Virus record (IMG/VR): IMGVR_UViG_3300022911_000009 | Location: 1 to 41,852 of that record | DNA length: 41,852 nt | Direction: 5' to 3' (one strand) | DNA from: a virus | In this document: positions 1 through 41,852 of the stretch, piece after piece | Layout: every line of letters starts with the position of its first letter | How positions within the stretch are numbered: the first letter of the stretch is position 1 | Made by a program: the position numbers and the translations under genes | The notes under the pieces: generated by a model | Databases searched by the model: none | Told to the model about the DNA's origin: nothing | Seen by the model: only the letters and a program-made list of their open reading frames with translations

Positions 1-190
1 TGCAAACTCAGGCGGCGGCGGTGGCGGCGGCGGGCACTATTTCGGAGGGTTCGGCGGCGGCGCGGGCGGCAACGGCATCGTTGTGATCCGCTACGCCGGG
101 CCGCCGAGGGCGACCGGCGGCGCGATCTCGGAGAGCGGCGGCAACACCTACCACACCTTCACCGGCACCGGGAACTTGAACTTCGGATGA
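1..190 (+). CDS. Glycine-rich tail protein, C-terminal part (5'-truncated by window edge)
   Basis: Reading from base 2, an open frame of 62 codons runs to a TGA at 188-190. It begins with a run of seven glycines, continues with Gly/Phe/Tyr-rich sequence and the motif GNGIVVIRYAG, and ends GTGNLNFG. Poly-glycine followed by G-I-V-V-I-R-Y is typical of the C-terminal half of glycine-rich phage tail or adhesin proteins, in which glycine helices pack into a sandwich. No start codon is present, so the gene begins outside the window. The gene that starts at 41603 has the matching N-terminal half, and I infer that both are one gene split by the window edges. It would sit at the distal end of the virion and contact the host surface. 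The stop overlaps the ATG of the lipoprotein gene at 187. Confidence 0.75.
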   Translation, partial: ANSGGGGGGGGHYFGGFGGGAGGNGIVVIRYAGPPRATGGAISESGGNTYHTFTGTGNLNFG

Positions 191-387
191 GCAAAGCCCT
201 CGCCATTGGTGCGCTGCTGGCCCTCGCAGGCTGCGCGCAGCAACGCATCGGCATCGAGCTCTACGACCCCAACGTCTACACCCGCGCCGAGGCCGACGCG
301 ATCGCCGCCGAGCTACAGTGCAAGAACACCGCCAGGACTCCGGTGCAGCTCGGGCGCTGCATCGGCAATAGACGGGGGCCGCCGTGA
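187..387 (+). CDS. Small lipoprotein, possible outer spanin or exclusion lipoprotein
   Basis: This 66-residue protein has an N-terminal hydrophobic stretch (residues about 3-14) ending in the lipobox L-A-G-C at residues 13-16. It is therefore predicted to be lipid-modified on Cys16 and anchored in the envelope. The mature part is hydrophilic and contains two further cysteines. The ATG overlaps the stop of the glycine-rich tail gene (ATGA), so translation is probably coupled. It is the last gene before the terminator at 444-483 and therefore the distal gene of the late operon. Small late lipoproteins are often outer-membrane spanin subunits (Rz1-like) or superinfection-exclusion proteins. It lacks the proline-rich character of many Rz1 proteins and no partner i-spanin is obvious, so the role is open. 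Confidence 0.8.
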   Translation: MSKALAIGALLALAGCAQQRIGIELYDPNVYTRAEADAIAAELQCKNTARTPVQLGRCIGNRRGPP

Positions 388-443
388 GGGGGTATAGTTC
401 GCCTGCTCCGGGTGTGATGACCTGAGCGTTGTGGATGGTGCAA

Positions 444-483
444 GCGCCCGCGGCCTTATCAGGGGGCCGCGGGTGTCTTTTTT
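444..483 (+). terminator. Strong intrinsic terminator ending the late operon
   Basis: The arm GCGCCCGCGGCC (444-455) pairs with GGCCGCGGGTGT (465-476), including two G-U pairs, and is followed by C and six T (478-483). It lies 57 bases after the lipoprotein stop and only a few bases before the convergent stop of the PEP-CTERM gene at 492. It thus separates the rightward late operon from the leftward small-gene block. Between the lipoprotein and this hairpin I see no gene. Confidence 0.9.
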
Positions 484-491
484 GTTTGGCG

Positions 492-1145
492 TTAAGCCAG
501 TCGGAGTGCAGTCGCGCCGTTCTGCTTGCGACGCATCGCCAGGCCGCCGATGCCGGCGAACCCGATGATGAACATCAGCCAGGTAGAAAGTTCCGGTACG
601 GCCGCGACAACCGGCGTCACGTCGATGCGGAAATGCTCGAAATCGGTGATGAGGCCGCCGGAGGACAGCCGCATGTCGATGTCCCAGATCGTCTCACCGT
701 TGATGGCCTGAAAATCAAAACCGTTCTGCCCATTCTTGAGGGTGCGAACGAAATTGAAGTTCTCAAAGCCACCATCCGCTTCCCGCGCCGTAACGTGGAA
801 CAGGATGGTGCCCTCGCCCTTCAGCGAGAAGATCTCGCGGGTGATGCCGAGCTGGGTGGTGTCGAGGGCGTCAAAGACGCGGATCTGGAGATCGCCGGTG
901 CCGCCGATCTTGATGTCATTGCCGGTGCCAGACCCGGTGAAAGACCCGGAGAGAGAACGATCGAGGAAACGCACCACCTCGTCGTTCTGGCCGTTGAGCC
1001 TGCCGAGGATCAGATTACCCCCGACAGCCCCGGTGAAGACAACGTTGTTGCCGGTGCCGCCCAGACTGTCTCTTAGAATGATATCGGCGCTGGCGGGTGT
1101 CACCGCCGCTAACGCAAGTAAGGCAGTTAACAAAAGTTTTCTCAT
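492..1145 (-). CDS. Secreted PEP-CTERM (exosortase-sorted) protein carried by the phage
   Basis: The protein has 217 residues. Residues 1-20 form a clear signal peptide (basic start, leucine/alanine core, A-S-A before Asp21). Residues 21-180 are Gly/Asn/Thr-rich and look like a beta-sandwich of the kind found in exported proteins. Residues 183-189 read VPELSTW, followed by a hydrophobic segment (189-204) and the basic cluster RRK (205-207). That tripartite tail is a PEP-CTERM sorting signal of the PExxW type, recognised in bacteria by the membrane protease EpsH/exosortase. The third residue is Leu where the consensus is Pro. An AGGAG Shine-Dalgarno lies 7 bases before the ATG. It is the last gene of the leftward block, 47 bases downstream of a zinc-ribbon gene. 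No exosortase is encoded here, so a host enzyme would have to process it. This looks like a host-derived accessory (moron) gene. Confidence 0.85.
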   Translation of the reverse strand: MRKLLLTALLALAAVTPASADIILRDSLGGTGNNVVFTGAVGGNLILGRLNGQNDEVVRFLDRSLSGSFTGSGTGNDIKIGGTGDLQIRVFDALDTTQLGITREIFSLKGEGTILFHVTAREADGGFENFNFVRTLKNGQNGFDFQAINGETIWDIDMRLSSGGLITDFEHFRIDVTPVVAAVPELSTWLMFIIGFAGIGGLAMRRKQNGATALRLA

Positions 1146-1192
1146 GGTAATCTCCTAGCTAGGGAACGATGCGGGTGCATCGCGGAGGGCAA

Positions 1193-1357
1193 CTACGTTG
1201 CCTTCGGCGGCGCATCCTTCAGTCGCTTCAGCATCTCCTCGATACACTGGACCTCGTGCGCGGTCAGCTCCTTGTCGGACTGCGCCATCTGCTCGGCACC
1301 GCAGACGGAGCAATAACGCCGGTGGACGCCGATCGGCAGCATGCGGCGGATGTTCAT
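1193..1357 (-). CDS. 54-residue putative zinc-binding protein
   Basis: The start is chosen at the ATG at 1357-1355 because it overlaps the stop of the upstream gene (ATGA), as do the neighbouring junctions. A longer frame exists but would bury it in the preceding gene. The protein contains Y-C-S-V-C-G-A-E (Cys16, Cys19) and H-E-V-Q-C (His34, Cys38), a plausible four-ligand zinc site, and then a basic amphipathic helix. Small zinc-binding proteins in phage early regions often bind DNA or host proteins, but no specific family is recognised. It is the distal member of the overlapping chain. A 47-base gap containing a small hairpin and a Shine-Dalgarno separates it from the PEP-CTERM gene. Confidence 0.75.
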   Translation of the reverse strand: MNIRRMLPIGVHRRYCSVCGAEQMAQSDKELTAHEVQCIEEMLKRLKDAPPKAT

Positions 1358-1638
1358 TTTGCTGTCCCCGGGGCGAGGGCGGTGCGGGCGATCTTGCCGG
1401 GCATCGGCCTGTCGTAGCCGCTCTCCTTGGTCCACTCATCCTCAGAGAAATCGTCCGCGAACTCGCCGCATGGTTCATCACCCAGCATGACTATCGCGTG
1501 GTAGGTTTCCGGGTTTGCGTAGAACTCCAGCGCCGCCTCCAGCGCCTCGATGCGGGCGGCGGCTGCGTTGCGCATCCAACGCGCATCTTCAAGGTCAATC
1601 GGCATCCAGTGGCGCAGTCGCTCGACAATGTCGCTCAT
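1354..1638 (-). CDS. Small coiled-coil-module protein (94 aa), paralog in overlapping array
   Basis: The protein begins MSDIVERLR, has the shared module RIEALEAAL at residues 29-37, and ends with a degenerate form of the array tail (ARTALAPGTAK). The module is a short amphipathic, heptad-like helix expected to form a coiled coil. The middle (residues about 40-80) is acidic and unlike the paralogs, and includes Cys57. The start overlaps the upstream stop (ATGA) and the stop overlaps the downstream start (ATGA). Many Rhizobiales phages and prophages carry small MSDxVxRLR...RIExL proteins of unknown role in early regions. Function is unknown; oligomerisation through the helix is inferred. Confidence 0.8.
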   Translation of the reverse strand: MSDIVERLRHWMPIDLEDARWMRNAAAARIEALEAALEFYANPETYHAIVMLGDEPCGEFADDFSEDEWTKESGYDRPMPGKIARTALAPGTAK

Positions 1639-1859
1639 TTGTCCTGCTCCGGTGCGAGTGCGGCACGGGCGATGCCAATCAGAGCGTCATATGCGCCCTC
1701 GACATCGAGTTCTTCCTTGTCCATTTCTCTGGTTGTCATCTGCCTAGCTATATCCCGCAGCGCCGCCTCCAGCGCCTCGATGCGGTCGGCGGCTTCGTTG
1801 ATGGTTGCTCTTGACAGCCGTGTGTCGCCAAGCCGCAGGCGATTAACAAGGTCGCTCAC
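1635..1859 (-). CDS. Small coiled-coil-module protein (74 aa), paralog in overlapping array
   Basis: It starts at GTG 1859-1857, which overlaps the upstream stop (GTGA). The sequence is MSDLVNRLR, then an alanine-rich turn, AADRIEALEAALR (residues about 23-35), an acidic variable stretch, and the tail IGIARAALAPEQDK. Head, helix and tail closely match the neighbouring paralogs while the intervening segments differ. The identical coiled-coil DNA and the near-identical tail DNA point to duplication or recombination within the array. No enzymatic motif is present. Confidence 0.85.
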   Translation of the reverse strand: MSDLVNRLRLGDTRLSRATINEAADRIEALEAALRDIARQMTTREMDKEELDVEGAYDALIGIARAALAPEQDK

Positions 1860-2068
1860 TTAGCTTGCTCCGGTGCGAGTGCGGCGCGGGCGATGTCTTG
1901 TACGGCAACCCAGTTGCGACCCCCCGCCATGGACCGCGTGTAAATCTCCCGCAGCGCCGCCTCCAGCGCCTCGATGCGGTCGGCGGCTTCTCCATAGAGA
2001 GGATTAAAATGGCTCCCAACTCGTTTGTGGTCGGCCATGTCTCGAAGTCGTTCCATAAGGGCGCTCAT
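1856..2068 (-). CDS. Small coiled-coil-module protein (70 aa), paralog in overlapping array
   Basis: I place the start at the ATG 2068-2066 (MSALMERLR), because it overlaps the stop of the tryptophan-rich ORF upstream (ATGA) and aligns with the MSDxVxRLR start of the paralogs. A longer frame to 2110 is possible but runs through another gene. It has AADRIEALEAALR in the middle and the tail DIARAALAPEQAK. The junction with the next gene is GTGA. The function is unknown. Confidence 0.8.
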   Translation of the reverse strand: MSALMERLRDMADHKRVGSHFNPLYGEAADRIEALEAALREIYTRSMAGGRNWVAVQDIARAALAPEQAK

Positions 2069-2193
2069 TTGTCCTGCTCCCAACGATAGGCCGCCCACAA
2101 TTGATGGCATGCCAGATTACGACTATCGACCAGAAGCCAACTGACATGGGTTTGCCAATTGTAAAACAGTCTGCGGTTCCACCAGCTTTTCAT
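2065..2193 (-). CDS. 42-residue tryptophan-rich peptide inside the overlapping array
   Basis: The ATG at 2193-2191 overlaps the stop of the upstream gene (ATGA), and its TGA at 2067-2065 overlaps the next ATG. The frame is therefore locked into the chain at both ends. The product begins MKSWWNRRLFYNW, contains six tryptophans in 42 residues, and ends WEQDK. The last codons (EQDK plus stop) are the same as the C-terminal module of the neighbouring coiled-coil proteins, while the rest is unrelated. The basic, aromatic, amphipathic composition suggests membrane or nucleic-acid interaction, but this is inference only. It is short enough to be missed by most gene callers. Confidence 0.65.
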   Translation of the reverse strand: MKSWWNRRLFYNWQTHVSWLLVDSRNLACHQLWAAYRWEQDK

Positions 2194-2471
2194 TTGTCCT
2201 GCTCCGGTGCGAGTGCGGCGTAAGCCTCTCTCGCGCGGTTTAAATATCCTTCCTCGCTAAGGAAGTCGGCAGCCTCCTGCAACGCTGCCTCCAGCGCCTC
2301 GATGCGGTCGCCACGCCCACGCCAATCATCGGCAGCATCCCGCAGCGCCGCCTCCAGCGCCTCGATGCGGGCGCGAGCGAGGGATGTTGCTTCTCTGTAA
2401 ATATCGCCAGCCTCCCGCAGCGCCGCCTCCAGCGCCTCGATGCGGGATTGTAGAAATGCCTCGTCGCTCAC
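2190..2471 (-). CDS. Triple coiled-coil-module protein (93 aa), paralog in overlapping array
   Basis: It starts at GTG 2471-2469, overlapping the upstream stop (GTGA). It contains three RIEALEAAL modules (beginning at about residues 10, 35 and 58), separated by short alanine/acidic linkers such as REAGDIYREATSLAR, and ends AYAALAPEQDK. It is therefore a multi-helix version of the single-module neighbours and predicted to be almost entirely helical. Its stop overlaps the start of the tryptophan-rich peptide. Function unknown. Confidence 0.8.
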   Translation of the reverse strand: MSDEAFLQSRIEALEAALREAGDIYREATSLARARIEALEAALRDAADDWRGRGDRIEALEAALQEAADFLSEEGYLNRAREAYAALAPEQDK

Positions 2472-2668
2472 GTCAGCACCTTCTTGAGCATCTGGTCGGA
2501 GGCGGCGCAGGTCTTATCGATCCAGGCCCGCGCCTCCTTAAAATCGTCGGCCAGGCACAGCGGGCCGATGTCGCCATCGAACACGGCGACCATCGAGTAG
2601 ATATTTCCGTTGCGGGGATCGAACGCCATGCCGATCTCCAGCGAGTAACCGCGGTGCTTGACCTTCAT
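2468..2668 (-). CDS. Hypothetical 66-residue protein
   Basis: The ATG at 2668-2666 overlaps the stop of a 25-residue membrane peptide (ATGA), and the stop overlaps the GTG of the next gene (GTGA). The protein starts MKVKHRGYSLEIGMAFD and alternates beta-like and helical sequence. Residues 42-52 (DFKEARAWIDK) form an amphipathic helix. It resembles in style small phage proteins with a beta hairpin followed by a helix, but I do not recognise a family. The overlap on both sides is the main evidence that it is translated as part of the chain. Confidence 0.75.
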   Translation of the reverse strand: MKVKHRGYSLEIGMAFDPRNGNIYSMVAVFDGDIGPLCLADDFKEARAWIDKTCAASDQMLKKVLT

Positions 2669-2742
2669 GACAACGGATCCCAGAGACAGAGTGAAATCAC
2701 GGCGAGCATGCCCACGGTGAGGAAGGCGGCAATGTACTCCAT
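2665..2742 (-). CDS. 25-residue single-pass membrane peptide
   Basis: An ATG at 2742-2740 opens a frame of 25 codons: MEYIAAFLTVGMLAVIS, then LCLWDPLS. Residues 4-20 are continuously hydrophobic, enough for one membrane helix. The TGA overlaps the ATG of the 66-residue gene (ATGA), the same coupling used throughout the array. It begins 12 bases after the stop of the upstream GTG-started gene. The product could be a small membrane regulator or toxin-like peptide. No homolog is recognised, and support rests on the overlap and the hydrophobic pattern. Confidence 0.55.
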   Translation of the reverse strand: MEYIAAFLTVGMLAVISLCLWDPLS

Positions 2743-2754
2743 TATCGTGCCCCC

Positions 2755-2979
2755 TCAGTCAGGGAACTCGAGGAAGCCAACGGGTGCCATGGCGCGGTTG
2801 ACGGCGTCGACCAGGCGGTTGGCCAGATCCTGGTCGCCCAGCAGGATGACGATCTCGGTGTCTTCGCCGCGGCTGCTGGCGCAGTGCAGGGTCACCGGCG
2901 CGCCCAGGCTAGACTTAGAGCGGGCGGCAATGCGGTAGATGTTGTGGAGGGTGATGGTGGTGGACGGGATGGTTGCCAC
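2755..2979 (-). CDS. Hypothetical 74-residue protein, first gene of the small-gene block
   Basis: I choose the GTG at 2979-2977 because a GGAG lies about nine bases upstream and the following codons (GTG GCA ACC) match the start of another small phage gene at 13544 (GTG GCT ACC). A longer frame to 3225 would run back through the regulatory region and the HTH gene, which is unlikely. The protein has a beta-rich N-terminal half and ends with DQDLANRLVDAVNRAMAP, an amphipathic helix. No family is recognised. It lies just downstream of the divergent control region at 2980-3066. Confidence 0.7.
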   Translation of the reverse strand: MATIPSTTITLHNIYRIAARSKSSLGAPVTLHCASSRGEDTEIVILLGDQDLANRLVDAVNRAMAPVGFLEFPD

Positions 2980-3009
2980 GGTTCGGCTCCAGTGTGATGA
3001 GGGCGCGCC

Positions 3010-3038
3010 AGGATAATCCAGCGCCGGCACCTTTACAA
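3010..3038 (-). promoter_or_regulatory. Candidate sigma70-type promoter for the leftward small-gene block
   Basis: On the minus strand TTGTAA (3038-3033) is followed after 17 bases by TATCCT (3015-3010), a fair match to -35/-10 elements. The start site would fall near 3003, about 25 bases before the GTG at 2979. The -35 element overlaps an AATGG half-site of the neighbouring inverted-repeat cluster. Confidence 0.4.
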
Positions 3039-3065
3039 TGGCCCAGGAACCATTAAGAAATGGTT
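3037..3065. promoter_or_regulatory. Inverted-repeat operator candidate before the HTH-like gene
   Basis: AACCATT (3048-3054) and AATGGTT (3059-3065) form a perfect 7-bp inverted repeat with the spacer AAGA, ending one base before the ATG at 3067. A further AATGG lies at 3037-3041, giving three half-sites with regular spacing. The position, in a divergent intergenic region directly at the start of a putative DNA-binding protein, suggests autoregulation and control of the leftward promoter at 3010-3038. It could also form a small hairpin hiding the translation start. Confidence 0.5.
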
Positions 3066-3066
3066 C

Positions 3067-3285
3067 ATGGCAAAGAAAATACACCCCACCGTCCGCGCCC
3101 TGCTCGACGAGATCGAAGAATACCGCGCCAGGGCCGGCATCGATAAAACCAATTTCGGCCTTGCTGTCATCAACGACGGCCACTTCATCCGCCGCATGGA
3201 GGCCGGCCGGGTGCCGAAACTCCACACCATCGACCGGGTCAGGGCCTATATCGCGGCCCGATCTAAAGCGGTTCGACGCGCCTGA
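3067..3285 (+). CDS. Small HTH-like transcriptional regulator
   Basis: The 72-residue protein starts MAKKIHPTVRALLDEIEEYR and continues with FGLAVINDGHFIRRMEAGRVPKL and HTIDRVRAYIAARSK. The order helix, turn, N-D-x-x-F-I-x-x-x-x-x-G-R-x-P, helix matches a small XRE-like DNA-binding family common in alphaproteobacterial phages and prophages, where residues near 35-50 would be the recognition region. It is the only rightward gene between 388 and 9346. It is divergent from the small-gene block and convergent with the helicase gene, overlapping that gene's end by 23 bases. A perfect inverted repeat abuts its ATG, and no strong Shine-Dalgarno is seen. A repressor or Cro-like role is likely; targets are inferred. 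Confidence 0.7.
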   Translation: MAKKIHPTVRALLDEIEEYRARAGIDKTNFGLAVINDGHFIRRMEAGRVPKLHTIDRVRAYIAARSKAVRRA

Positions 3286-4663
3286 GCGCCTCGGCGTCGC
3301 GCAGGTATTTCTCGAAGGCCTGCTGCGCCGTCATCTTGTAATGGACGCGGTCCAATTTCATTTGGTCGACTGTGTCGGAAGCCGAACAGACACGCACCAT
3401 AACTGGTTTAGACTGGCCGGAACGATAGAGGCGAGCGATCGTTTGCTCCCACAATTCCGGCGACCATGTCGGCGACATCCACGCCATGTCGGCCCCGCCA
3501 TGTTGCAGATTGAGCCCATGGCCGCCGGAAGCCGGGTGCATCACCAGGAACGGCAGCTTGCCTGCATTCCAATTGCGGATGATGCCCTCGTTACGACTGT
3601 CGATCACGCCGGGGCCAAGGTACGGCACGTTGTCGCCGAGTAGCTTGCGGATGGCGCGCAGATCCTCGCGAAACTCATAGATCAGGATGGTCGGCCCCGA
3701 GGCCTCCGTAATGATGTCTTGCAGCCACTGGATTTTTTCATCGTGAATAATGACCGGCTCGACGCGCGCGCCCTCCTCCTCCGCATAGAGAAAGCCATTG
3801 GCGATTTGCGCCAGCTTTCCGGTGGCGACGGCCGCGGATGCAGCGACTACCCGACCGACCGCGAGATGCTTTTCCATCTCCTGGTAGGCGTTGCGGGCGC
3901 TTGTCGGCAGCTGGACCCGGTCGATGATGATCGACAGCTCCGGCAGCTGCGGCAGCTCGTCGTCGGCCAGGGTGACGATGTGGGGCGCGATGTCGGCGTT
4001 TAGCTTCGCCTCCGCCTCCGGCAGCGGCTTCCACTCGTAGCCCCACTGGTCGGCCGGGTAGAAGTATTGCTTCTGCCAGGCGTAGAACGATTTGCCCCAC
4101 AGCTTGCCGCGCGTCACGATGCGGGCCGGCATGAACAGGTCCATCGCGGAGTTCGGCCGCAGCGTGCCGGTGAGGCCCCACACCATCTTCCACTGCGACG
4201 CAATCTTGGCGAGATCCTTGGCCCGCACGCCGGTGGGGTCGCGCAGTTTCGACACCTCGTCGATCACCAGCAAATCAAACAGCGGGTGCTCGTTCGGCAT
4301 CTTCTTGAGGTGGTCGACCAGCCACTGCACCAGGTCGATGCCGATGATGGTCATCTGGTAATTAGGCGCGTCGAGCAACTGCACCAGGCGCTGCGCCGGC
4401 GTGCCGGCCAGCAGCTGATAGGTCAGGCCCTCGGTGTGCGCCCATGCCGCAATTTCGTCGGGCCACACCGAGCGCGCCACCCGCTTCGGGGCCACCACCA
4501 GCGCGTGGCGGATGTACTGGTCGAACAGTAGCTCCTCGATCGCGGTCAGCGCCGAGATGGTCTTGCCGCCACCTGGGCGCACCACGCAGAGCGCCTCGTC
4601 ATTGGCGTACAAATGATCGGCGATGCGGTTCTGGTAGCCGCGCAGGTCTGCTTTCTGTCGCAT
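3263..4663 (-). CDS. SNF2-type DEAD-box DNA helicase
   Basis: The 466-residue protein carries the superfamily 2 helicase motifs in order. Walker A is RPGGGKT (Lys34). VVAPKRVARSVWPDE is motif Ia. VIDEVSKL, near residue 135, is the Walker B/DExx box. LTGTLRPNS is motif III, SGGHGLNLQ is motif V and QTIARLYRSGQ is motif VI. The length and the W-x-x-E-I start of the second half fit phage SNF2-like helicases that translocate on double-stranded DNA. The ATG follows the upstream stop directly, with no spacer, so it belongs to the leftward replication operon after the polymerase. It likely unwinds or remodels DNA during phage replication or recombination. Family assignment is firm; the exact role is not. 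Confidence 0.92.
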   Translation of the reverse strand: MRQKADLRGYQNRIADHLYANDEALCVVRPGGGKTISALTAIEELLFDQYIRHALVVAPKRVARSVWPDEIAAWAHTEGLTYQLLAGTPAQRLVQLLDAPNYQMTIIGIDLVQWLVDHLKKMPNEHPLFDLLVIDEVSKLRDPTGVRAKDLAKIASQWKMVWGLTGTLRPNSAMDLFMPARIVTRGKLWGKSFYAWQKQYFYPADQWGYEWKPLPEAEAKLNADIAPHIVTLADDELPQLPELSIIIDRVQLPTSARNAYQEMEKHLAVGRVVAASAAVATGKLAQIANGFLYAEEEGARVEPVIIHDEKIQWLQDIITEASGPTILIYEFREDLRAIRKLLGDNVPYLGPGVIDSRNEGIIRNWNAGKLPFLVMHPASGGHGLNLQHGGADMAWMSPTWSPELWEQTIARLYRSGQSKPVMVRVCSASDTVDQMKLDRVHYKMTAQQAFEKYLRDAEALRRVEPL

Positions 4664-5011
4664 CTACTTGCCCTCGTAAATTAGGCTATCCCACACAGTG
4701 CGCGGGCTGGCGTGCAGTGACCTACGGCGCGACGGCAGCGCCGGCAGGTTGGCCTTCTTGCACAGGCCCTCCTTGGCGGCGATGTTCATCACCGGCCCCA
4801 TGGCGCGGTGCTCGTGAGTGCCGGGCCGCAGCTCCTCCGGCACCGCATAGTACAGATCGTAGACGTCGTCGGAGGTGAATTGCCGACGCTCGCGGGCGAC
4901 GTCCCAGACCAGGTCAACCATGAAATCGATCCACCCTTGGTTGGCGTTGGCCTCGACCTGGTCCATCGCCAACCGCTTGGCCTTCTCGGCCTCGCTTTCG
5001 TTGTCGCTCAT
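4664..5011 (-). CDS. Putative winged-helix-like DNA-binding protein of the replication operon
   Basis: The start is the ATG at 5011-5009 (MSDNESEAEKAKRLA), which overlaps the polymerase stop (ATGA). The 115-residue protein has an acidic helical start, then FTSDDVYDLYYAVPEEL, RAMGPVMNIAAKEGLCKKA, and a C-terminal RRRSLHASPRTVWDSLIYEG. F-T-S-D-D-V followed by a helix containing R-A-x-G-x-V, and a basic end with H-A-x-P-x-x-V-W-x-S-L, is seen in small phage proteins annotated as helix-turn-helix DNA-binding. It probably binds DNA and may assist the helicase or polymerase encoded on either side. The longer frame to 5089 lies wholly inside the polymerase gene and is rejected. Confidence 0.75.
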   Translation of the reverse strand: MSDNESEAEKAKRLAMDQVEANANQGWIDFMVDLVWDVARERRQFTSDDVYDLYYAVPEELRPGTHEHRAMGPVMNIAAKEGLCKKANLPALPSRRRSLHASPRTVWDSLIYEGK

Positions 5012-7152
5012 AGCCCTCGGCTCCCTTTGTGCTTGGTGTAGTAGTAGCCCATCGTCTCCTCGCTCATGATCGGCAGGCCTTCGCTCCAATCGAAGCCGCG
5101 CTGCATCACCTCACGCAGCCGGCCGGCGATGTACTCGGCATTCTCCGCCGCGCACTCGACCAGGATCTCGTCATGGGTATGCAGCCGGGTGACGAACCCC
5201 TCCGCCTCGAGCCGCACAAGTGTTCCTCGCAAAAAGTCCGCGGCGGTGGCCTGGGTGACGTTCTCGACGAACACGCCCGGCCACAGCTTGGCGCGGCCGA
5301 AGCCGCGGCCGTAAGTCAGCTCCAGGCGCTTCTCGCCGGTCGGCTCGTCGTACTCGTCGGTGACGTCGAGGGCTTCCATGCGCAGGGCGCGGTAGGTCAG
5401 ATAGCGGCCGGAGGGCAGCCGGATCAGCAGCGAGCCCTCCAGCAGGTCGGGTAGGAAGATGAACACCAGGCGGCCGCAGGGGATCGCCTCGCCCGGCATG
5501 TTGCGGGCGAGCTCACAGGTGGTCCACAAATTACGGCCGAATAAACCGGACCATGGGTTGGCGTCGCGCCAGGCCGCCACAATCTGCTTGGCGTCGGCGT
5601 CGTCCAGGTTGAGGCCGTAGCCGGCCGCCATGGCCTGGAGGGCACCGACGCCGCCCAGGAAGCCGAGGGCGAGCTCGGCGACCTTGCCGCGCTGGCGCAG
5701 CCCCTCGGTGATCTCCTCGACCGGCAGCCCCGAGATGTTCGCGGCTGTTCTGGTGTACAAATCAGGAACCGATGGGTCGTTATCGACGTCGCGGAAGATT
5801 TGCAGCCGCTCCAGCGCGCCGGGGTCGTCGCCGACCAGCCAGGGCAGCACGCGCGCCTCGATCTGGGCCCAGTCCGACCACACGAACACCCGGTCACCGC
5901 CCGGCACGAAGGCCGGGCGGATCAGCAGCGACAGCTTACGCGAGACCGGGGAGCTGTCGCCGAAGGTGGCCAGGGTGTCGTAGGGGATCTTGAGCAGCAG
6001 GGCGTCGATCGCCTCCGGCTCATACTTCAGGGTGTCGCGCGCCAGGTTGTGGATCTGGACGCCCCTGGACGAGGCGCGGCCAGTCTGGGGCGCGCCGTTG
6101 AAGGTGTACTGGCCGTACAGCACGCCGTCGAGCTCCTGCTCCAGCATGCGGGCGAACTTGGCCGGCGTCTTGGAGCCGCCGTAGAGCCGGATCTGGAGCA
6201 GCCTGACGACGTCGTCGCCGAGGTTCTTCTCGATCGCCATCGGGAGCAGCCGCTCGACCTTGCGCCGGGTCAGATTGTGCTTGGCCTCCCGCACCAGGAC
6301 GCCGTTGTCGTCGACCTTCTGGGGCCGCGACAGCAGCACCTTCTGGCCCTCCGGCGGCAGTCGGTCGCGGAGCCAGTCGACCATGCGGGCGACCTGGTCC
6401 ACCGTGGTGATCGCGCCATTGGTCAGAGCACTCAGCTCGGCGTTGGAGCGCACCTTATCCTCGGCCGCTAATTTGGCGGCATGGGTGACCATCGGAACGT
6501 CGATGTAGATGCCGCGGTCGTTGACGCGCTCCATCGCCCAGCTCTCGGCCCACTCCTCGGCCGTGAGCTGCCGGGTGCGCCGGAACACGCCGCGCATGGC
6601 GTCGATATCGGCCATGGCGTAGTGGGCGAAGGCCAGCCACTCGGCCGGGTGCGCCTGCGGGGAGGCCCCCTGCTTGGAGAACAGCTCGATCAGTTGCTTG
6701 CCGGCGGTGTCTTTCTGATTGGAGGTGCCGCACTGCTTGGCGGCCTGCGCCAGCTGGCCGGCCAGGCCGTTGGCGGTGGCCTGCGCCATCACGTCGATGA
6801 TGTGGTGCGGCTCAAGTTGCGGAAAATCGATGGTGGCGAAATTCCAGATCGCCTTGTCGAAAGAGCTATTCCAGGCCGCCCAGACCGCCTCGCCCCGCAG
6901 CACGCGGGCGTGGTGCTCCTGCACGGCGGGCGGCATATCACTCCAGCACAGCACACCGCCCGGCAGGCGACCGAGCAGCCACGATGTGACGGTCTGCGCC
7001 GGGGCGTCGCCGATCGCGTAGGCCAGCATGATGGCGTCGGCCTCGGTGGCGTAGCGGGTAGCGCCGGCGTCGATGTCGATCTTGCCGCGGGTCTCGAAAT
7101 CGACCCAGCCGATGGCGGCCGGGTCGCGGAAGGCGGGCTGATAGGGTTTCAT
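5008..7152 (-). CDS. Family A DNA polymerase with 3'-5' exonuclease
   Basis: The 714-residue protein has an N-terminal DEDDy exonuclease: WVDFETRG (Asp18, Glu20) is Exo I, AAWNSSFDK (near residue 95) is Exo II, and YAMADID (near residue 180) is Exo III. The polymerase domain shows motif A as SDWAQIEAR (about 424), motif B as RQRGKVAELALGF (about 485) and motif C as HTHDE (about 657). There is no 5'-3' exonuclease domain, as is usual for phage replicative enzymes. In motif B the position matching Phe762 of E. coli Pol I is Leu, and the Tyr766 position is Phe. It follows the putative ssDNA-binding gene across a 73-base gap with a hairpin, and its stop overlaps the next start. It is the main replicase of the phage. 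Confidence 0.95.
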   Translation of the reverse strand: MKPYQPAFRDPAAIGWVDFETRGKIDIDAGATRYATEADAIMLAYAIGDAPAQTVTSWLLGRLPGGVLCWSDMPPAVQEHHARVLRGEAVWAAWNSSFDKAIWNFATIDFPQLEPHHIIDVMAQATANGLAGQLAQAAKQCGTSNQKDTAGKQLIELFSKQGASPQAHPAEWLAFAHYAMADIDAMRGVFRRTRQLTAEEWAESWAMERVNDRGIYIDVPMVTHAAKLAAEDKVRSNAELSALTNGAITTVDQVARMVDWLRDRLPPEGQKVLLSRPQKVDDNGVLVREAKHNLTRRKVERLLPMAIEKNLGDDVVRLLQIRLYGGSKTPAKFARMLEQELDGVLYGQYTFNGAPQTGRASSRGVQIHNLARDTLKYEPEAIDALLLKIPYDTLATFGDSSPVSRKLSLLIRPAFVPGGDRVFVWSDWAQIEARVLPWLVGDDPGALERLQIFRDVDNDPSVPDLYTRTAANISGLPVEEITEGLRQRGKVAELALGFLGGVGALQAMAAGYGLNLDDADAKQIVAAWRDANPWSGLFGRNLWTTCELARNMPGEAIPCGRLVFIFLPDLLEGSLLIRLPSGRYLTYRALRMEALDVTDEYDEPTGEKRLELTYGRGFGRAKLWPGVFVENVTQATAADFLRGTLVRLEAEGFVTRLHTHDEILVECAAENAEYIAGRLREVMQRGFDWSEGLPIMSEETMGYYYTKHKGSRGL

Positions 7153-7186
7153 GTGAAAGGGGATCCTGGCGTGATGAGAAAAGGAT

Positions 7187-7217
7187 CAGACCCCCCTGCG
7201 GTGCACAGGGGGGTCTG
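7187..7217 (-). terminator. 12-bp hairpin, attenuator or terminator ahead of the polymerase gene
   Basis: CAGACCCCCCTG (7187-7198) and CAGGGGGGTCTG (7206-7217) pair perfectly over 12 bp with a 7-base loop. In the leftward direction the stem lies nine bases after the stop of the preceding gene and is followed by ATCCTTTTCTC, a weak T-rich tail. It lies inside the replication operon, so it probably reduces rather than abolishes transcription into the polymerase gene, or marks an RNA end. Confidence 0.65.
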
Positions 7218-7225
7218 GGACTTCG

Positions 7226-7987
7226 TTAGCGGGCGGCGGGGCGGCGGCGCTGGCCGGTGGGCTGGGCCGCCTGCGGGGCGGGCTGGGCCGCCTGGGCCGG
7301 CTCCGGCTCAGGCTCGCGGGCCGCGGTGGCCACCTTGCGCTGGCGCTTCGGCGGCGGCGGGGCCGGCTCATCCTCATCCGGCACCAAATGCGCGGTGTCG
7401 GGCGACAGATTGCCCTCGGCGTCGGCCCACGCCACGATCGTGAAGATCGGGTTCCAGGTCTCGCCGTAGCTCGGGTGGTCGTAGGCCTCCGAGGTGAACG
7501 TCACCAGCGGCCAGTAGTACTGCCTGTCGTTGGCGTAGCGCGCGTAGACCTCATCCATCATCTTCAGGTAGGCCTTCTTGAAGCCGTGCGAGTTGTTGCG
7601 GTAGAGGCAGAGCTGGCCGGCGTCGGATCCGGTCACGCAAGTAATCTCAAAGCCGAACTGCTCCTGGAAGGCCTTGCCCTGCACGGGGGCCGGCTGCGCC
7701 GGCCAGGGCTGCTGGATCGAGGCCATCACCTGGCCCAGCATCTTGCCCTCGTTCCAGCACACCCATCCGCGCGTCGGCGTCATCAGGTTGACGGCCCACA
7801 GCGAGCCCACCTCAACCCTCTCGTCCTTCAGCCCGTAGCAGAAGGCGGAGCCATTCTTGAGCTGCTTGAAGAATGGCTTGCCGTCCCCGAGCACCACCGC
7901 GGAGCGGGTCTCGGCGATGCCCTTCATCAGGTTGTCGCCGAAATTAGTGGGCAAACCGGCGGAGCCGGGTTTTACGATTTCATTCAT
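7226..7987 (-). CDS. Putative ssDNA-binding / replication accessory protein
   Basis: The 253-residue protein has a beta-rich body (residues about 20-205, with GSLWAVNLMTPTRGWVCW and TFTSEAYDHPSYGETWNP) and a C-terminal tail. The tail begins with an acidic DEDEPAPPPP stretch and ends in low-complexity Ala/Pro/Gln and arginines. It lies between a Cas4-like nuclease and the DNA polymerase, the place where many phages of this gene order encode a single-strand binding protein. I recognise the sequence style (MNEIVKPG... with Y-x-H-x-x-Y-G near residue 183) from phage proteins of this neighbourhood but cannot prove the fold. An ssDNA-binding role is inferred from position and from the body-plus-tail layout. 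The tail ends basic rather than acidic, which is unusual for an SSB. Confidence 0.65.
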   Translation of the reverse strand: MNEIVKPGSAGLPTNFGDNLMKGIAETRSAVVLGDGKPFFKQLKNGSAFCYGLKDERVEVGSLWAVNLMTPTRGWVCWNEGKMLGQVMASIQQPWPAQPAPVQGKAFQEQFGFEITCVTGSDAGQLCLYRNNSHGFKKAYLKMMDEVYARYANDRQYYWPLVTFTSEAYDHPSYGETWNPIFTIVAWADAEGNLSPDTAHLVPDEDEPAPPPPKRQRKVATAAREPEPEPAQAAQPAPQAAQPTGQRRRPAAR

Positions 7988-8002
7988 AGCTACATCTCCG
8001 TC

Positions 8003-9286
8003 CTACTGTCGACGCTCAGAGCCGGCCGACTTGGCATGGGTTATCTGCGCTAGTGCTGCGCGGAATTGATCGATGATGAGGGTGCGCTCCGGGGCGGGCG
8101 CGGGGTCGGTGGATGGCACCACCGCGGTCTCCGAAGAGGGCGGGGCGACGCGCAGATGCTCCGGCACCTTGACGCCGAGGCGCTTGGCGACGGCGTCGAC
8201 CGTCTTGAAAGACTTCATTTTGTATTCGGCGATCTCGGCGAAGGTGAAGCCGAGCGATTGCAGCTCGGCCATCACCTCGTCCTGGTCGATCCACTGGCGC
8301 TGCTTGGTCTTCTGCTTCAGTTTCCAACCCGGCACCACGCCGCCGCCCTCGAGGTAGGCGTGCAGCTGGTCGTCGATCTCATTGGCGTAGGTGCGGAAGT
8401 GATCGACCAGGGCCTTGGCCTTGGCCAGGTACTCGGCGTAGGGCGTGACCACCGTCTGCTCCTCGCCGATCGTGCGCTCGATCGGCCTGAGCTCGGCGAT
8501 GTCGAGCAGCGGCCCGGTCCAGAGCGGGCAGTTGATCTTGCAGGCGGCGTAGCGGCAGTGCTCGCCCTTGCGGCGCGGCGGGTTGCGCTCCAGGGCGGTG
8601 TTGAAGGCCTTCTGCAAATCCTCGGCGAACCACTTCACCTCCTTGCGGGTGACCACGGTGTGGGTCAGCACCTCGTTGGCGAGCGGCTGGATGATGGCGA
8701 CCGCCAGGTCGGGCTTGCCCTTGTAGATGTGGCGGGCCGAGTGCATCGCCGCGGTCAAATAGAACATCAGTTGCGGATTGACGAGGTCGCCGGCGGGATC
8801 CTTGTAGATGGCCGGCACCGGGTTAGCGCCGAACTTCCAGTCGACATGCAGTGCTGTGGTCTGGCTGCCGACGCACCTGTGCAGGATCAAATCGACGGTG
8901 CCGAAGGCGTTGGGGACGCCGGGGAAGGTGACGTGTTTCTCGACCTCGGCGACGCGGAAGCCGCCGCCATACGCATCCTCCAGCGCCTCTAGCGCATACA
9001 GGGCCGGGTAGATCAGGGTGTCGAGGTGGTCGACGGTGAGCGGCCGATCGAAGAAGGTCTGGCCGACCATGTCGCCGAGGGCGACGTAGGGCGAGATGTC
9101 GCCGCCCGACAGCTGGCGCAGCCGCATCAGGGCGTCCATCACCGCATGCATGGCGGTGCCGAGGTTGGCGGCCTCGCCCGGCGGCGTACTCACCGCGGGC
9201 AGATTGAGGGTGGCTTGGAAGGATCCGGGGCAGGCGAGCAGGCGGCCCGCAATTGAGCCACCCACGGTGGTGGAGTGTGCAGTCAT
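8003..9286 (-). CDS. DUF2800-type PD-(D/E)XK nuclease (Cas4/RecB-like, Fe-S)
   Basis: The 427-residue protein begins with a leader, then RLLACPGSF (Cys19) and GTAMHAVMDAL. It has the nuclease core NAFGTVDLILH and HVDWKFG (Asp and D-x-K, near residues 132-155) and the cysteine cluster HCRYAACKINCPLW near residue 245. One early cysteine plus three later cysteines is the iron-sulphur signature of the Cas4/AddB-like PD-(D/E)XK nucleases, and the arrangement matches phage DUF2800 proteins. It is the first gene of the leftward replication operon, divergent from the VRR-NUC gene. A role in DNA end processing or recombination during replication is inferred from the family. Confidence 0.85.
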   Translation of the reverse strand: MTAHSTTVGGSIAGRLLACPGSFQATLNLPAVSTPPGEAANLGTAMHAVMDALMRLRQLSGGDISPYVALGDMVGQTFFDRPLTVDHLDTLIYPALYALEALEDAYGGGFRVAEVEKHVTFPGVPNAFGTVDLILHRCVGSQTTALHVDWKFGANPVPAIYKDPAGDLVNPQLMFYLTAAMHSARHIYKGKPDLAVAIIQPLANEVLTHTVVTRKEVKWFAEDLQKAFNTALERNPPRRKGEHCRYAACKINCPLWTGPLLDIAELRPIERTIGEEQTVVTPYAEYLAKAKALVDHFRTYANEIDDQLHAYLEGGGVVPGWKLKQKTKQRQWIDQDEVMAELQSLGFTFAEIAEYKMKSFKTVDAVAKRLGVKVPEHLRVAPPSSETAVVPSTDPAPAPERTLIIDQFRAALAQITHAKSAGSERRQ

Positions 9287-9346
9287 TTAATTTTTCCATC
9301 TACATCTACGGTTTCAAGGTGTACAGCATGGCATGGAGCCCATTGA

Positions 9347-9625
9347 ATGGTCAAGCCACTTGAGAGCGCAGTTGAGACGGAGCTGGTGATGCGGGTGCGC
9401 GCGATCGGCGGCGTCGCCGAGAAGGTGACGGTGCAGGGCCGGCGCGGCTTCTTCGATCGCCTGGTGGTGCTGCCGGGCGGGCACATCGTGTTCGTCGAAT
9501 GCAAACGGGAGAAGCTCGGCCGCCTGAGCCCACACCAGATCGAGCGTCATCGCATGTACAAGGCACTAGGGGCAGCGGTTGTGATTGTGCGCAATTCGGC
9601 GGATATTGACCGACTGCTGGCGTGA
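9347..9625 (+). CDS. VRR-NUC domain nuclease
   Basis: The 92-residue protein is a complete stand-alone VRR-NUC domain. E11 lies in the first helix, GRRGFFDRLVV carries Asp37, VFVECK carries Glu51 and Lys53, and LSPHQ carries Gln64. This gives the D...E-x-K metal site of the PD-(D/E)XK fold. Such small enzymes resolve or nick branched DNA, and phage versions are often next to replication genes. A GGAG lies about ten bases before the ATG. It is divergent from the Cas4-like nuclease gene (60 bases between starts) and is followed immediately by a terminator hairpin. Confidence 0.92.
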   Translation: MVKPLESAVETELVMRVRAIGGVAEKVTVQGRRGFFDRLVVLPGGHIVFVECKREKLGRLSPHQIERHRMYKALGAAVVIVRNSADIDRLLA

Positions 9626-9662
9626 AAAAACCGCAGCGAGGGGCAACCCACTGCGGTTTTTC
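9625..9662. terminator. Symmetric intrinsic terminator between VRR-NUC and the primase gene
   Basis: AAAAAACCGCAG (9625-9636) and CTGCGGTTTTTT (9651-9662) pair perfectly, with a 14-base loop. The stem carries an A-run on one side and a T-run on the other, so it can act in both directions. It begins at the last base of the VRR-NUC stop codon and lies 35 bases before the primase ATG. The primase gene may thus need read-through, or a promoter within 9663-9697, where none is obvious. Confidence 0.85.
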
Positions 9663-9697
9663 CGGCATCATCCCACCCCTTCAAAGGAAGAACGATT

Positions 9698-11980
9698 ATG
9701 AGCGAATATGGACGATCTCTCAGTGGGGCGCAACCCCTTGACGCCGCCCGGCACCTCGTCACCTTCTTCGACGACAAATTCGCCTCCGTAAAATACGAGG
9801 ACGAACTGACGCTGCCGGAGCTCGCGGCCGAGATCCGCGACTTCACCGACAGCTCCAAAGGTAGACTGCCCTGGCTCAAATTGGCGCGGTTCGGCGATAC
9901 GCCGACGTCCAAGAATTGCTTGCGCCACAACAAGAACGTGCTCGAGATCACCGGCATCGAGATCGACTACGACGCCGGCGAAATGTCATTCGACCACGCC
10001 GTCAGCTCCCTGCGCCAGGCCAACATCCGCGGCATCGTCTACACCTCGGCGAGCTACGTCCCGGTCGAGAAGGAACGCTGGCGGGTGCTGTGCCCGACTT
10101 CGCGCGCGCAACCTGCCGACGATCGCAAGGGCCTGGTGGCGATGCTGAACGGCGTGCTGGGCGGCGTCATAGCGGGCGAGAGTTTCAATCTGTCGACGGC
10201 GTTCTACTACGGCCGCGTCGACACTAACCCGAACCACCGCGTCAAGGTGCTGGACGGCGACTTCATCGACACCCGCGAGGATCTCGAGGCGGGGATGATC
10301 TGGCGCGCCGCCGGCAAGGCCGCCGCCGGGGGGCAGAAGCCGGCACCGGCGGCGCATCCAGGCGCAGCGCGGGGGTACGAGCTGCAAGACATCCGTATCA
10401 TGCTGGACCAGTGTCGCGCCAGATTGCCTGACGGCTCCGGCCAGTGGCACAACATCGTCATGTCGGTGACGGCGTCCCTGATCAACAAGGGCTGGACCGA
10501 CGCGCAGATATACGAGCTGACGGCACCCTACGCCGACGCGGGGTGGGGCGACGACGACGTCGCCAAACTGATCGAGACGGGGCGCACTAAATGGGGGGTG
10601 GGGGATCCCGACAAGGCACCAGATATGGCCCCGATCGTGGCGCAGGCGATCGCCGACACCGCCGCGGCGGCGGCTCCGGCGTTCCCGGAGCCGGCCGAGG
10701 AGCCGGCCTGGCGCGAGCGGTACGTCAATGGCAAGCCGCGGCCGTCGCTGCACAACGCCCGGGCGGCGATCGAGCACGCCGGCATCGTGTGCTCGGAGGA
10801 CACCTTCCACGGCCGGATGATGATCGGCCGCTCGGCGGCGGCGTCGCCGAGCGAGCCGGCACCGCCCTTCCTCGGGGCCGTGACCGACGCCAGCGTCCTG
10901 GCGCTGCGCTTCTGGCTTTCTGATAATTATGGGCTGGATTTATCAGAAAAGCATGTGCGGGAGGCGGTGCTGGCGCTGGCGCATGAGAACGCCTTCAACC
11001 CGGTGGTCGACATGCTGGCGGAGGCGGAGGCTAACTGGGACGGCGTCGGCCGCCTCGACCGCATGGCGGCCGACATCATGGGCTGCGAGGACACGCCGCT
11101 CAACGCGCGCTGCCTGCGCAAGACCATGATCGCGGCGGTGGCGCGGGCGCGCAACCCCGGCTGCAAGTTCGACACCATCCTGGTGATGGAGAGCCCCGAG
11201 GGCTGGAATAAATCCTCGGCGTGGGCGCTGCTGGCCGGCGAGGGCAATTTCTCGGACGAGGCCATCATCGGCAAGGCGGGCCGGGAGGTGCAGGAGGGCC
11301 TGGGCGGGGTCTGGATCCACGAGAACGCGGAGCTGGCCGGCATGCGCAAGGCCGACATCGACGTCGTCAAGGCGTTCGCCAGCCGCACCACCGACCGCGC
11401 CAGGCCGGCCTACGGCCGGTTCTCGATCGAGCAGCCGCGCCACTCGATCGAGGTCGGCACCACCAATGCCGACCGCTACCTCCAGAGCCAGACCGGCAAC
11501 CGCCGGTTCTGGCCGGTCAGGATGATCAGGCCGGTTAACCTCAGCCAATTGCGCGCGCTCCGGCTCCAGCTCTGGGGCGAGGCGGCGAACTACCAGTCTG
11601 AGGGTGAGGCCCTCACCCTGGAGGAGGAGCTATGGGCCGCGGCCGGGGTCGAGCAGGAGGAGCGGCGGGTGCGTCACCCCTGGGAAGACAAACTGGCGGT
11701 GGCGCTGCGAGCGTCGGCCGTTGCCGTTCCCGGCCTGGGCGTGGTCGGTAACGGGATTGTGCAGAGCTCGGGGATAGAGGAGCGGGTCACCACGGCGGTG
11801 ATCATGGAGCACGTTCTGCGGCTCCCGGTAGCGGACTGGAAACGCCACGGCCGCGACCTCGCGGAGGTGATGCGCGCCCTCGGGTGGACCTCCGCGGTGT
11901 TCAAAAACGAGGGGGTGGCCGCCCGCGGCTACACCAGGCCGGTTACGTCTGTTACGGACAGGACATCAAAATCCAATTAG
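9698..11980 (+). CDS. PrimPol - VapE-type primase-helicase
   Basis: The 760-residue protein starts with an archaeo-eukaryotic primase-like domain: GIEIDYDAG (Asp90, Asp92) is the metal motif, followed by YTSASYVPVEKERWRVL and HRVKVLDGDFID. A helical primase C-terminal region follows (residues about 225-300). Then comes a virulence-associated-E type superfamily 3-like helicase (residues about 425-640), with GVGRLDRMA, IIGKAGREVQEGLGG, WIHENAEL and the R-finger-like QTGNRRFWPV. The P-loop is degenerate: G502-W-N-K505-S-S in place of GxGK(S/T). The protein would prime DNA synthesis and unwind DNA for the polymerase. It sits after a terminator and before an AT-rich repeat island, which fits an origin-proximal initiator. 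The C-terminal tail is short and Val/Thr/Ser-rich. Confidence 0.9.
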   Translation: MSEYGRSLSGAQPLDAARHLVTFFDDKFASVKYEDELTLPELAAEIRDFTDSSKGRLPWLKLARFGDTPTSKNCLRHNKNVLEITGIEIDYDAGEMSFDHAVSSLRQANIRGIVYTSASYVPVEKERWRVLCPTSRAQPADDRKGLVAMLNGVLGGVIAGESFNLSTAFYYGRVDTNPNHRVKVLDGDFIDTREDLEAGMIWRAAGKAAAGGQKPAPAAHPGAARGYELQDIRIMLDQCRARLPDGSGQWHNIVMSVTASLINKGWTDAQIYELTAPYADAGWGDDDVAKLIETGRTKWGVGDPDKAPDMAPIVAQAIADTAAAAAPAFPEPAEEPAWRERYVNGKPRPSLHNARAAIEHAGIVCSEDTFHGRMMIGRSAAASPSEPAPPFLGAVTDASVLALRFWLSDNYGLDLSEKHVREAVLALAHENAFNPVVDMLAEAEANWDGVGRLDRMAADIMGCEDTPLNARCLRKTMIAAVARARNPGCKFDTILVMESPEGWNKSSAWALLAGEGNFSDEAIIGKAGREVQEGLGGVWIHENAELAGMRKADIDVVKAFASRTTDRARPAYGRFSIEQPRHSIEVGTTNADRYLQSQTGNRRFWPVRMIRPVNLSQLRALRLQLWGEAANYQSEGEALTLEEELWAAAGVEQEERRVRHPWEDKLAVALRASAVAVPGLGVVGNGIVQSSGIEERVTTAVIMEHVLRLPVADWKRHGRDLAEVMRALGWTSAVFKNEGVAARGYTRPVTSVTDRTSKSN

Positions 11981-12021
11981 CGCCATTCTCTATGGTGCTG
12001 TGTGCAGCGGGGGAGGAGAGA

Positions 12022-12140
12022 ACATATAGTTTTATATATATATAAATGATGTAACTGATGTTACCGAATTGGAAACACAGGAAAAAATGATGTGACCGGT
12101 GATGTGACGGTTACATCCAAAACAGGGCTTTTGATGTAAC
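12022..12140. repeat. AT-rich island with six GATGTNAC repeats, candidate replication origin
   Basis: After the primase stop (11980) lies a tract with alternating TA (12022-12047), exceptional in this GC-rich genome. It is followed by the octamer GATGTNAC at 12048-12055, 12057-12064, 12089-12096, 12101-12108, 12110-12117 (inverted) and 12133-12140. A melting-prone AT tract beside short repeats and next to the primase gene is the usual shape of an iteron origin. An alternative is decayed coding sequence: the repeats read D-V-T in one frame and resemble the Val-Thr-Ser end of the primase. No gene of useful size is seen in 11981-12174. Confidence 0.5.
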
Positions 12141-12174
12141 AGCCCCTCCGGGGCGTTCGGAAGGAAGGCGAAAA

Positions 12175-12588
12175 ATGAATAAGCAGGCGATTGAGCGAGA
12201 TGATTTCGACGTAACCGGGCCAGGTCCGGTGGTGGCGCATTTACCCTCCAGGATGGAGCGTTCCGACGATCGGCGGGAGCGGCTCACCAGGGCGCTGGCG
12301 GAGATCCGGGAGATGGATGAGGGGGCGGAGGAGTTGAGCCAGATGGTGGCAATACGGGACCGGGAGATTGCCGACCTGAAGGCGTTCAATGCCTTCCTGG
12401 AGAAGCGGTGCTCGGACCTGGACGCCGACCGGATGATCTACGCCAAACAGGTGATGGCGATGGCGCACCAGATGTCGACGATCGCGGCCGCCGCCGAGCA
12501 GGGGGCCAAATTGGCAAAAGCCGCCGAGGCGCTGGGCCTCGGCGGCGATGCTGTCAGCGACGCCGGCAGCGCCACGAGTTCCCGTTAA
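12175..12588 (+). CDS. Coiled-coil protein of unknown function (137 aa)
   Basis: An AAGGAAGG Shine-Dalgarno precedes the ATG by eight bases. Residues about 28-75 are charged and heptad-like (ERLTRALAEIREMDEG, then MVAIRDREIADLKAF), predicting a coiled coil. The remainder is alanine/glycine-rich. There is no catalytic motif. It lies directly downstream of the AT-rich repeat island, probably in the same transcript as the primase gene, and its last 35 bases overlap the convergent gene at 12554. A replication accessory or DNA-packaging helper is possible, but nothing in the sequence proves it. Confidence 0.7.
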   Translation: MNKQAIERDDFDVTGPGPVVAHLPSRMERSDDRRERLTRALAEIREMDEGAEELSQMVAIRDREIADLKAFNAFLEKRCSDLDADRMIYAKQVMAMAHQMSTIAAAAEQGAKLAKAAEALGLGGDAVSDAGSATSSR

Positions 12589-12910
12589 CCACCTTGCGGA
12601 GGCCGTGCCGGCGGCAGACGTCGGCACGGTCGGCTACCTTGGCCCCGCGGTTCGGCGCTGCCGTAGGGGTCGGGACCGGCTCCGGCGGGGCCGGGTCGAA
12701 GCGGGACGGTTCCGAGGCGGCGCAGGCTTCCAGGTCCATCGCGTTCCAGCCGGTGAGGTCGACCGCGTTCAGCAGCGTCGAGGTGTTGCGCTGATGCAAC
12801 ACATATGCGCATTTCAGGAATAGTCTCTTGTCTTCCTGGGTCAGGTTGTCCGGGTCGACCGCGAGGGCCGGCGTCGTCAGCAGCGCCAGGGCGATGAGGG
12901 CGTGTCGCAT
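12554..12910 (-). CDS. Small secreted cysteine-containing protein
   Basis: I choose the ATG at 12910-12908 (MRHALIALALLTTPALA), which shares one base with the upstream stop (TAATG). A longer frame would displace a clean signal peptide. Residues 1-17 form that signal peptide (A-L-A before Val18). The mature part has four cysteines (near 34, 63, 99 and 114), a proline-rich linker (about 70-85), and a basic end, VCRRHGLRKVVNGNSWRCRR. It is probably periplasmic with disulphides. Similar short exported proteins with a final R-x-W-x-C occur in Rhizobiales phages, with no known role. It is the last gene of the leftward four-gene set. Confidence 0.75.
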   Translation of the reverse strand: MRHALIALALLTTPALAVDPDNLTQEDKRLFLKCAYVLHQRNTSTLLNAVDLTGWNAMDLEACAASEPSRFDPAPPEPVPTPTAAPNRGAKVADRADVCRRHGLRKVVNGNSWRCRRR

Positions 12911-13353
12911 TAGATGCACTCCAATTTGCTGCATTCTGGGCCGAAGCCCGAGGCGATCGAGGCCGGCACGGTCAGCTTGCGGTTACAGCGGCCGCAGCGT
13001 CCTTCGTGCCAGATTTCCAGACTGTCGCGCATGATGCCGGCCGAGACGCGACCCCAGGCGTAGGCGAAGGCCAGCGAGGCGGGAGCGCCCGGCCCGATGT
13101 CGCCCCGCTTGGGCACCCTGCGGCCGATCCACAGCTTGCCGGCGGCGTCCAGGCGGCCGAGGTAGCGGTAGTCGGCCTCATTGTCGGGGCCTGAGAGCAG
13201 ACCGATGAAATGGGTCTGGCGGTCTTCGGTGGCGCGGATCTGGTAGGTGAAGCGGGTGCCGGTTTTGGCCGACACCAGCGTGACGATGGCCTTGCCGCCG
13301 AGCATGTAGTCGCGGGCGGCCGCGGCGTCGGTGAACCTGTTGGCGGCGCTCAT
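12910..13353 (-). CDS. DUF6011-type zinc-binding protein
   Basis: The 147-residue protein ends with CGRCNRKLTVPASIASGFGP and the following E-C; the four cysteines (120, 123, 141, 146) make a zinc knuckle typical of DUF6011 proteins (C-x2-C-x-R-x-L-T-x-P-x-S-I-x-x-G-x-G-P-x-C). The N-terminal part (residues 1-110) is a mixed fold containing FTYQIRATEDRQTHFIGLLS and YRYLGRLD, common in phage and prophage relatives of this domain. It overlaps both neighbours (ATGA with the upstream gene, TAATG with the downstream gene). The biochemical role of the family is unknown. Confidence 0.8.
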   Translation of the reverse strand: MSAANRFTDAAAARDYMLGGKAIVTLVSAKTGTRFTYQIRATEDRQTHFIGLLSGPDNEADYRYLGRLDAAGKLWIGRRVPKRGDIGPGAPASLAFAYAWGRVSAGIMRDSLEIWHEGRCGRCNRKLTVPASIASGFGPECSKLECI

Positions 13354-13544
13354 TGGGCGGCCTCCAGATTGCGGACCAGGTCGGCGATCGCTGCCATTTC
13401 GGTGTCGCCGTAGCCCCAGATCAGGGCCTCGCCGTCTTCCGGTTGGTCGGGGTCGATGGCGGAGAACTTGCCGCCCGGCATGATGTTGAGGATGACGCTA
13501 TTGTCGCTGGCGGGGAAGTAGATGGTTCGGGGGTAGGTAGCCAC
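13350..13544 (-). CDS. Hypothetical 64-residue protein
   Basis: The start is GTG at 13544-13542, with AAGGA eight bases upstream; the stop overlaps the next start (ATGA). The protein begins MATYPRTIYFPASDNSVILN and has an acidic middle and a helical end (AAIADLVRNLEAAQ). Its GTG start context, GTGGCTACC, is nearly the same as that of the gene at 2979. No family is recognised. Confidence 0.75.
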   Translation of the reverse strand: MATYPRTIYFPASDNSVILNIMPGGKFSAIDPDQPEDGEALIWGYGDTEMAAIADLVRNLEAAQ

Positions 13545-13555
13545 GGTGATGATCC

Positions 13556-13735
13556 TTACAGGTTGATGGTGGGGGTCTGGACGGAGATGGCGAAGCCCAT
13601 GGCCTTGATCTGCGCAATAACGTGGCGGGTCAGGGTGGTGGTGCCGGCGATGTTGGCGAAGGCCTTGGCCTTGTCGCAGACGGGGTAGATGGTCTCATTG
13701 CCGTAGACGTTCTTGATGCGGACGGTGATGGTCAT
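13556..13735 (-). CDS. Hypothetical 59-residue protein, first gene of the leftward set
   Basis: An ATG at 13735-13733 with GGAG about eight bases upstream opens 59 codons. The start is MTITVRIKNVYGNETIYPVC, followed by DKAKAFANIAGTTTLTRHV and a C-terminal strand with ISVQTPTINL. The pattern strand, helix, strand with Y-G-N-E-x-I-Y-P is compact and well formed. It lies 11 bases upstream of the next gene and about 35 bases downstream of a good leftward promoter. Function unknown. It is short and easily overlooked. Confidence 0.75.
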   Translation of the reverse strand: MTITVRIKNVYGNETIYPVCDKAKAFANIAGTTTLTRHVIAQIKAMGFAISVQTPTINL

Positions 13736-13769
13736 GGTGGGCTCCGGGGTGGTGTGCTTCAGTGAATGG

Positions 13770-13798
13770 GTTGTAGTCCATCAAAAAAGCATTGTCCA
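13770..13798 (-). promoter_or_regulatory. Leftward sigma70-type promoter
   Basis: On the minus strand TGGACA (13798-13793) is followed after 17 bases by TACAAC (13775-13770), a close match to the -35 and -10 consensus. The start site would be near 13763, about 28 bases before the ATG at 13735. It would drive the four genes 13735 to 12554. Confidence 0.6.
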
Positions 13799-13820
13799 GA
13801 CATTTCTTCTGGGCAGACAT
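13797..13820. promoter_or_regulatory. CAGACAT direct repeats, candidate operator between divergent promoters
   Basis: CAGACAT occurs at 13797-13803 and again at 13814-13820. The first copy overlaps the -35 of the leftward promoter, and the second ends one base before the -35 of the rightward promoter. The 17-bp phase suggests two protein sites that could control both promoters; the HTH protein at 14041 is a candidate binder. Confidence 0.45.
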
Positions 13821-13821
13821 A

Positions 13822-13850
13822 TTGACAGGTTGGAAAATCAAAACTAGGGT
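13822..13850 (+). promoter_or_regulatory. Rightward sigma70-type promoter
   Basis: A perfect TTGACA (13822-13827) is followed after 17 bases by TAGGGT (13845-13850), which keeps the key T, A and final T of the -10 box. It lies 31 bases before the ATG at 13881 and would drive the 52-residue protein and the HTH gene, and the late genes if the terminator at 14292-14347 is passed. Confidence 0.6.
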
Positions 13851-13880
13851 TCGCTGGTCATCACACCAACGGAGCCAACC

Positions 13881-14039
13881 ATGACAAAGCTATTGAACGC
13901 CTACCGCGCCTCCCCGACCCTCGCCAACGCCAAGAAGGTGGTGGCCTACGGCCGCAAGCACTCCTTCGTGCTCTGCTTCATGAACGCCGACGATATCGCC
14001 ACCCTGGCCAAGGCCGACAACCAGACCAGGGAGGCCTGA
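13881..14039 (+). CDS. Hypothetical 52-residue basic protein
   Basis: The ATG at 13881 is preceded by GGAG (13871-13874). The protein starts MTKLLNAYRASPTLANAKKV, continues with VAYGRKHSFVLCFMN, and ends with an acidic helix (ADDIATLAKADNQTREA). It is short, with a basic N-terminal half. The next gene follows after one base, so the two form a mini-operon behind the rightward promoter. The 5' leader contains TCATCACACC, shared with other phage gene leaders. No family is recognised. Confidence 0.7.
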   Translation: MTKLLNAYRASPTLANAKKVVAYGRKHSFVLCFMNADDIATLAKADNQTREA

Positions 14040-14040
14040 G

Positions 14041-14274
14041 ATGGACTGGCAATTTATGCGGTCGATGACCGCCAACGAGTTTCGGCAGGCGATCGCCCTC
14101 CTGGGGATGAGCCAGGCCGCGGCGTCGCGCTACCTCGGTCTGTCTGAGCGCCAGGTGGCGCGCATGGTGCACGCGGAGGCGGACGTCCCCGTCCCCGTCG
14201 CACTGCTGCTCAACAGCCTGCTGGCCCACAAGGAGCGGCCTGACGTGCCCTCCTGGGTGCCGGGCGCTTACTGA
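14041..14274 (+). CDS. HTH (XRE/Cro-like) regulator
   Basis: The 77-residue protein contains MTANEFRQAIALLGMSQAAA followed by SRYLGLSERQVARM, a textbook helix-turn-helix. M-S-Q-A-A-A-S-R-Y-L-G-L forms the first helix and turn, and S-E-R-Q-V-A-R-M the recognition helix (about residues 22-42). A C-terminal hydrophobic helix (VPVALLLNSLLAHK) could dimerise. The gene lies in the two-gene unit behind the rightward promoter and directly before a strong terminator. It may repress the divergent promoter pair through the CAGACAT repeats, or act as a late-gene regulator. Confidence 0.8.
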   Translation: MDWQFMRSMTANEFRQAIALLGMSQAAASRYLGLSERQVARMVHAEADVPVPVALLLNSLLAHKERPDVPSWVPGAY

Positions 14275-14291
14275 AATCATTGAACCGGCCG

Positions 14292-14347
14292 AAAAGGGCG
14301 CGTAGGGTTCCAAATCAGGGCCTTACGCGCCCTTTTTGCGTTCGGGG
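14292..14347 (+). terminator. Strong intrinsic terminator just before the late operon
   Basis: AAAAGGGCGCGTA (14292-14304) pairs perfectly with TACGCGCCCTTTT (14334-14346), and the run of five T ends at 14347. The next gene begins at 14353, leaving no room for a promoter after the terminator. It closes the HTH mini-operon and may be a control point for entry into the late genes. Confidence 0.9.
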
Positions 14348-14352
14348 CAGCC

Positions 14353-14547
14353 ATGGCGAACATGAAAACGGTGGCGTTGATCGACGCCGAGGCCAGGCGG
14401 CTGTCCCAGGAAATGGGCGACCGGCTGGCCGAGCGTATGCAGAACATCCTGTTTGAGCTCACCCGCGACATCGCCATGCTGCGCCGGCGCGTCGACAAAT
14501 TAGAGGAGGGGGTGGTAACCCCGCCAAGTGACGAAACCAAAACGTAA
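14353..14547 (+). CDS. Small coiled-coil protein, first late gene
   Basis: The 64-residue protein is almost all helix: IDAEARRLSQEMGDRLAERM and LTRDIAMLRRRVDKLEE give heptad-spaced hydrophobics, so it should form a coiled coil. The Shine-Dalgarno is weak (GGGG). It starts six bases after a terminator T-run and overlaps the small terminase frame by 20 bases. Its place before the terminase genes suggests a role linked to packaging, but no family is recognised. Confidence 0.7.
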   Translation: MANMKTVALIDAEARRLSQEMGDRLAERMQNILFELTRDIAMLRRRVDKLEEGVVTPPSDETKT

Positions 14548-14767
14548 AACACCTATTGATCTCAAGTCATTGGCGCGCGGCTACACCGAGACCGCGGTCA
14601 AGACCCTGGGCGGCATTTCTCAGACCGGCGAGAGTGAGGCGGCGCGCGTCGCGGCCTCGATCGCGCTGCTGGATCGTGGCTGGGGCAAGCCTAACCAGGA
14701 CAATACGCACCTCGTCACCGGCGAGGTGCGCGTCATCCTGCGCAAGATGCTCGAGGATGAGGAATGA
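14528..14767 (+). CDS. Putative small terminase subunit
   Basis: The 79-residue frame starts at GTG 14528 and overlaps the large terminase start by four bases. It contains IDLKSLARGYTETAVKTLGG, a helical DNA-binding-like segment, then ARVAASIALLDRGWGKPNQD, and a basic end. I-D-L-x-x-L-A-R-x-x-T followed by LLDRGWGKP is found in small proteins immediately upstream of phage large terminases. Canonical small terminases are longer (about 130-180 residues), so it might be a minimal TerS or an accessory. It should recognise phage DNA and hand it to the large subunit. Confidence 0.65.
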   Translation: MTKPKRKTPIDLKSLARGYTETAVKTLGGISQTGESEAARVAASIALLDRGWGKPNQDNTHLVTGEVRVILRKMLEDEE

Positions 14768-16146
14768 ACAACACGCTCGCCACCATCCGTCTACCGCACA
14801 CGGGGTGGCGACCGCGACCGCACCAGAAGAAGCTATGGCGATACTTGATGACCGGTGGCAAACGCGCAGTGGCGATCTGGCACCGCCGCGCCGGCAAGGA
14901 CGAGATCTGTCTGCACGCCACCGCAGTGGCGATGATGGAACGGCCCGGCAACTACTGGCATTGCCTGCCCGAGTTCACCATGGGCCGCAAAGCTATATGG
15001 GACAGCGTCAACGCGCACACAGGACGGAGACGGATCGATGAGGCTTTCCCGCACGAGATGCGATCTAGTACCCGAGACCAAGACATGCAGATCCGTCTCC
15101 ACAACGGATCAACCTGGAACGTCGTTGGTAGTGACGCCGTCACAAGCGGTTCAGGTATCGGGTCGTCGACTGCGGGTATCATCTTCTCCGAATATGCCCT
15201 CGCGAACCCGAGCGCCTGGGCCTACTACCGACCAATCCTCGAGGAAAACAATGGGTGGGCGGCGTTCATCTCTACTCCCCGAGGACGCAATCATTTACTT
15301 TCACTATACCAGCACGCCCAGCGAACCCCTGGATGGTTCGCAGAGCTCCTCCCCGCAACAGAAACTGCTGCCCTCTCCGATGAAGCTCTTGCCGAAACCC
15401 GAGCGGAGCTAGTCTCGCTTTATGGTGAGGATCAAGGCCGCGCGCTCTATGAGCAGGACATGCTCTGTAGCTTCAACGCCTCCGTCCTGGGGGCGTTCTA
15501 TGCGCTGGAGATGGCGACGGTGCGGGCCGAGGAGCGCATCCTCGACTTTGAGCCGCCGCCGGGTAGGCCGATCGACTACGCCTGGGACATCGGCGTGCGT
15601 GACGACACCGCGGTGTGGGCCTTCGTCGCGGTCGGTGCCCAGATCCTGATACTGGACATCATCGTCATGAACGGCGTCGGCGTCGAGATGATCCGCGACG
15701 AGCTGTTCGCGCGCGAGCAGCAACGCGGCTGGAAGCACGGCACCGACTACGTCCCGCACGATGCCAAGGTGCTGGAGTGGGGTGCCGGCAGGACGCGCGT
15801 CGAGACCATGCAAATCCTCGGGCTCAAGCCGATGCTGGTGCCGCAGGCGGGCTTGCTCGACGGCATCAATGCCGCGAGGCGCACGCTGCCGCTGTGCGTC
15901 TTCCACACCCGCACCGAGGAGCTCGGCATTGCCGCACTGGAGGAATACCGTCGCGAGTGGGACGACGACAAGAAGACCTTCAAGGCATCGCCGCTGCACA
16001 ATTGGGCCGCGCACCCGGCCGATGCGTTTCGGTACCTGGCTCAAGGTTATCGCCCGGCTCCGCGCCTCGTGGCGGCGACGCCGCGCCAGGAGGGCTGGCG
16101 CATCCCGCCGCCGGCGGAGCGGCGCAGAGGAAGCATCCGGCTATGA
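14764..16146 (+). CDS. Large terminase subunit (ATPase-nuclease)
   Basis: The 460-residue protein has an N-terminal ATPase with Walker A WHRRAGKDE (Lys45) and Walker B GIIFSEYA (acidic Glu near 143), followed by FISTPRG as the coupling motif. The C-terminal RNase H-like nuclease has YAWDIGVRDDT (Asp near 275) and a final HPADAFRYLA (Asp near 420). It packages DNA into the prohead and cuts the concatemer. Bases about 15040-15440 use codons such as CGA, ACA and TCT that are rarer in the flanking parts, which hints at an exchanged segment. The stop overlaps the next small gene (ATGA). Confidence 0.95.
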   Translation: MNNTLATIRLPHTGWRPRPHQKKLWRYLMTGGKRAVAIWHRRAGKDEICLHATAVAMMERPGNYWHCLPEFTMGRKAIWDSVNAHTGRRRIDEAFPHEMRSSTRDQDMQIRLHNGSTWNVVGSDAVTSGSGIGSSTAGIIFSEYALANPSAWAYYRPILEENNGWAAFISTPRGRNHLLSLYQHAQRTPGWFAELLPATETAALSDEALAETRAELVSLYGEDQGRALYEQDMLCSFNASVLGAFYALEMATVRAEERILDFEPPPGRPIDYAWDIGVRDDTAVWAFVAVGAQILILDIIVMNGVGVEMIRDELFAREQQRGWKHGTDYVPHDAKVLEWGAGRTRVETMQILGLKPMLVPQAGLLDGINAARRTLPLCVFHTRTEELGIAALEEYRREWDDDKKTFKASPLHNWAAHPADAFRYLAQGYRPAPRLVAATPRQEGWRIPPPAERRRGSIRL

Positions 16147-16295
16147 GAGGGTCTGATCTCAACCATCTGCCGCTGTCGTTCGTGCTGGGCTGGCCCGCGT
16201 TGATACTGTGCGTCGTCGGGTTGTCGGCGATCGCCATAGCGATCGGGGTCGGCGCGTGGTGGGTGATCTCGCACCTACAATGGGTGACGCCATGA
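16143..16295 (+). CDS. 50-residue single-pass membrane protein, candidate holin
   Basis: The ATG overlaps the terminase stop (TATGAG) and the stop overlaps the next ATG (ATGA). The protein has a short polar start (MRGSDLNHLPL), then a long hydrophobic stretch at residues about 13-43 (WPALILCVVGLSAIAIAI and GVGAWWVI), and a short polar end. That length would allow one membrane helix, or two tight ones. Small late membrane proteins of this kind may be holins. The location between terminase and portal is unusual, and homology is not established. Confidence 0.6.
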   Translation: MRGSDLNHLPLSFVLGWPALILCVVGLSAIAIAIGVGAWWVISHLQWVTP

Positions 16296-16390
16296 AGCAA
16301 CCGATGGATGACGGCCGCGGCATCAAGATTGCGATCGGCGTCGGTATCGCAGCGGTCATCCTCCTGGTGATAGGGGCGTTCTATGTCTGA
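16292..16390 (+). CDS. 32-residue membrane peptide, candidate lysis or virion-assembly peptide
   Basis: The ATG at 16292 overlaps the upstream stop and the frame ends eight bases inside the portal gene. The product is MKQPMDDGRGIKIAIG, then VGIAAVILLVIGAFYV: an acidic/basic head followed by one membrane helix with a G-x-x-x-G spacing. It is only 32 residues, but it is locked between two coding neighbours by overlaps. It may work with the 50-residue membrane protein just upstream. Confidence 0.5.
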   Translation: MKQPMDDGRGIKIAIGVGIAAVILLVIGAFYV

Positions 16391-18665
16391 CAAGCCGCGC
16401 GACGAAGACACCAGGCACGACGACCTCGAATACAACCCGCAGCTCGAGCCCAAGAAGGCGCAGGCCTGGATCAACCTGTTGCAGGAGAGCGAGGACAATT
16501 TCGAGGATTGGAACGACCACTGCGACAGGATCGATCGGCAATACGCCTCCCTGGCGCGGCTGTCGCAGATGGCGCGCGACAAAGAGTTTCAAATGTTCTG
16601 GGCCAATTGCGAGGTCTTGAAACCATCAATCTATGCCAAGGCACCGGTCCCGGTGGTGGTGCCCAAGTTCAAGGACCGCCGGCCGGTGCCGCAGCAGGCC
16701 AGCGAGATCATGGAACGCTGCACCAACGTCGCGTTCGATCTCACTCGCATCAATGACCTGATGCTGCTGGTGCGCGACGACGTCAGCATGAACAGTCGCG
16801 GCGTGGCCTGGTGCCGCTACGAGAGCGGCAAGGGCAACCGCAGCTACGATCACGAGAAGGTCTGCATCGACTTCAAGGGCCGCCGCGATTTCCTGCACTC
16901 GATCTCACGCAACTGGCGCGAGGTGACCTGGGTGGCCGGTGCCAGCTACCTGACGCGCGGCGAGGCCCGCAAGCGGTTCTACAAGCACTCCGGCGACGCC
17001 TACCAGCAGGCCGAGTACAAGGTCGACAAGGACGCCAAAGAGATCGGCGGCGCTGATAACCGCGAGCGCGCCAAGTTCTGGGAGATCTGGGACAAGGCCA
17101 ACCGGCGCGTGGTGTGGGTCGCGGTCGGCTGCGAGGACATCCTCGACGAGGACGAGCCGCACCTCGAGCTCCAGAACTTCTTTCCCTGCCCGAAGCCGGC
17201 CTACGGCACGGTGCAACGCGGTTCCCTGGTGCCGGTCCCCGACGTGTTGCAGTACAGCGACCAGCTCGAGGAGATCAACATGCTGACGGGGCGCATCCAC
17301 GCCCTCAGCGACTGCCTCGAGGCCAAGGGGTTCTACCCGGCCGGCGGCGGTGAGCTCGCCCAGGCGATCGAGACCGCGGTGACGACGCACACCACCGACC
17401 GCATGCTGATCCCTATCTCTAATTGGGCCGGCTTCGGTGGCTCCAAGGAGGTCATCATATGGCTGCCGATCGCCGAGATTGCGCAAACTATCACGGCGCT
17501 CGTTGCTCTGCGGAAACAGGTGATCGAGGATATCTACCAGATAATGGGCCTATCGGACATTATGCGTGGGGCAACAGATCCGAACGAGACGCTCGGTGCG
17601 CAGCAGTTAAAGACGCAATACGGCAGTACGCGGATCAGGGACAAGCAGCAAGAGATGGCGCGTTTGGCCCGCGACCTCGTCGAGATCACCTCCGAGATTA
17701 TCACCGAGAAGTTCGCCGACGACACCATCGTCGAGATGAGCCAGACGCAATTACCGACCAATGCCGACCAGAAGAAGAAGGCGCAGCAGATGCAGCAGCG
17801 CCTGATGCAGATGCAGCAGCAGATGCAGGCGCTGCCGCCGCCCGCGCCGGCGGAGCCGGGCCAGCCGACGCCGCCGGATCCCGGCGCGGAGCTGAAGAAG
17901 CAGATGCAGCAGCAGCTGACGGAGTTACAGAACCTGCCGCAGGAGCCGACGATCGACCAGGTGCTGACCTTCCTGAAGGATAACCGCGTCAAGTCATTCG
18001 TTCTCGACATCGAGACCGACAGCACCATCATGCCGGATGAGCAGCGCGAGAAGCAGCAGCGCACCGAGTTCGTCACGGCCCTGAGCGGCATGTTGCAGCA
18101 GATGGCGTCGATGGTGACGGCGGCACCGGAGTCGGCCAAGTTCTGCGGCGAGGTGCTGAAGTTCTCGCTGGCCCCGTACCGCGTCGGCCGCACCATGGAC
18201 GCCTCGATCGACGACATGATCGAGCAGGCCGAGGCCAAGGCCGGCCAGGCCAGGGGCGACGACCCGGCCACGGCCGCGGGCAAGATCGCGCTCCAGATCG
18301 AGCAGATGAAGCAGACGACGGCGAAGGCCAAGAACGACCAGGACGCCGCGCTGAAGCAGCAGGAGCTGTCGCAGAAGGATATCCACAAGCAGTGGGAGCT
18401 CCAGAACGAGCGGCTGATCAAGCAGGCCGAAATGCAGATGAAGGCGCGCGACGGTGAGGGTAAGGTGGCGATCCAGCAGCAGAAGGCTATGACCGATCGC
18501 GAGGCGCACCAGATGCACATCGTCGAGAAGACACAGGACATGGACCTGCAACGCCAGAAGGGGCAGCTGGCGATGCAGGCCCACGCCGCCAAGCAGAACG
18601 ACATGGCCAACCGCGCCAACGAACGACAAATGGCGTCACTCGCTAGACCAAGGGGAGCTAACTAA
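16383..18665 (+). CDS. Portal protein
   Basis: The 760-residue protein has the size and sequence style of podovirus portals. It has a helical clip/wing region with LARLSQMARDKEFQMFWANC, a stretch around residues 380-440 that reads RKQVIEDIYQIMGLSDIMRG followed by E-T-L-G-A-Q-Q-L-K, and a very Gln/Met/Pro-rich segment near residues 463-510. A long charged, Gln-rich coiled coil (about 630-750) follows, suited to a portal barrel. Twelve copies would form the DNA channel at one capsid vertex and bind the terminase. It lies between terminase and head genes. The conserved middle (17400-17650) is lower in GC than the flanks. I am confident of the class; the exact fold family is inferred. Confidence 0.9.
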   Translation: MSDKPRDEDTRHDDLEYNPQLEPKKAQAWINLLQESEDNFEDWNDHCDRIDRQYASLARLSQMARDKEFQMFWANCEVLKPSIYAKAPVPVVVPKFKDRRPVPQQASEIMERCTNVAFDLTRINDLMLLVRDDVSMNSRGVAWCRYESGKGNRSYDHEKVCIDFKGRRDFLHSISRNWREVTWVAGASYLTRGEARKRFYKHSGDAYQQAEYKVDKDAKEIGGADNRERAKFWEIWDKANRRVVWVAVGCEDILDEDEPHLELQNFFPCPKPAYGTVQRGSLVPVPDVLQYSDQLEEINMLTGRIHALSDCLEAKGFYPAGGGELAQAIETAVTTHTTDRMLIPISNWAGFGGSKEVIIWLPIAEIAQTITALVALRKQVIEDIYQIMGLSDIMRGATDPNETLGAQQLKTQYGSTRIRDKQQEMARLARDLVEITSEIITEKFADDTIVEMSQTQLPTNADQKKKAQQMQQRLMQMQQQMQALPPPAPAEPGQPTPPDPGAELKKQMQQQLTELQNLPQEPTIDQVLTFLKDNRVKSFVLDIETDSTIMPDEQREKQQRTEFVTALSGMLQQMASMVTAAPESAKFCGEVLKFSLAPYRVGRTMDASIDDMIEQAEAKAGQARGDDPATAAGKIALQIEQMKQTTAKAKNDQDAALKQQELSQKDIHKQWELQNERLIKQAEMQMKARDGEGKVAIQQQKAMTDREAHQMHIVEKTQDMDLQRQKGQLAMQAHAAKQNDMANRANERQMASLARPRGAN

Positions 18666-19037
18666 ATGGCAGTCACGCATCCAACGGCAGTACGCACGCT
18701 GATGGCCGACCTGGTGGTCGACCAACTCGACCTCGACACACCCGCCGGCACCGTCGTCTTCCAGACCTCGGGCGGCACCACGGTGGCGACGCTGACGCTG
18801 TCGAAGCCGGCCTTCGGTGCCGCGTCGAACGGCCAGGCCAGCGCCGCCACCATCACGGCGGATCCGTCCGCGGTCGGCGGCGTCACCACCAAGGCCGAAC
18901 TGCGGCGCGGCTCCGGGACGCCGATCGTGCTGTGCTCGGTCGGCACGTCGGGTGCCGACATCATCCTCAACAACACCACGATCACGGCGGGGCAGACGGT
19001 GGCGCTGACCTCGCTGACCTACACGGCACCAGCCTAA
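18666..19037 (+). CDS. Small structural protein, decoration-like
   Basis: The 123-residue protein is Ala/Thr/Gly-rich with repeated beta-strand pattern: GTVVFQTSGGTTVATLTLSK, AELRRGSGTPIVLCSVGTSG and IILNNTTITAGQTVALTSLT. The arrangement with D-I-I-L-N-x-T-x-I-x-A-G-Q is common to small phage structural proteins found near portal or capsid genes. It starts at the base after the portal stop, and its stop shares a base with the next ATG. A capsid-decoration or tail-attachment role is inferred. Confidence 0.7.
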   Translation: MAVTHPTAVRTLMADLVVDQLDLDTPAGTVVFQTSGGTTVATLTLSKPAFGAASNGQASAATITADPSAVGGVTTKAELRRGSGTPIVLCSVGTSGADIILNNTTITAGQTVALTSLTYTAPA

Positions 19038-19861
19038 TGGCGATCACCACAGCAGATGGCGTGATTGCCGGTGCGATCGCGGGCGGCGCACCCGTGTTTA
19101 TCAACAAGGGCGTGACAGGCAACCGGACAACTTCCCGCATCTACTCGACTTGGCAGGTGACGGGCGTTCCCGGCCCCGGCAATATGGACACCACGCTGAA
19201 CGGTGTCGTTCTCGATAGTTCATCGGCGCAGGTACCGGGGCAAATCCCGTTCCGGCACCCCGGTGGCGGCTCCAAGTGCTACCTGGGCCGGCTGGTGATG
19301 CAGAACGGGCTTGGCGGCGGGTTGATCCTTGCGGATCGTATCTGGCACAATGGTGGCCTTAGCCCCACCTCGATAGTCGCTCAGAACATCACAACACCAA
19401 CGTGGCCCGCGCGCGACGATCTCGGCGGCACCGATGGTGTCGGTGTCATGGTCGGCCTTGAGGTGTCGGCGACAACTGGCGCGGGCACACCGACGCTAAA
19501 TCTTGTCTACACCAGCAGCGATAATAACTCGTCGCGGAACGGGTTTGGTACGCTAGGGACATCGGCAACGACAGCCGCGCAGACCTTCTTTCCTATTGGT
19601 CTGGCGCAGGGTGACAGGGGCGTCAAATCCATCCAGAGTTTTCGACTGGGTTCAACGTGGACGTCTGGCACCATCAACCTTGTTGCGTACCGGGTGATTG
19701 CGATGCTGCCGTGCGGCAGCGCCTCGATCCCTGCGGAGATCAACGCACTGACGGGGGCAATGATCGAGCTACATCCCGGCACGGTGCCGTTCCTGCTGGA
19801 TTTGGCACCGGGCAACTCCACCACGACGATGTTTGGGTGTCTCAACTATCTACATGGGTGA
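19037..19861 (+). CDS. Structural protein, tandem paralog 1
   Basis: I place the start at ATG 19037, which overlaps the previous stop by one base, giving 274 residues. Features are GGLILADRIWHNGG near residue 95, WPARDDLGG, TLNLVYTSSD, and the end motif HPGTVPFLLDLAPG with LNYLHG. The same order of blocks (L-I-A-D-R-I-W-H-N-G-G, P-A-R-D-D, L-x-Y-T-x-S-D, G-x-K-S-I-x-S, P-G-T-V-P-F-L-L) occurs in the next gene, so the two are paralogs. Related proteins are common in phages of Rhizobiales and are presumed virion components. The function is unknown. Confidence 0.75.
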   Translation: MAITTADGVIAGAIAGGAPVFINKGVTGNRTTSRIYSTWQVTGVPGPGNMDTTLNGVVLDSSSAQVPGQIPFRHPGGGSKCYLGRLVMQNGLGGGLILADRIWHNGGLSPTSIVAQNITTPTWPARDDLGGTDGVGVMVGLEVSATTGAGTPTLNLVYTSSDNNSSRNGFGTLGTSATTAAQTFFPIGLAQGDRGVKSIQSFRLGSTWTSGTINLVAYRVIAMLPCGSASIPAEINALTGAMIELHPGTVPFLLDLAPGNSTTTMFGCLNYLHG

Positions 19862-19864
19862 GCG

Positions 19865-20707
19865 ATGGCGATCAGCACGCTGGCAGATGTCATCAACGGA
19901 CTGACGCCGACCATCCCGATCATGAAGGTAGGAGCGGTTAACTCGGCGAACGCGCCCGCCGGTCATCATACCTACTGGGGGCACATTGGCGTGACGACGT
20001 CGGTGTCATGGCCTGCGGGCGCGTGGAACGCCACCCTCAACGGCGTCAACCTGGTGGCTCCGGTGTCGGGGCAATTCGTGTTTCCAGACCCGCCCGCCGG
20101 CCAGGACGCCTACATCGCCCGCGCGATGCTGGGCATCGGCGTCAATTCCGGTGGCGGCGTCCTGATAGCCGACCGCATCTGGCACAATGGCGGCTTCACC
20201 AATGCGCTGACGACGCCGCAGGCGATCGTGACGCCGGCGTTCCCGGCGCGCGACGACAACGACAGCTCGAATGGCGTTGGCTATTACTGTGTCCTTGAGG
20301 TTGAGACGGTGGTTACCGGGAGCCTCTTCACCCTGAATTACACCAACAGCGACGGCGTCCCTAATCGCACCGCGACCAATACGTCGGCTAATGGCACCGG
20401 TCGCAGCGCGAACGGCGCGTTCATCTTCGGGTTGGATACGGGGGACAAAGGCATCAAATCAATCGAGAGCCTGACCTTCGGCACGGCGCTGACGACCGGC
20501 AATGTCCACCTTGTGGTGTTTCGCCCGCTGGCTTTTCTGGCAACGACGGCGATGTCATCCAACAAGCCATACATCATGGACGCCATCAGCATGTGCATGC
20601 CGCGCATCAAGCCGGGCACGGTGCCGTTCCTACTCGGCTGTACCGGCAATTCAAATCCGGGATACGTCGGGCATCTATCCGGTGAAATCGTCATGACGCA
20701 CGGGTGA
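19865..20707 (+). CDS. Structural protein, tandem paralog 2
   Basis: This 280-residue protein starts three bases after its paralog. Shared blocks are VLIADRIWHNGGFTN, FPARDDND, FTLNYTNSD, GDKGIKSIESL and KPGTVPFLLGC. Divergence is greatest in the N-terminal 70 residues and in the loops, which would be expected for a duplicated surface protein exposed to selection. Together with the preceding gene it probably forms a homologous pair in the virion. Confidence 0.75.
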   Translation: MAISTLADVINGLTPTIPIMKVGAVNSANAPAGHHTYWGHIGVTTSVSWPAGAWNATLNGVNLVAPVSGQFVFPDPPAGQDAYIARAMLGIGVNSGGGVLIADRIWHNGGFTNALTTPQAIVTPAFPARDDNDSSNGVGYYCVLEVETVVTGSLFTLNYTNSDGVPNRTATNTSANGTGRSANGAFIFGLDTGDKGIKSIESLTFGTALTTGNVHLVVFRPLAFLATTAMSSNKPYIMDAISMCMPRIKPGTVPFLLGCTGNSNPGYVGHLSGEIVMTHG

Positions 20708-20711
20708 TGTC

Positions 20712-23700
20712 ATGGCGTCAGGGAACGGCGGCAAACCACTACTCTCAAACACGCTAACCGCCCTCGGCCTGACCATCACGGGCTTCGGCTCGATTATGCA
20801 CGGCGGCATCCAGCGCCCGGCGTCGCAGGGCGACATCGTCTGGCGCAATTGGATCATCGGCGAGACCGCCGACGTCGGCACGCTCAACGCGCAACCCGCC
20901 ACATTGTCGGGCGCTGGCACGGTGTCGGGTACCGGCTTTCAGATCTTTGGCGCGGGCGCGCTGGTGGCGAACGGCGTGACGTTCAGCGCCAACTTTGCCC
21001 AGCACTCACAGGCGTTCGACAATGCGGTCTGGTTCAAGACCAACTCTGCTATCACGGCCAATTACACCAATGCGCCTGACGGCACGCTCACCGCCGACAT
21101 GCTCAACGACACCGCGGCCAGTTTCAGTCACCTGGTTGCTCAAAGCCAGAATTTCTTCGCTGCGGTAGAATACACCTTCTCGGTCTACGTCAAGCGCGGC
21201 GCGGGCGACTGGGTGAGGCTAACCAACAACGCCGGCGGCAATTCTCATGTCGCCAATTTTAACGTGACCCTCGGCACCATCGGCTACACCGACCTCTACG
21301 GCGGCTCCGCCAGGATTGAGAACGTCGGAGACGGTTGGTTTCGCTGCTCGGTGACGCCGCCTGTTGTGCCTGCCGGTGCCGGCGGTGTCGGTAGCATCTC
21401 CGTCTATTTGATGGCGGGCGATACGACCTCCGCGGTGTACGCGGGCGTGGGGTGGACCAAGCACCTCTGGGGCGCGCAGCTCGAGAACGGGCCGGCCCCC
21501 ACCCCCTATATACCGGCCGCCGCCAGCGTCGTCAGTGCGCCGATCCCGGCGCTGTTCGGCTCCGGCTACACCGCGGCCGGCTCGATCGCCGGCACCGGCG
21601 CGCTGAATGCTGACAGCGCCGCGGTGGCCGGCGTCGGCACTGTGTCGGGGGCCGTGGTCGGCATCACCGGCAGCGGCGTGCTGTTGGCAAATTATGGCGT
21701 CGCGGTGCCGGCCGGTGCCACGGCTCATGTTAATTTCTTCCAGGCCCCGTCAGGGTTTGTGGCAGGCACCGGCGCAGTCGGCATCGAGACGCTGATCGGC
21801 TACGACCCGGTGTTGGATCCTAATTTCATCACGGGATATAACCCCGCGTTCATCTCGCAGTACGGTTACGACTACGCGGAGCCTACGGGCGACGGCATTA
21901 CGGTCCCCGCCTTTATCGGGGCGCTGCGCACGGCCGCAGTCGGCGGCGGCTCGATCGTCATCAAGTTTCAGAGCAGGCCCGATGATGGTTTGGGGTACGC
22001 GCTCGAGGATTTTGCTGCCTCGATAGCCACTGCTGATCTGATCAGACAGATCTGGGTGGAGAGTTTCGACGGCTACGTTGCAGCCGGCTCGCACCAATCC
22101 ATGGATCAGATGGAGGCCGTCTGGACCTACTCGCCGGCCGGCGGGCACATCAACGCGCTGGGTTTCACGGTACGCCCCAGCAGCAAGTTTGAGTGGGCCG
22201 CCAACAACACCGGCGTGATCTCGTTCCCGCTGACCGACACCGATACGCCACCCGCCAACCCGATGGTTGCGGTCTATATCGACGCCTTCGGGCCGATCGC
22301 CTCGATCACCGCCTACCCGCTGCTGTCGACGGCGGATCTGAAGGCCAAGACGGCCCCGGCGCTGGATGGCCTGTACTCTCCCGTCAGCGGCGTCGGCACC
22401 GTCCAGACCATTGCCGTGGGCGCGCTGGCGGCGGGGCCGGCCACCCTGGCCGGCACGGCATCGATGGTGTCGATCGCCACCGGTGCGCTGGCGGCCGGGG
22501 CCGCGGCTCTGGCCGGCCTCGGCGTCGCGCAAGACCGCGTCACCGGCACCGGCGCACTGGCGGCCGGGTCCGCGGCCCTGGCCGGCACCGGTGCCGCGCT
22601 GGACGTCATCGTCGGCGAGGGCGCGGCCGTCGACATCGTCAACCTCACCGGCTCCAGGCAACAGGGCACGTTCGGCGCGACTGCGCCGACCGGGGCGCTA
22701 GGCCAGAGTTTCACGGCGATCAGCAACAAGATCACCAGCATTACGCCGTGGGTCGCCAAGGCCGGCGCGCCGATCGACAGCATGGTGCTGAAGCTCTACG
22801 CCGCCACCGGCGACCTGCCGAACACGGGTGTTCTGCTGGGTACCGCGCCCAGCGTGCTGGGCTCGAGCCTGGCGGCGGGGACGGCGGCCCCCCTGGAGTT
22901 TGCCTTCTCGTCGCCGATCCCGGTCACCAACGGCGTCAAGTATGTCTACACGCTGGAGCGGACGGGTGCCGCTGACGGCAATGGCTTCTACGTCTACGGC
23001 TATTTCAACCCCGCCAACTACGCGGGCGGTGCCTTCAGCCAGCGTAGTTCCGGCACCTGGACGGCCTACCCGCTCGACAGCGTCTTCACCATCAGCCACT
23101 CCGCGCGGGGCCTGAAGGCCGCCGACAGCGCGCTCAGTGGCTCCGGCGTAGTGATCGCCGGCAACTATGGCGTCCTGGTAGCGCAGCCCTCGGCCCTGTC
23201 GGGTGCCGGCACGGTCAGCCACCAGGCCGCCGGCGCGCTGGCCGCGCAACCCTCGGCCCTGGCCGGCATAGGCAGCGCCAGGACGATCGCCACGGGCGCG
23301 CTGGTGAGCGGACCCGCCACCCTGGCCGGCGCAGTCACGGTGATAACCAACGCATCGGGCTCGCTGGCTGCCGGCCCCGCGACCCTGTCGGGCATCGGCC
23401 AGGCGGTGGTGCCGGCCGGCACCGGCGACCTGGTCTCAGGCCCGGCGACGCTGGCCGGCGTCGGCGGCCTCTCTGCCGCGCCCGCGGTGGGCCTGGGCGA
23501 ACTTGCGGCCGGCCCCGCGTCGTTGGCGGGCGCTGGTACCGTCACCACGATCACGCGCGCCGCGGTTGCGCTGGTGGCGGGGCCGGCCGCCCTGGACGGC
23601 GTCGGTACCGCGGTTAAGCTAGCCACCGGCACGGGGGCCCTGGTCGCCGCCAACGACGCAATATCTGGCGTTGGCTATGTCACGGACGGCGGCGCGGGTG

Positions 23701-23822
23701 TACTGATTGCGGGTACGGCGACGCTGTTCGGCGTCGGCACGGTGTCGACCGTGATACGGAAATTTGACAAGCAGCCGGGGCCAATGGAGTTCGGCCGCGT
23801 TGTTTACTTGCGGAGGTGGTGA
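20712..23822 (+). CDS. Giant repeat fibre/adhesin with carbohydrate-binding-like modules
   Basis: The 1036-residue protein alternates three kinds of sequence. Residues about 96-266 read like a carbohydrate-binding module (FSVYVKRGAGDWVRLTNN, VGDGWFRCSVTPP, LWGAQLENG). Residues about 646-795 resemble a choice-of-anchor/jelly-roll domain (GALGQSFTAISNKI, NGVKYVYTLERTG). Around them are about sixteen degenerate repeats of 21-23 residues of the form G-A-L-A-A-G-P-A-T-L-A-G-x-G-x-V, densest at about 555-640 and 800-1020. Residues about 340-540 are a further unknown domain. It is likely a long virion fibre or surface protein. The stop shares one base with the next ATG. Confidence 0.8.
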   Translation: MASGNGGKPLLSNTLTALGLTITGFGSIMHGGIQRPASQGDIVWRNWIIGETADVGTLNAQPATLSGAGTVSGTGFQIFGAGALVANGVTFSANFAQHSQAFDNAVWFKTNSAITANYTNAPDGTLTADMLNDTAASFSHLVAQSQNFFAAVEYTFSVYVKRGAGDWVRLTNNAGGNSHVANFNVTLGTIGYTDLYGGSARIENVGDGWFRCSVTPPVVPAGAGGVGSISVYLMAGDTTSAVYAGVGWTKHLWGAQLENGPAPTPYIPAAASVVSAPIPALFGSGYTAAGSIAGTGALNADSAAVAGVGTVSGAVVGITGSGVLLANYGVAVPAGATAHVNFFQAPSGFVAGTGAVGIETLIGYDPVLDPNFITGYNPAFISQYGYDYAEPTGDGITVPAFIGALRTAAVGGGSIVIKFQSRPDDGLGYALEDFAASIATADLIRQIWVESFDGYVAAGSHQSMDQMEAVWTYSPAGGHINALGFTVRPSSKFEWAANNTGVISFPLTDTDTPPANPMVAVYIDAFGPIASITAYPLLSTADLKAKTAPALDGLYSPVSGVGTVQTIAVGALAAGPATLAGTASMVSIATGALAAGAAALAGLGVAQDRVTGTGALAAGSAALAGTGAALDVIVGEGAAVDIVNLTGSRQQGTFGATAPTGALGQSFTAISNKITSITPWVAKAGAPIDSMVLKLYAATGDLPNTGVLLGTAPSVLGSSLAAGTAAPLEFAFSSPIPVTNGVKYVYTLERTGAADGNGFYVYGYFNPANYAGGAFSQRSSGTWTAYPLDSVFTISHSARGLKAADSALSGSGVVIAGNYGVLVAQPSALSGAGTVSHQAAGALAAQPSALAGIGSARTIATGALVSGPATLAGAVTVITNASGSLAAGPATLSGIGQAVVPAGTGDLVSGPATLAGVGGLSAAPAVGLGELAAGPASLAGAGTVTTITRAAVALVAGPAALDGVGTAVKLATGTGALVAANDAISGVGYVTDGGAGVLIAGTATLFGVGTVSTVIRKFDKQPGPMEFGRVVYLRRW

Positions 23823-25333
23823 TGCCGCGAATGGGGTCTCTGGCTGATGAGAGTGGCTACCTCGATATCGAGCCGCCGCTGATTTCTGGCGGTCCCCAGG
23901 TCTCGGCCGGCTACGGCTGGGCCAACAGGGCCGCCGATATCGCCAGTCGTATCCCGGGCCACATGGTGGGCAACATCCTGGCGATGCCACAACGCGCCCT
24001 CGATGCCAGTGAGACGATGCGGAGCGGCTACGGCTACGAGCCAGCCCCCGTCGTCGACGCCGCCCTGACCGCCATGACGGGCGGCTTCAAGGGGACCGGA
24101 CCCGGCGGCTTCGCCCTCGGCTCCGGCCCGATCGCCAGGGCGCGCAAGGCTAAAACGGAAACGCCACTAGGTAACGAAACCGGAACGATCGACATCCCTG
24201 TTCTTGGTCCGTCCTCGCCGATCAATGCGCCCTACATCAGCAACCCGGTGCGGGTCGCCAATCCCGGCGTCTACAAGCGGCCTGACGTGATCGCGGCCGA
24301 GGCGGCGGCCCGCGTCGAGCCGGAGCACCCGGCGCTGAAGGAGCTGTTTGGCGTTACGCGCCGGGATCTTTACGACATCAGCCAGCAGGGCCGCCGGCAG
24401 GGTAACAAGGAGACCCAACTATGGCAGCCGAACAAGCCCGGCAGGCCGAACGAGGCCGCGCTGGCGGTGATGAACCCGGCCAATGAGCAGCGCCTGATCG
24501 ACACGCTATCAGAGGCACGCAAGTATGAGGGGCTGGAGCAAGGCATGGTGCCTTGGTATGTGATGGATCCGCTCTACCAGCGCATGGAGAGGCTGGTCGG
24601 GCCGGAGCGCGCCGCGAAGGAATATCGCGATTTCAACATGAGCATGACGCCGTTCTCGGCGGGGTCGAGCGTGCCCTCGGAGATCAACCGCGGCACCGCC
24701 GCTAATATGTACCGGCAGCGCGGCGACTATGAGACCTTCCTGAAGTACGGTGGCCTGAAGGCCAGCGGCCGTAATGTGCCGGGCTACCCGGAAGACCTGC
24801 GCAACGTCAACGGCATGATGGGGCACCTCAATCAGGCCAGCCCGGTGCAACGCTATATGGACACGGGCTCGCACGGCTACGGCGACGCCAACGTAAAAAT
24901 CAATTTGTACTCTGATGCCTCTGGTGTACCGCAGATCGGCTTCCAGACCACTGGCGCGGTGCCTGACGCGCATTTCACCCGTGCAGTCGGCGTCCCTGAC
25001 GCGCGCGCCAATCCTAATGGCTTTAACGAGTACATGGGTGGCACCGAGTATCGGCAGATCGGGCCGTGGTACAAGAACAAGATTGCGGATCCGCTCGGCA
25101 TCGAGGCGGTGCCGGCGCAGGCATTGATGTGGGGCACCTACGGCCCGCAGACAGGCGTCAAGACCAAGATCGGCGCGGGCAAGCTCGAGCTGATGTCGAA
25201 GCAGATGTGGGAGCGCGCCAAGAAGCTCGGCGTCGACCCCTATGATTTCCGAGACAAGGTGCTTCGTGGCAAGGAGCACTCGTTCCTGTCGCCGGCGATG
25301 GGCGATCTCGCCGACGCAAGCCAATACGGCTAA
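23822..25333 (+). CDS. Virion-associated protein of unknown role (503 aa)
   Basis: The ATG at 23822 overlaps the previous stop and is preferred to a GTG six bases upstream. The N-terminal 130 residues are Gly/Ala-rich with helical parts, as in internal virion proteins. The C-terminal 300 residues contain LKELFGVTRRDLYDIS, NMYRQRGDYETFLKYGGLK, HGYGDANVKINLYSD and PAQALMWGTYGPQTGVKTKI, a conserved block found in some phage virion and ejected proteins. No catalytic signature of a lysozyme or peptidase is visible. It lies between the fibre and the Ig-like genes. It may be a component injected with the DNA; this is inference. Confidence 0.6.
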   Translation: MPRMGSLADESGYLDIEPPLISGGPQVSAGYGWANRAADIASRIPGHMVGNILAMPQRALDASETMRSGYGYEPAPVVDAALTAMTGGFKGTGPGGFALGSGPIARARKAKTETPLGNETGTIDIPVLGPSSPINAPYISNPVRVANPGVYKRPDVIAAEAAARVEPEHPALKELFGVTRRDLYDISQQGRRQGNKETQLWQPNKPGRPNEAALAVMNPANEQRLIDTLSEARKYEGLEQGMVPWYVMDPLYQRMERLVGPERAAKEYRDFNMSMTPFSAGSSVPSEINRGTAANMYRQRGDYETFLKYGGLKASGRNVPGYPEDLRNVNGMMGHLNQASPVQRYMDTGSHGYGDANVKINLYSDASGVPQIGFQTTGAVPDAHFTRAVGVPDARANPNGFNEYMGGTEYRQIGPWYKNKIADPLGIEAVPAQALMWGTYGPQTGVKTKIGAGKLELMSKQMWERAKKLGVDPYDFRDKVLRGKEHSFLSPAMGDLADASQYG

Positions 25334-25351
25334 CCCCAGAGGAGACTACGC

Positions 25352-25936
25352 ATGGCCCAGAGCGCAATCACCGTCACCGTTCCTTCGCCGACGCCGCCGA
25401 CCAATATGTCGTTCCTGGGCCAGACGCCGCCCAATGCGCCGGCGCAGCCGGTCGTCGACGACGGCACCGCCGGCACGCTGACGGTGCTGGCGGCCAAGAC
25501 CGCCAGCGTCGACCAGGCTAATTTCCCGAGTATCGACCATGAGGGCCTGACCGGCCCCGGCGTGGTGACGGTGGTGGCCCCCGGCTCGCGCGCCGAGGCC
25601 CCGACTGTGTCGGTGTCGACACTGGGTGCCTACACCGCCGCCCCAAACCGCGACCACGCCTCCAGCCTGTCACCGGCAACCAACCCGGTACTGAGCTCGA
25701 TCTCGCCGACCACCGCGGTGAAGGCCGCCAGCGGCACCCAGCTGATCACCCTGACCGGCACCGGGTTCACGCCAGGCTGCCGCGTGCGGGTTAACGGCAC
25801 CGAGCGGGCGGCGACCTGGGTCTCGGCCACCTCGATGACCTGCACCGTCAACAAGAGCCCGAATGCCACGGTGTGGCCGATCGAGCTGATGCTCGGCGGC
25901 GCGGTGCTGGGCTCGAAAGATTTCACCTGGACGTAA
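25352..25936 (+). CDS. Ig-like (IPT/TIG) domain structural protein
   Basis: A GGAG Shine-Dalgarno lies upstream of the ATG. The 194-residue protein has a Pro/Thr-rich first half and an IPT/TIG fold at residues about 110-194: PVLSSISPTTAVKAASG, ITLTGTGFTPGCRVRVNG and ATWVSATSMTCTV. G-T-G-F-T-P with a following N-G-x-x-x-x-T and S-A-T-S-M is the usual signature. IPT domains decorate phage capsids or tails and can bind carbohydrates. The next gene has the same fold at its C-terminus. Confidence 0.8.
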   Translation: MAQSAITVTVPSPTPPTNMSFLGQTPPNAPAQPVVDDGTAGTLTVLAAKTASVDQANFPSIDHEGLTGPGVVTVVAPGSRAEAPTVSVSTLGAYTAAPNRDHASSLSPATNPVLSSISPTTAVKAASGTQLITLTGTGFTPGCRVRVNGTERAATWVSATSMTCTVNKSPNATVWPIELMLGGAVLGSKDFTWT

Positions 25937-25986
25937 GTACGTCTCGGACGTTGAGAGAACGAGGCGTAATCCAGAGGGAGACGACG

Positions 25987-27000
25987 ATGGCACACCCGAA
26001 GAACGAGAGCGACAACGAACCCAACACCAAGAACCTGGTCAAACCAGGCTCGACGATCGACCCCTCCAAGGGCCAGGGCGGCTTCTCCGGCCAGGGCCAG
26101 GTCGGCCAGGGCCAGCAGCAGGGTGGGCCGCCGATCCAGCGCGTGGGGCTGGAGGAGGACCGCGATAAGGCGCGCCAGCGCCAGCAGGACGCCTTCGACG
26201 AGGCCGAGCGGCGCGAGCGCGACAACAACCCGGCGACGCGGGAGATGCGTCAGAGCTACTCCAAGGACGCCCCAGGCATGCTGCCGCAGAACCAGCCCGC
26301 CGAGGATACCAAATACAACAAGCCGACCCGGGTCGACCTCGAGGACATCACCGGCAATCCCGGCCACCGCGGCGTCAATCCCGACGCCCCGGCCAACAGC
26401 ATCAATGGCCCGCCGGTCGATCGTGGTGGCAGGGCCGAGAGTATCAACGAGCCGCGCGGCTGGAGTGGTGACATCAACAACAACGATCGGACCCCGGAGA
26501 ACCTGTCCGGTACGCCGGGCGGAACGGTGTTCACGGGCAGCATCAACGAGCCCCCCGGCTCCCAGGTGATCCCGCCCGGCGCTGGGCAGGGCACCGGCGA
26601 GGAGGTCGAGCACCCGGCCGGTTCTGTGCCGCCGCCGGGCGGCCCCGGCTCCGTGGCGGAGGCCCCTACGATCGAGGCCCTGGAGCCTGACGAGGCCGAG
26701 GTCGGCTCCGCCGACATCGTGATGGAGGTGCACGGCACCGGCTTCACCCCGCAGAGCGTGGTCCAGTTCGGTCCTGAAAACGACCTGGTGACCACCTTCA
26801 TCAGCGAGACCGAGATCACGGCCCCGGTCAAACCCTCAGAGTGGGGTGACGGCGTGATCCAGGTGCGGGTCAAGGCCGGCGGCGACGGTTCGCTCAAGAG
26901 CGAGCCGGTCGAGTTTGAGTTCACGCCCGCCGGCGTGCCCGAAGCCAGCCGGCAAACCAAGCGGACCCAACCCAAGAAGCCCAAGAAGACCAAGAGGTAG
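25987..27000 (+). CDS. Protein with disordered N-terminus and C-terminal IPT domain
   Basis: The ATG at 25987 follows GGGAG. Of 337 residues, the first 220 are Gly/Gln/Pro/Asp-rich and largely disordered (GGFSGQGQVGQGQQQGG; repeated S-I-N-E-P-P/R). Residues about 222-320 form an IPT/TIG fold: APTIEALEPDEAEVGS, VMEVHGTGFTPQSVVQFG and ISETEITAPVKPSEW. The tail is very basic (PKKPKKTKR). A disordered tether with an Ig-like head suits a virion decoration protein, and the basic end could contact DNA or the capsid interior. Confidence 0.75.
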   Translation: MAHPKNESDNEPNTKNLVKPGSTIDPSKGQGGFSGQGQVGQGQQQGGPPIQRVGLEEDRDKARQRQQDAFDEAERRERDNNPATREMRQSYSKDAPGMLPQNQPAEDTKYNKPTRVDLEDITGNPGHRGVNPDAPANSINGPPVDRGGRAESINEPRGWSGDINNNDRTPENLSGTPGGTVFTGSINEPPGSQVIPPGAGQGTGEEVEHPAGSVPPPGGPGSVAEAPTIEALEPDEAEVGSADIVMEVHGTGFTPQSVVQFGPENDLVTTFISETEITAPVKPSEWGDGVIQVRVKAGGDGSLKSEPVEFEFTPAGVPEASRQTKRTQPKKPKKTKR

Positions 27001-27001
27001 G

Positions 27002-27322
27002 ATGGTTGAGCTAGTTGAGATCGCGCCCGGTCGATGGCGTGTTAAGCGGGCCGAACGTCGTTCGGCCCGCTCCGACCTGCCGCTGCCCTACGTCATCAGC
27101 GACATCATGGAGCCGACCGAGCAGGTCGATGGCAAGTTTTACACCTCGAAACGCCAATTTCGGGCCGTGGGCAAGGCGCTGGATCTGATCGAGGTCGGCA
27201 ACGAGAAGCCTCCACCGAAAGTGCGCGCCTCCAAAACCGCCCGAGCGAAATCCGAGCGAATTAACGCCGTCAAGACCGCGATCGAGCGGGTGAGGGCCGG
27301 AGAACGGACGAGAAGTCCGTAG
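27002..27322 (+). CDS. Small conserved protein upstream of the scaffold gene
   Basis: The ATG at 27002 follows the preceding stop by one base; a longer frame would lie inside the previous gene. The 106-residue protein reads MVELVEIAPGRWRVKR, then ISDIMEPTEQVDGKFYTSKR and AVGKALDLIEVGNEKPPPKV, with a basic helix at the end. D-x-M-E-P-x-x-x-x-x-D-G-x-F-Y-x-S-K followed by E-V-G-N-E is a pattern of small phage proteins often near head genes. Its role is not established. Its last codons form part of a terminator-like hairpin. Confidence 0.75.
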   Translation: MVELVEIAPGRWRVKRAERRSARSDLPLPYVISDIMEPTEQVDGKFYTSKRQFRAVGKALDLIEVGNEKPPPKVRASKTARAKSERINAVKTAIERVRAGERTRSP

Positions 27323-27348
27323 TTTTTAAACGCGGACATTTCGTCCGC
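27304..27348 (+). terminator. Tandem hairpins before the scaffold gene, possible leaky terminator
   Basis: ACGGAC (27304-27309) pairs with GTCCGT (27315-27320), followed by AGTTTTT (27321-27327), a short intrinsic-terminator shape that overlaps the preceding stop codon. A second hairpin, GCGGAC (27332-27337) with GTCCGC (27343-27348), follows. The six-bp stem and five T predict partial termination or an RNA-processing signal ahead of the scaffold-capsid pair. Confidence 0.5.
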
Positions 27349-27367
27349 AAAGTGCGGGGTAGTAAAA

Positions 27368-28624
27368 ATGACTGACGTTCCAATCTCGTCGCCGGCACCC
27401 AGTGCCGCGCCGACGTCTTCGCCTGCCCCCGCGCCATCAGCGCGTGAGGTGCCGATCAACCAGAACCCGGTGTCGCAGCCAGACCCGATCGGCTCGCAGG
27501 CCCCCCAGGCCCCACCACCGAGCCGGCGCGAGACCATCCAGGCCGCCTACGACCGCGCCAGCAAGCCGCAGCCCAAACCGGCGGAGCGGGCCGAGCCCAA
27601 GGCGGCGGAGGCCAAGCCCGGCCACAACAACCCGCCCGAGGAGACGCCGCGGCTAAACCTGAAGAAGCGGCCCGACGAGCAGGGCGAGCCGCAGCCGCGC
27701 GACCGCGGTCGGTTCGCGCCGCGGGAGCAGCAGCGGCCGGAAATGGCCGGAAATGCGGCTGATAATTCCCGGCCATTACCGGCCGATCCCGGCCAACCCC
27801 ACGCCAAGCTGCCGCCGCACGCGCCCTACGCCGAGCCGCCGCCGCGGATGGCGGAGCACGGCAAGCGGGACTGGGCGACGACCCCGGAGACGGTGCGCGG
27901 CGAGGTCCACCGCATGCACCAGGAGTTCGGCAAGGCCGCCCAGCACTGGCAGGCCCAGCTCGAGCCCTACCGGGCGGTCGAGCCCTACCGCCGCATGGCC
28001 GAGGAGCACGGCACCACGCTGGACAAGGCGCTGGCCAACTACACCGGCATCGAGAGCAAGCTGCGCGCCGATCCGATCGGCGGCCTCGACCTGATCGTAC
28101 ACAATCTCGGCCTCAAGGATCCGCAGACAGGGCAGCCGATCGGCCTGCGCGACATCGCCTACCATGTGCTGAACCAGAGCCCCGAGCAGCTGCTCCAGGT
28201 GCAGCAGGGCAACCAGCAGGCGGCCGCCAAGCAGCACATCGGTCAGCTCTATCAGAAGATCCAGGGGCTTGAGCAGGTTCTGCAACAGTGGCAGAATGCC
28301 CAGCAGTTCACCTACACGCGGTCGGCCGTCGATCAGTTCGCCGAGACCCACCCGCGCGTTGATGAGCTGGGAGCACTGATCAAGCAAGAGATCGATCTCG
28401 GTTTCGACCTTGAGACAGCATACCGAAGGGCCGAGCTACTCTCACCGGCCACCCACGCGGCTCAGACCCGCAACCCACCGGCTCAGACCCGGCCAATGGA
28501 TCGTTCTATCTCAGGCGCGCCGGATGTGGCTCCCTCAAACGGAGCATCCCGCCCTCGGAAGTCCAGTCCCACAGCCCGCGACGCTGTTCAAAACGCCATG
28601 GCGCGAATGAACGGCGTGCATTGA
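27368..28624 (+). CDS. Scaffolding protein
   Basis: The 418-residue protein has a Pro/Ala/Ser-rich, disordered first third, with RDRGRFAPREQQRPEM near 117. A long helical middle (residues about 170-345; EVHRMHQEFGKAAQHWQAQL, QQAAAKQHIGQLYQKIQGLE) follows, then a basic end (ARDAVQNAMARMNGVH). Disordered plus coiled helical sequence with a basic C-terminus, immediately before the capsid gene, is the usual scaffold layout. It would guide procapsid assembly and leave or be cleaved before packaging. Confidence 0.85.
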   Translation: MTDVPISSPAPSAAPTSSPAPAPSAREVPINQNPVSQPDPIGSQAPQAPPPSRRETIQAAYDRASKPQPKPAERAEPKAAEAKPGHNNPPEETPRLNLKKRPDEQGEPQPRDRGRFAPREQQRPEMAGNAADNSRPLPADPGQPHAKLPPHAPYAEPPPRMAEHGKRDWATTPETVRGEVHRMHQEFGKAAQHWQAQLEPYRAVEPYRRMAEEHGTTLDKALANYTGIESKLRADPIGGLDLIVHNLGLKDPQTGQPIGLRDIAYHVLNQSPEQLLQVQQGNQQAAAKQHIGQLYQKIQGLEQVLQQWQNAQQFTYTRSAVDQFAETHPRVDELGALIKQEIDLGFDLETAYRRAELLSPATHAAQTRNPPAQTRPMDRSISGAPDVAPSNGASRPRKSSPTARDAVQNAMARMNGVH

Positions 28625-28650
28625 TCTGAACCCCGTGTGGAGAGGCAAGC

Positions 28651-29697
28651 ATGCCCAATATCAACACCCAGCAACAGTACCAGCAGGTACTGTCGATGGC
28701 GGTCGAAGACCGCTCGAGCGGCTACCAGGATCTCGTTTCCAATAACAACGCCTTGTTGGCGATCATGAAGCGCAAGGGTCTGTGGAAGACCTATTCGGGG
28801 CCGTACATCCGCGAGACATTGCAGGTCGGCAAGCAACTGTCGCAGTGGTACTCCGGCTACGACCAGCTGCTGAACCCGGCGATCGATCTGTTCAATGACG
28901 TGGTCTACTCACCGAAGATGGTGGTGGTGCCGATCATCCTGAGCATGCAGGAGATCCTCAACAACGAGGGCGAAGCGCAGCGCATCGATGTGCTTGAAGC
29001 ATATTTATCGGCCGCGGAGAACGCGCTGGAAGACGCCATGGACGCCGGCATCTATTCGGACGGCACCGCCAACGGCAACAAGCAGATCACCGGGCTGGCG
29101 ATGGCTATCCCGGCGCTGCCCAACACCGGCACCTACGCCACCATCGATCGCGCCATCACCCCGATGTGGCGCACTACGGCATGGGACGCCAGCAACCAGG
29201 CGGGGTCGACTACGCCGGGCATGCCGGCCGCACTGACCACGCAAGTTACCAAGGACAGCATCAGGCCGATGCTCAACTACATCATGACCAAGCAGTCCCG
29301 CGGTCGCGACTACGCAGATCTCTTGATCATGAGCCCCGAGCATTATGCGGCCTACGACGCGGCCACCGTGGCGATCCAGCGCCAGACCAGCAACACCTCG
29401 CTCGGTCAGCTCGGGTTCACCGCGCTGGAGTACATCGGCGGCGGCAAGCGGGCCGAGATCGTGCTCGACGGCGGCATCGGATCCAACATGCCGGCCAACA
29501 CCACGTTCGGCATCAACACCGACAGCCTGCGGCTGCGCTATCACCCGAACCGCAATTTCGACAAGCTGTTCGATGGTGACGGCCAAATGCCGATCGACAA
29601 GGACGCGGTCGCCCAGTTTATCGGGTGGATGGGCGAACTAACGATGGTCAATCCGATGTTCAACTGGCGTCTGTACGACAGCAACATCGCAGCGTGA
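28651..29697 (+). CDS. Major capsid protein
   Basis: The 348-residue protein follows the scaffold gene by 26 bases with GGAGAGG upstream. It contains MPNINTQQQYQQVLSMAVED, KRKGLWKTYSGPYIRETL, AGIYSDGTANGNKQITGLAM and DLLIMSPEHYAAYDAATVA, and ends FNWRLYDSNIAA. The pattern of an N-terminal arm, a central G-L-x-x-x-I segment and an M-S-P-E-x-x-x-x-Y motif matches HK97-fold capsid proteins of podoviruses and related phages. It forms the icosahedral shell. Two RNA hairpins follow the stop, which may protect or attenuate the highly expressed message. Confidence 0.92.
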   Translation: MPNINTQQQYQQVLSMAVEDRSSGYQDLVSNNNALLAIMKRKGLWKTYSGPYIRETLQVGKQLSQWYSGYDQLLNPAIDLFNDVVYSPKMVVVPIILSMQEILNNEGEAQRIDVLEAYLSAAENALEDAMDAGIYSDGTANGNKQITGLAMAIPALPNTGTYATIDRAITPMWRTTAWDASNQAGSTTPGMPAALTTQVTKDSIRPMLNYIMTKQSRGRDYADLLIMSPEHYAAYDAATVAIQRQTSNTSLGQLGFTALEYIGGGKRAEIVLDGGIGSNMPANTTFGINTDSLRLRYHPNRNFDKLFDGDGQMPIDKDAVAQFIGWMGELTMVNPMFNWRLYDSNIAA

Positions 29698-29702
29698 CAC
29701 CA

Positions 29703-29747
29703 ATCTCGACGCTCGTTCGCACCGAACATGGGAGCGGGCGTCGGGGT
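29703..29747 (+). promoter_or_regulatory. Stable RNA hairpin after the capsid gene
   Basis: About 11-15 bp of stem form between GACGCTCGTTC (29708-29718) and GAGCGGGCGTC (29732-29742), extended outwards to 29703 and 29747 with some G-U pairs. It starts six bases after the capsid stop and has no T-run, so it is more likely an mRNA-stabilising or partial termination structure than a full terminator. Confidence 0.55.
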
Positions 29748-29779
29748 GCAACTGGGGCCGTTGACGTGTAGGTACCACG

Positions 29780-29824
29780 CCTTCCTTCCACGAAGACGGC
29801 TCCAGCCATTTCACAGAAGGAAGG
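29780..29824 (+). promoter_or_regulatory. Hairpin that can hide the ribosome-binding site of the next gene
   Basis: CCTTCCTTC (29780-29788) is perfectly complementary to GAAGGAAGG (29816-29824), which contains the Shine-Dalgarno of the gene starting at 29832. Pairing would block initiation and lower the level of the connector gene relative to capsid. In the rest of 29698-29831 I see no gene. Confidence 0.5.
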
Positions 29825-29831
29825 ATCTACC

Positions 29832-30545
29832 ATGGCTATGCGCGACCCCGACGACACGCTCGTTGTTCTATTCCGGCACCAGGCCTTTGAGAACCCGGCC
29901 AAGTCAACGGAGGCCGGCCGGCCGATCTTCGACGACCTCGAGGTGTGCGAGATCCGCGCGCCCGGCTCCAAGGACGTCAAGATATTCAAGGCGACTGACG
30001 TAACGCGATGGGTCGATGACCCGGTCACCCGGCAGCAGCGTCAGGAGACGTATGCCGAGCGGTTTCGTTACCAGTACCAGCAATTCAAGCGCGACCTGGT
30101 GCAGACCAAGTCAGGCACGCCGCTCGAGCACGTCCCGTTCCTATCCGACGCGCGCCGCGCCGAACTGCGGGCGCAGAACGTCTACACCGTCGAGCAGCTC
30201 GCCGCGATCGAGGGCTCGGAGCTGAAGAACCTCGGCCCCAGCGGCCGCGAGTTCAAGAACCAGGCCGTGGCCTTCATTGCCGACAGTATGGCCAGCGCGC
30301 CGAACAAGCAGCTACTGCTCGAGCTCGAGGCGCTCAAGGCGCGCAACGCCATCCTCGAGGAAGACTTCCAGCACAAGAAATCGCGCGAGGAGGCCGAGGA
30401 GGGCGAGTTCGCCGGCATGGAGGCCGAGGAGCTGCGCGACTACATCAAGACCCACGCCGGCCAGGAGCCGATCGGCGCGAAGAACATGAACCGCAAAACC
30501 CTGATCCGCATGGCGATGAGCGTGCGGCCGGCCAAGGTGGCATGA
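29832..30545 (+). CDS. Capsid-adjacent structural/assembly protein (237 aa)
   Basis: The ATG lies eight bases after AAGGAAGG. The protein has DTLVVLFRHQAFENPAKSTE, GRPIFDDLEVCEIRAPGSK, YAERFRYQYQQFKRDL and GTPLEHVPFLSDARRAELRA, with a Glu/Lys-rich helix at 157-200 and a basic end. The block A-G-R-P-I-F, Y-A-x-R-F-x-x-Q-Y and G-T-P-L-E recurs in genes next to podovirus capsid genes. It contains a helix-hairpin-helix-like segment (YTVEQLAAIEGSELKNLG). Its exact role (head completion or capsid cofactor) is not known. Confidence 0.7.
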   Translation: MAMRDPDDTLVVLFRHQAFENPAKSTEAGRPIFDDLEVCEIRAPGSKDVKIFKATDVTRWVDDPVTRQQRQETYAERFRYQYQQFKRDLVQTKSGTPLEHVPFLSDARRAELRAQNVYTVEQLAAIEGSELKNLGPSGREFKNQAVAFIADSMASAPNKQLLLELEALKARNAILEEDFQHKKSREEAEEGEFAGMEAEELRDYIKTHAGQEPIGAKNMNRKTLIRMAMSVRPAKVA

Positions 30546-30546
30546 C

Positions 30547-31371
30547 ATGACGCTGCTGTCGGTGGTGAAGGACGTATGCGCGGCGGTTGGCGTGATCCAG
30601 CCGGTGTCCATATTCTCCGGCATCACCGGCAACCGCACCATGCAGGAGATGCTGTCGCTGGCCAACGAGATGGCGCAGCGCATCGCCTACGACGGCCGCG
30701 ACTGGACCAAGCTGCGCGCCACCGCAGTGATGACCGGCGACGGCGTGCTGACGGACGAGGGCTGGGTCGGCACCACTGCCTTCAGCCTGCCGGCCAACTA
30801 CAAGCGCATGCTGCTGAACTCGAATGTGTGGCGCTCCACCTCGTCACAGACGCCGATGCGGTTCATATCCGACACCGAGGAGTGGATGCACCGGCGCGCC
30901 GGCTGGAGCGACGACAGCTCGGGCGAGTGGACCATGTACGGCGGTAAAATTCATATCTACCCCGTGATGTCAGCCTTTGTGCCGGCCGTGCCTGCGGTGC
31001 CGGAGGATATCGGCCCGCCCTATGTGCCGGCGCAGCCGGCGCGACCGGCCGTGGCGGCTACTACTGCTTACTTCGCCTACCTCGACAAAAACTGCATCGA
31101 CCTGGCGGGCGGCGGCCGCGGCGACGTGTTTCAGACCGACCTCGACACCTTCACGCTGGATGAGCGCGTGCTCAAGCTCGGCATGATTGCGCAATGGAAG
31201 GCACAGAAGGGCTCGCCCTACGCCGAGGACATGGGGACGTTCGGCGACGCGCTGACCATGGCGTCGGGGCATGACAGCCCGGCACCGATCATCATCGGCC
31301 GCGGCACGCGCGGCGGCCGCGTCGCGATCCCGACCCAGACCCTCTACTTCCCTGGCGGCGGTACGCCATGA
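30547..31371 (+). CDS. Head-tail adaptor / tail tubular protein A-like
   Basis: The 274-residue protein starts MTLLSVVKDVCAAVGVIQP and contains RTMQEMLSLANEMAQRIAYD, RDWTKLRATAVMTGDG, FSLPANYKRMLLNSNVW and GEWTMYGGKIHIYPVM. An N-terminal helix pair, then a F-x-L-P-x-D/N-Y-x-R motif and a strand-rich middle, matches the gp11/gp4-type adaptor that sits under the portal in podoviruses. It lies two genes after capsid and just before the tail-tube protein, with an ATGA overlap. Function as the first tail ring is inferred. Confidence 0.75.
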   Translation: MTLLSVVKDVCAAVGVIQPVSIFSGITGNRTMQEMLSLANEMAQRIAYDGRDWTKLRATAVMTGDGVLTDEGWVGTTAFSLPANYKRMLLNSNVWRSTSSQTPMRFISDTEEWMHRRAGWSDDSSGEWTMYGGKIHIYPVMSAFVPAVPAVPEDIGPPYVPAQPARPAVAATTAYFAYLDKNCIDLAGGGRGDVFQTDLDTFTLDERVLKLGMIAQWKAQKGSPYAEDMGTFGDALTMASGHDSPAPIIIGRGTRGGRVAIPTQTLYFPGGGTP

Positions 31372-33050
31372 GTTCACATCAAGCCTTCAAGCGGGTGGCC
31401 GTGCCGGCGCAGATGGCGCAGAAGCTGGAGACTGTGACCATCCCGGCACCGACCCGCGGCCTGATCCTGAGCGAGAGCGAGGCCTTCATGCAGCCTGGCG
31501 CGGCGCTGGTTTGCGATAACTGGAAGCCGACCATGCGCGGCCTGTCGCTGCGCGGCGGCTGCCGGAAATGGTGCGACCTGCACCCAGGGCTGGCGCTGGA
31601 CGACCCGCTGCGCCTGCCGGTTATTTCAACCTTCAACTACGCCAGCGGCATCAATCACCAGATGTTCGCCGCCGACGAGACCAAGGTCTACAACGTCACC
31701 GCCAGCCTACCGACGACGGTCGCGAGCGGGCGAACGTCGGGCAATTACGCGGCGTCGCAGATGGCCAACCAGGGCGGCGACTGGCTGATCGCGGTCAATG
31801 ACGCCGGCAATCCGCCGCTGCGCTATGACGGCGTATCGTGGGAGGTGCTGACATCAGGCTATGTGCCGCCGGGCGGCAAGCCGTCGACGATCGACGTCGA
31901 CCTGACCAAGTACCCCGGCGCGCGCGTCGATGGTGGTCAGAACCTGTCCTACGTCTGCAAGTATCGAAATCGTTTGTTCTTCATCGAGCTCAACTCGATG
32001 AATGCTTGGTACCTGCCGCTCAATTCGGTCGGCGGCAATCTGGAATACATCCCGCTGTCGGGTGCCGCAACCAAAGGTGGGAAGCTACTTTTTTGTGCAA
32101 CCTGGAGTTTAGATGCCGGCGATGGCATAGACGACAAGCTCGTATTTTGCACCGATCTCGGAGAGCTGATCATCTTCACCGGCGGCGACCCCGGCAACTC
32201 TGCCAATTGGCGGCAGGAGGGTCGCTACGAGATGAGCGCGCCGATGGGGATGAATGCCCACATCCTGGTCGGCGGCGACCTGATGATCGCCACCGTCGAC
32301 GGCATCCTGCCGACCTCCGCTGCCATCACCAAGGGCCGCGTCGAACTCGAGCTGGCCTCGATCACTCGCAACATCAAGCCGATGTGGCGCGAGGAGGTGC
32401 TGCTCAAGCGAGAGTGGCCGTGGACCATGTGTAAATGGGACGAATACGGCGGCATGTTCGTGAGCTGGCCTGGCGGTGCGCCAGGCAAGCGACTGTGCGC
32501 CGTCGTCAACCAGGCCACCGGGGCGTGGGCGCGGTTTACCGGTTGGGACGCGACCTGCTTCGTCAAGCTGCGCGAGCAGATGTATTTCGGTACGCAAGAC
32601 GGCCGCATCATGGAGGCCGACCGCACCGGCTACGACGACGGCGCGGTCTATGTCGCGACGATGGTCGGCGGATGGGAAATGTTTTCGTCGCCGTCGCAAA
32701 CCATCACCTGGCGGCAGTCGCGCGCCATCTTCGCGGCGAGGCCGAACGAGCCATTCATTCCGCAGATCTCGGCGACCACCGACTACGTCATCGACATACC
32801 AACGCCGCCGCCGGCCGGCGTCGACCCTGGCGTAACAGACCTATGGGACGAGGGGCTATGGGACGCCGGCAAGTGGGACAACGGCGTGACGCCGGTCATC
32901 AGCGCCCGCAACACCGGGTGGATTTCGATCGGCTCCACCGGCTTCACTCACGCGCCGATCGTGCAGATAACCGTGGCGCAGGCGGTGCGACCGGTGGTGG
33001 ACCTTATCAGCATCACGGCGACCTACGAGCGCAGCGGGATCAACGTCTAG
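31368..33050 (+). CDS. Tail tube/nozzle protein (tail tubular protein B-like)
   Basis: The 560-residue protein has the repeated blade-like beta pattern of podovirus tail nozzles: APTRGLILSESEAFMQPGAA, CDNWKPTMRGLSLRGGC, NRLFFIELNSMNAWYLPL and SAPMGMNAHILVGGDLMIAT, then VNQATGAWARFTGWD and FGTQDGRIMEADRTGYDD. Sequences with A-L-V-x-D-N-W-x-P near the start and W-Y-L-P-L-x-x-x-x-G in the middle recur in such proteins (P22 gp10/T7 gp12 class). It would extend the portal-adaptor channel. The start overlaps the adaptor stop, and the order adaptor then nozzle fits. Confidence 0.8.
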   Translation: MSSHQAFKRVAVPAQMAQKLETVTIPAPTRGLILSESEAFMQPGAALVCDNWKPTMRGLSLRGGCRKWCDLHPGLALDDPLRLPVISTFNYASGINHQMFAADETKVYNVTASLPTTVASGRTSGNYAASQMANQGGDWLIAVNDAGNPPLRYDGVSWEVLTSGYVPPGGKPSTIDVDLTKYPGARVDGGQNLSYVCKYRNRLFFIELNSMNAWYLPLNSVGGNLEYIPLSGAATKGGKLLFCATWSLDAGDGIDDKLVFCTDLGELIIFTGGDPGNSANWRQEGRYEMSAPMGMNAHILVGGDLMIATVDGILPTSAAITKGRVELELASITRNIKPMWREEVLLKREWPWTMCKWDEYGGMFVSWPGGAPGKRLCAVVNQATGAWARFTGWDATCFVKLREQMYFGTQDGRIMEADRTGYDDGAVYVATMVGGWEMFSSPSQTITWRQSRAIFAARPNEPFIPQISATTDYVIDIPTPPPAGVDPGVTDLWDEGLWDAGKWDNGVTPVISARNTGWISIGSTGFTHAPIVQITVAQAVRPVVDLISITATYERSGINV

Positions 33051-33060
33051 GGAGAGCAAA

Positions 33061-34281
33061 ATGTCATTCATGGACGTGACCGGCGGCGGGCCGATGTCGA
33101 TCGGCTACAACAACATGCTCGCGCAAAATCAAGTCAACCAGTTCAACCAGAGCATGGCGAACTCGGCGGCGCAGAACAACGCCGCGATAGCGGCGGCCAA
33201 CTCCTATAACCCGTGGGCCAACAGTGGCGGCGGCTTCGGCCAGCAGACCGCCGACTACTCGGCGCTGGGCGCGGCCTACGGCCGGCAGGTCGGGCAGGCG
33301 GCGGCCCCCGGCACCTACAGCCCCGGCAATGCTGGGGGCCTTAGCTCTTTCAGCGGCATGCCCCTCGGTGCCGGCGGCAGCAAGGGTTTTGCCCCGCCGG
33401 ATAGCGGCGATTACCAGACGCATGACGCCTGGGCGCAGGCTTACGACGCCTACATGGGCGGCACTTGGTCTCCATTTTCCGACCAGCCGCAGCCATCGCT
33501 GCCGAGTGGCGGCAGCGCCGCCACCGACTACTACGGCAGCCAGCTCACCAACCCCAACAGCAACGCCTTCCAGGGCGGCGGCTGGCAGCCCACGCCGCAG
33601 GTGCCGACGCCGCAGCCGAGGCCGCCGACCGCCGACCTGAACCCCGGCGCGGCGATCCCGTCAGGCTGGGGCGGCTACGGCGGTATCGGCAGCGATGCGA
33701 GATACGGCGGCGGCAGCAGCAAGACCGGTTTTGCCCCGCCGGATAGCGGCAACTACCAGACGCATGACGCCTGGGCGCAGGCTTACGACGCCTACATGGG
33801 CGGCACTTGGTCTCCATTTTCCGACCAGCCGCAGCCTGGCGGCGGCGGGGCGTGGGACACCACTGACATATACGGCCGACCTAATCTGCCGCCAGCGGGC
33901 CAAAGCTGGGCGCAGACCCTGTCGGATCAAGGTGCCAGCAACGCCGGCGGGGGAGCCTGGAGCAGGGTCGATCAATTCGGACGGCCTTACCAGCCGCCGG
34001 CGCAGCAGGCGCAGTCGCCCGCCTACCCGATGGCCGGCGGTGGCGCACTGCCCGACTACAACGGCGACATGTGGGGTGGCCGCGACGCCATCGCCCAGTC
34101 GATGCTGTGGCAGCAGCAGAACCCGATCATACAGGGCGGCGGGCTCAACCAGATGTTCGGTTTCGGCGGTAAGGCCGACCCCAGCGCGGGCTACTTCACT
34201 ACCGGCGTCGAGGGTGCGGGCATCGGCGGCTGGGGTGCCAGTTACTATGACCCCGGCACCCACAGCGCGGCGGGGGGATAA
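33061..34281 (+). CDS. Gly/Gln-rich virion protein with internal 114-residue-period duplication
   Basis: The 406-residue protein is low-complexity (Gly, Pro, Gln, Ser, Asn). Residues about 109-145 and 223-259 are nearly identical (GFAPPDSG(D/N)YQTHDAWAQ followed by AYDAYMGGTWSPFSDQ). The C-terminus (DMWGGRDAIAQSMLWQQQ, GAGIGGWGASYYDPG) is likewise Gly-rich. A GGAG lies before the ATG. It sits between the tail nozzle and a GNAT-like protein, in the zone where podoviruses encode proteins injected with the DNA. No fold is recognised. Confidence 0.7.
   Translation: MSFMDVTGGGPMSIGYNNMLAQNQVNQFNQSMANSAAQNNAAIAAANSYNPWANSGGGFGQQTADYSALGAAYGRQVGQAAAPGTYSPGNAGGLSSFSGMPLGAGGSKGFAPPDSGDYQTHDAWAQAYDAYMGGTWSPFSDQPQPSLPSGGSAATDYYGSQLTNPNSNAFQGGGWQPTPQVPTPQPRPPTADLNPGAAIPSGWGGYGGIGSDARYGGGSSKTGFAPPDSGNYQTHDAWAQAYDAYMGGTWSPFSDQPQPGGGGAWDTTDIYGRPNLPPAGQSWAQTLSDQGASNAGGGAWSRVDQFGRPYQPPAQQAQSPAYPMAGGGALPDYNGDMWGGRDAIAQSMLWQQQNPIIQGGGLNQMFGFGGKADPSAGYFTTGVEGAGIGGWGASYYDPGTHSAAGG
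33385..33494 (+). repeat. 110-bp direct repeat, copy 1
   Basis: This segment matches 33727-33836 with two mismatches (GAT versus AAC within one codon triplet), at an offset of 342 bases, which is exactly 114 codons. Both copies lie in frame in the same gene, and only one Asp to Asn change results. Confidence 0.9.
33727..33836 (+). repeat. 110-bp direct repeat, copy 2
   Basis: This is the second copy of the duplicated segment, with a 232-bp spacer between copies that encodes unique sequence. Near identity at silent positions suggests recent duplication or gene conversion. Confidence 0.9.
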
Positions 34282-34758
34282 ATGATCGACTACGTCTACG
34301 GCCACGATCAGGTTGTCGCGCAGTTTGTGGCGTCGATGATCCCGCATTGCCGGCGGGGCTTCGGCCCCAACGTCAAGACGATCGGCGTGGTCGAGGGCGG
34401 CCTGCTGCTGGCTGGGCTGGTCTACCACAACTGGGATCCCGACGCCGGGGTCATCGAGATCTCCGGCGCGGCGCTGCCGGGTCACTTCTGGCTGACGCGC
34501 GAGACCATCCGGCACATGTACCAGTACCCGTTCTTCGTCTGCGGCTGCCAGATGGTGGCGCAGCGGACACCGGCCGACGACGAGCGGCTGCTCTACGCCC
34601 TGGCCCGCTACGACTACGCCTTCAGCAAAGTCCCGAGGTTGTTCGGCCGCGACCGCGACGGCGTGGTATGCACGCTGACCCGCGAGGCGTGGGAAAACAA
34701 CCGGTTCAACAAGCGCCTCCGGCACCATATCCCCGAACAACTCAGCGAGGCGGCGTAA
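34282..34758 (+). CDS. GNAT-like acetyltransferase-fold late protein
   Basis: The 158-residue protein starts one base after the previous stop. It contains FGPNVKTIGVVEGGLLLAGL followed by V-Y-H-N-W-D-P, VIEISGAA, HFWLTRETIRHMYQYPF and FSKVPRLFGRDRDG. A strand with V-V-E-x-G-x-L-x-A-G-L-V-Y, then I-E-I-S-G-A, then W-L-T-R-E and a helix-strand end is a pattern of phage proteins assigned to the GNAT fold and found among virion or ejected proteins. A clear acetyl-CoA R/Q-x-x-G-x-G/A motif is not obvious, so activity is uncertain. Confidence 0.65.
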   Translation: MIDYVYGHDQVVAQFVASMIPHCRRGFGPNVKTIGVVEGGLLLAGLVYHNWDPDAGVIEISGAALPGHFWLTRETIRHMYQYPFFVCGCQMVAQRTPADDERLLYALARYDYAFSKVPRLFGRDRDGVVCTLTREAWENNRFNKRLRHHIPEQLSEAA

Positions 34759-35078
34759 TGCCCAGCCAGTATCCCCCCAACGTCAATGGCCAGCGCAATG
34801 CCATCGCCTCGGCCCTGATGAACATCGCGCAGCCGCCGCCGCAGGTACAGATGCCGCAGCCGCCGCAGATGCCGCAACAACCACCAATGCCGCAGCAGGG
34901 ACCGCCGCAGGGCGCGCCGATCGGCAACTCGATGCCGCCGCAGGCCCCGCCGATGGGCGCGCCGCCGATGCCGCAGCAGGCCCCGCCGATGACGGCACCG
35001 CCAATGCCGCAACAATCGCCACAGCCGCAACAGCCGCAACCCCAGATGCCGCCGCAGGGCATGCCGCCGAGGATGTAG
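34758..35078 (+). CDS. Proline/glutamine/methionine-rich repeat protein
   Basis: The ATG at 34758 shares a base with the preceding stop (TAATG). After a short start (MPSQYPPNVNGQRNAIASAL), nearly all of the 106 residues are M-P-Q-Q, P-P-M and P-Q repeats, so the protein is disordered. It may be a flexible spacer in the virion core or a chaperone-like partner. It starts precisely at an overlap and is followed by a gene three bases later, which supports real coding. No family is recognised. Confidence 0.65.
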   Translation: MPSQYPPNVNGQRNAIASALMNIAQPPPQVQMPQPPQMPQQPPMPQQGPPQGAPIGNSMPPQAPPMGAPPMPQQAPPMTAPPMPQQSPQPQQPQPQMPPQGMPPRM

Positions 35079-35081
35079 ACT

Positions 35082-36596
35082 ATGGGCAAACCCGACGCAC
35101 CGACACCGCCCGACCCGATGCGGACTGCGGCCGCGCAGACCGGCACCAACGTCTCGACGGGGGTCGCGAACGCATTCCTGAACAACGTCAACCAGAACAC
35201 GCCGGATGGCTCACTGAGCTACGACGTCACCGGCACCCACCAGTGGACTGACCCGTCGACCGGCACGTCCTACCAGATCCCGCGGTTCACCTCGACGCAG
35301 ACGCTGTCGTCGGCGGGGCAGGCGCTCAAGAACACCACCGACCAGACCAAGCAGAGCCTGGCCGAGACCGGTCTCTCGCAGACGCAGAAGATCGGCGGGC
35401 TGCTCAACACGCCGTTCAATCCCTCCACCGGCGCGCCGGCGGCGGGCACCGCCGAGGGCATCATGGGCGTGCCGGCGGCGTCGACGTCCTACGACGCCGG
35501 CGGCCAGATCCAGATGGGGCTCGGCGACTACGGCCAGCAGCAGTCGACGTTCGGTGAGGCCGGCGACATCACCCGCTCCTACGGGCCGGCAGACAACTAC
35601 AGCGCCGATCGGCAGCGCGTCGAAGACAGCCTGATGGCGCGGATCAATCCGCAATTGCAGCGCGAGCGCAGCAACATCGAGCAGCGCCTGGCCGACCAGG
35701 GCATTCGCTACGGCAGCCAAGCCTACACCTCGGCGATGGACGACTATAACCGGCAGGCCACCGACACCCGGTTCGGCGCGATCGGGCAGGCCGGCCAGGA
35801 ACAGGCCCGCATGAACGACATGGCCGCCAAGCAGGCCGGCTTCCAAAACGCGGCCCAGCAGCAGGCCTACCAGCAGGCGCAGGGCCGTGGCCAGTTCGCC
35901 AATGAGGCGCAATCACAGAACTACCAGCAGGCCCTCGGCGCGGGTTCGTTTGCCAATCAGGCGCAAGGCCAGGCCAACTCGCAGAACGCCGCCGCGGCCG
36001 GCTTCAACAATGCCGGCCTGGCGCAGCAATTGGCGCAGCAGCAGTCGGGCTTCAATGCGCAGAACTCACAGCGCAATCAGTACATGCAGGAGCAGTATCA
36101 ACAGCGCAACCAGCCGCTGAACGAGATCAACGCGCTGATGTCGGGGTCGCAGGTACAGCAACCCAATTGGCTGAACTCGCCGACGTCGCAGATAGCGACG
36201 ACCGATTTCGCCGGCATCATGAACCAGAACTTCAACCAACAGAGCCAGAACTATCAGACCGCCAACCAAAACTGGCAGCAGACGATGGGCGGCCTGCTCG
36301 GGATGGGTGCCGGCCTGATCCGGTCGGATCGGCGCGCCAAGGAAGACATCACGCCACTCGGCTCGGTGATGACCACCAACGAGAACGATCGGCCGAAGAT
36401 GGCGAGCGTGTTCGGCACCCGCGAGGAGCTGCCGATCTACGAGTATTCCTATAAGGACGACCCGGCCGGCACCAAGCATATTGGCCCGATGGCGCAGGAC
36501 GTTGAGAAGGTCGACAAGAAGGCAGTCAAGACCATTGGTGGCGTCAAGCATATCGACCCGCGCCGGGTGATGGGCAACATTATGAGGGCCGCGTGA
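35082..36596 (+). CDS. Internal/tail protein with C-terminal S74 intramolecular chaperone domain
   Basis: The 504-residue protein has a Thr/Ser/Gln-rich first part and a helical middle (LMARINPQLQRERSNIEQRL, DDYNRQATDTRFGAIGQAGQ) typical of phage tail proteins. A long Gln/Asn/Ala-rich segment follows (about 240-400). Residues about 416-504 begin SDRRAKEDI and include ELPIYEYSYKDDP, HIGPMAQDVEKVDKKAVKT and IDPRRVMGN, which is the peptidase S74 (endosialidase-type) chaperone. These domains trimerise the upstream fibre and then usually cut themselves off before the first Ser. Here the domain is fused to a Gln-rich protein rather than to a plain fibre. The stop overlaps the next ATG. Confidence 0.8.
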   Translation: MGKPDAPTPPDPMRTAAAQTGTNVSTGVANAFLNNVNQNTPDGSLSYDVTGTHQWTDPSTGTSYQIPRFTSTQTLSSAGQALKNTTDQTKQSLAETGLSQTQKIGGLLNTPFNPSTGAPAAGTAEGIMGVPAASTSYDAGGQIQMGLGDYGQQQSTFGEAGDITRSYGPADNYSADRQRVEDSLMARINPQLQRERSNIEQRLADQGIRYGSQAYTSAMDDYNRQATDTRFGAIGQAGQEQARMNDMAAKQAGFQNAAQQQAYQQAQGRGQFANEAQSQNYQQALGAGSFANQAQGQANSQNAAAAGFNNAGLAQQLAQQQSGFNAQNSQRNQYMQEQYQQRNQPLNEINALMSGSQVQQPNWLNSPTSQIATTDFAGIMNQNFNQQSQNYQTANQNWQQTMGGLLGMGAGLIRSDRRAKEDITPLGSVMTTNENDRPKMASVFGTREELPIYEYSYKDDPAGTKHIGPMAQDVEKVDKKAVKTIGGVKHIDPRRVMGNIMRAA

Positions 36597-38464
36597 TGGC
36601 GACCAACGAACCGCTCGACCAGTTCAAGGGGTTTTTCTGGCCAGACGCCCTCGGCCTCGGTGCCGGCAGCAGCCTGAAGATGCGCGAGAAGATCGCACTG
36701 GCGCAGATGATGCAAAAACGCGCCCAGGCCAAGAACGTCGGCGAGGGGCTGGCCTCGATCGGCGACGCCCTGGGCGACCGCCGGCTGGCGATCGAGCTGG
36801 AGAAGGCCGACGTCGCCGCGCAGCAGTCGGCGGCGGGGCTAGGTGCCGCGCCCGCGCCCGCCGAACAGCCGCCGCCGCCACAGCAGCGGATGTCCTACGC
36901 GCCATCAGTCGACGTCGAGGAACCCCCGCCGCAGGCTGCGCCGCCCCCGCTGGCGACCCAGGTGCCGCCGCGGCAGCCGATCCCGGTGCAGCCGCCGCCG
37001 GCACCGCCGCCGGTACGGCCGCAGAACTCAGTGATGCCGCCGCCCCAGGCCGCGCCGCCGCCGCAGGCCGCGCCGCCGCCGCAGGCGCTGCCGCCCGACC
37101 AGCAGCAGAGCTATGAGCCTGGCGCGCCGACGCGCATGACGCCGCAGCCCTACCGCCCGGGCGGGCCGCAGCCGCAGATCGGCGCGCCGATGGTGCAGTC
37201 GGCCCCGCAGGCTGGCCCGCCGCCGCAATTGCCGCCCGGCGACATCCCGGCCCCGACGCTTGAAGAACGCTTCGCCCCAGCCAGGGGCGGCGGGCGGCAG
37301 TCGGCGCTGGAGCCGCCGCCGGAGGATCCGCGCGCCGCCATCGCGATGGCGATGCTACAGCAGCAGGGAGGGCCTCCACCAAACCCTACGATGCCGGCGG
37401 GTGGTGGCCTGCCGGGTAGCGGAACGTCGGACGCGACAGACTTCTCCGCGCAGAGCCGGATCCGGTCAGCCCCCGCAGAGCCGCCCGCGCCTGTGCTTGG
37501 CTATGTGCCGCCGGAACGCGCCGACCCCGCCAGCGTGCCGCCGACCCAGCCGAGTCGGCGCGAGATGGAGCTGCGCGCCCTGCTGCGCCAGCACATGGGC
37601 AACCCCTACGCGGCGCAGTCCCCGGCCGCGGTCGAGCTGCAAAACCTGGAGGCCGCCCGCGCCCGCAAGGACGCCGAGAACCAAGAGCTGTTCAAGGCCA
37701 ACATCGCCCGCACCACCAAGCGCGACGAGCAGATCCAGCAGGCCAAGATGGACCAGGCCCAGCGCGAGGCCTTGGCGCTGGAGACGCGGCAGAAGCTGGT
37801 CAACTACGGGCAGAACCGCCTCCAGGCGGGAGCCGCCGACCACACGCTGCTCGGCACGCCGCAGAGCCCGCAGCGGTCGGGGCAGCCGGAGGCGGATCCG
37901 CCGCCGCCCGGCGTCATCCCGAAGGATTGGGCCGAGCTCCAGACCAAGAAGCTCATTGCCGACAAGGATGCACTCGACGCCGTGCGGCCGGAGCTGAAGG
38001 AGACGCTCGACCTCATGAAGGAAATCCGCACCCACCCCGGCAAGGAGCGCAGCATCGGTGCGCTCGGCGGGCTGGGGAGGCTGACCCCCGAGGGTCAAGG
38101 GTTTGATGCTCTCAACACACAACTCAGGGGCAAGAACCTCGTCGCCGCCTACCAGAAGATCAAGGGCACCGGGCCAGTCGGCGAGAAGGAGGGTGAGAAC
38201 ATCGCCAAGGCGCAGTCGGCGCTCTCCACGGCGACCACACTGGCGGATTACCACAAGGCCCTCGACACGCTCGAGACCACCATGCGCGGGGCGGTGGAGC
38301 GCGCCGAGCGCAAGATGCGGCAGCCCGTGACGGCGTACCAGAACACGCCAGACGACCCCTACGCGCCGGATATAGGGCAGGTCGGCACCCGTGGCGGCAG
38401 GACGGTCGAATACATCGGCGGCGACCCGTCCAAGGAGACTAGCTACAGGACGGTGCGCCGATGA
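36596..38464 (+). CDS. Internal virion / ejection-type protein with proline-rich linker
   Basis: The ATG at 36596 overlaps the previous stop (GTGATG). The 622-residue protein begins with a helical segment (MREKIALAQMMQKRAQAKNV). Residues about 80-300 are extremely Pro/Gln/Ala-rich, including tandem P-P-P-Q-A-A. The C-terminal third is helical (LIADKDALDAVRPELKETLD and LVAAYQKIKGTGPVGEKEGE). The last block, with G-x-G-P-V-G-E-K-E-G, occurs near the ends of large phage proteins that enter the host with the DNA. Overlap with the next gene is four bases. Ejection function is inferred from position and composition. Confidence 0.7.
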   Translation: MATNEPLDQFKGFFWPDALGLGAGSSLKMREKIALAQMMQKRAQAKNVGEGLASIGDALGDRRLAIELEKADVAAQQSAAGLGAAPAPAEQPPPPQQRMSYAPSVDVEEPPPQAAPPPLATQVPPRQPIPVQPPPAPPPVRPQNSVMPPPQAAPPPQAAPPPQALPPDQQQSYEPGAPTRMTPQPYRPGGPQPQIGAPMVQSAPQAGPPPQLPPGDIPAPTLEERFAPARGGGRQSALEPPPEDPRAAIAMAMLQQQGGPPPNPTMPAGGGLPGSGTSDATDFSAQSRIRSAPAEPPAPVLGYVPPERADPASVPPTQPSRREMELRALLRQHMGNPYAAQSPAAVELQNLEAARARKDAENQELFKANIARTTKRDEQIQQAKMDQAQREALALETRQKLVNYGQNRLQAGAADHTLLGTPQSPQRSGQPEADPPPPGVIPKDWAELQTKKLIADKDALDAVRPELKETLDLMKEIRTHPGKERSIGALGGLGRLTPEGQGFDALNTQLRGKNLVAAYQKIKGTGPVGEKEGENIAKAQSALSTATTLADYHKALDTLETTMRGAVERAERKMRQPVTAYQNTPDDPYAPDIGQVGTRGGRTVEYIGGDPSKETSYRTVRR

Positions 38465-40218
38465 CCTCCTTCGACATCTACAACAGGGAGCAGCCAGACC
38501 AGCCCGCCGCGCCGGCCGGGCTGCCCTCGTTCGATGTCTACGCCAAGCCCGCGGAGGCCCGGCCTGCCGGGCCCGAGGTCGGCTACGCCGAGGATATCGG
38601 CAAGGGCATCGTCGGCGGCCTCGGCCGCGGTGCCACCGGCCTGGTCGGCCTGCCCGGCACGGCCGGCAGCCTGGCGCGCTGGGGCCTGGGCAAGGCCGGC
38701 GTGCCCGAGGAGTACCTCACCAAGGGCGCGGCGATCGCCCGCCACATCCCCGGCATCCGCGCCCTGACCGGGCCGAACGGGGCAGAGGTTCAGAAGGCGG
38801 TCGAGGGCTACACCGGCGAGTTCTACCAGCCCAAGACCATTCCCGGCCAATACGCCTCGACCGGGGCGGAGTTCGCTGTCGGGTCGGCGCTGCCCGGTAT
38901 GGGTGCCGCCGGCGGCCTCGCCCGCAATCTCGCGGCCAGGACGGTCAATACTGTCGCGCCGGCGGTCGTCTCGGAGACGGCCGGCCAACTCACCAAGGGC
39001 ACGCCCTACGAGCCCTGGGCGCGCGCCATTGGCGGCGTCGCCGGCGGCCTGGCGGGTGCCAAGGCGATCACGCCGATGGCCCCCGCCGAGGGGGCCTACG
39101 CGCGCGCCGTGGGCACGCTGGAGGCGGAAGGCATCCCCCTGACGGCGGGGCAGCGCACCGGCAACAAGAACCTGCAATACATGGAGAGCAACGCCGTCGA
39201 CATGCCGCTGATCGGCGGGCAGGCCGCCCGGCTGCGGGACGCGCCGTTGACGGCCCTCGATCGCACCGTGACCGAGCGGATCTATCCCCGCGCCGAGCTG
39301 CGGGCGCGCGGCGTCCCCGACGACGTCAACCTGCCCGACCCGCGGGTGGCGCAGGCCGGGCCGGAGGCCCTCGGCGACAATTACACCCGGCTGACGCAGG
39401 CACCGTTCGTCAGCAACCCGCGGTTCCAGAACCGGATGACGCGGGCGCAGGACGAGTACGAGCGGCTGGTGATGCCGCACGAACAGACGGCCCACGTCGG
39501 GGCCACCCAGGACAACATCATCGATCGTTTAGTGACCGGGCAGGGCCGGATGCCGGGCGACGAGTATCAGTCGATCCGTAGCCAGATCGGCACAAGGCAG
39601 CGCGCGCCCGGCATCAACCCCGACGAGCGGCACGCCCTGACCGAGTACAAGCGCGCGCTGGACGAGGCCTACCTGGCGGGCCTGTCGCCGGCGGATCGCG
39701 CGGCGCTGATGGCCAACAACCGCCGCTACGCGCTGATGAAGGCGACCCAGCCCGCCGTCGACACGGCGACGGAGCACCTGTCGCCGGCCAAGCTGGCGCA
39801 GGCGGTGCGGGCCCGGCGCGGCGCGCAATACTCCGCGCGGCGGGGCGACCTCGACGAGCTGGCGCACGCGGCCTCGGTGGTGATGAAGCCGCTGCCGAAC
39901 TCAGGCACCGCGGCGCGCCTGGCGGCGCAGTCGGGCGGCGGCGGCACCATTGGCACCGCCATCGGCGCAACGGTCGGCGGGCCGGTCGGCGCGGCGATCG
40001 GGTTCGGCATCGGAGCCGGCGCGCCCCTGGTCGCGCCAGGCCTGGCGACGTCCCGCCTCGGGCAGGCCTACCTGGGCAACCGGGCGCTGCCGCAGAACGC
40101 CCGCGACATCCTCGCGCAGACGTTATTACAGCAAGGCATTTCGCAGCCGAGTGGGATCAAGCGCAACGAGGAAGAACGTGAGAAACTGCGCCGGATCTAT
40201 ATTCGTGGGAGAAACTAA
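38461..40218 (+). CDS. Internal virion / ejection-type protein with glycine zipper
   Basis: The 585-residue protein has EDIGKGIVGGLGRGATGLVG near residue 43, a long middle rich in Ala/Arg helices (DERHALTEYKRALDEAYLAG), and a glycine-zipper segment at about 491-526 (IGTAIGATVGGPVGAAIGFG). The last is a feature of membrane-penetrating phage ejection proteins. The ATG overlaps the previous stop (ATGA) and the stop shares a base with the tail-fibre start. Together with the previous gene it likely helps DNA cross the envelope. Confidence 0.75.
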   Translation: MTSFDIYNREQPDQPAAPAGLPSFDVYAKPAEARPAGPEVGYAEDIGKGIVGGLGRGATGLVGLPGTAGSLARWGLGKAGVPEEYLTKGAAIARHIPGIRALTGPNGAEVQKAVEGYTGEFYQPKTIPGQYASTGAEFAVGSALPGMGAAGGLARNLAARTVNTVAPAVVSETAGQLTKGTPYEPWARAIGGVAGGLAGAKAITPMAPAEGAYARAVGTLEAEGIPLTAGQRTGNKNLQYMESNAVDMPLIGGQAARLRDAPLTALDRTVTERIYPRAELRARGVPDDVNLPDPRVAQAGPEALGDNYTRLTQAPFVSNPRFQNRMTRAQDEYERLVMPHEQTAHVGATQDNIIDRLVTGQGRMPGDEYQSIRSQIGTRQRAPGINPDERHALTEYKRALDEAYLAGLSPADRAALMANNRRYALMKATQPAVDTATEHLSPAKLAQAVRARRGAQYSARRGDLDELAHAASVVMKPLPNSGTAARLAAQSGGGGTIGTAIGATVGGPVGAAIGFGIGAGAPLVAPGLATSRLGQAYLGNRALPQNARDILAQTLLQQGISQPSGIKRNEEEREKLRRIYIRGRN

Positions 40219-41603
40219 TGCCGCGCGATGGAACAGGAAACTACACCCAGCCCGAGCCGAACGTGGCGTCGGGCACCACGATCGAGAGTGCGGTCTATAA
40301 TCACTTCACCGCCGACGTCGCGGCCGACCTGAACTGGCCGCGGCCGATCCTCGCCGGCGGTACCGGAGCCAGCAACGCCGTCGACGCCCGCGCAGCACTG
40401 GGTGCCGAGACGGCGATGCAAACCGTCACCAATTACGACATGCACGTCTGGCAGAACGGCTCGTTCTGGTCCGCTAATGGCGCTACTGCTGCACCGGCCG
40501 CCGGCACCTATTCGGGCATTGTCTACATTGCAAACAACGACCCCAACTACATCACGGTAGAGGCGCGAGAGACCAACAGCGGGAAACTGTGGGTCCGACA
40601 AAAGGCGGGGACGTGGGGCGCGTGGGTTGCCCATGACGGCATGGTGCCGGCGTCGGGCGGCGTGCCGATCGCCGGCCCGATGGCGATCACCAACACCACG
40701 GCGTCGACGTCGGTCGACACCGGCGCGTTGACGGTCGACGGCGGCGTCGGCGTCAACGGCGATGTGCATGTCGGAGGTAGTATTAACGTCGTCGGTGACG
40801 CTGCCGCCGAGGAGTACATCTCGCGTTACGGCCTCGGCGGCGTCTATCGCTTCGGCCCCAACCCGGTCACCAATTATCTCTACTTCGACGGGGCCAAATT
40901 TGACCTGATGGGCGGCCCCCTGAACGTCAACGGCGCGACGGTCGGATCGCTGTGGGCCACCAGCGCGAACTTCTCGGGCAATGTCAGCGTGATCTCCGGC
41001 ACCTTCAGTGTCGGCGGCGCAACGACACTCGCCGGGCTCACCACGAACGGCGCGCTCACCACGAACGGCTCGAATATTTTCAACCAGTCGGGGACGGCCA
41101 TCGACGCTAGCGGTGGCGGCCCCTTCATGATCCAGTCCTCGGGCCAGGCCATGATCACCCTGCATAACCAGGGTTCGTTCGCGGCCAATCTCGGCTTCAT
41201 CGGTGCCGACCTCTACTTCGGCGGCTGGTCGTTCGGGGCGGGCGTAAAGCACCGGGTATTGTCGACCAAAGACCTGAACCCCGCGCAACTGTTCGCGGGC
41301 CTCCCGGTCACCATTGTCGGTGGCGAAGGCTACTGGACCTCTACCGGCGACGAGCAGAAGATGCTGGTCGCTTACCCCAACGCCATCACCATCACCATCA
41401 ACGGCGCGGCGCATCCAGTCGGGGCCGTCATCACCTTCTACTGCCACGCCTCCAACATGAGCATCAACAACACCGAGACCATGACGTGGCGGGGGCCGAG
41501 TGGCGCTACTTCCGGCAATCGCGGCCTCGGCCAATTCGGCACCGCCACTGCCGTGAAGTGGACTGGCGGCAACTGGACGATCTCCGGCAACGGACTGACC
41601 TGA
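40218..41603 (+). CDS. Tail fibre protein
   Basis: The 461-residue protein opens with MPRDGTGNYTQPEPNVASGT and a P-R-P-I-L-A-G-G-T-G-A block, a start common among Rhizobiales phage tail fibres that attach to the virion. The body is beta-rich with repeats around TNTTASTSVDTGALTVDGGV and GVNGDVHVGGSINV, like fibre shafts. The C-terminal part (FYCHASNMSINNTETMTWRG) resembles a receptor-binding head. It overlaps the glycine-rich adhesin start by one base. I see no clear self-cleaving chaperone here. Confidence 0.85.
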   Translation: MPRDGTGNYTQPEPNVASGTTIESAVYNHFTADVAADLNWPRPILAGGTGASNAVDARAALGAETAMQTVTNYDMHVWQNGSFWSANGATAAPAAGTYSGIVYIANNDPNYITVEARETNSGKLWVRQKAGTWGAWVAHDGMVPASGGVPIAGPMAITNTTASTSVDTGALTVDGGVGVNGDVHVGGSINVVGDAAAEEYISRYGLGGVYRFGPNPVTNYLYFDGAKFDLMGGPLNVNGATVGSLWATSANFSGNVSVISGTFSVGGATTLAGLTTNGALTTNGSNIFNQSGTAIDASGGGPFMIQSSGQAMITLHNQGSFAANLGFIGADLYFGGWSFGAGVKHRVLSTKDLNPAQLFAGLPVTIVGGEGYWTSTGDEQKMLVAYPNAITITINGAAHPVGAVITFYCHASNMSINNTETMTWRGPSGATSGNRGLGQFGTATAVKWTGGNWTISGNGLT

Positions 41604-41852
41604 TGGCGGGCGCATCGCACGCGGCACTGTTGATGGCGGGCGGCAGGATTTTGCCGACCACAATCTACTATCTGATTGTGGCTGGTGGCGGCGGCGGCGG
41701 ATTTAGCTGGGGCGGCGGCGGCGGCGGCGGCGGCATGCTGGACGGCAGTTTCTCGCGCGGCACGATAACCGAACTCAACATAGAGATCGGCGGCGGCGGC
41801 GGGGGCGGCGGCACCAACGTCGGTGGGGATGGCGGTAACAGCCACATCCGGC
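41603..41852 (+). CDS. Glycine-rich tail protein, N-terminal part (3'-truncated by window edge)
   Basis: The ATG shares its A with the tail-fibre stop (TGATG). The 83 codons in the window encode MAGASHAALLMAGGRILPTT, then the motif YYLIVAGGGGGG, long glycine runs, and T-N-V-G-G-D-G-G-N-S at the edge. Y-L-I-V-A-G-G-G-G-G-G is the typical start of glycine-rich phage tail proteins. The partner C-terminal portion lies at 1-190. Joining the ends directly would put the two frames out of register by one base, so a few bases are missing between them. Confidence 0.8.
   Translation, partial: MAGASHAALLMAGGRILPTTIYYLIVAGGGGGGFSWGGGGGGGGMLDGSFSRGTITELNIEIGGGGGGGGTNVGGDGGNSHIR

Follow-up and report, generated by a model that had tools for sequence, protein, structure and literature searches.

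A phage protein family with one conserved body and three kinds of predicted exosortase sorting tail

Main finding

The main result of this analysis is that one phage-encoded protein body occurs with three different sorting tails, as judged from their sequence motifs. The protein was found in the whole of the IMG/VR record IMGVR_UViG_3300022911_000009 (41,852 nucleotides, hereafter the window). Because this protein, with exchangeable tags, was found in over a hundred related phage contigs, our data suggest that phages, including the soil phage of the window, use a surface-sorting enzyme of the host to decorate the infected cell or remodel it. Lipoproteins and glycosyltransferases are known means by which phages modify the surface of their hosts. 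The parts of the system described here are of known kinds and it is their combination that is new; no report of phage-encoded PEP-CTERM proteins or exosortase substrates was found in the open-licence full texts searched. The natural tail swaps could be regarded as evolution's own experiment on which tail pairs with which sorting system, independent of the body, and they make testable both the action of exosortases on their substrates and the viral benefit of a protein placed there. In addition, the tail class may mark the host for uncultured phages.

Genomic context of the sorted-protein gene

The phage identity of the window is firm because it has replication genes (helicase, family A DNA polymerase, exonuclease and primase/helicase) together with genes for terminase, portal and capsid proteins; an amidase and tail proteins are also encoded (Table 1). 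The open reading frame of the sorted-protein gene spans exactly positions 492-1145, with its ATG at 1145; an earlier sequence-only reading had these coordinates right and left the minus strand unmentioned. The replication side of the genome ends with this gene, which faces the end of the late operon. The order of helicase, small genes and sorted-protein gene is common to many relatives. Of the family loci, 22 had a helicase homolog, which in many cases lay 2-5 kb upstream in the same orientation; L003, L008, L025, L031 and L032 had a homolog of the small convergent lipoprotein gene close to the sorted-protein gene. AGGAG or the related GAGG/AGGA was located 5' of the gene in most relatives, and a promoter scan found no promoter. 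A role as a virion protein was rejected, as the gene is not part of the structural operon and has the opposite orientation.

The record starts and ends in glycine-rich coding sequence (1-189 and about 41603-41852) and has no terminal repeat; it looks as if a circularly permuted genome were cut within a tail gene. Several small minus-strand ORFs at 1635-2471 have a common repeat (RIEALEAALR..), like tandem copies of one gene.

Table 1. Features of the window and of related loci
Feature	Position	Strand	Basis or remark
Small lipoprotein gene, convergent neighbor	187..387	+	Lipobox LAGC; homolog near the family gene in several loci
Rho-independent terminator of the convergent late operon	444..476	+	14-pair stem, then T-run
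Sorted-protein gene, 217 aa, exported, C-terminal sorting tail	492..1145	-	ORF
Extension QNGATALRLA, 10 residues C-terminal of the basic cluster	495..524	-	PEPxxWA endings of candidate hosts
PEPxxWA-type tail, residues 183-207 (VPELSTW, hydrophobic helix, RRK)	525..599	-	NF035944
Beta-sandwich body, residues 21-176	618..1085	-	AlphaFold2 model
Predicted signal peptide, residues 1-20, MRKLLLTALLALAAVTPASA, cut before D	1086..1145	-	Sequence pattern
Shine-Dalgarno AGGAG, 6 bases 5' of ATG	1152..1156	-	Sequence
Helicase (phrog_62), 5' of the sorted-protein gene, same direction	3263..4663	-	PHROGs
Family A DNA polymerase (phrog_17)	5008..7152	-	PHROGs; homolog in 18 family loci
Portal protein (phrog_12082)	16383..18665	+	Nearest isolate: Rhizobium phage RHph_I3_18, 42%
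Major head protein (phrog_9953)	28651..29697	+	Evidence of phage identity
Divergent exosortase	L116:110-1096		
Divergent exosortase	L117:7360-8322		
Divergent exosortase	L124:2682-3008		
Divergent exosortase	L125:608-886		
Divergent exosortase	L128:632-883		
Further sorted protein (second/third)	L004:8788-9339		
Further sorted protein (second/third)	L009:10027-10602		
Further sorted protein (second/third)	L045:8684-9280		
Further sorted protein (second/third)	L069:5505-7608		
Further sorted protein (second/third)	L072:7156-7917		
Further sorted protein (second/third)	L073:2856-3539		
Further sorted protein (second/third)	L075:8644-9243		
Further sorted protein (second/third)	L077:8657-9397		

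Signal peptide, body and sorting tail

The signal peptide, beta-rich body and tripartite tail that the sequence-only reading had seen in this gene were borne out by the sequence pattern, AlphaFold2 and NF035944, respectively. The signal-peptide pattern (n- and h-region followed by A-x-A) was observed in all 57 aligned relatives (57/57), and residues A18 and A20 of the signal peptide were invariant among 22 relatives. The C-terminal tail of the window protein reads VPELSTW-LMFIIGFAGIGGLAM-RRK-QNGATALRLA, with a hydrophobic stretch of 16 residues. NF035944 (PEPxxWA-CTERM) matched residues 183-207 (model positions 1-24 of 24, E 3.8e-6). The window protein scored under the curated cut-offs of NF035944 (26.7 vs 35 bits), TIGR02595 (12.1 vs 16) and PF07589 (14.9 vs 20.7), and four related phage proteins exceeded both the NF035944 and the TIGR02595 cut-off (40.9 and 24.8 in L031, 40.0 and 22.5 in L028, 36.1 and 22.9 in L005, and 35.5 and 20.9 in L072, respectively). 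The match to PEP-CTERM models that had been anticipated is therefore present, sub-threshold in the window copy and over threshold in its orthologs. Judged by these scores, the NF035944 match of the window tail is more than chance, and the PEPxxWA-CTERM assignment is safe for the phage family, with the window copy as a variant, because related phage proteins exceed the curated cut-offs.

The window protein reads PEL in place of the nearly invariant Pro-Glu-Pro of PEP-CTERM proteins. Both this change and the ten residues past RRK had been called atypical, a description that did not hold for either. The position varies among orthologs (PEL, PEA, PEP, PEM and PET), with PEL recurring in L002, L004, L009, L013, L033, L057 and L062, and chromosomal PEPxxWA proteins of candidate hosts have similar endings (..YRRKHNGQQFRVT, ..GGASFRLA and ..YRRKRNGSALTAA). 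In comparison with the known PEP-CTERM/PEPxxWA-CTERM system (XrtV-type exosortases, NF035943), the window protein is alike in its signal peptide, variable body, and motif, helix and basic cluster, and its tail ending resembles those of XrtV-bearing Hyphomicrobiales. It differs in being encoded by a phage and in having a body that was not found in the bacterial genomes searched and that is also joined to tails of the PGP and VPLPA-like classes.

AlphaFold2, run with the 57-sequence alignment, predicted an all-beta body of 13 strands (mean pLDDT 85.7, and about 89-96 over residues 21-170), together with one helix for the signal peptide and another for the tail (residues 186-209). The best Foldseek matches were carbohydrate-binding beta-sandwiches, including CBM29, CBM4, CBM16 and a hyaluronan-binding module (E 1e-4 to 5e-3), with TM-scores to the target of 0.41-0.45, that is, under the value taken for a CBM fold (>0.5). 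For the window protein, no Pfam CBM match and no PDB sequence match were found. Thus, the predicted fold likeness to carbohydrate-binding modules is weak and may serve as a lead rather than as a sign of membership. Many viral structural matches of the body were parts of tail proteins. PHROGs and the PDB sequence search returned no function for the window protein, and none of the 57 family members matched the PADLOC anti-phage defence HMMs.

Tail exchange and selection

The 57 non-redundant family members carried PEPxxWA (28), PGP (26) or VPLPA-like (3) tails. The PGP class was defined as VPxPxxGxGxPG..RRR ('VPGPxxGAGxPG'). The VPLPA-like label is partly tentative: L063 reached 23.1 bits against a TIGR03370 cut-off of 25.35, and L070 and L076 were near the TIGR02595 cut-off and did not score with TIGR03370. 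A maximum-likelihood tree of the body only required at least about 12 tail-class changes, 6 of which are forced by well-supported branches alone. The body is under strong purifying selection (dN/dS 0.01-0.20 across family comparisons; 0.137 for the window vs L002), and the tails diverge or get replaced. For example, L037 and L043 differ by a dN of 0.003 in the body and of 0.32 in the tail. L005, L012 and L029 read ..RIDVxAVPGPVAG|VPEP(A/G)TW.., a PEPxxWA tail on the stub of a PGP tail, and we read these junctions as a direct trace of a tail swap.

The conserved body bears on the idea that the protein is a decoy, which would flood the host exosortase through its tail and block the delivery of the host's own sorted surface proteins. 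The tail, including the C-terminal extension, is indeed the host-like part of the protein, and these phages encode several tail-bearing proteins each. However, a decoy needs no conserved body, and because this body has kept its low dN/dS through about 12 tail changes, we regard such a role as very improbable. The exchange between motif classes is relevant to another possibility, in which the tail would stay unprocessed as a membrane anchor and the protein would be periplasmic in the inner membrane, for example blocking DNA entry. Among superinfection-exclusion proteins, those acting against DNA entry are frequently small proteins of the inner membrane, and the positive-inside helix with RRK agrees with an anchor. 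A plain anchor, however, needs none of the VPExSTW, VPGPxxGAGxPG or VPLPA motifs, nor their exchange, and this alternative appears improbable.

In the PGP-tailed phages (L017-L021, L026 and L027), the sorted-protein gene is overlapped at its start by a conserved ORF of ~65 aa; a small divergent repressor-like ORF precedes it in several of them.

Distribution of the family

A protein search identified 26 viral relatives at 51-78% identity, and an alignment search found homologs in at least 108 IMG/VR contigs. The body was found neither in a pattern scan of 84,980 GTDB genomes nor in 50,697 INPHARED isolate-phage records or 72,556 plasmids, and in 397 genomes of the candidate order, a profile search yielded tail-level matches only, in 1 genome. 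Absence of the body from bacteria is therefore likely, short of proof, because the GTDB pattern scan used strict criteria and only a small number of candidates in each genome was scored in the profile search.

This distribution should be considered together with the fact that PEP-CTERM proteins are normally chromosomal (PMC1569441). The gene might be a host gene acquired by chance (a moron without phage function), or the viral contig might contain a contaminating host fragment or a misassembly, and one related phage-borne body, FxDxF, does belong to a known bacterial PEP-CTERM family. On the other hand, the body is present in at least 108 viral contigs and in none of the bacterial genomes searched, its gene lies where replication and late genes converge, a position common to relatives, and it is under strong purifying selection, all of which make a chance host origin extremely improbable. 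The sequence-only reading had suggested that the phage uses the sorting machinery of the host to change the surface of the infected cell. What stood of this suggestion is that a phage encodes an exported protein whose tail is of the exosortase type, given the number of viral contigs and the phage genes in the window; the surface change itself is considered below and is more tentative.

An integrase was identified in 6 of 53 viral records, many of which are fragments. Most family phages are thus probably not temperate, and a role restricted to lysogens (lysogeny control) is unlikely for most of them.

Exosortases on the host side

The host of the window phage is probably a member of Hyphomicrobiales because its portal protein is nearest to that of a Rhizobium phage (42%). 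As candidate host family, we used the family of a PGP-bearing Bradyrhizobium MAG within this order (297 genomes). A strong exosortase was present in 8 of the 297 genomes; that of G265, the one of the eight examined, was XrtV by NCBIfam (318 bits vs cut-off 313). PEPxxWA proteins were observed in 7 of these 8 genomes with an XrtV-class exosortase vs 3 of the 289 others (p 2.5e-11), a correlation that ties PEPxxWA to XrtV and does not tie the window phage to such a host. The expectation that candidate hosts possess an exosortase was thus supported as far as XrtV-class enzymes and PEPxxWA proteins co-occur in this Hyphomicrobiales family. No exosortase was found in the 53 viral records, so the enzyme would have to be that of the host.

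With regard to the PGP tail, the Pfam EpsH model (PF09721) gave no match in five PGP-tail genomes. The broader TIGR04178 revealed a divergent exosortase in two of the five, G029 and G028, both of which have PGP-tailed proteins. This enzyme keeps the Cys, Arg and His positions, and it scored about 25 bits with TIGR04178, with otherwise weak archaeosortase matches and no specific NCBIfam model. Its homolog in G052, G307 and G272 adjoins a small gene ending APGPVAGA..RRRR, and remote homologs in G075 and G106 adjoin a gene ending APGPDVD..RRK. The divergent exosortase and the PGP tail are probably a new pair of exosortase and sorting signal. The case rests on gene neighborhood because the whole-genome association between PGP tail and divergent exosortase was not significant (1 of 10 vs 2 of 287 genomes, p 0.098). 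A PGP-pattern match in G112 was discarded as a 35-aa shadow frame.

Proposed mechanism and function

On the basis of these results, we consider it likely that the window gene encodes a phage surface protein that exploits the host exosortase pathway, with masking of a receptor or polysaccharide as its most likely role. The sorting part of this explanation is very probable, as indicated by the sequence signals, whereas the masking function (superinfection exclusion) is a tentative proposal. As its N-terminal sequence suggests, the protein would be exported by the Sec pathway and lose its signal peptide. The tail and the model suggest that the PEPxxWA tail would retain the protein in the inner membrane, its basic cluster on the cytoplasmic side. 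By analogy with known PEP-CTERM proteins, the tail would next be recognized and processed by an exosortase of the host, most likely XrtV, and the beta-sandwich body would reach the cell surface or the exopolysaccharide. The phage lineage holds the body constant and swaps the tail, which may serve to fit the exosortase of its current host. Most likely, the benefit would be that surface polysaccharide or a receptor is masked or cross-linked, so that superinfection is excluded or the infected cell is protected. The export signal, the sorting tail, the phage origin, the selection on the body and the tail exchange are seen in the sequences; with less support than for the sorting steps, we infer binding to polysaccharide or receptor that leads to phage exclusion or matrix change.

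Several phage surface lipoproteins act in superinfection exclusion, such as T5 Llp, phi80/N15 Cor and TP-J34 Ltp. Like the window protein as proposed here, they are phage-encoded, exported and act at the host surface, and unlike it they depend on the lipoprotein pathway or on other kinds of anchor instead of an exosortase tail.

Further sorted proteins in the same contigs

Several viral contigs encode further exported proteins with sorting tails, whose bodies are unlike that of the window protein (Table 1). Of 11 contigs with at least two sorted proteins, 10 had tails of matching class, although the effective count is smaller since these contigs are partly related. The exception was the 80.6-kb IMGVR_UViG_3300045110_000102 (L016, L066), which has two family copies, one with a PGP and one with a PEPxxWA tail. 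The further sorted protein of L009 belongs to the FxDxF PEP-CTERM family (NF038126, 76.6 bits vs cut-off 50), which is thus also phage-borne here and has a body different from that of the window protein; its homolog in L045 has a PGP tail. Pattern scans detected at least 119 PEPxxWA and at least 120 PGP stretches in the viral collection, some contigs of which may be host fragments or prophage edges, and 12 PGP stretches in the GTDB genomes. The tailed viral proteins formed about 65 body clusters, eight of which had both tails among the matches listed. It seems somewhat likely that, as a general strategy, phages of soil Alphaproteobacteria encode groups of mutually unrelated exported proteins whose tails they exchange to match the exosortase of the host, with VPGPxxGAGxPG as the signal of the divergent exosortase.

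The presence of several unrelated sorted bodies in these phages could also point to an action on the matrix, in which the sorted protein would loosen or rebuild exopolysaccharide or flocs, so that virions spread or the cell stays in or leaves the biofilm. PEP-CTERM proteins have been linked to exopolysaccharide and surface attachment, and elsewhere they stabilize exopolysaccharide, flocs and biofilms (PMC1569441, PMC12188702). The weak likeness of the body to carbohydrate-binding modules points in the same direction. However, no hydrolase or lyase domain was found, and the distribution of the family fits matrix action and masking alike; we therefore consider matrix action rather unlikely and retain surface sorting by the host exosortase, tentatively with masking, as the preferred explanation.

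On visual comparison, a third phage-borne protein with a PGP tail, at L069:6772-7608 (as well as in L082 and L090), is similar to PGP-tailed proteins on the chromosome of AP_8, an alphaproteobacterial MAG, which is a possible host link.
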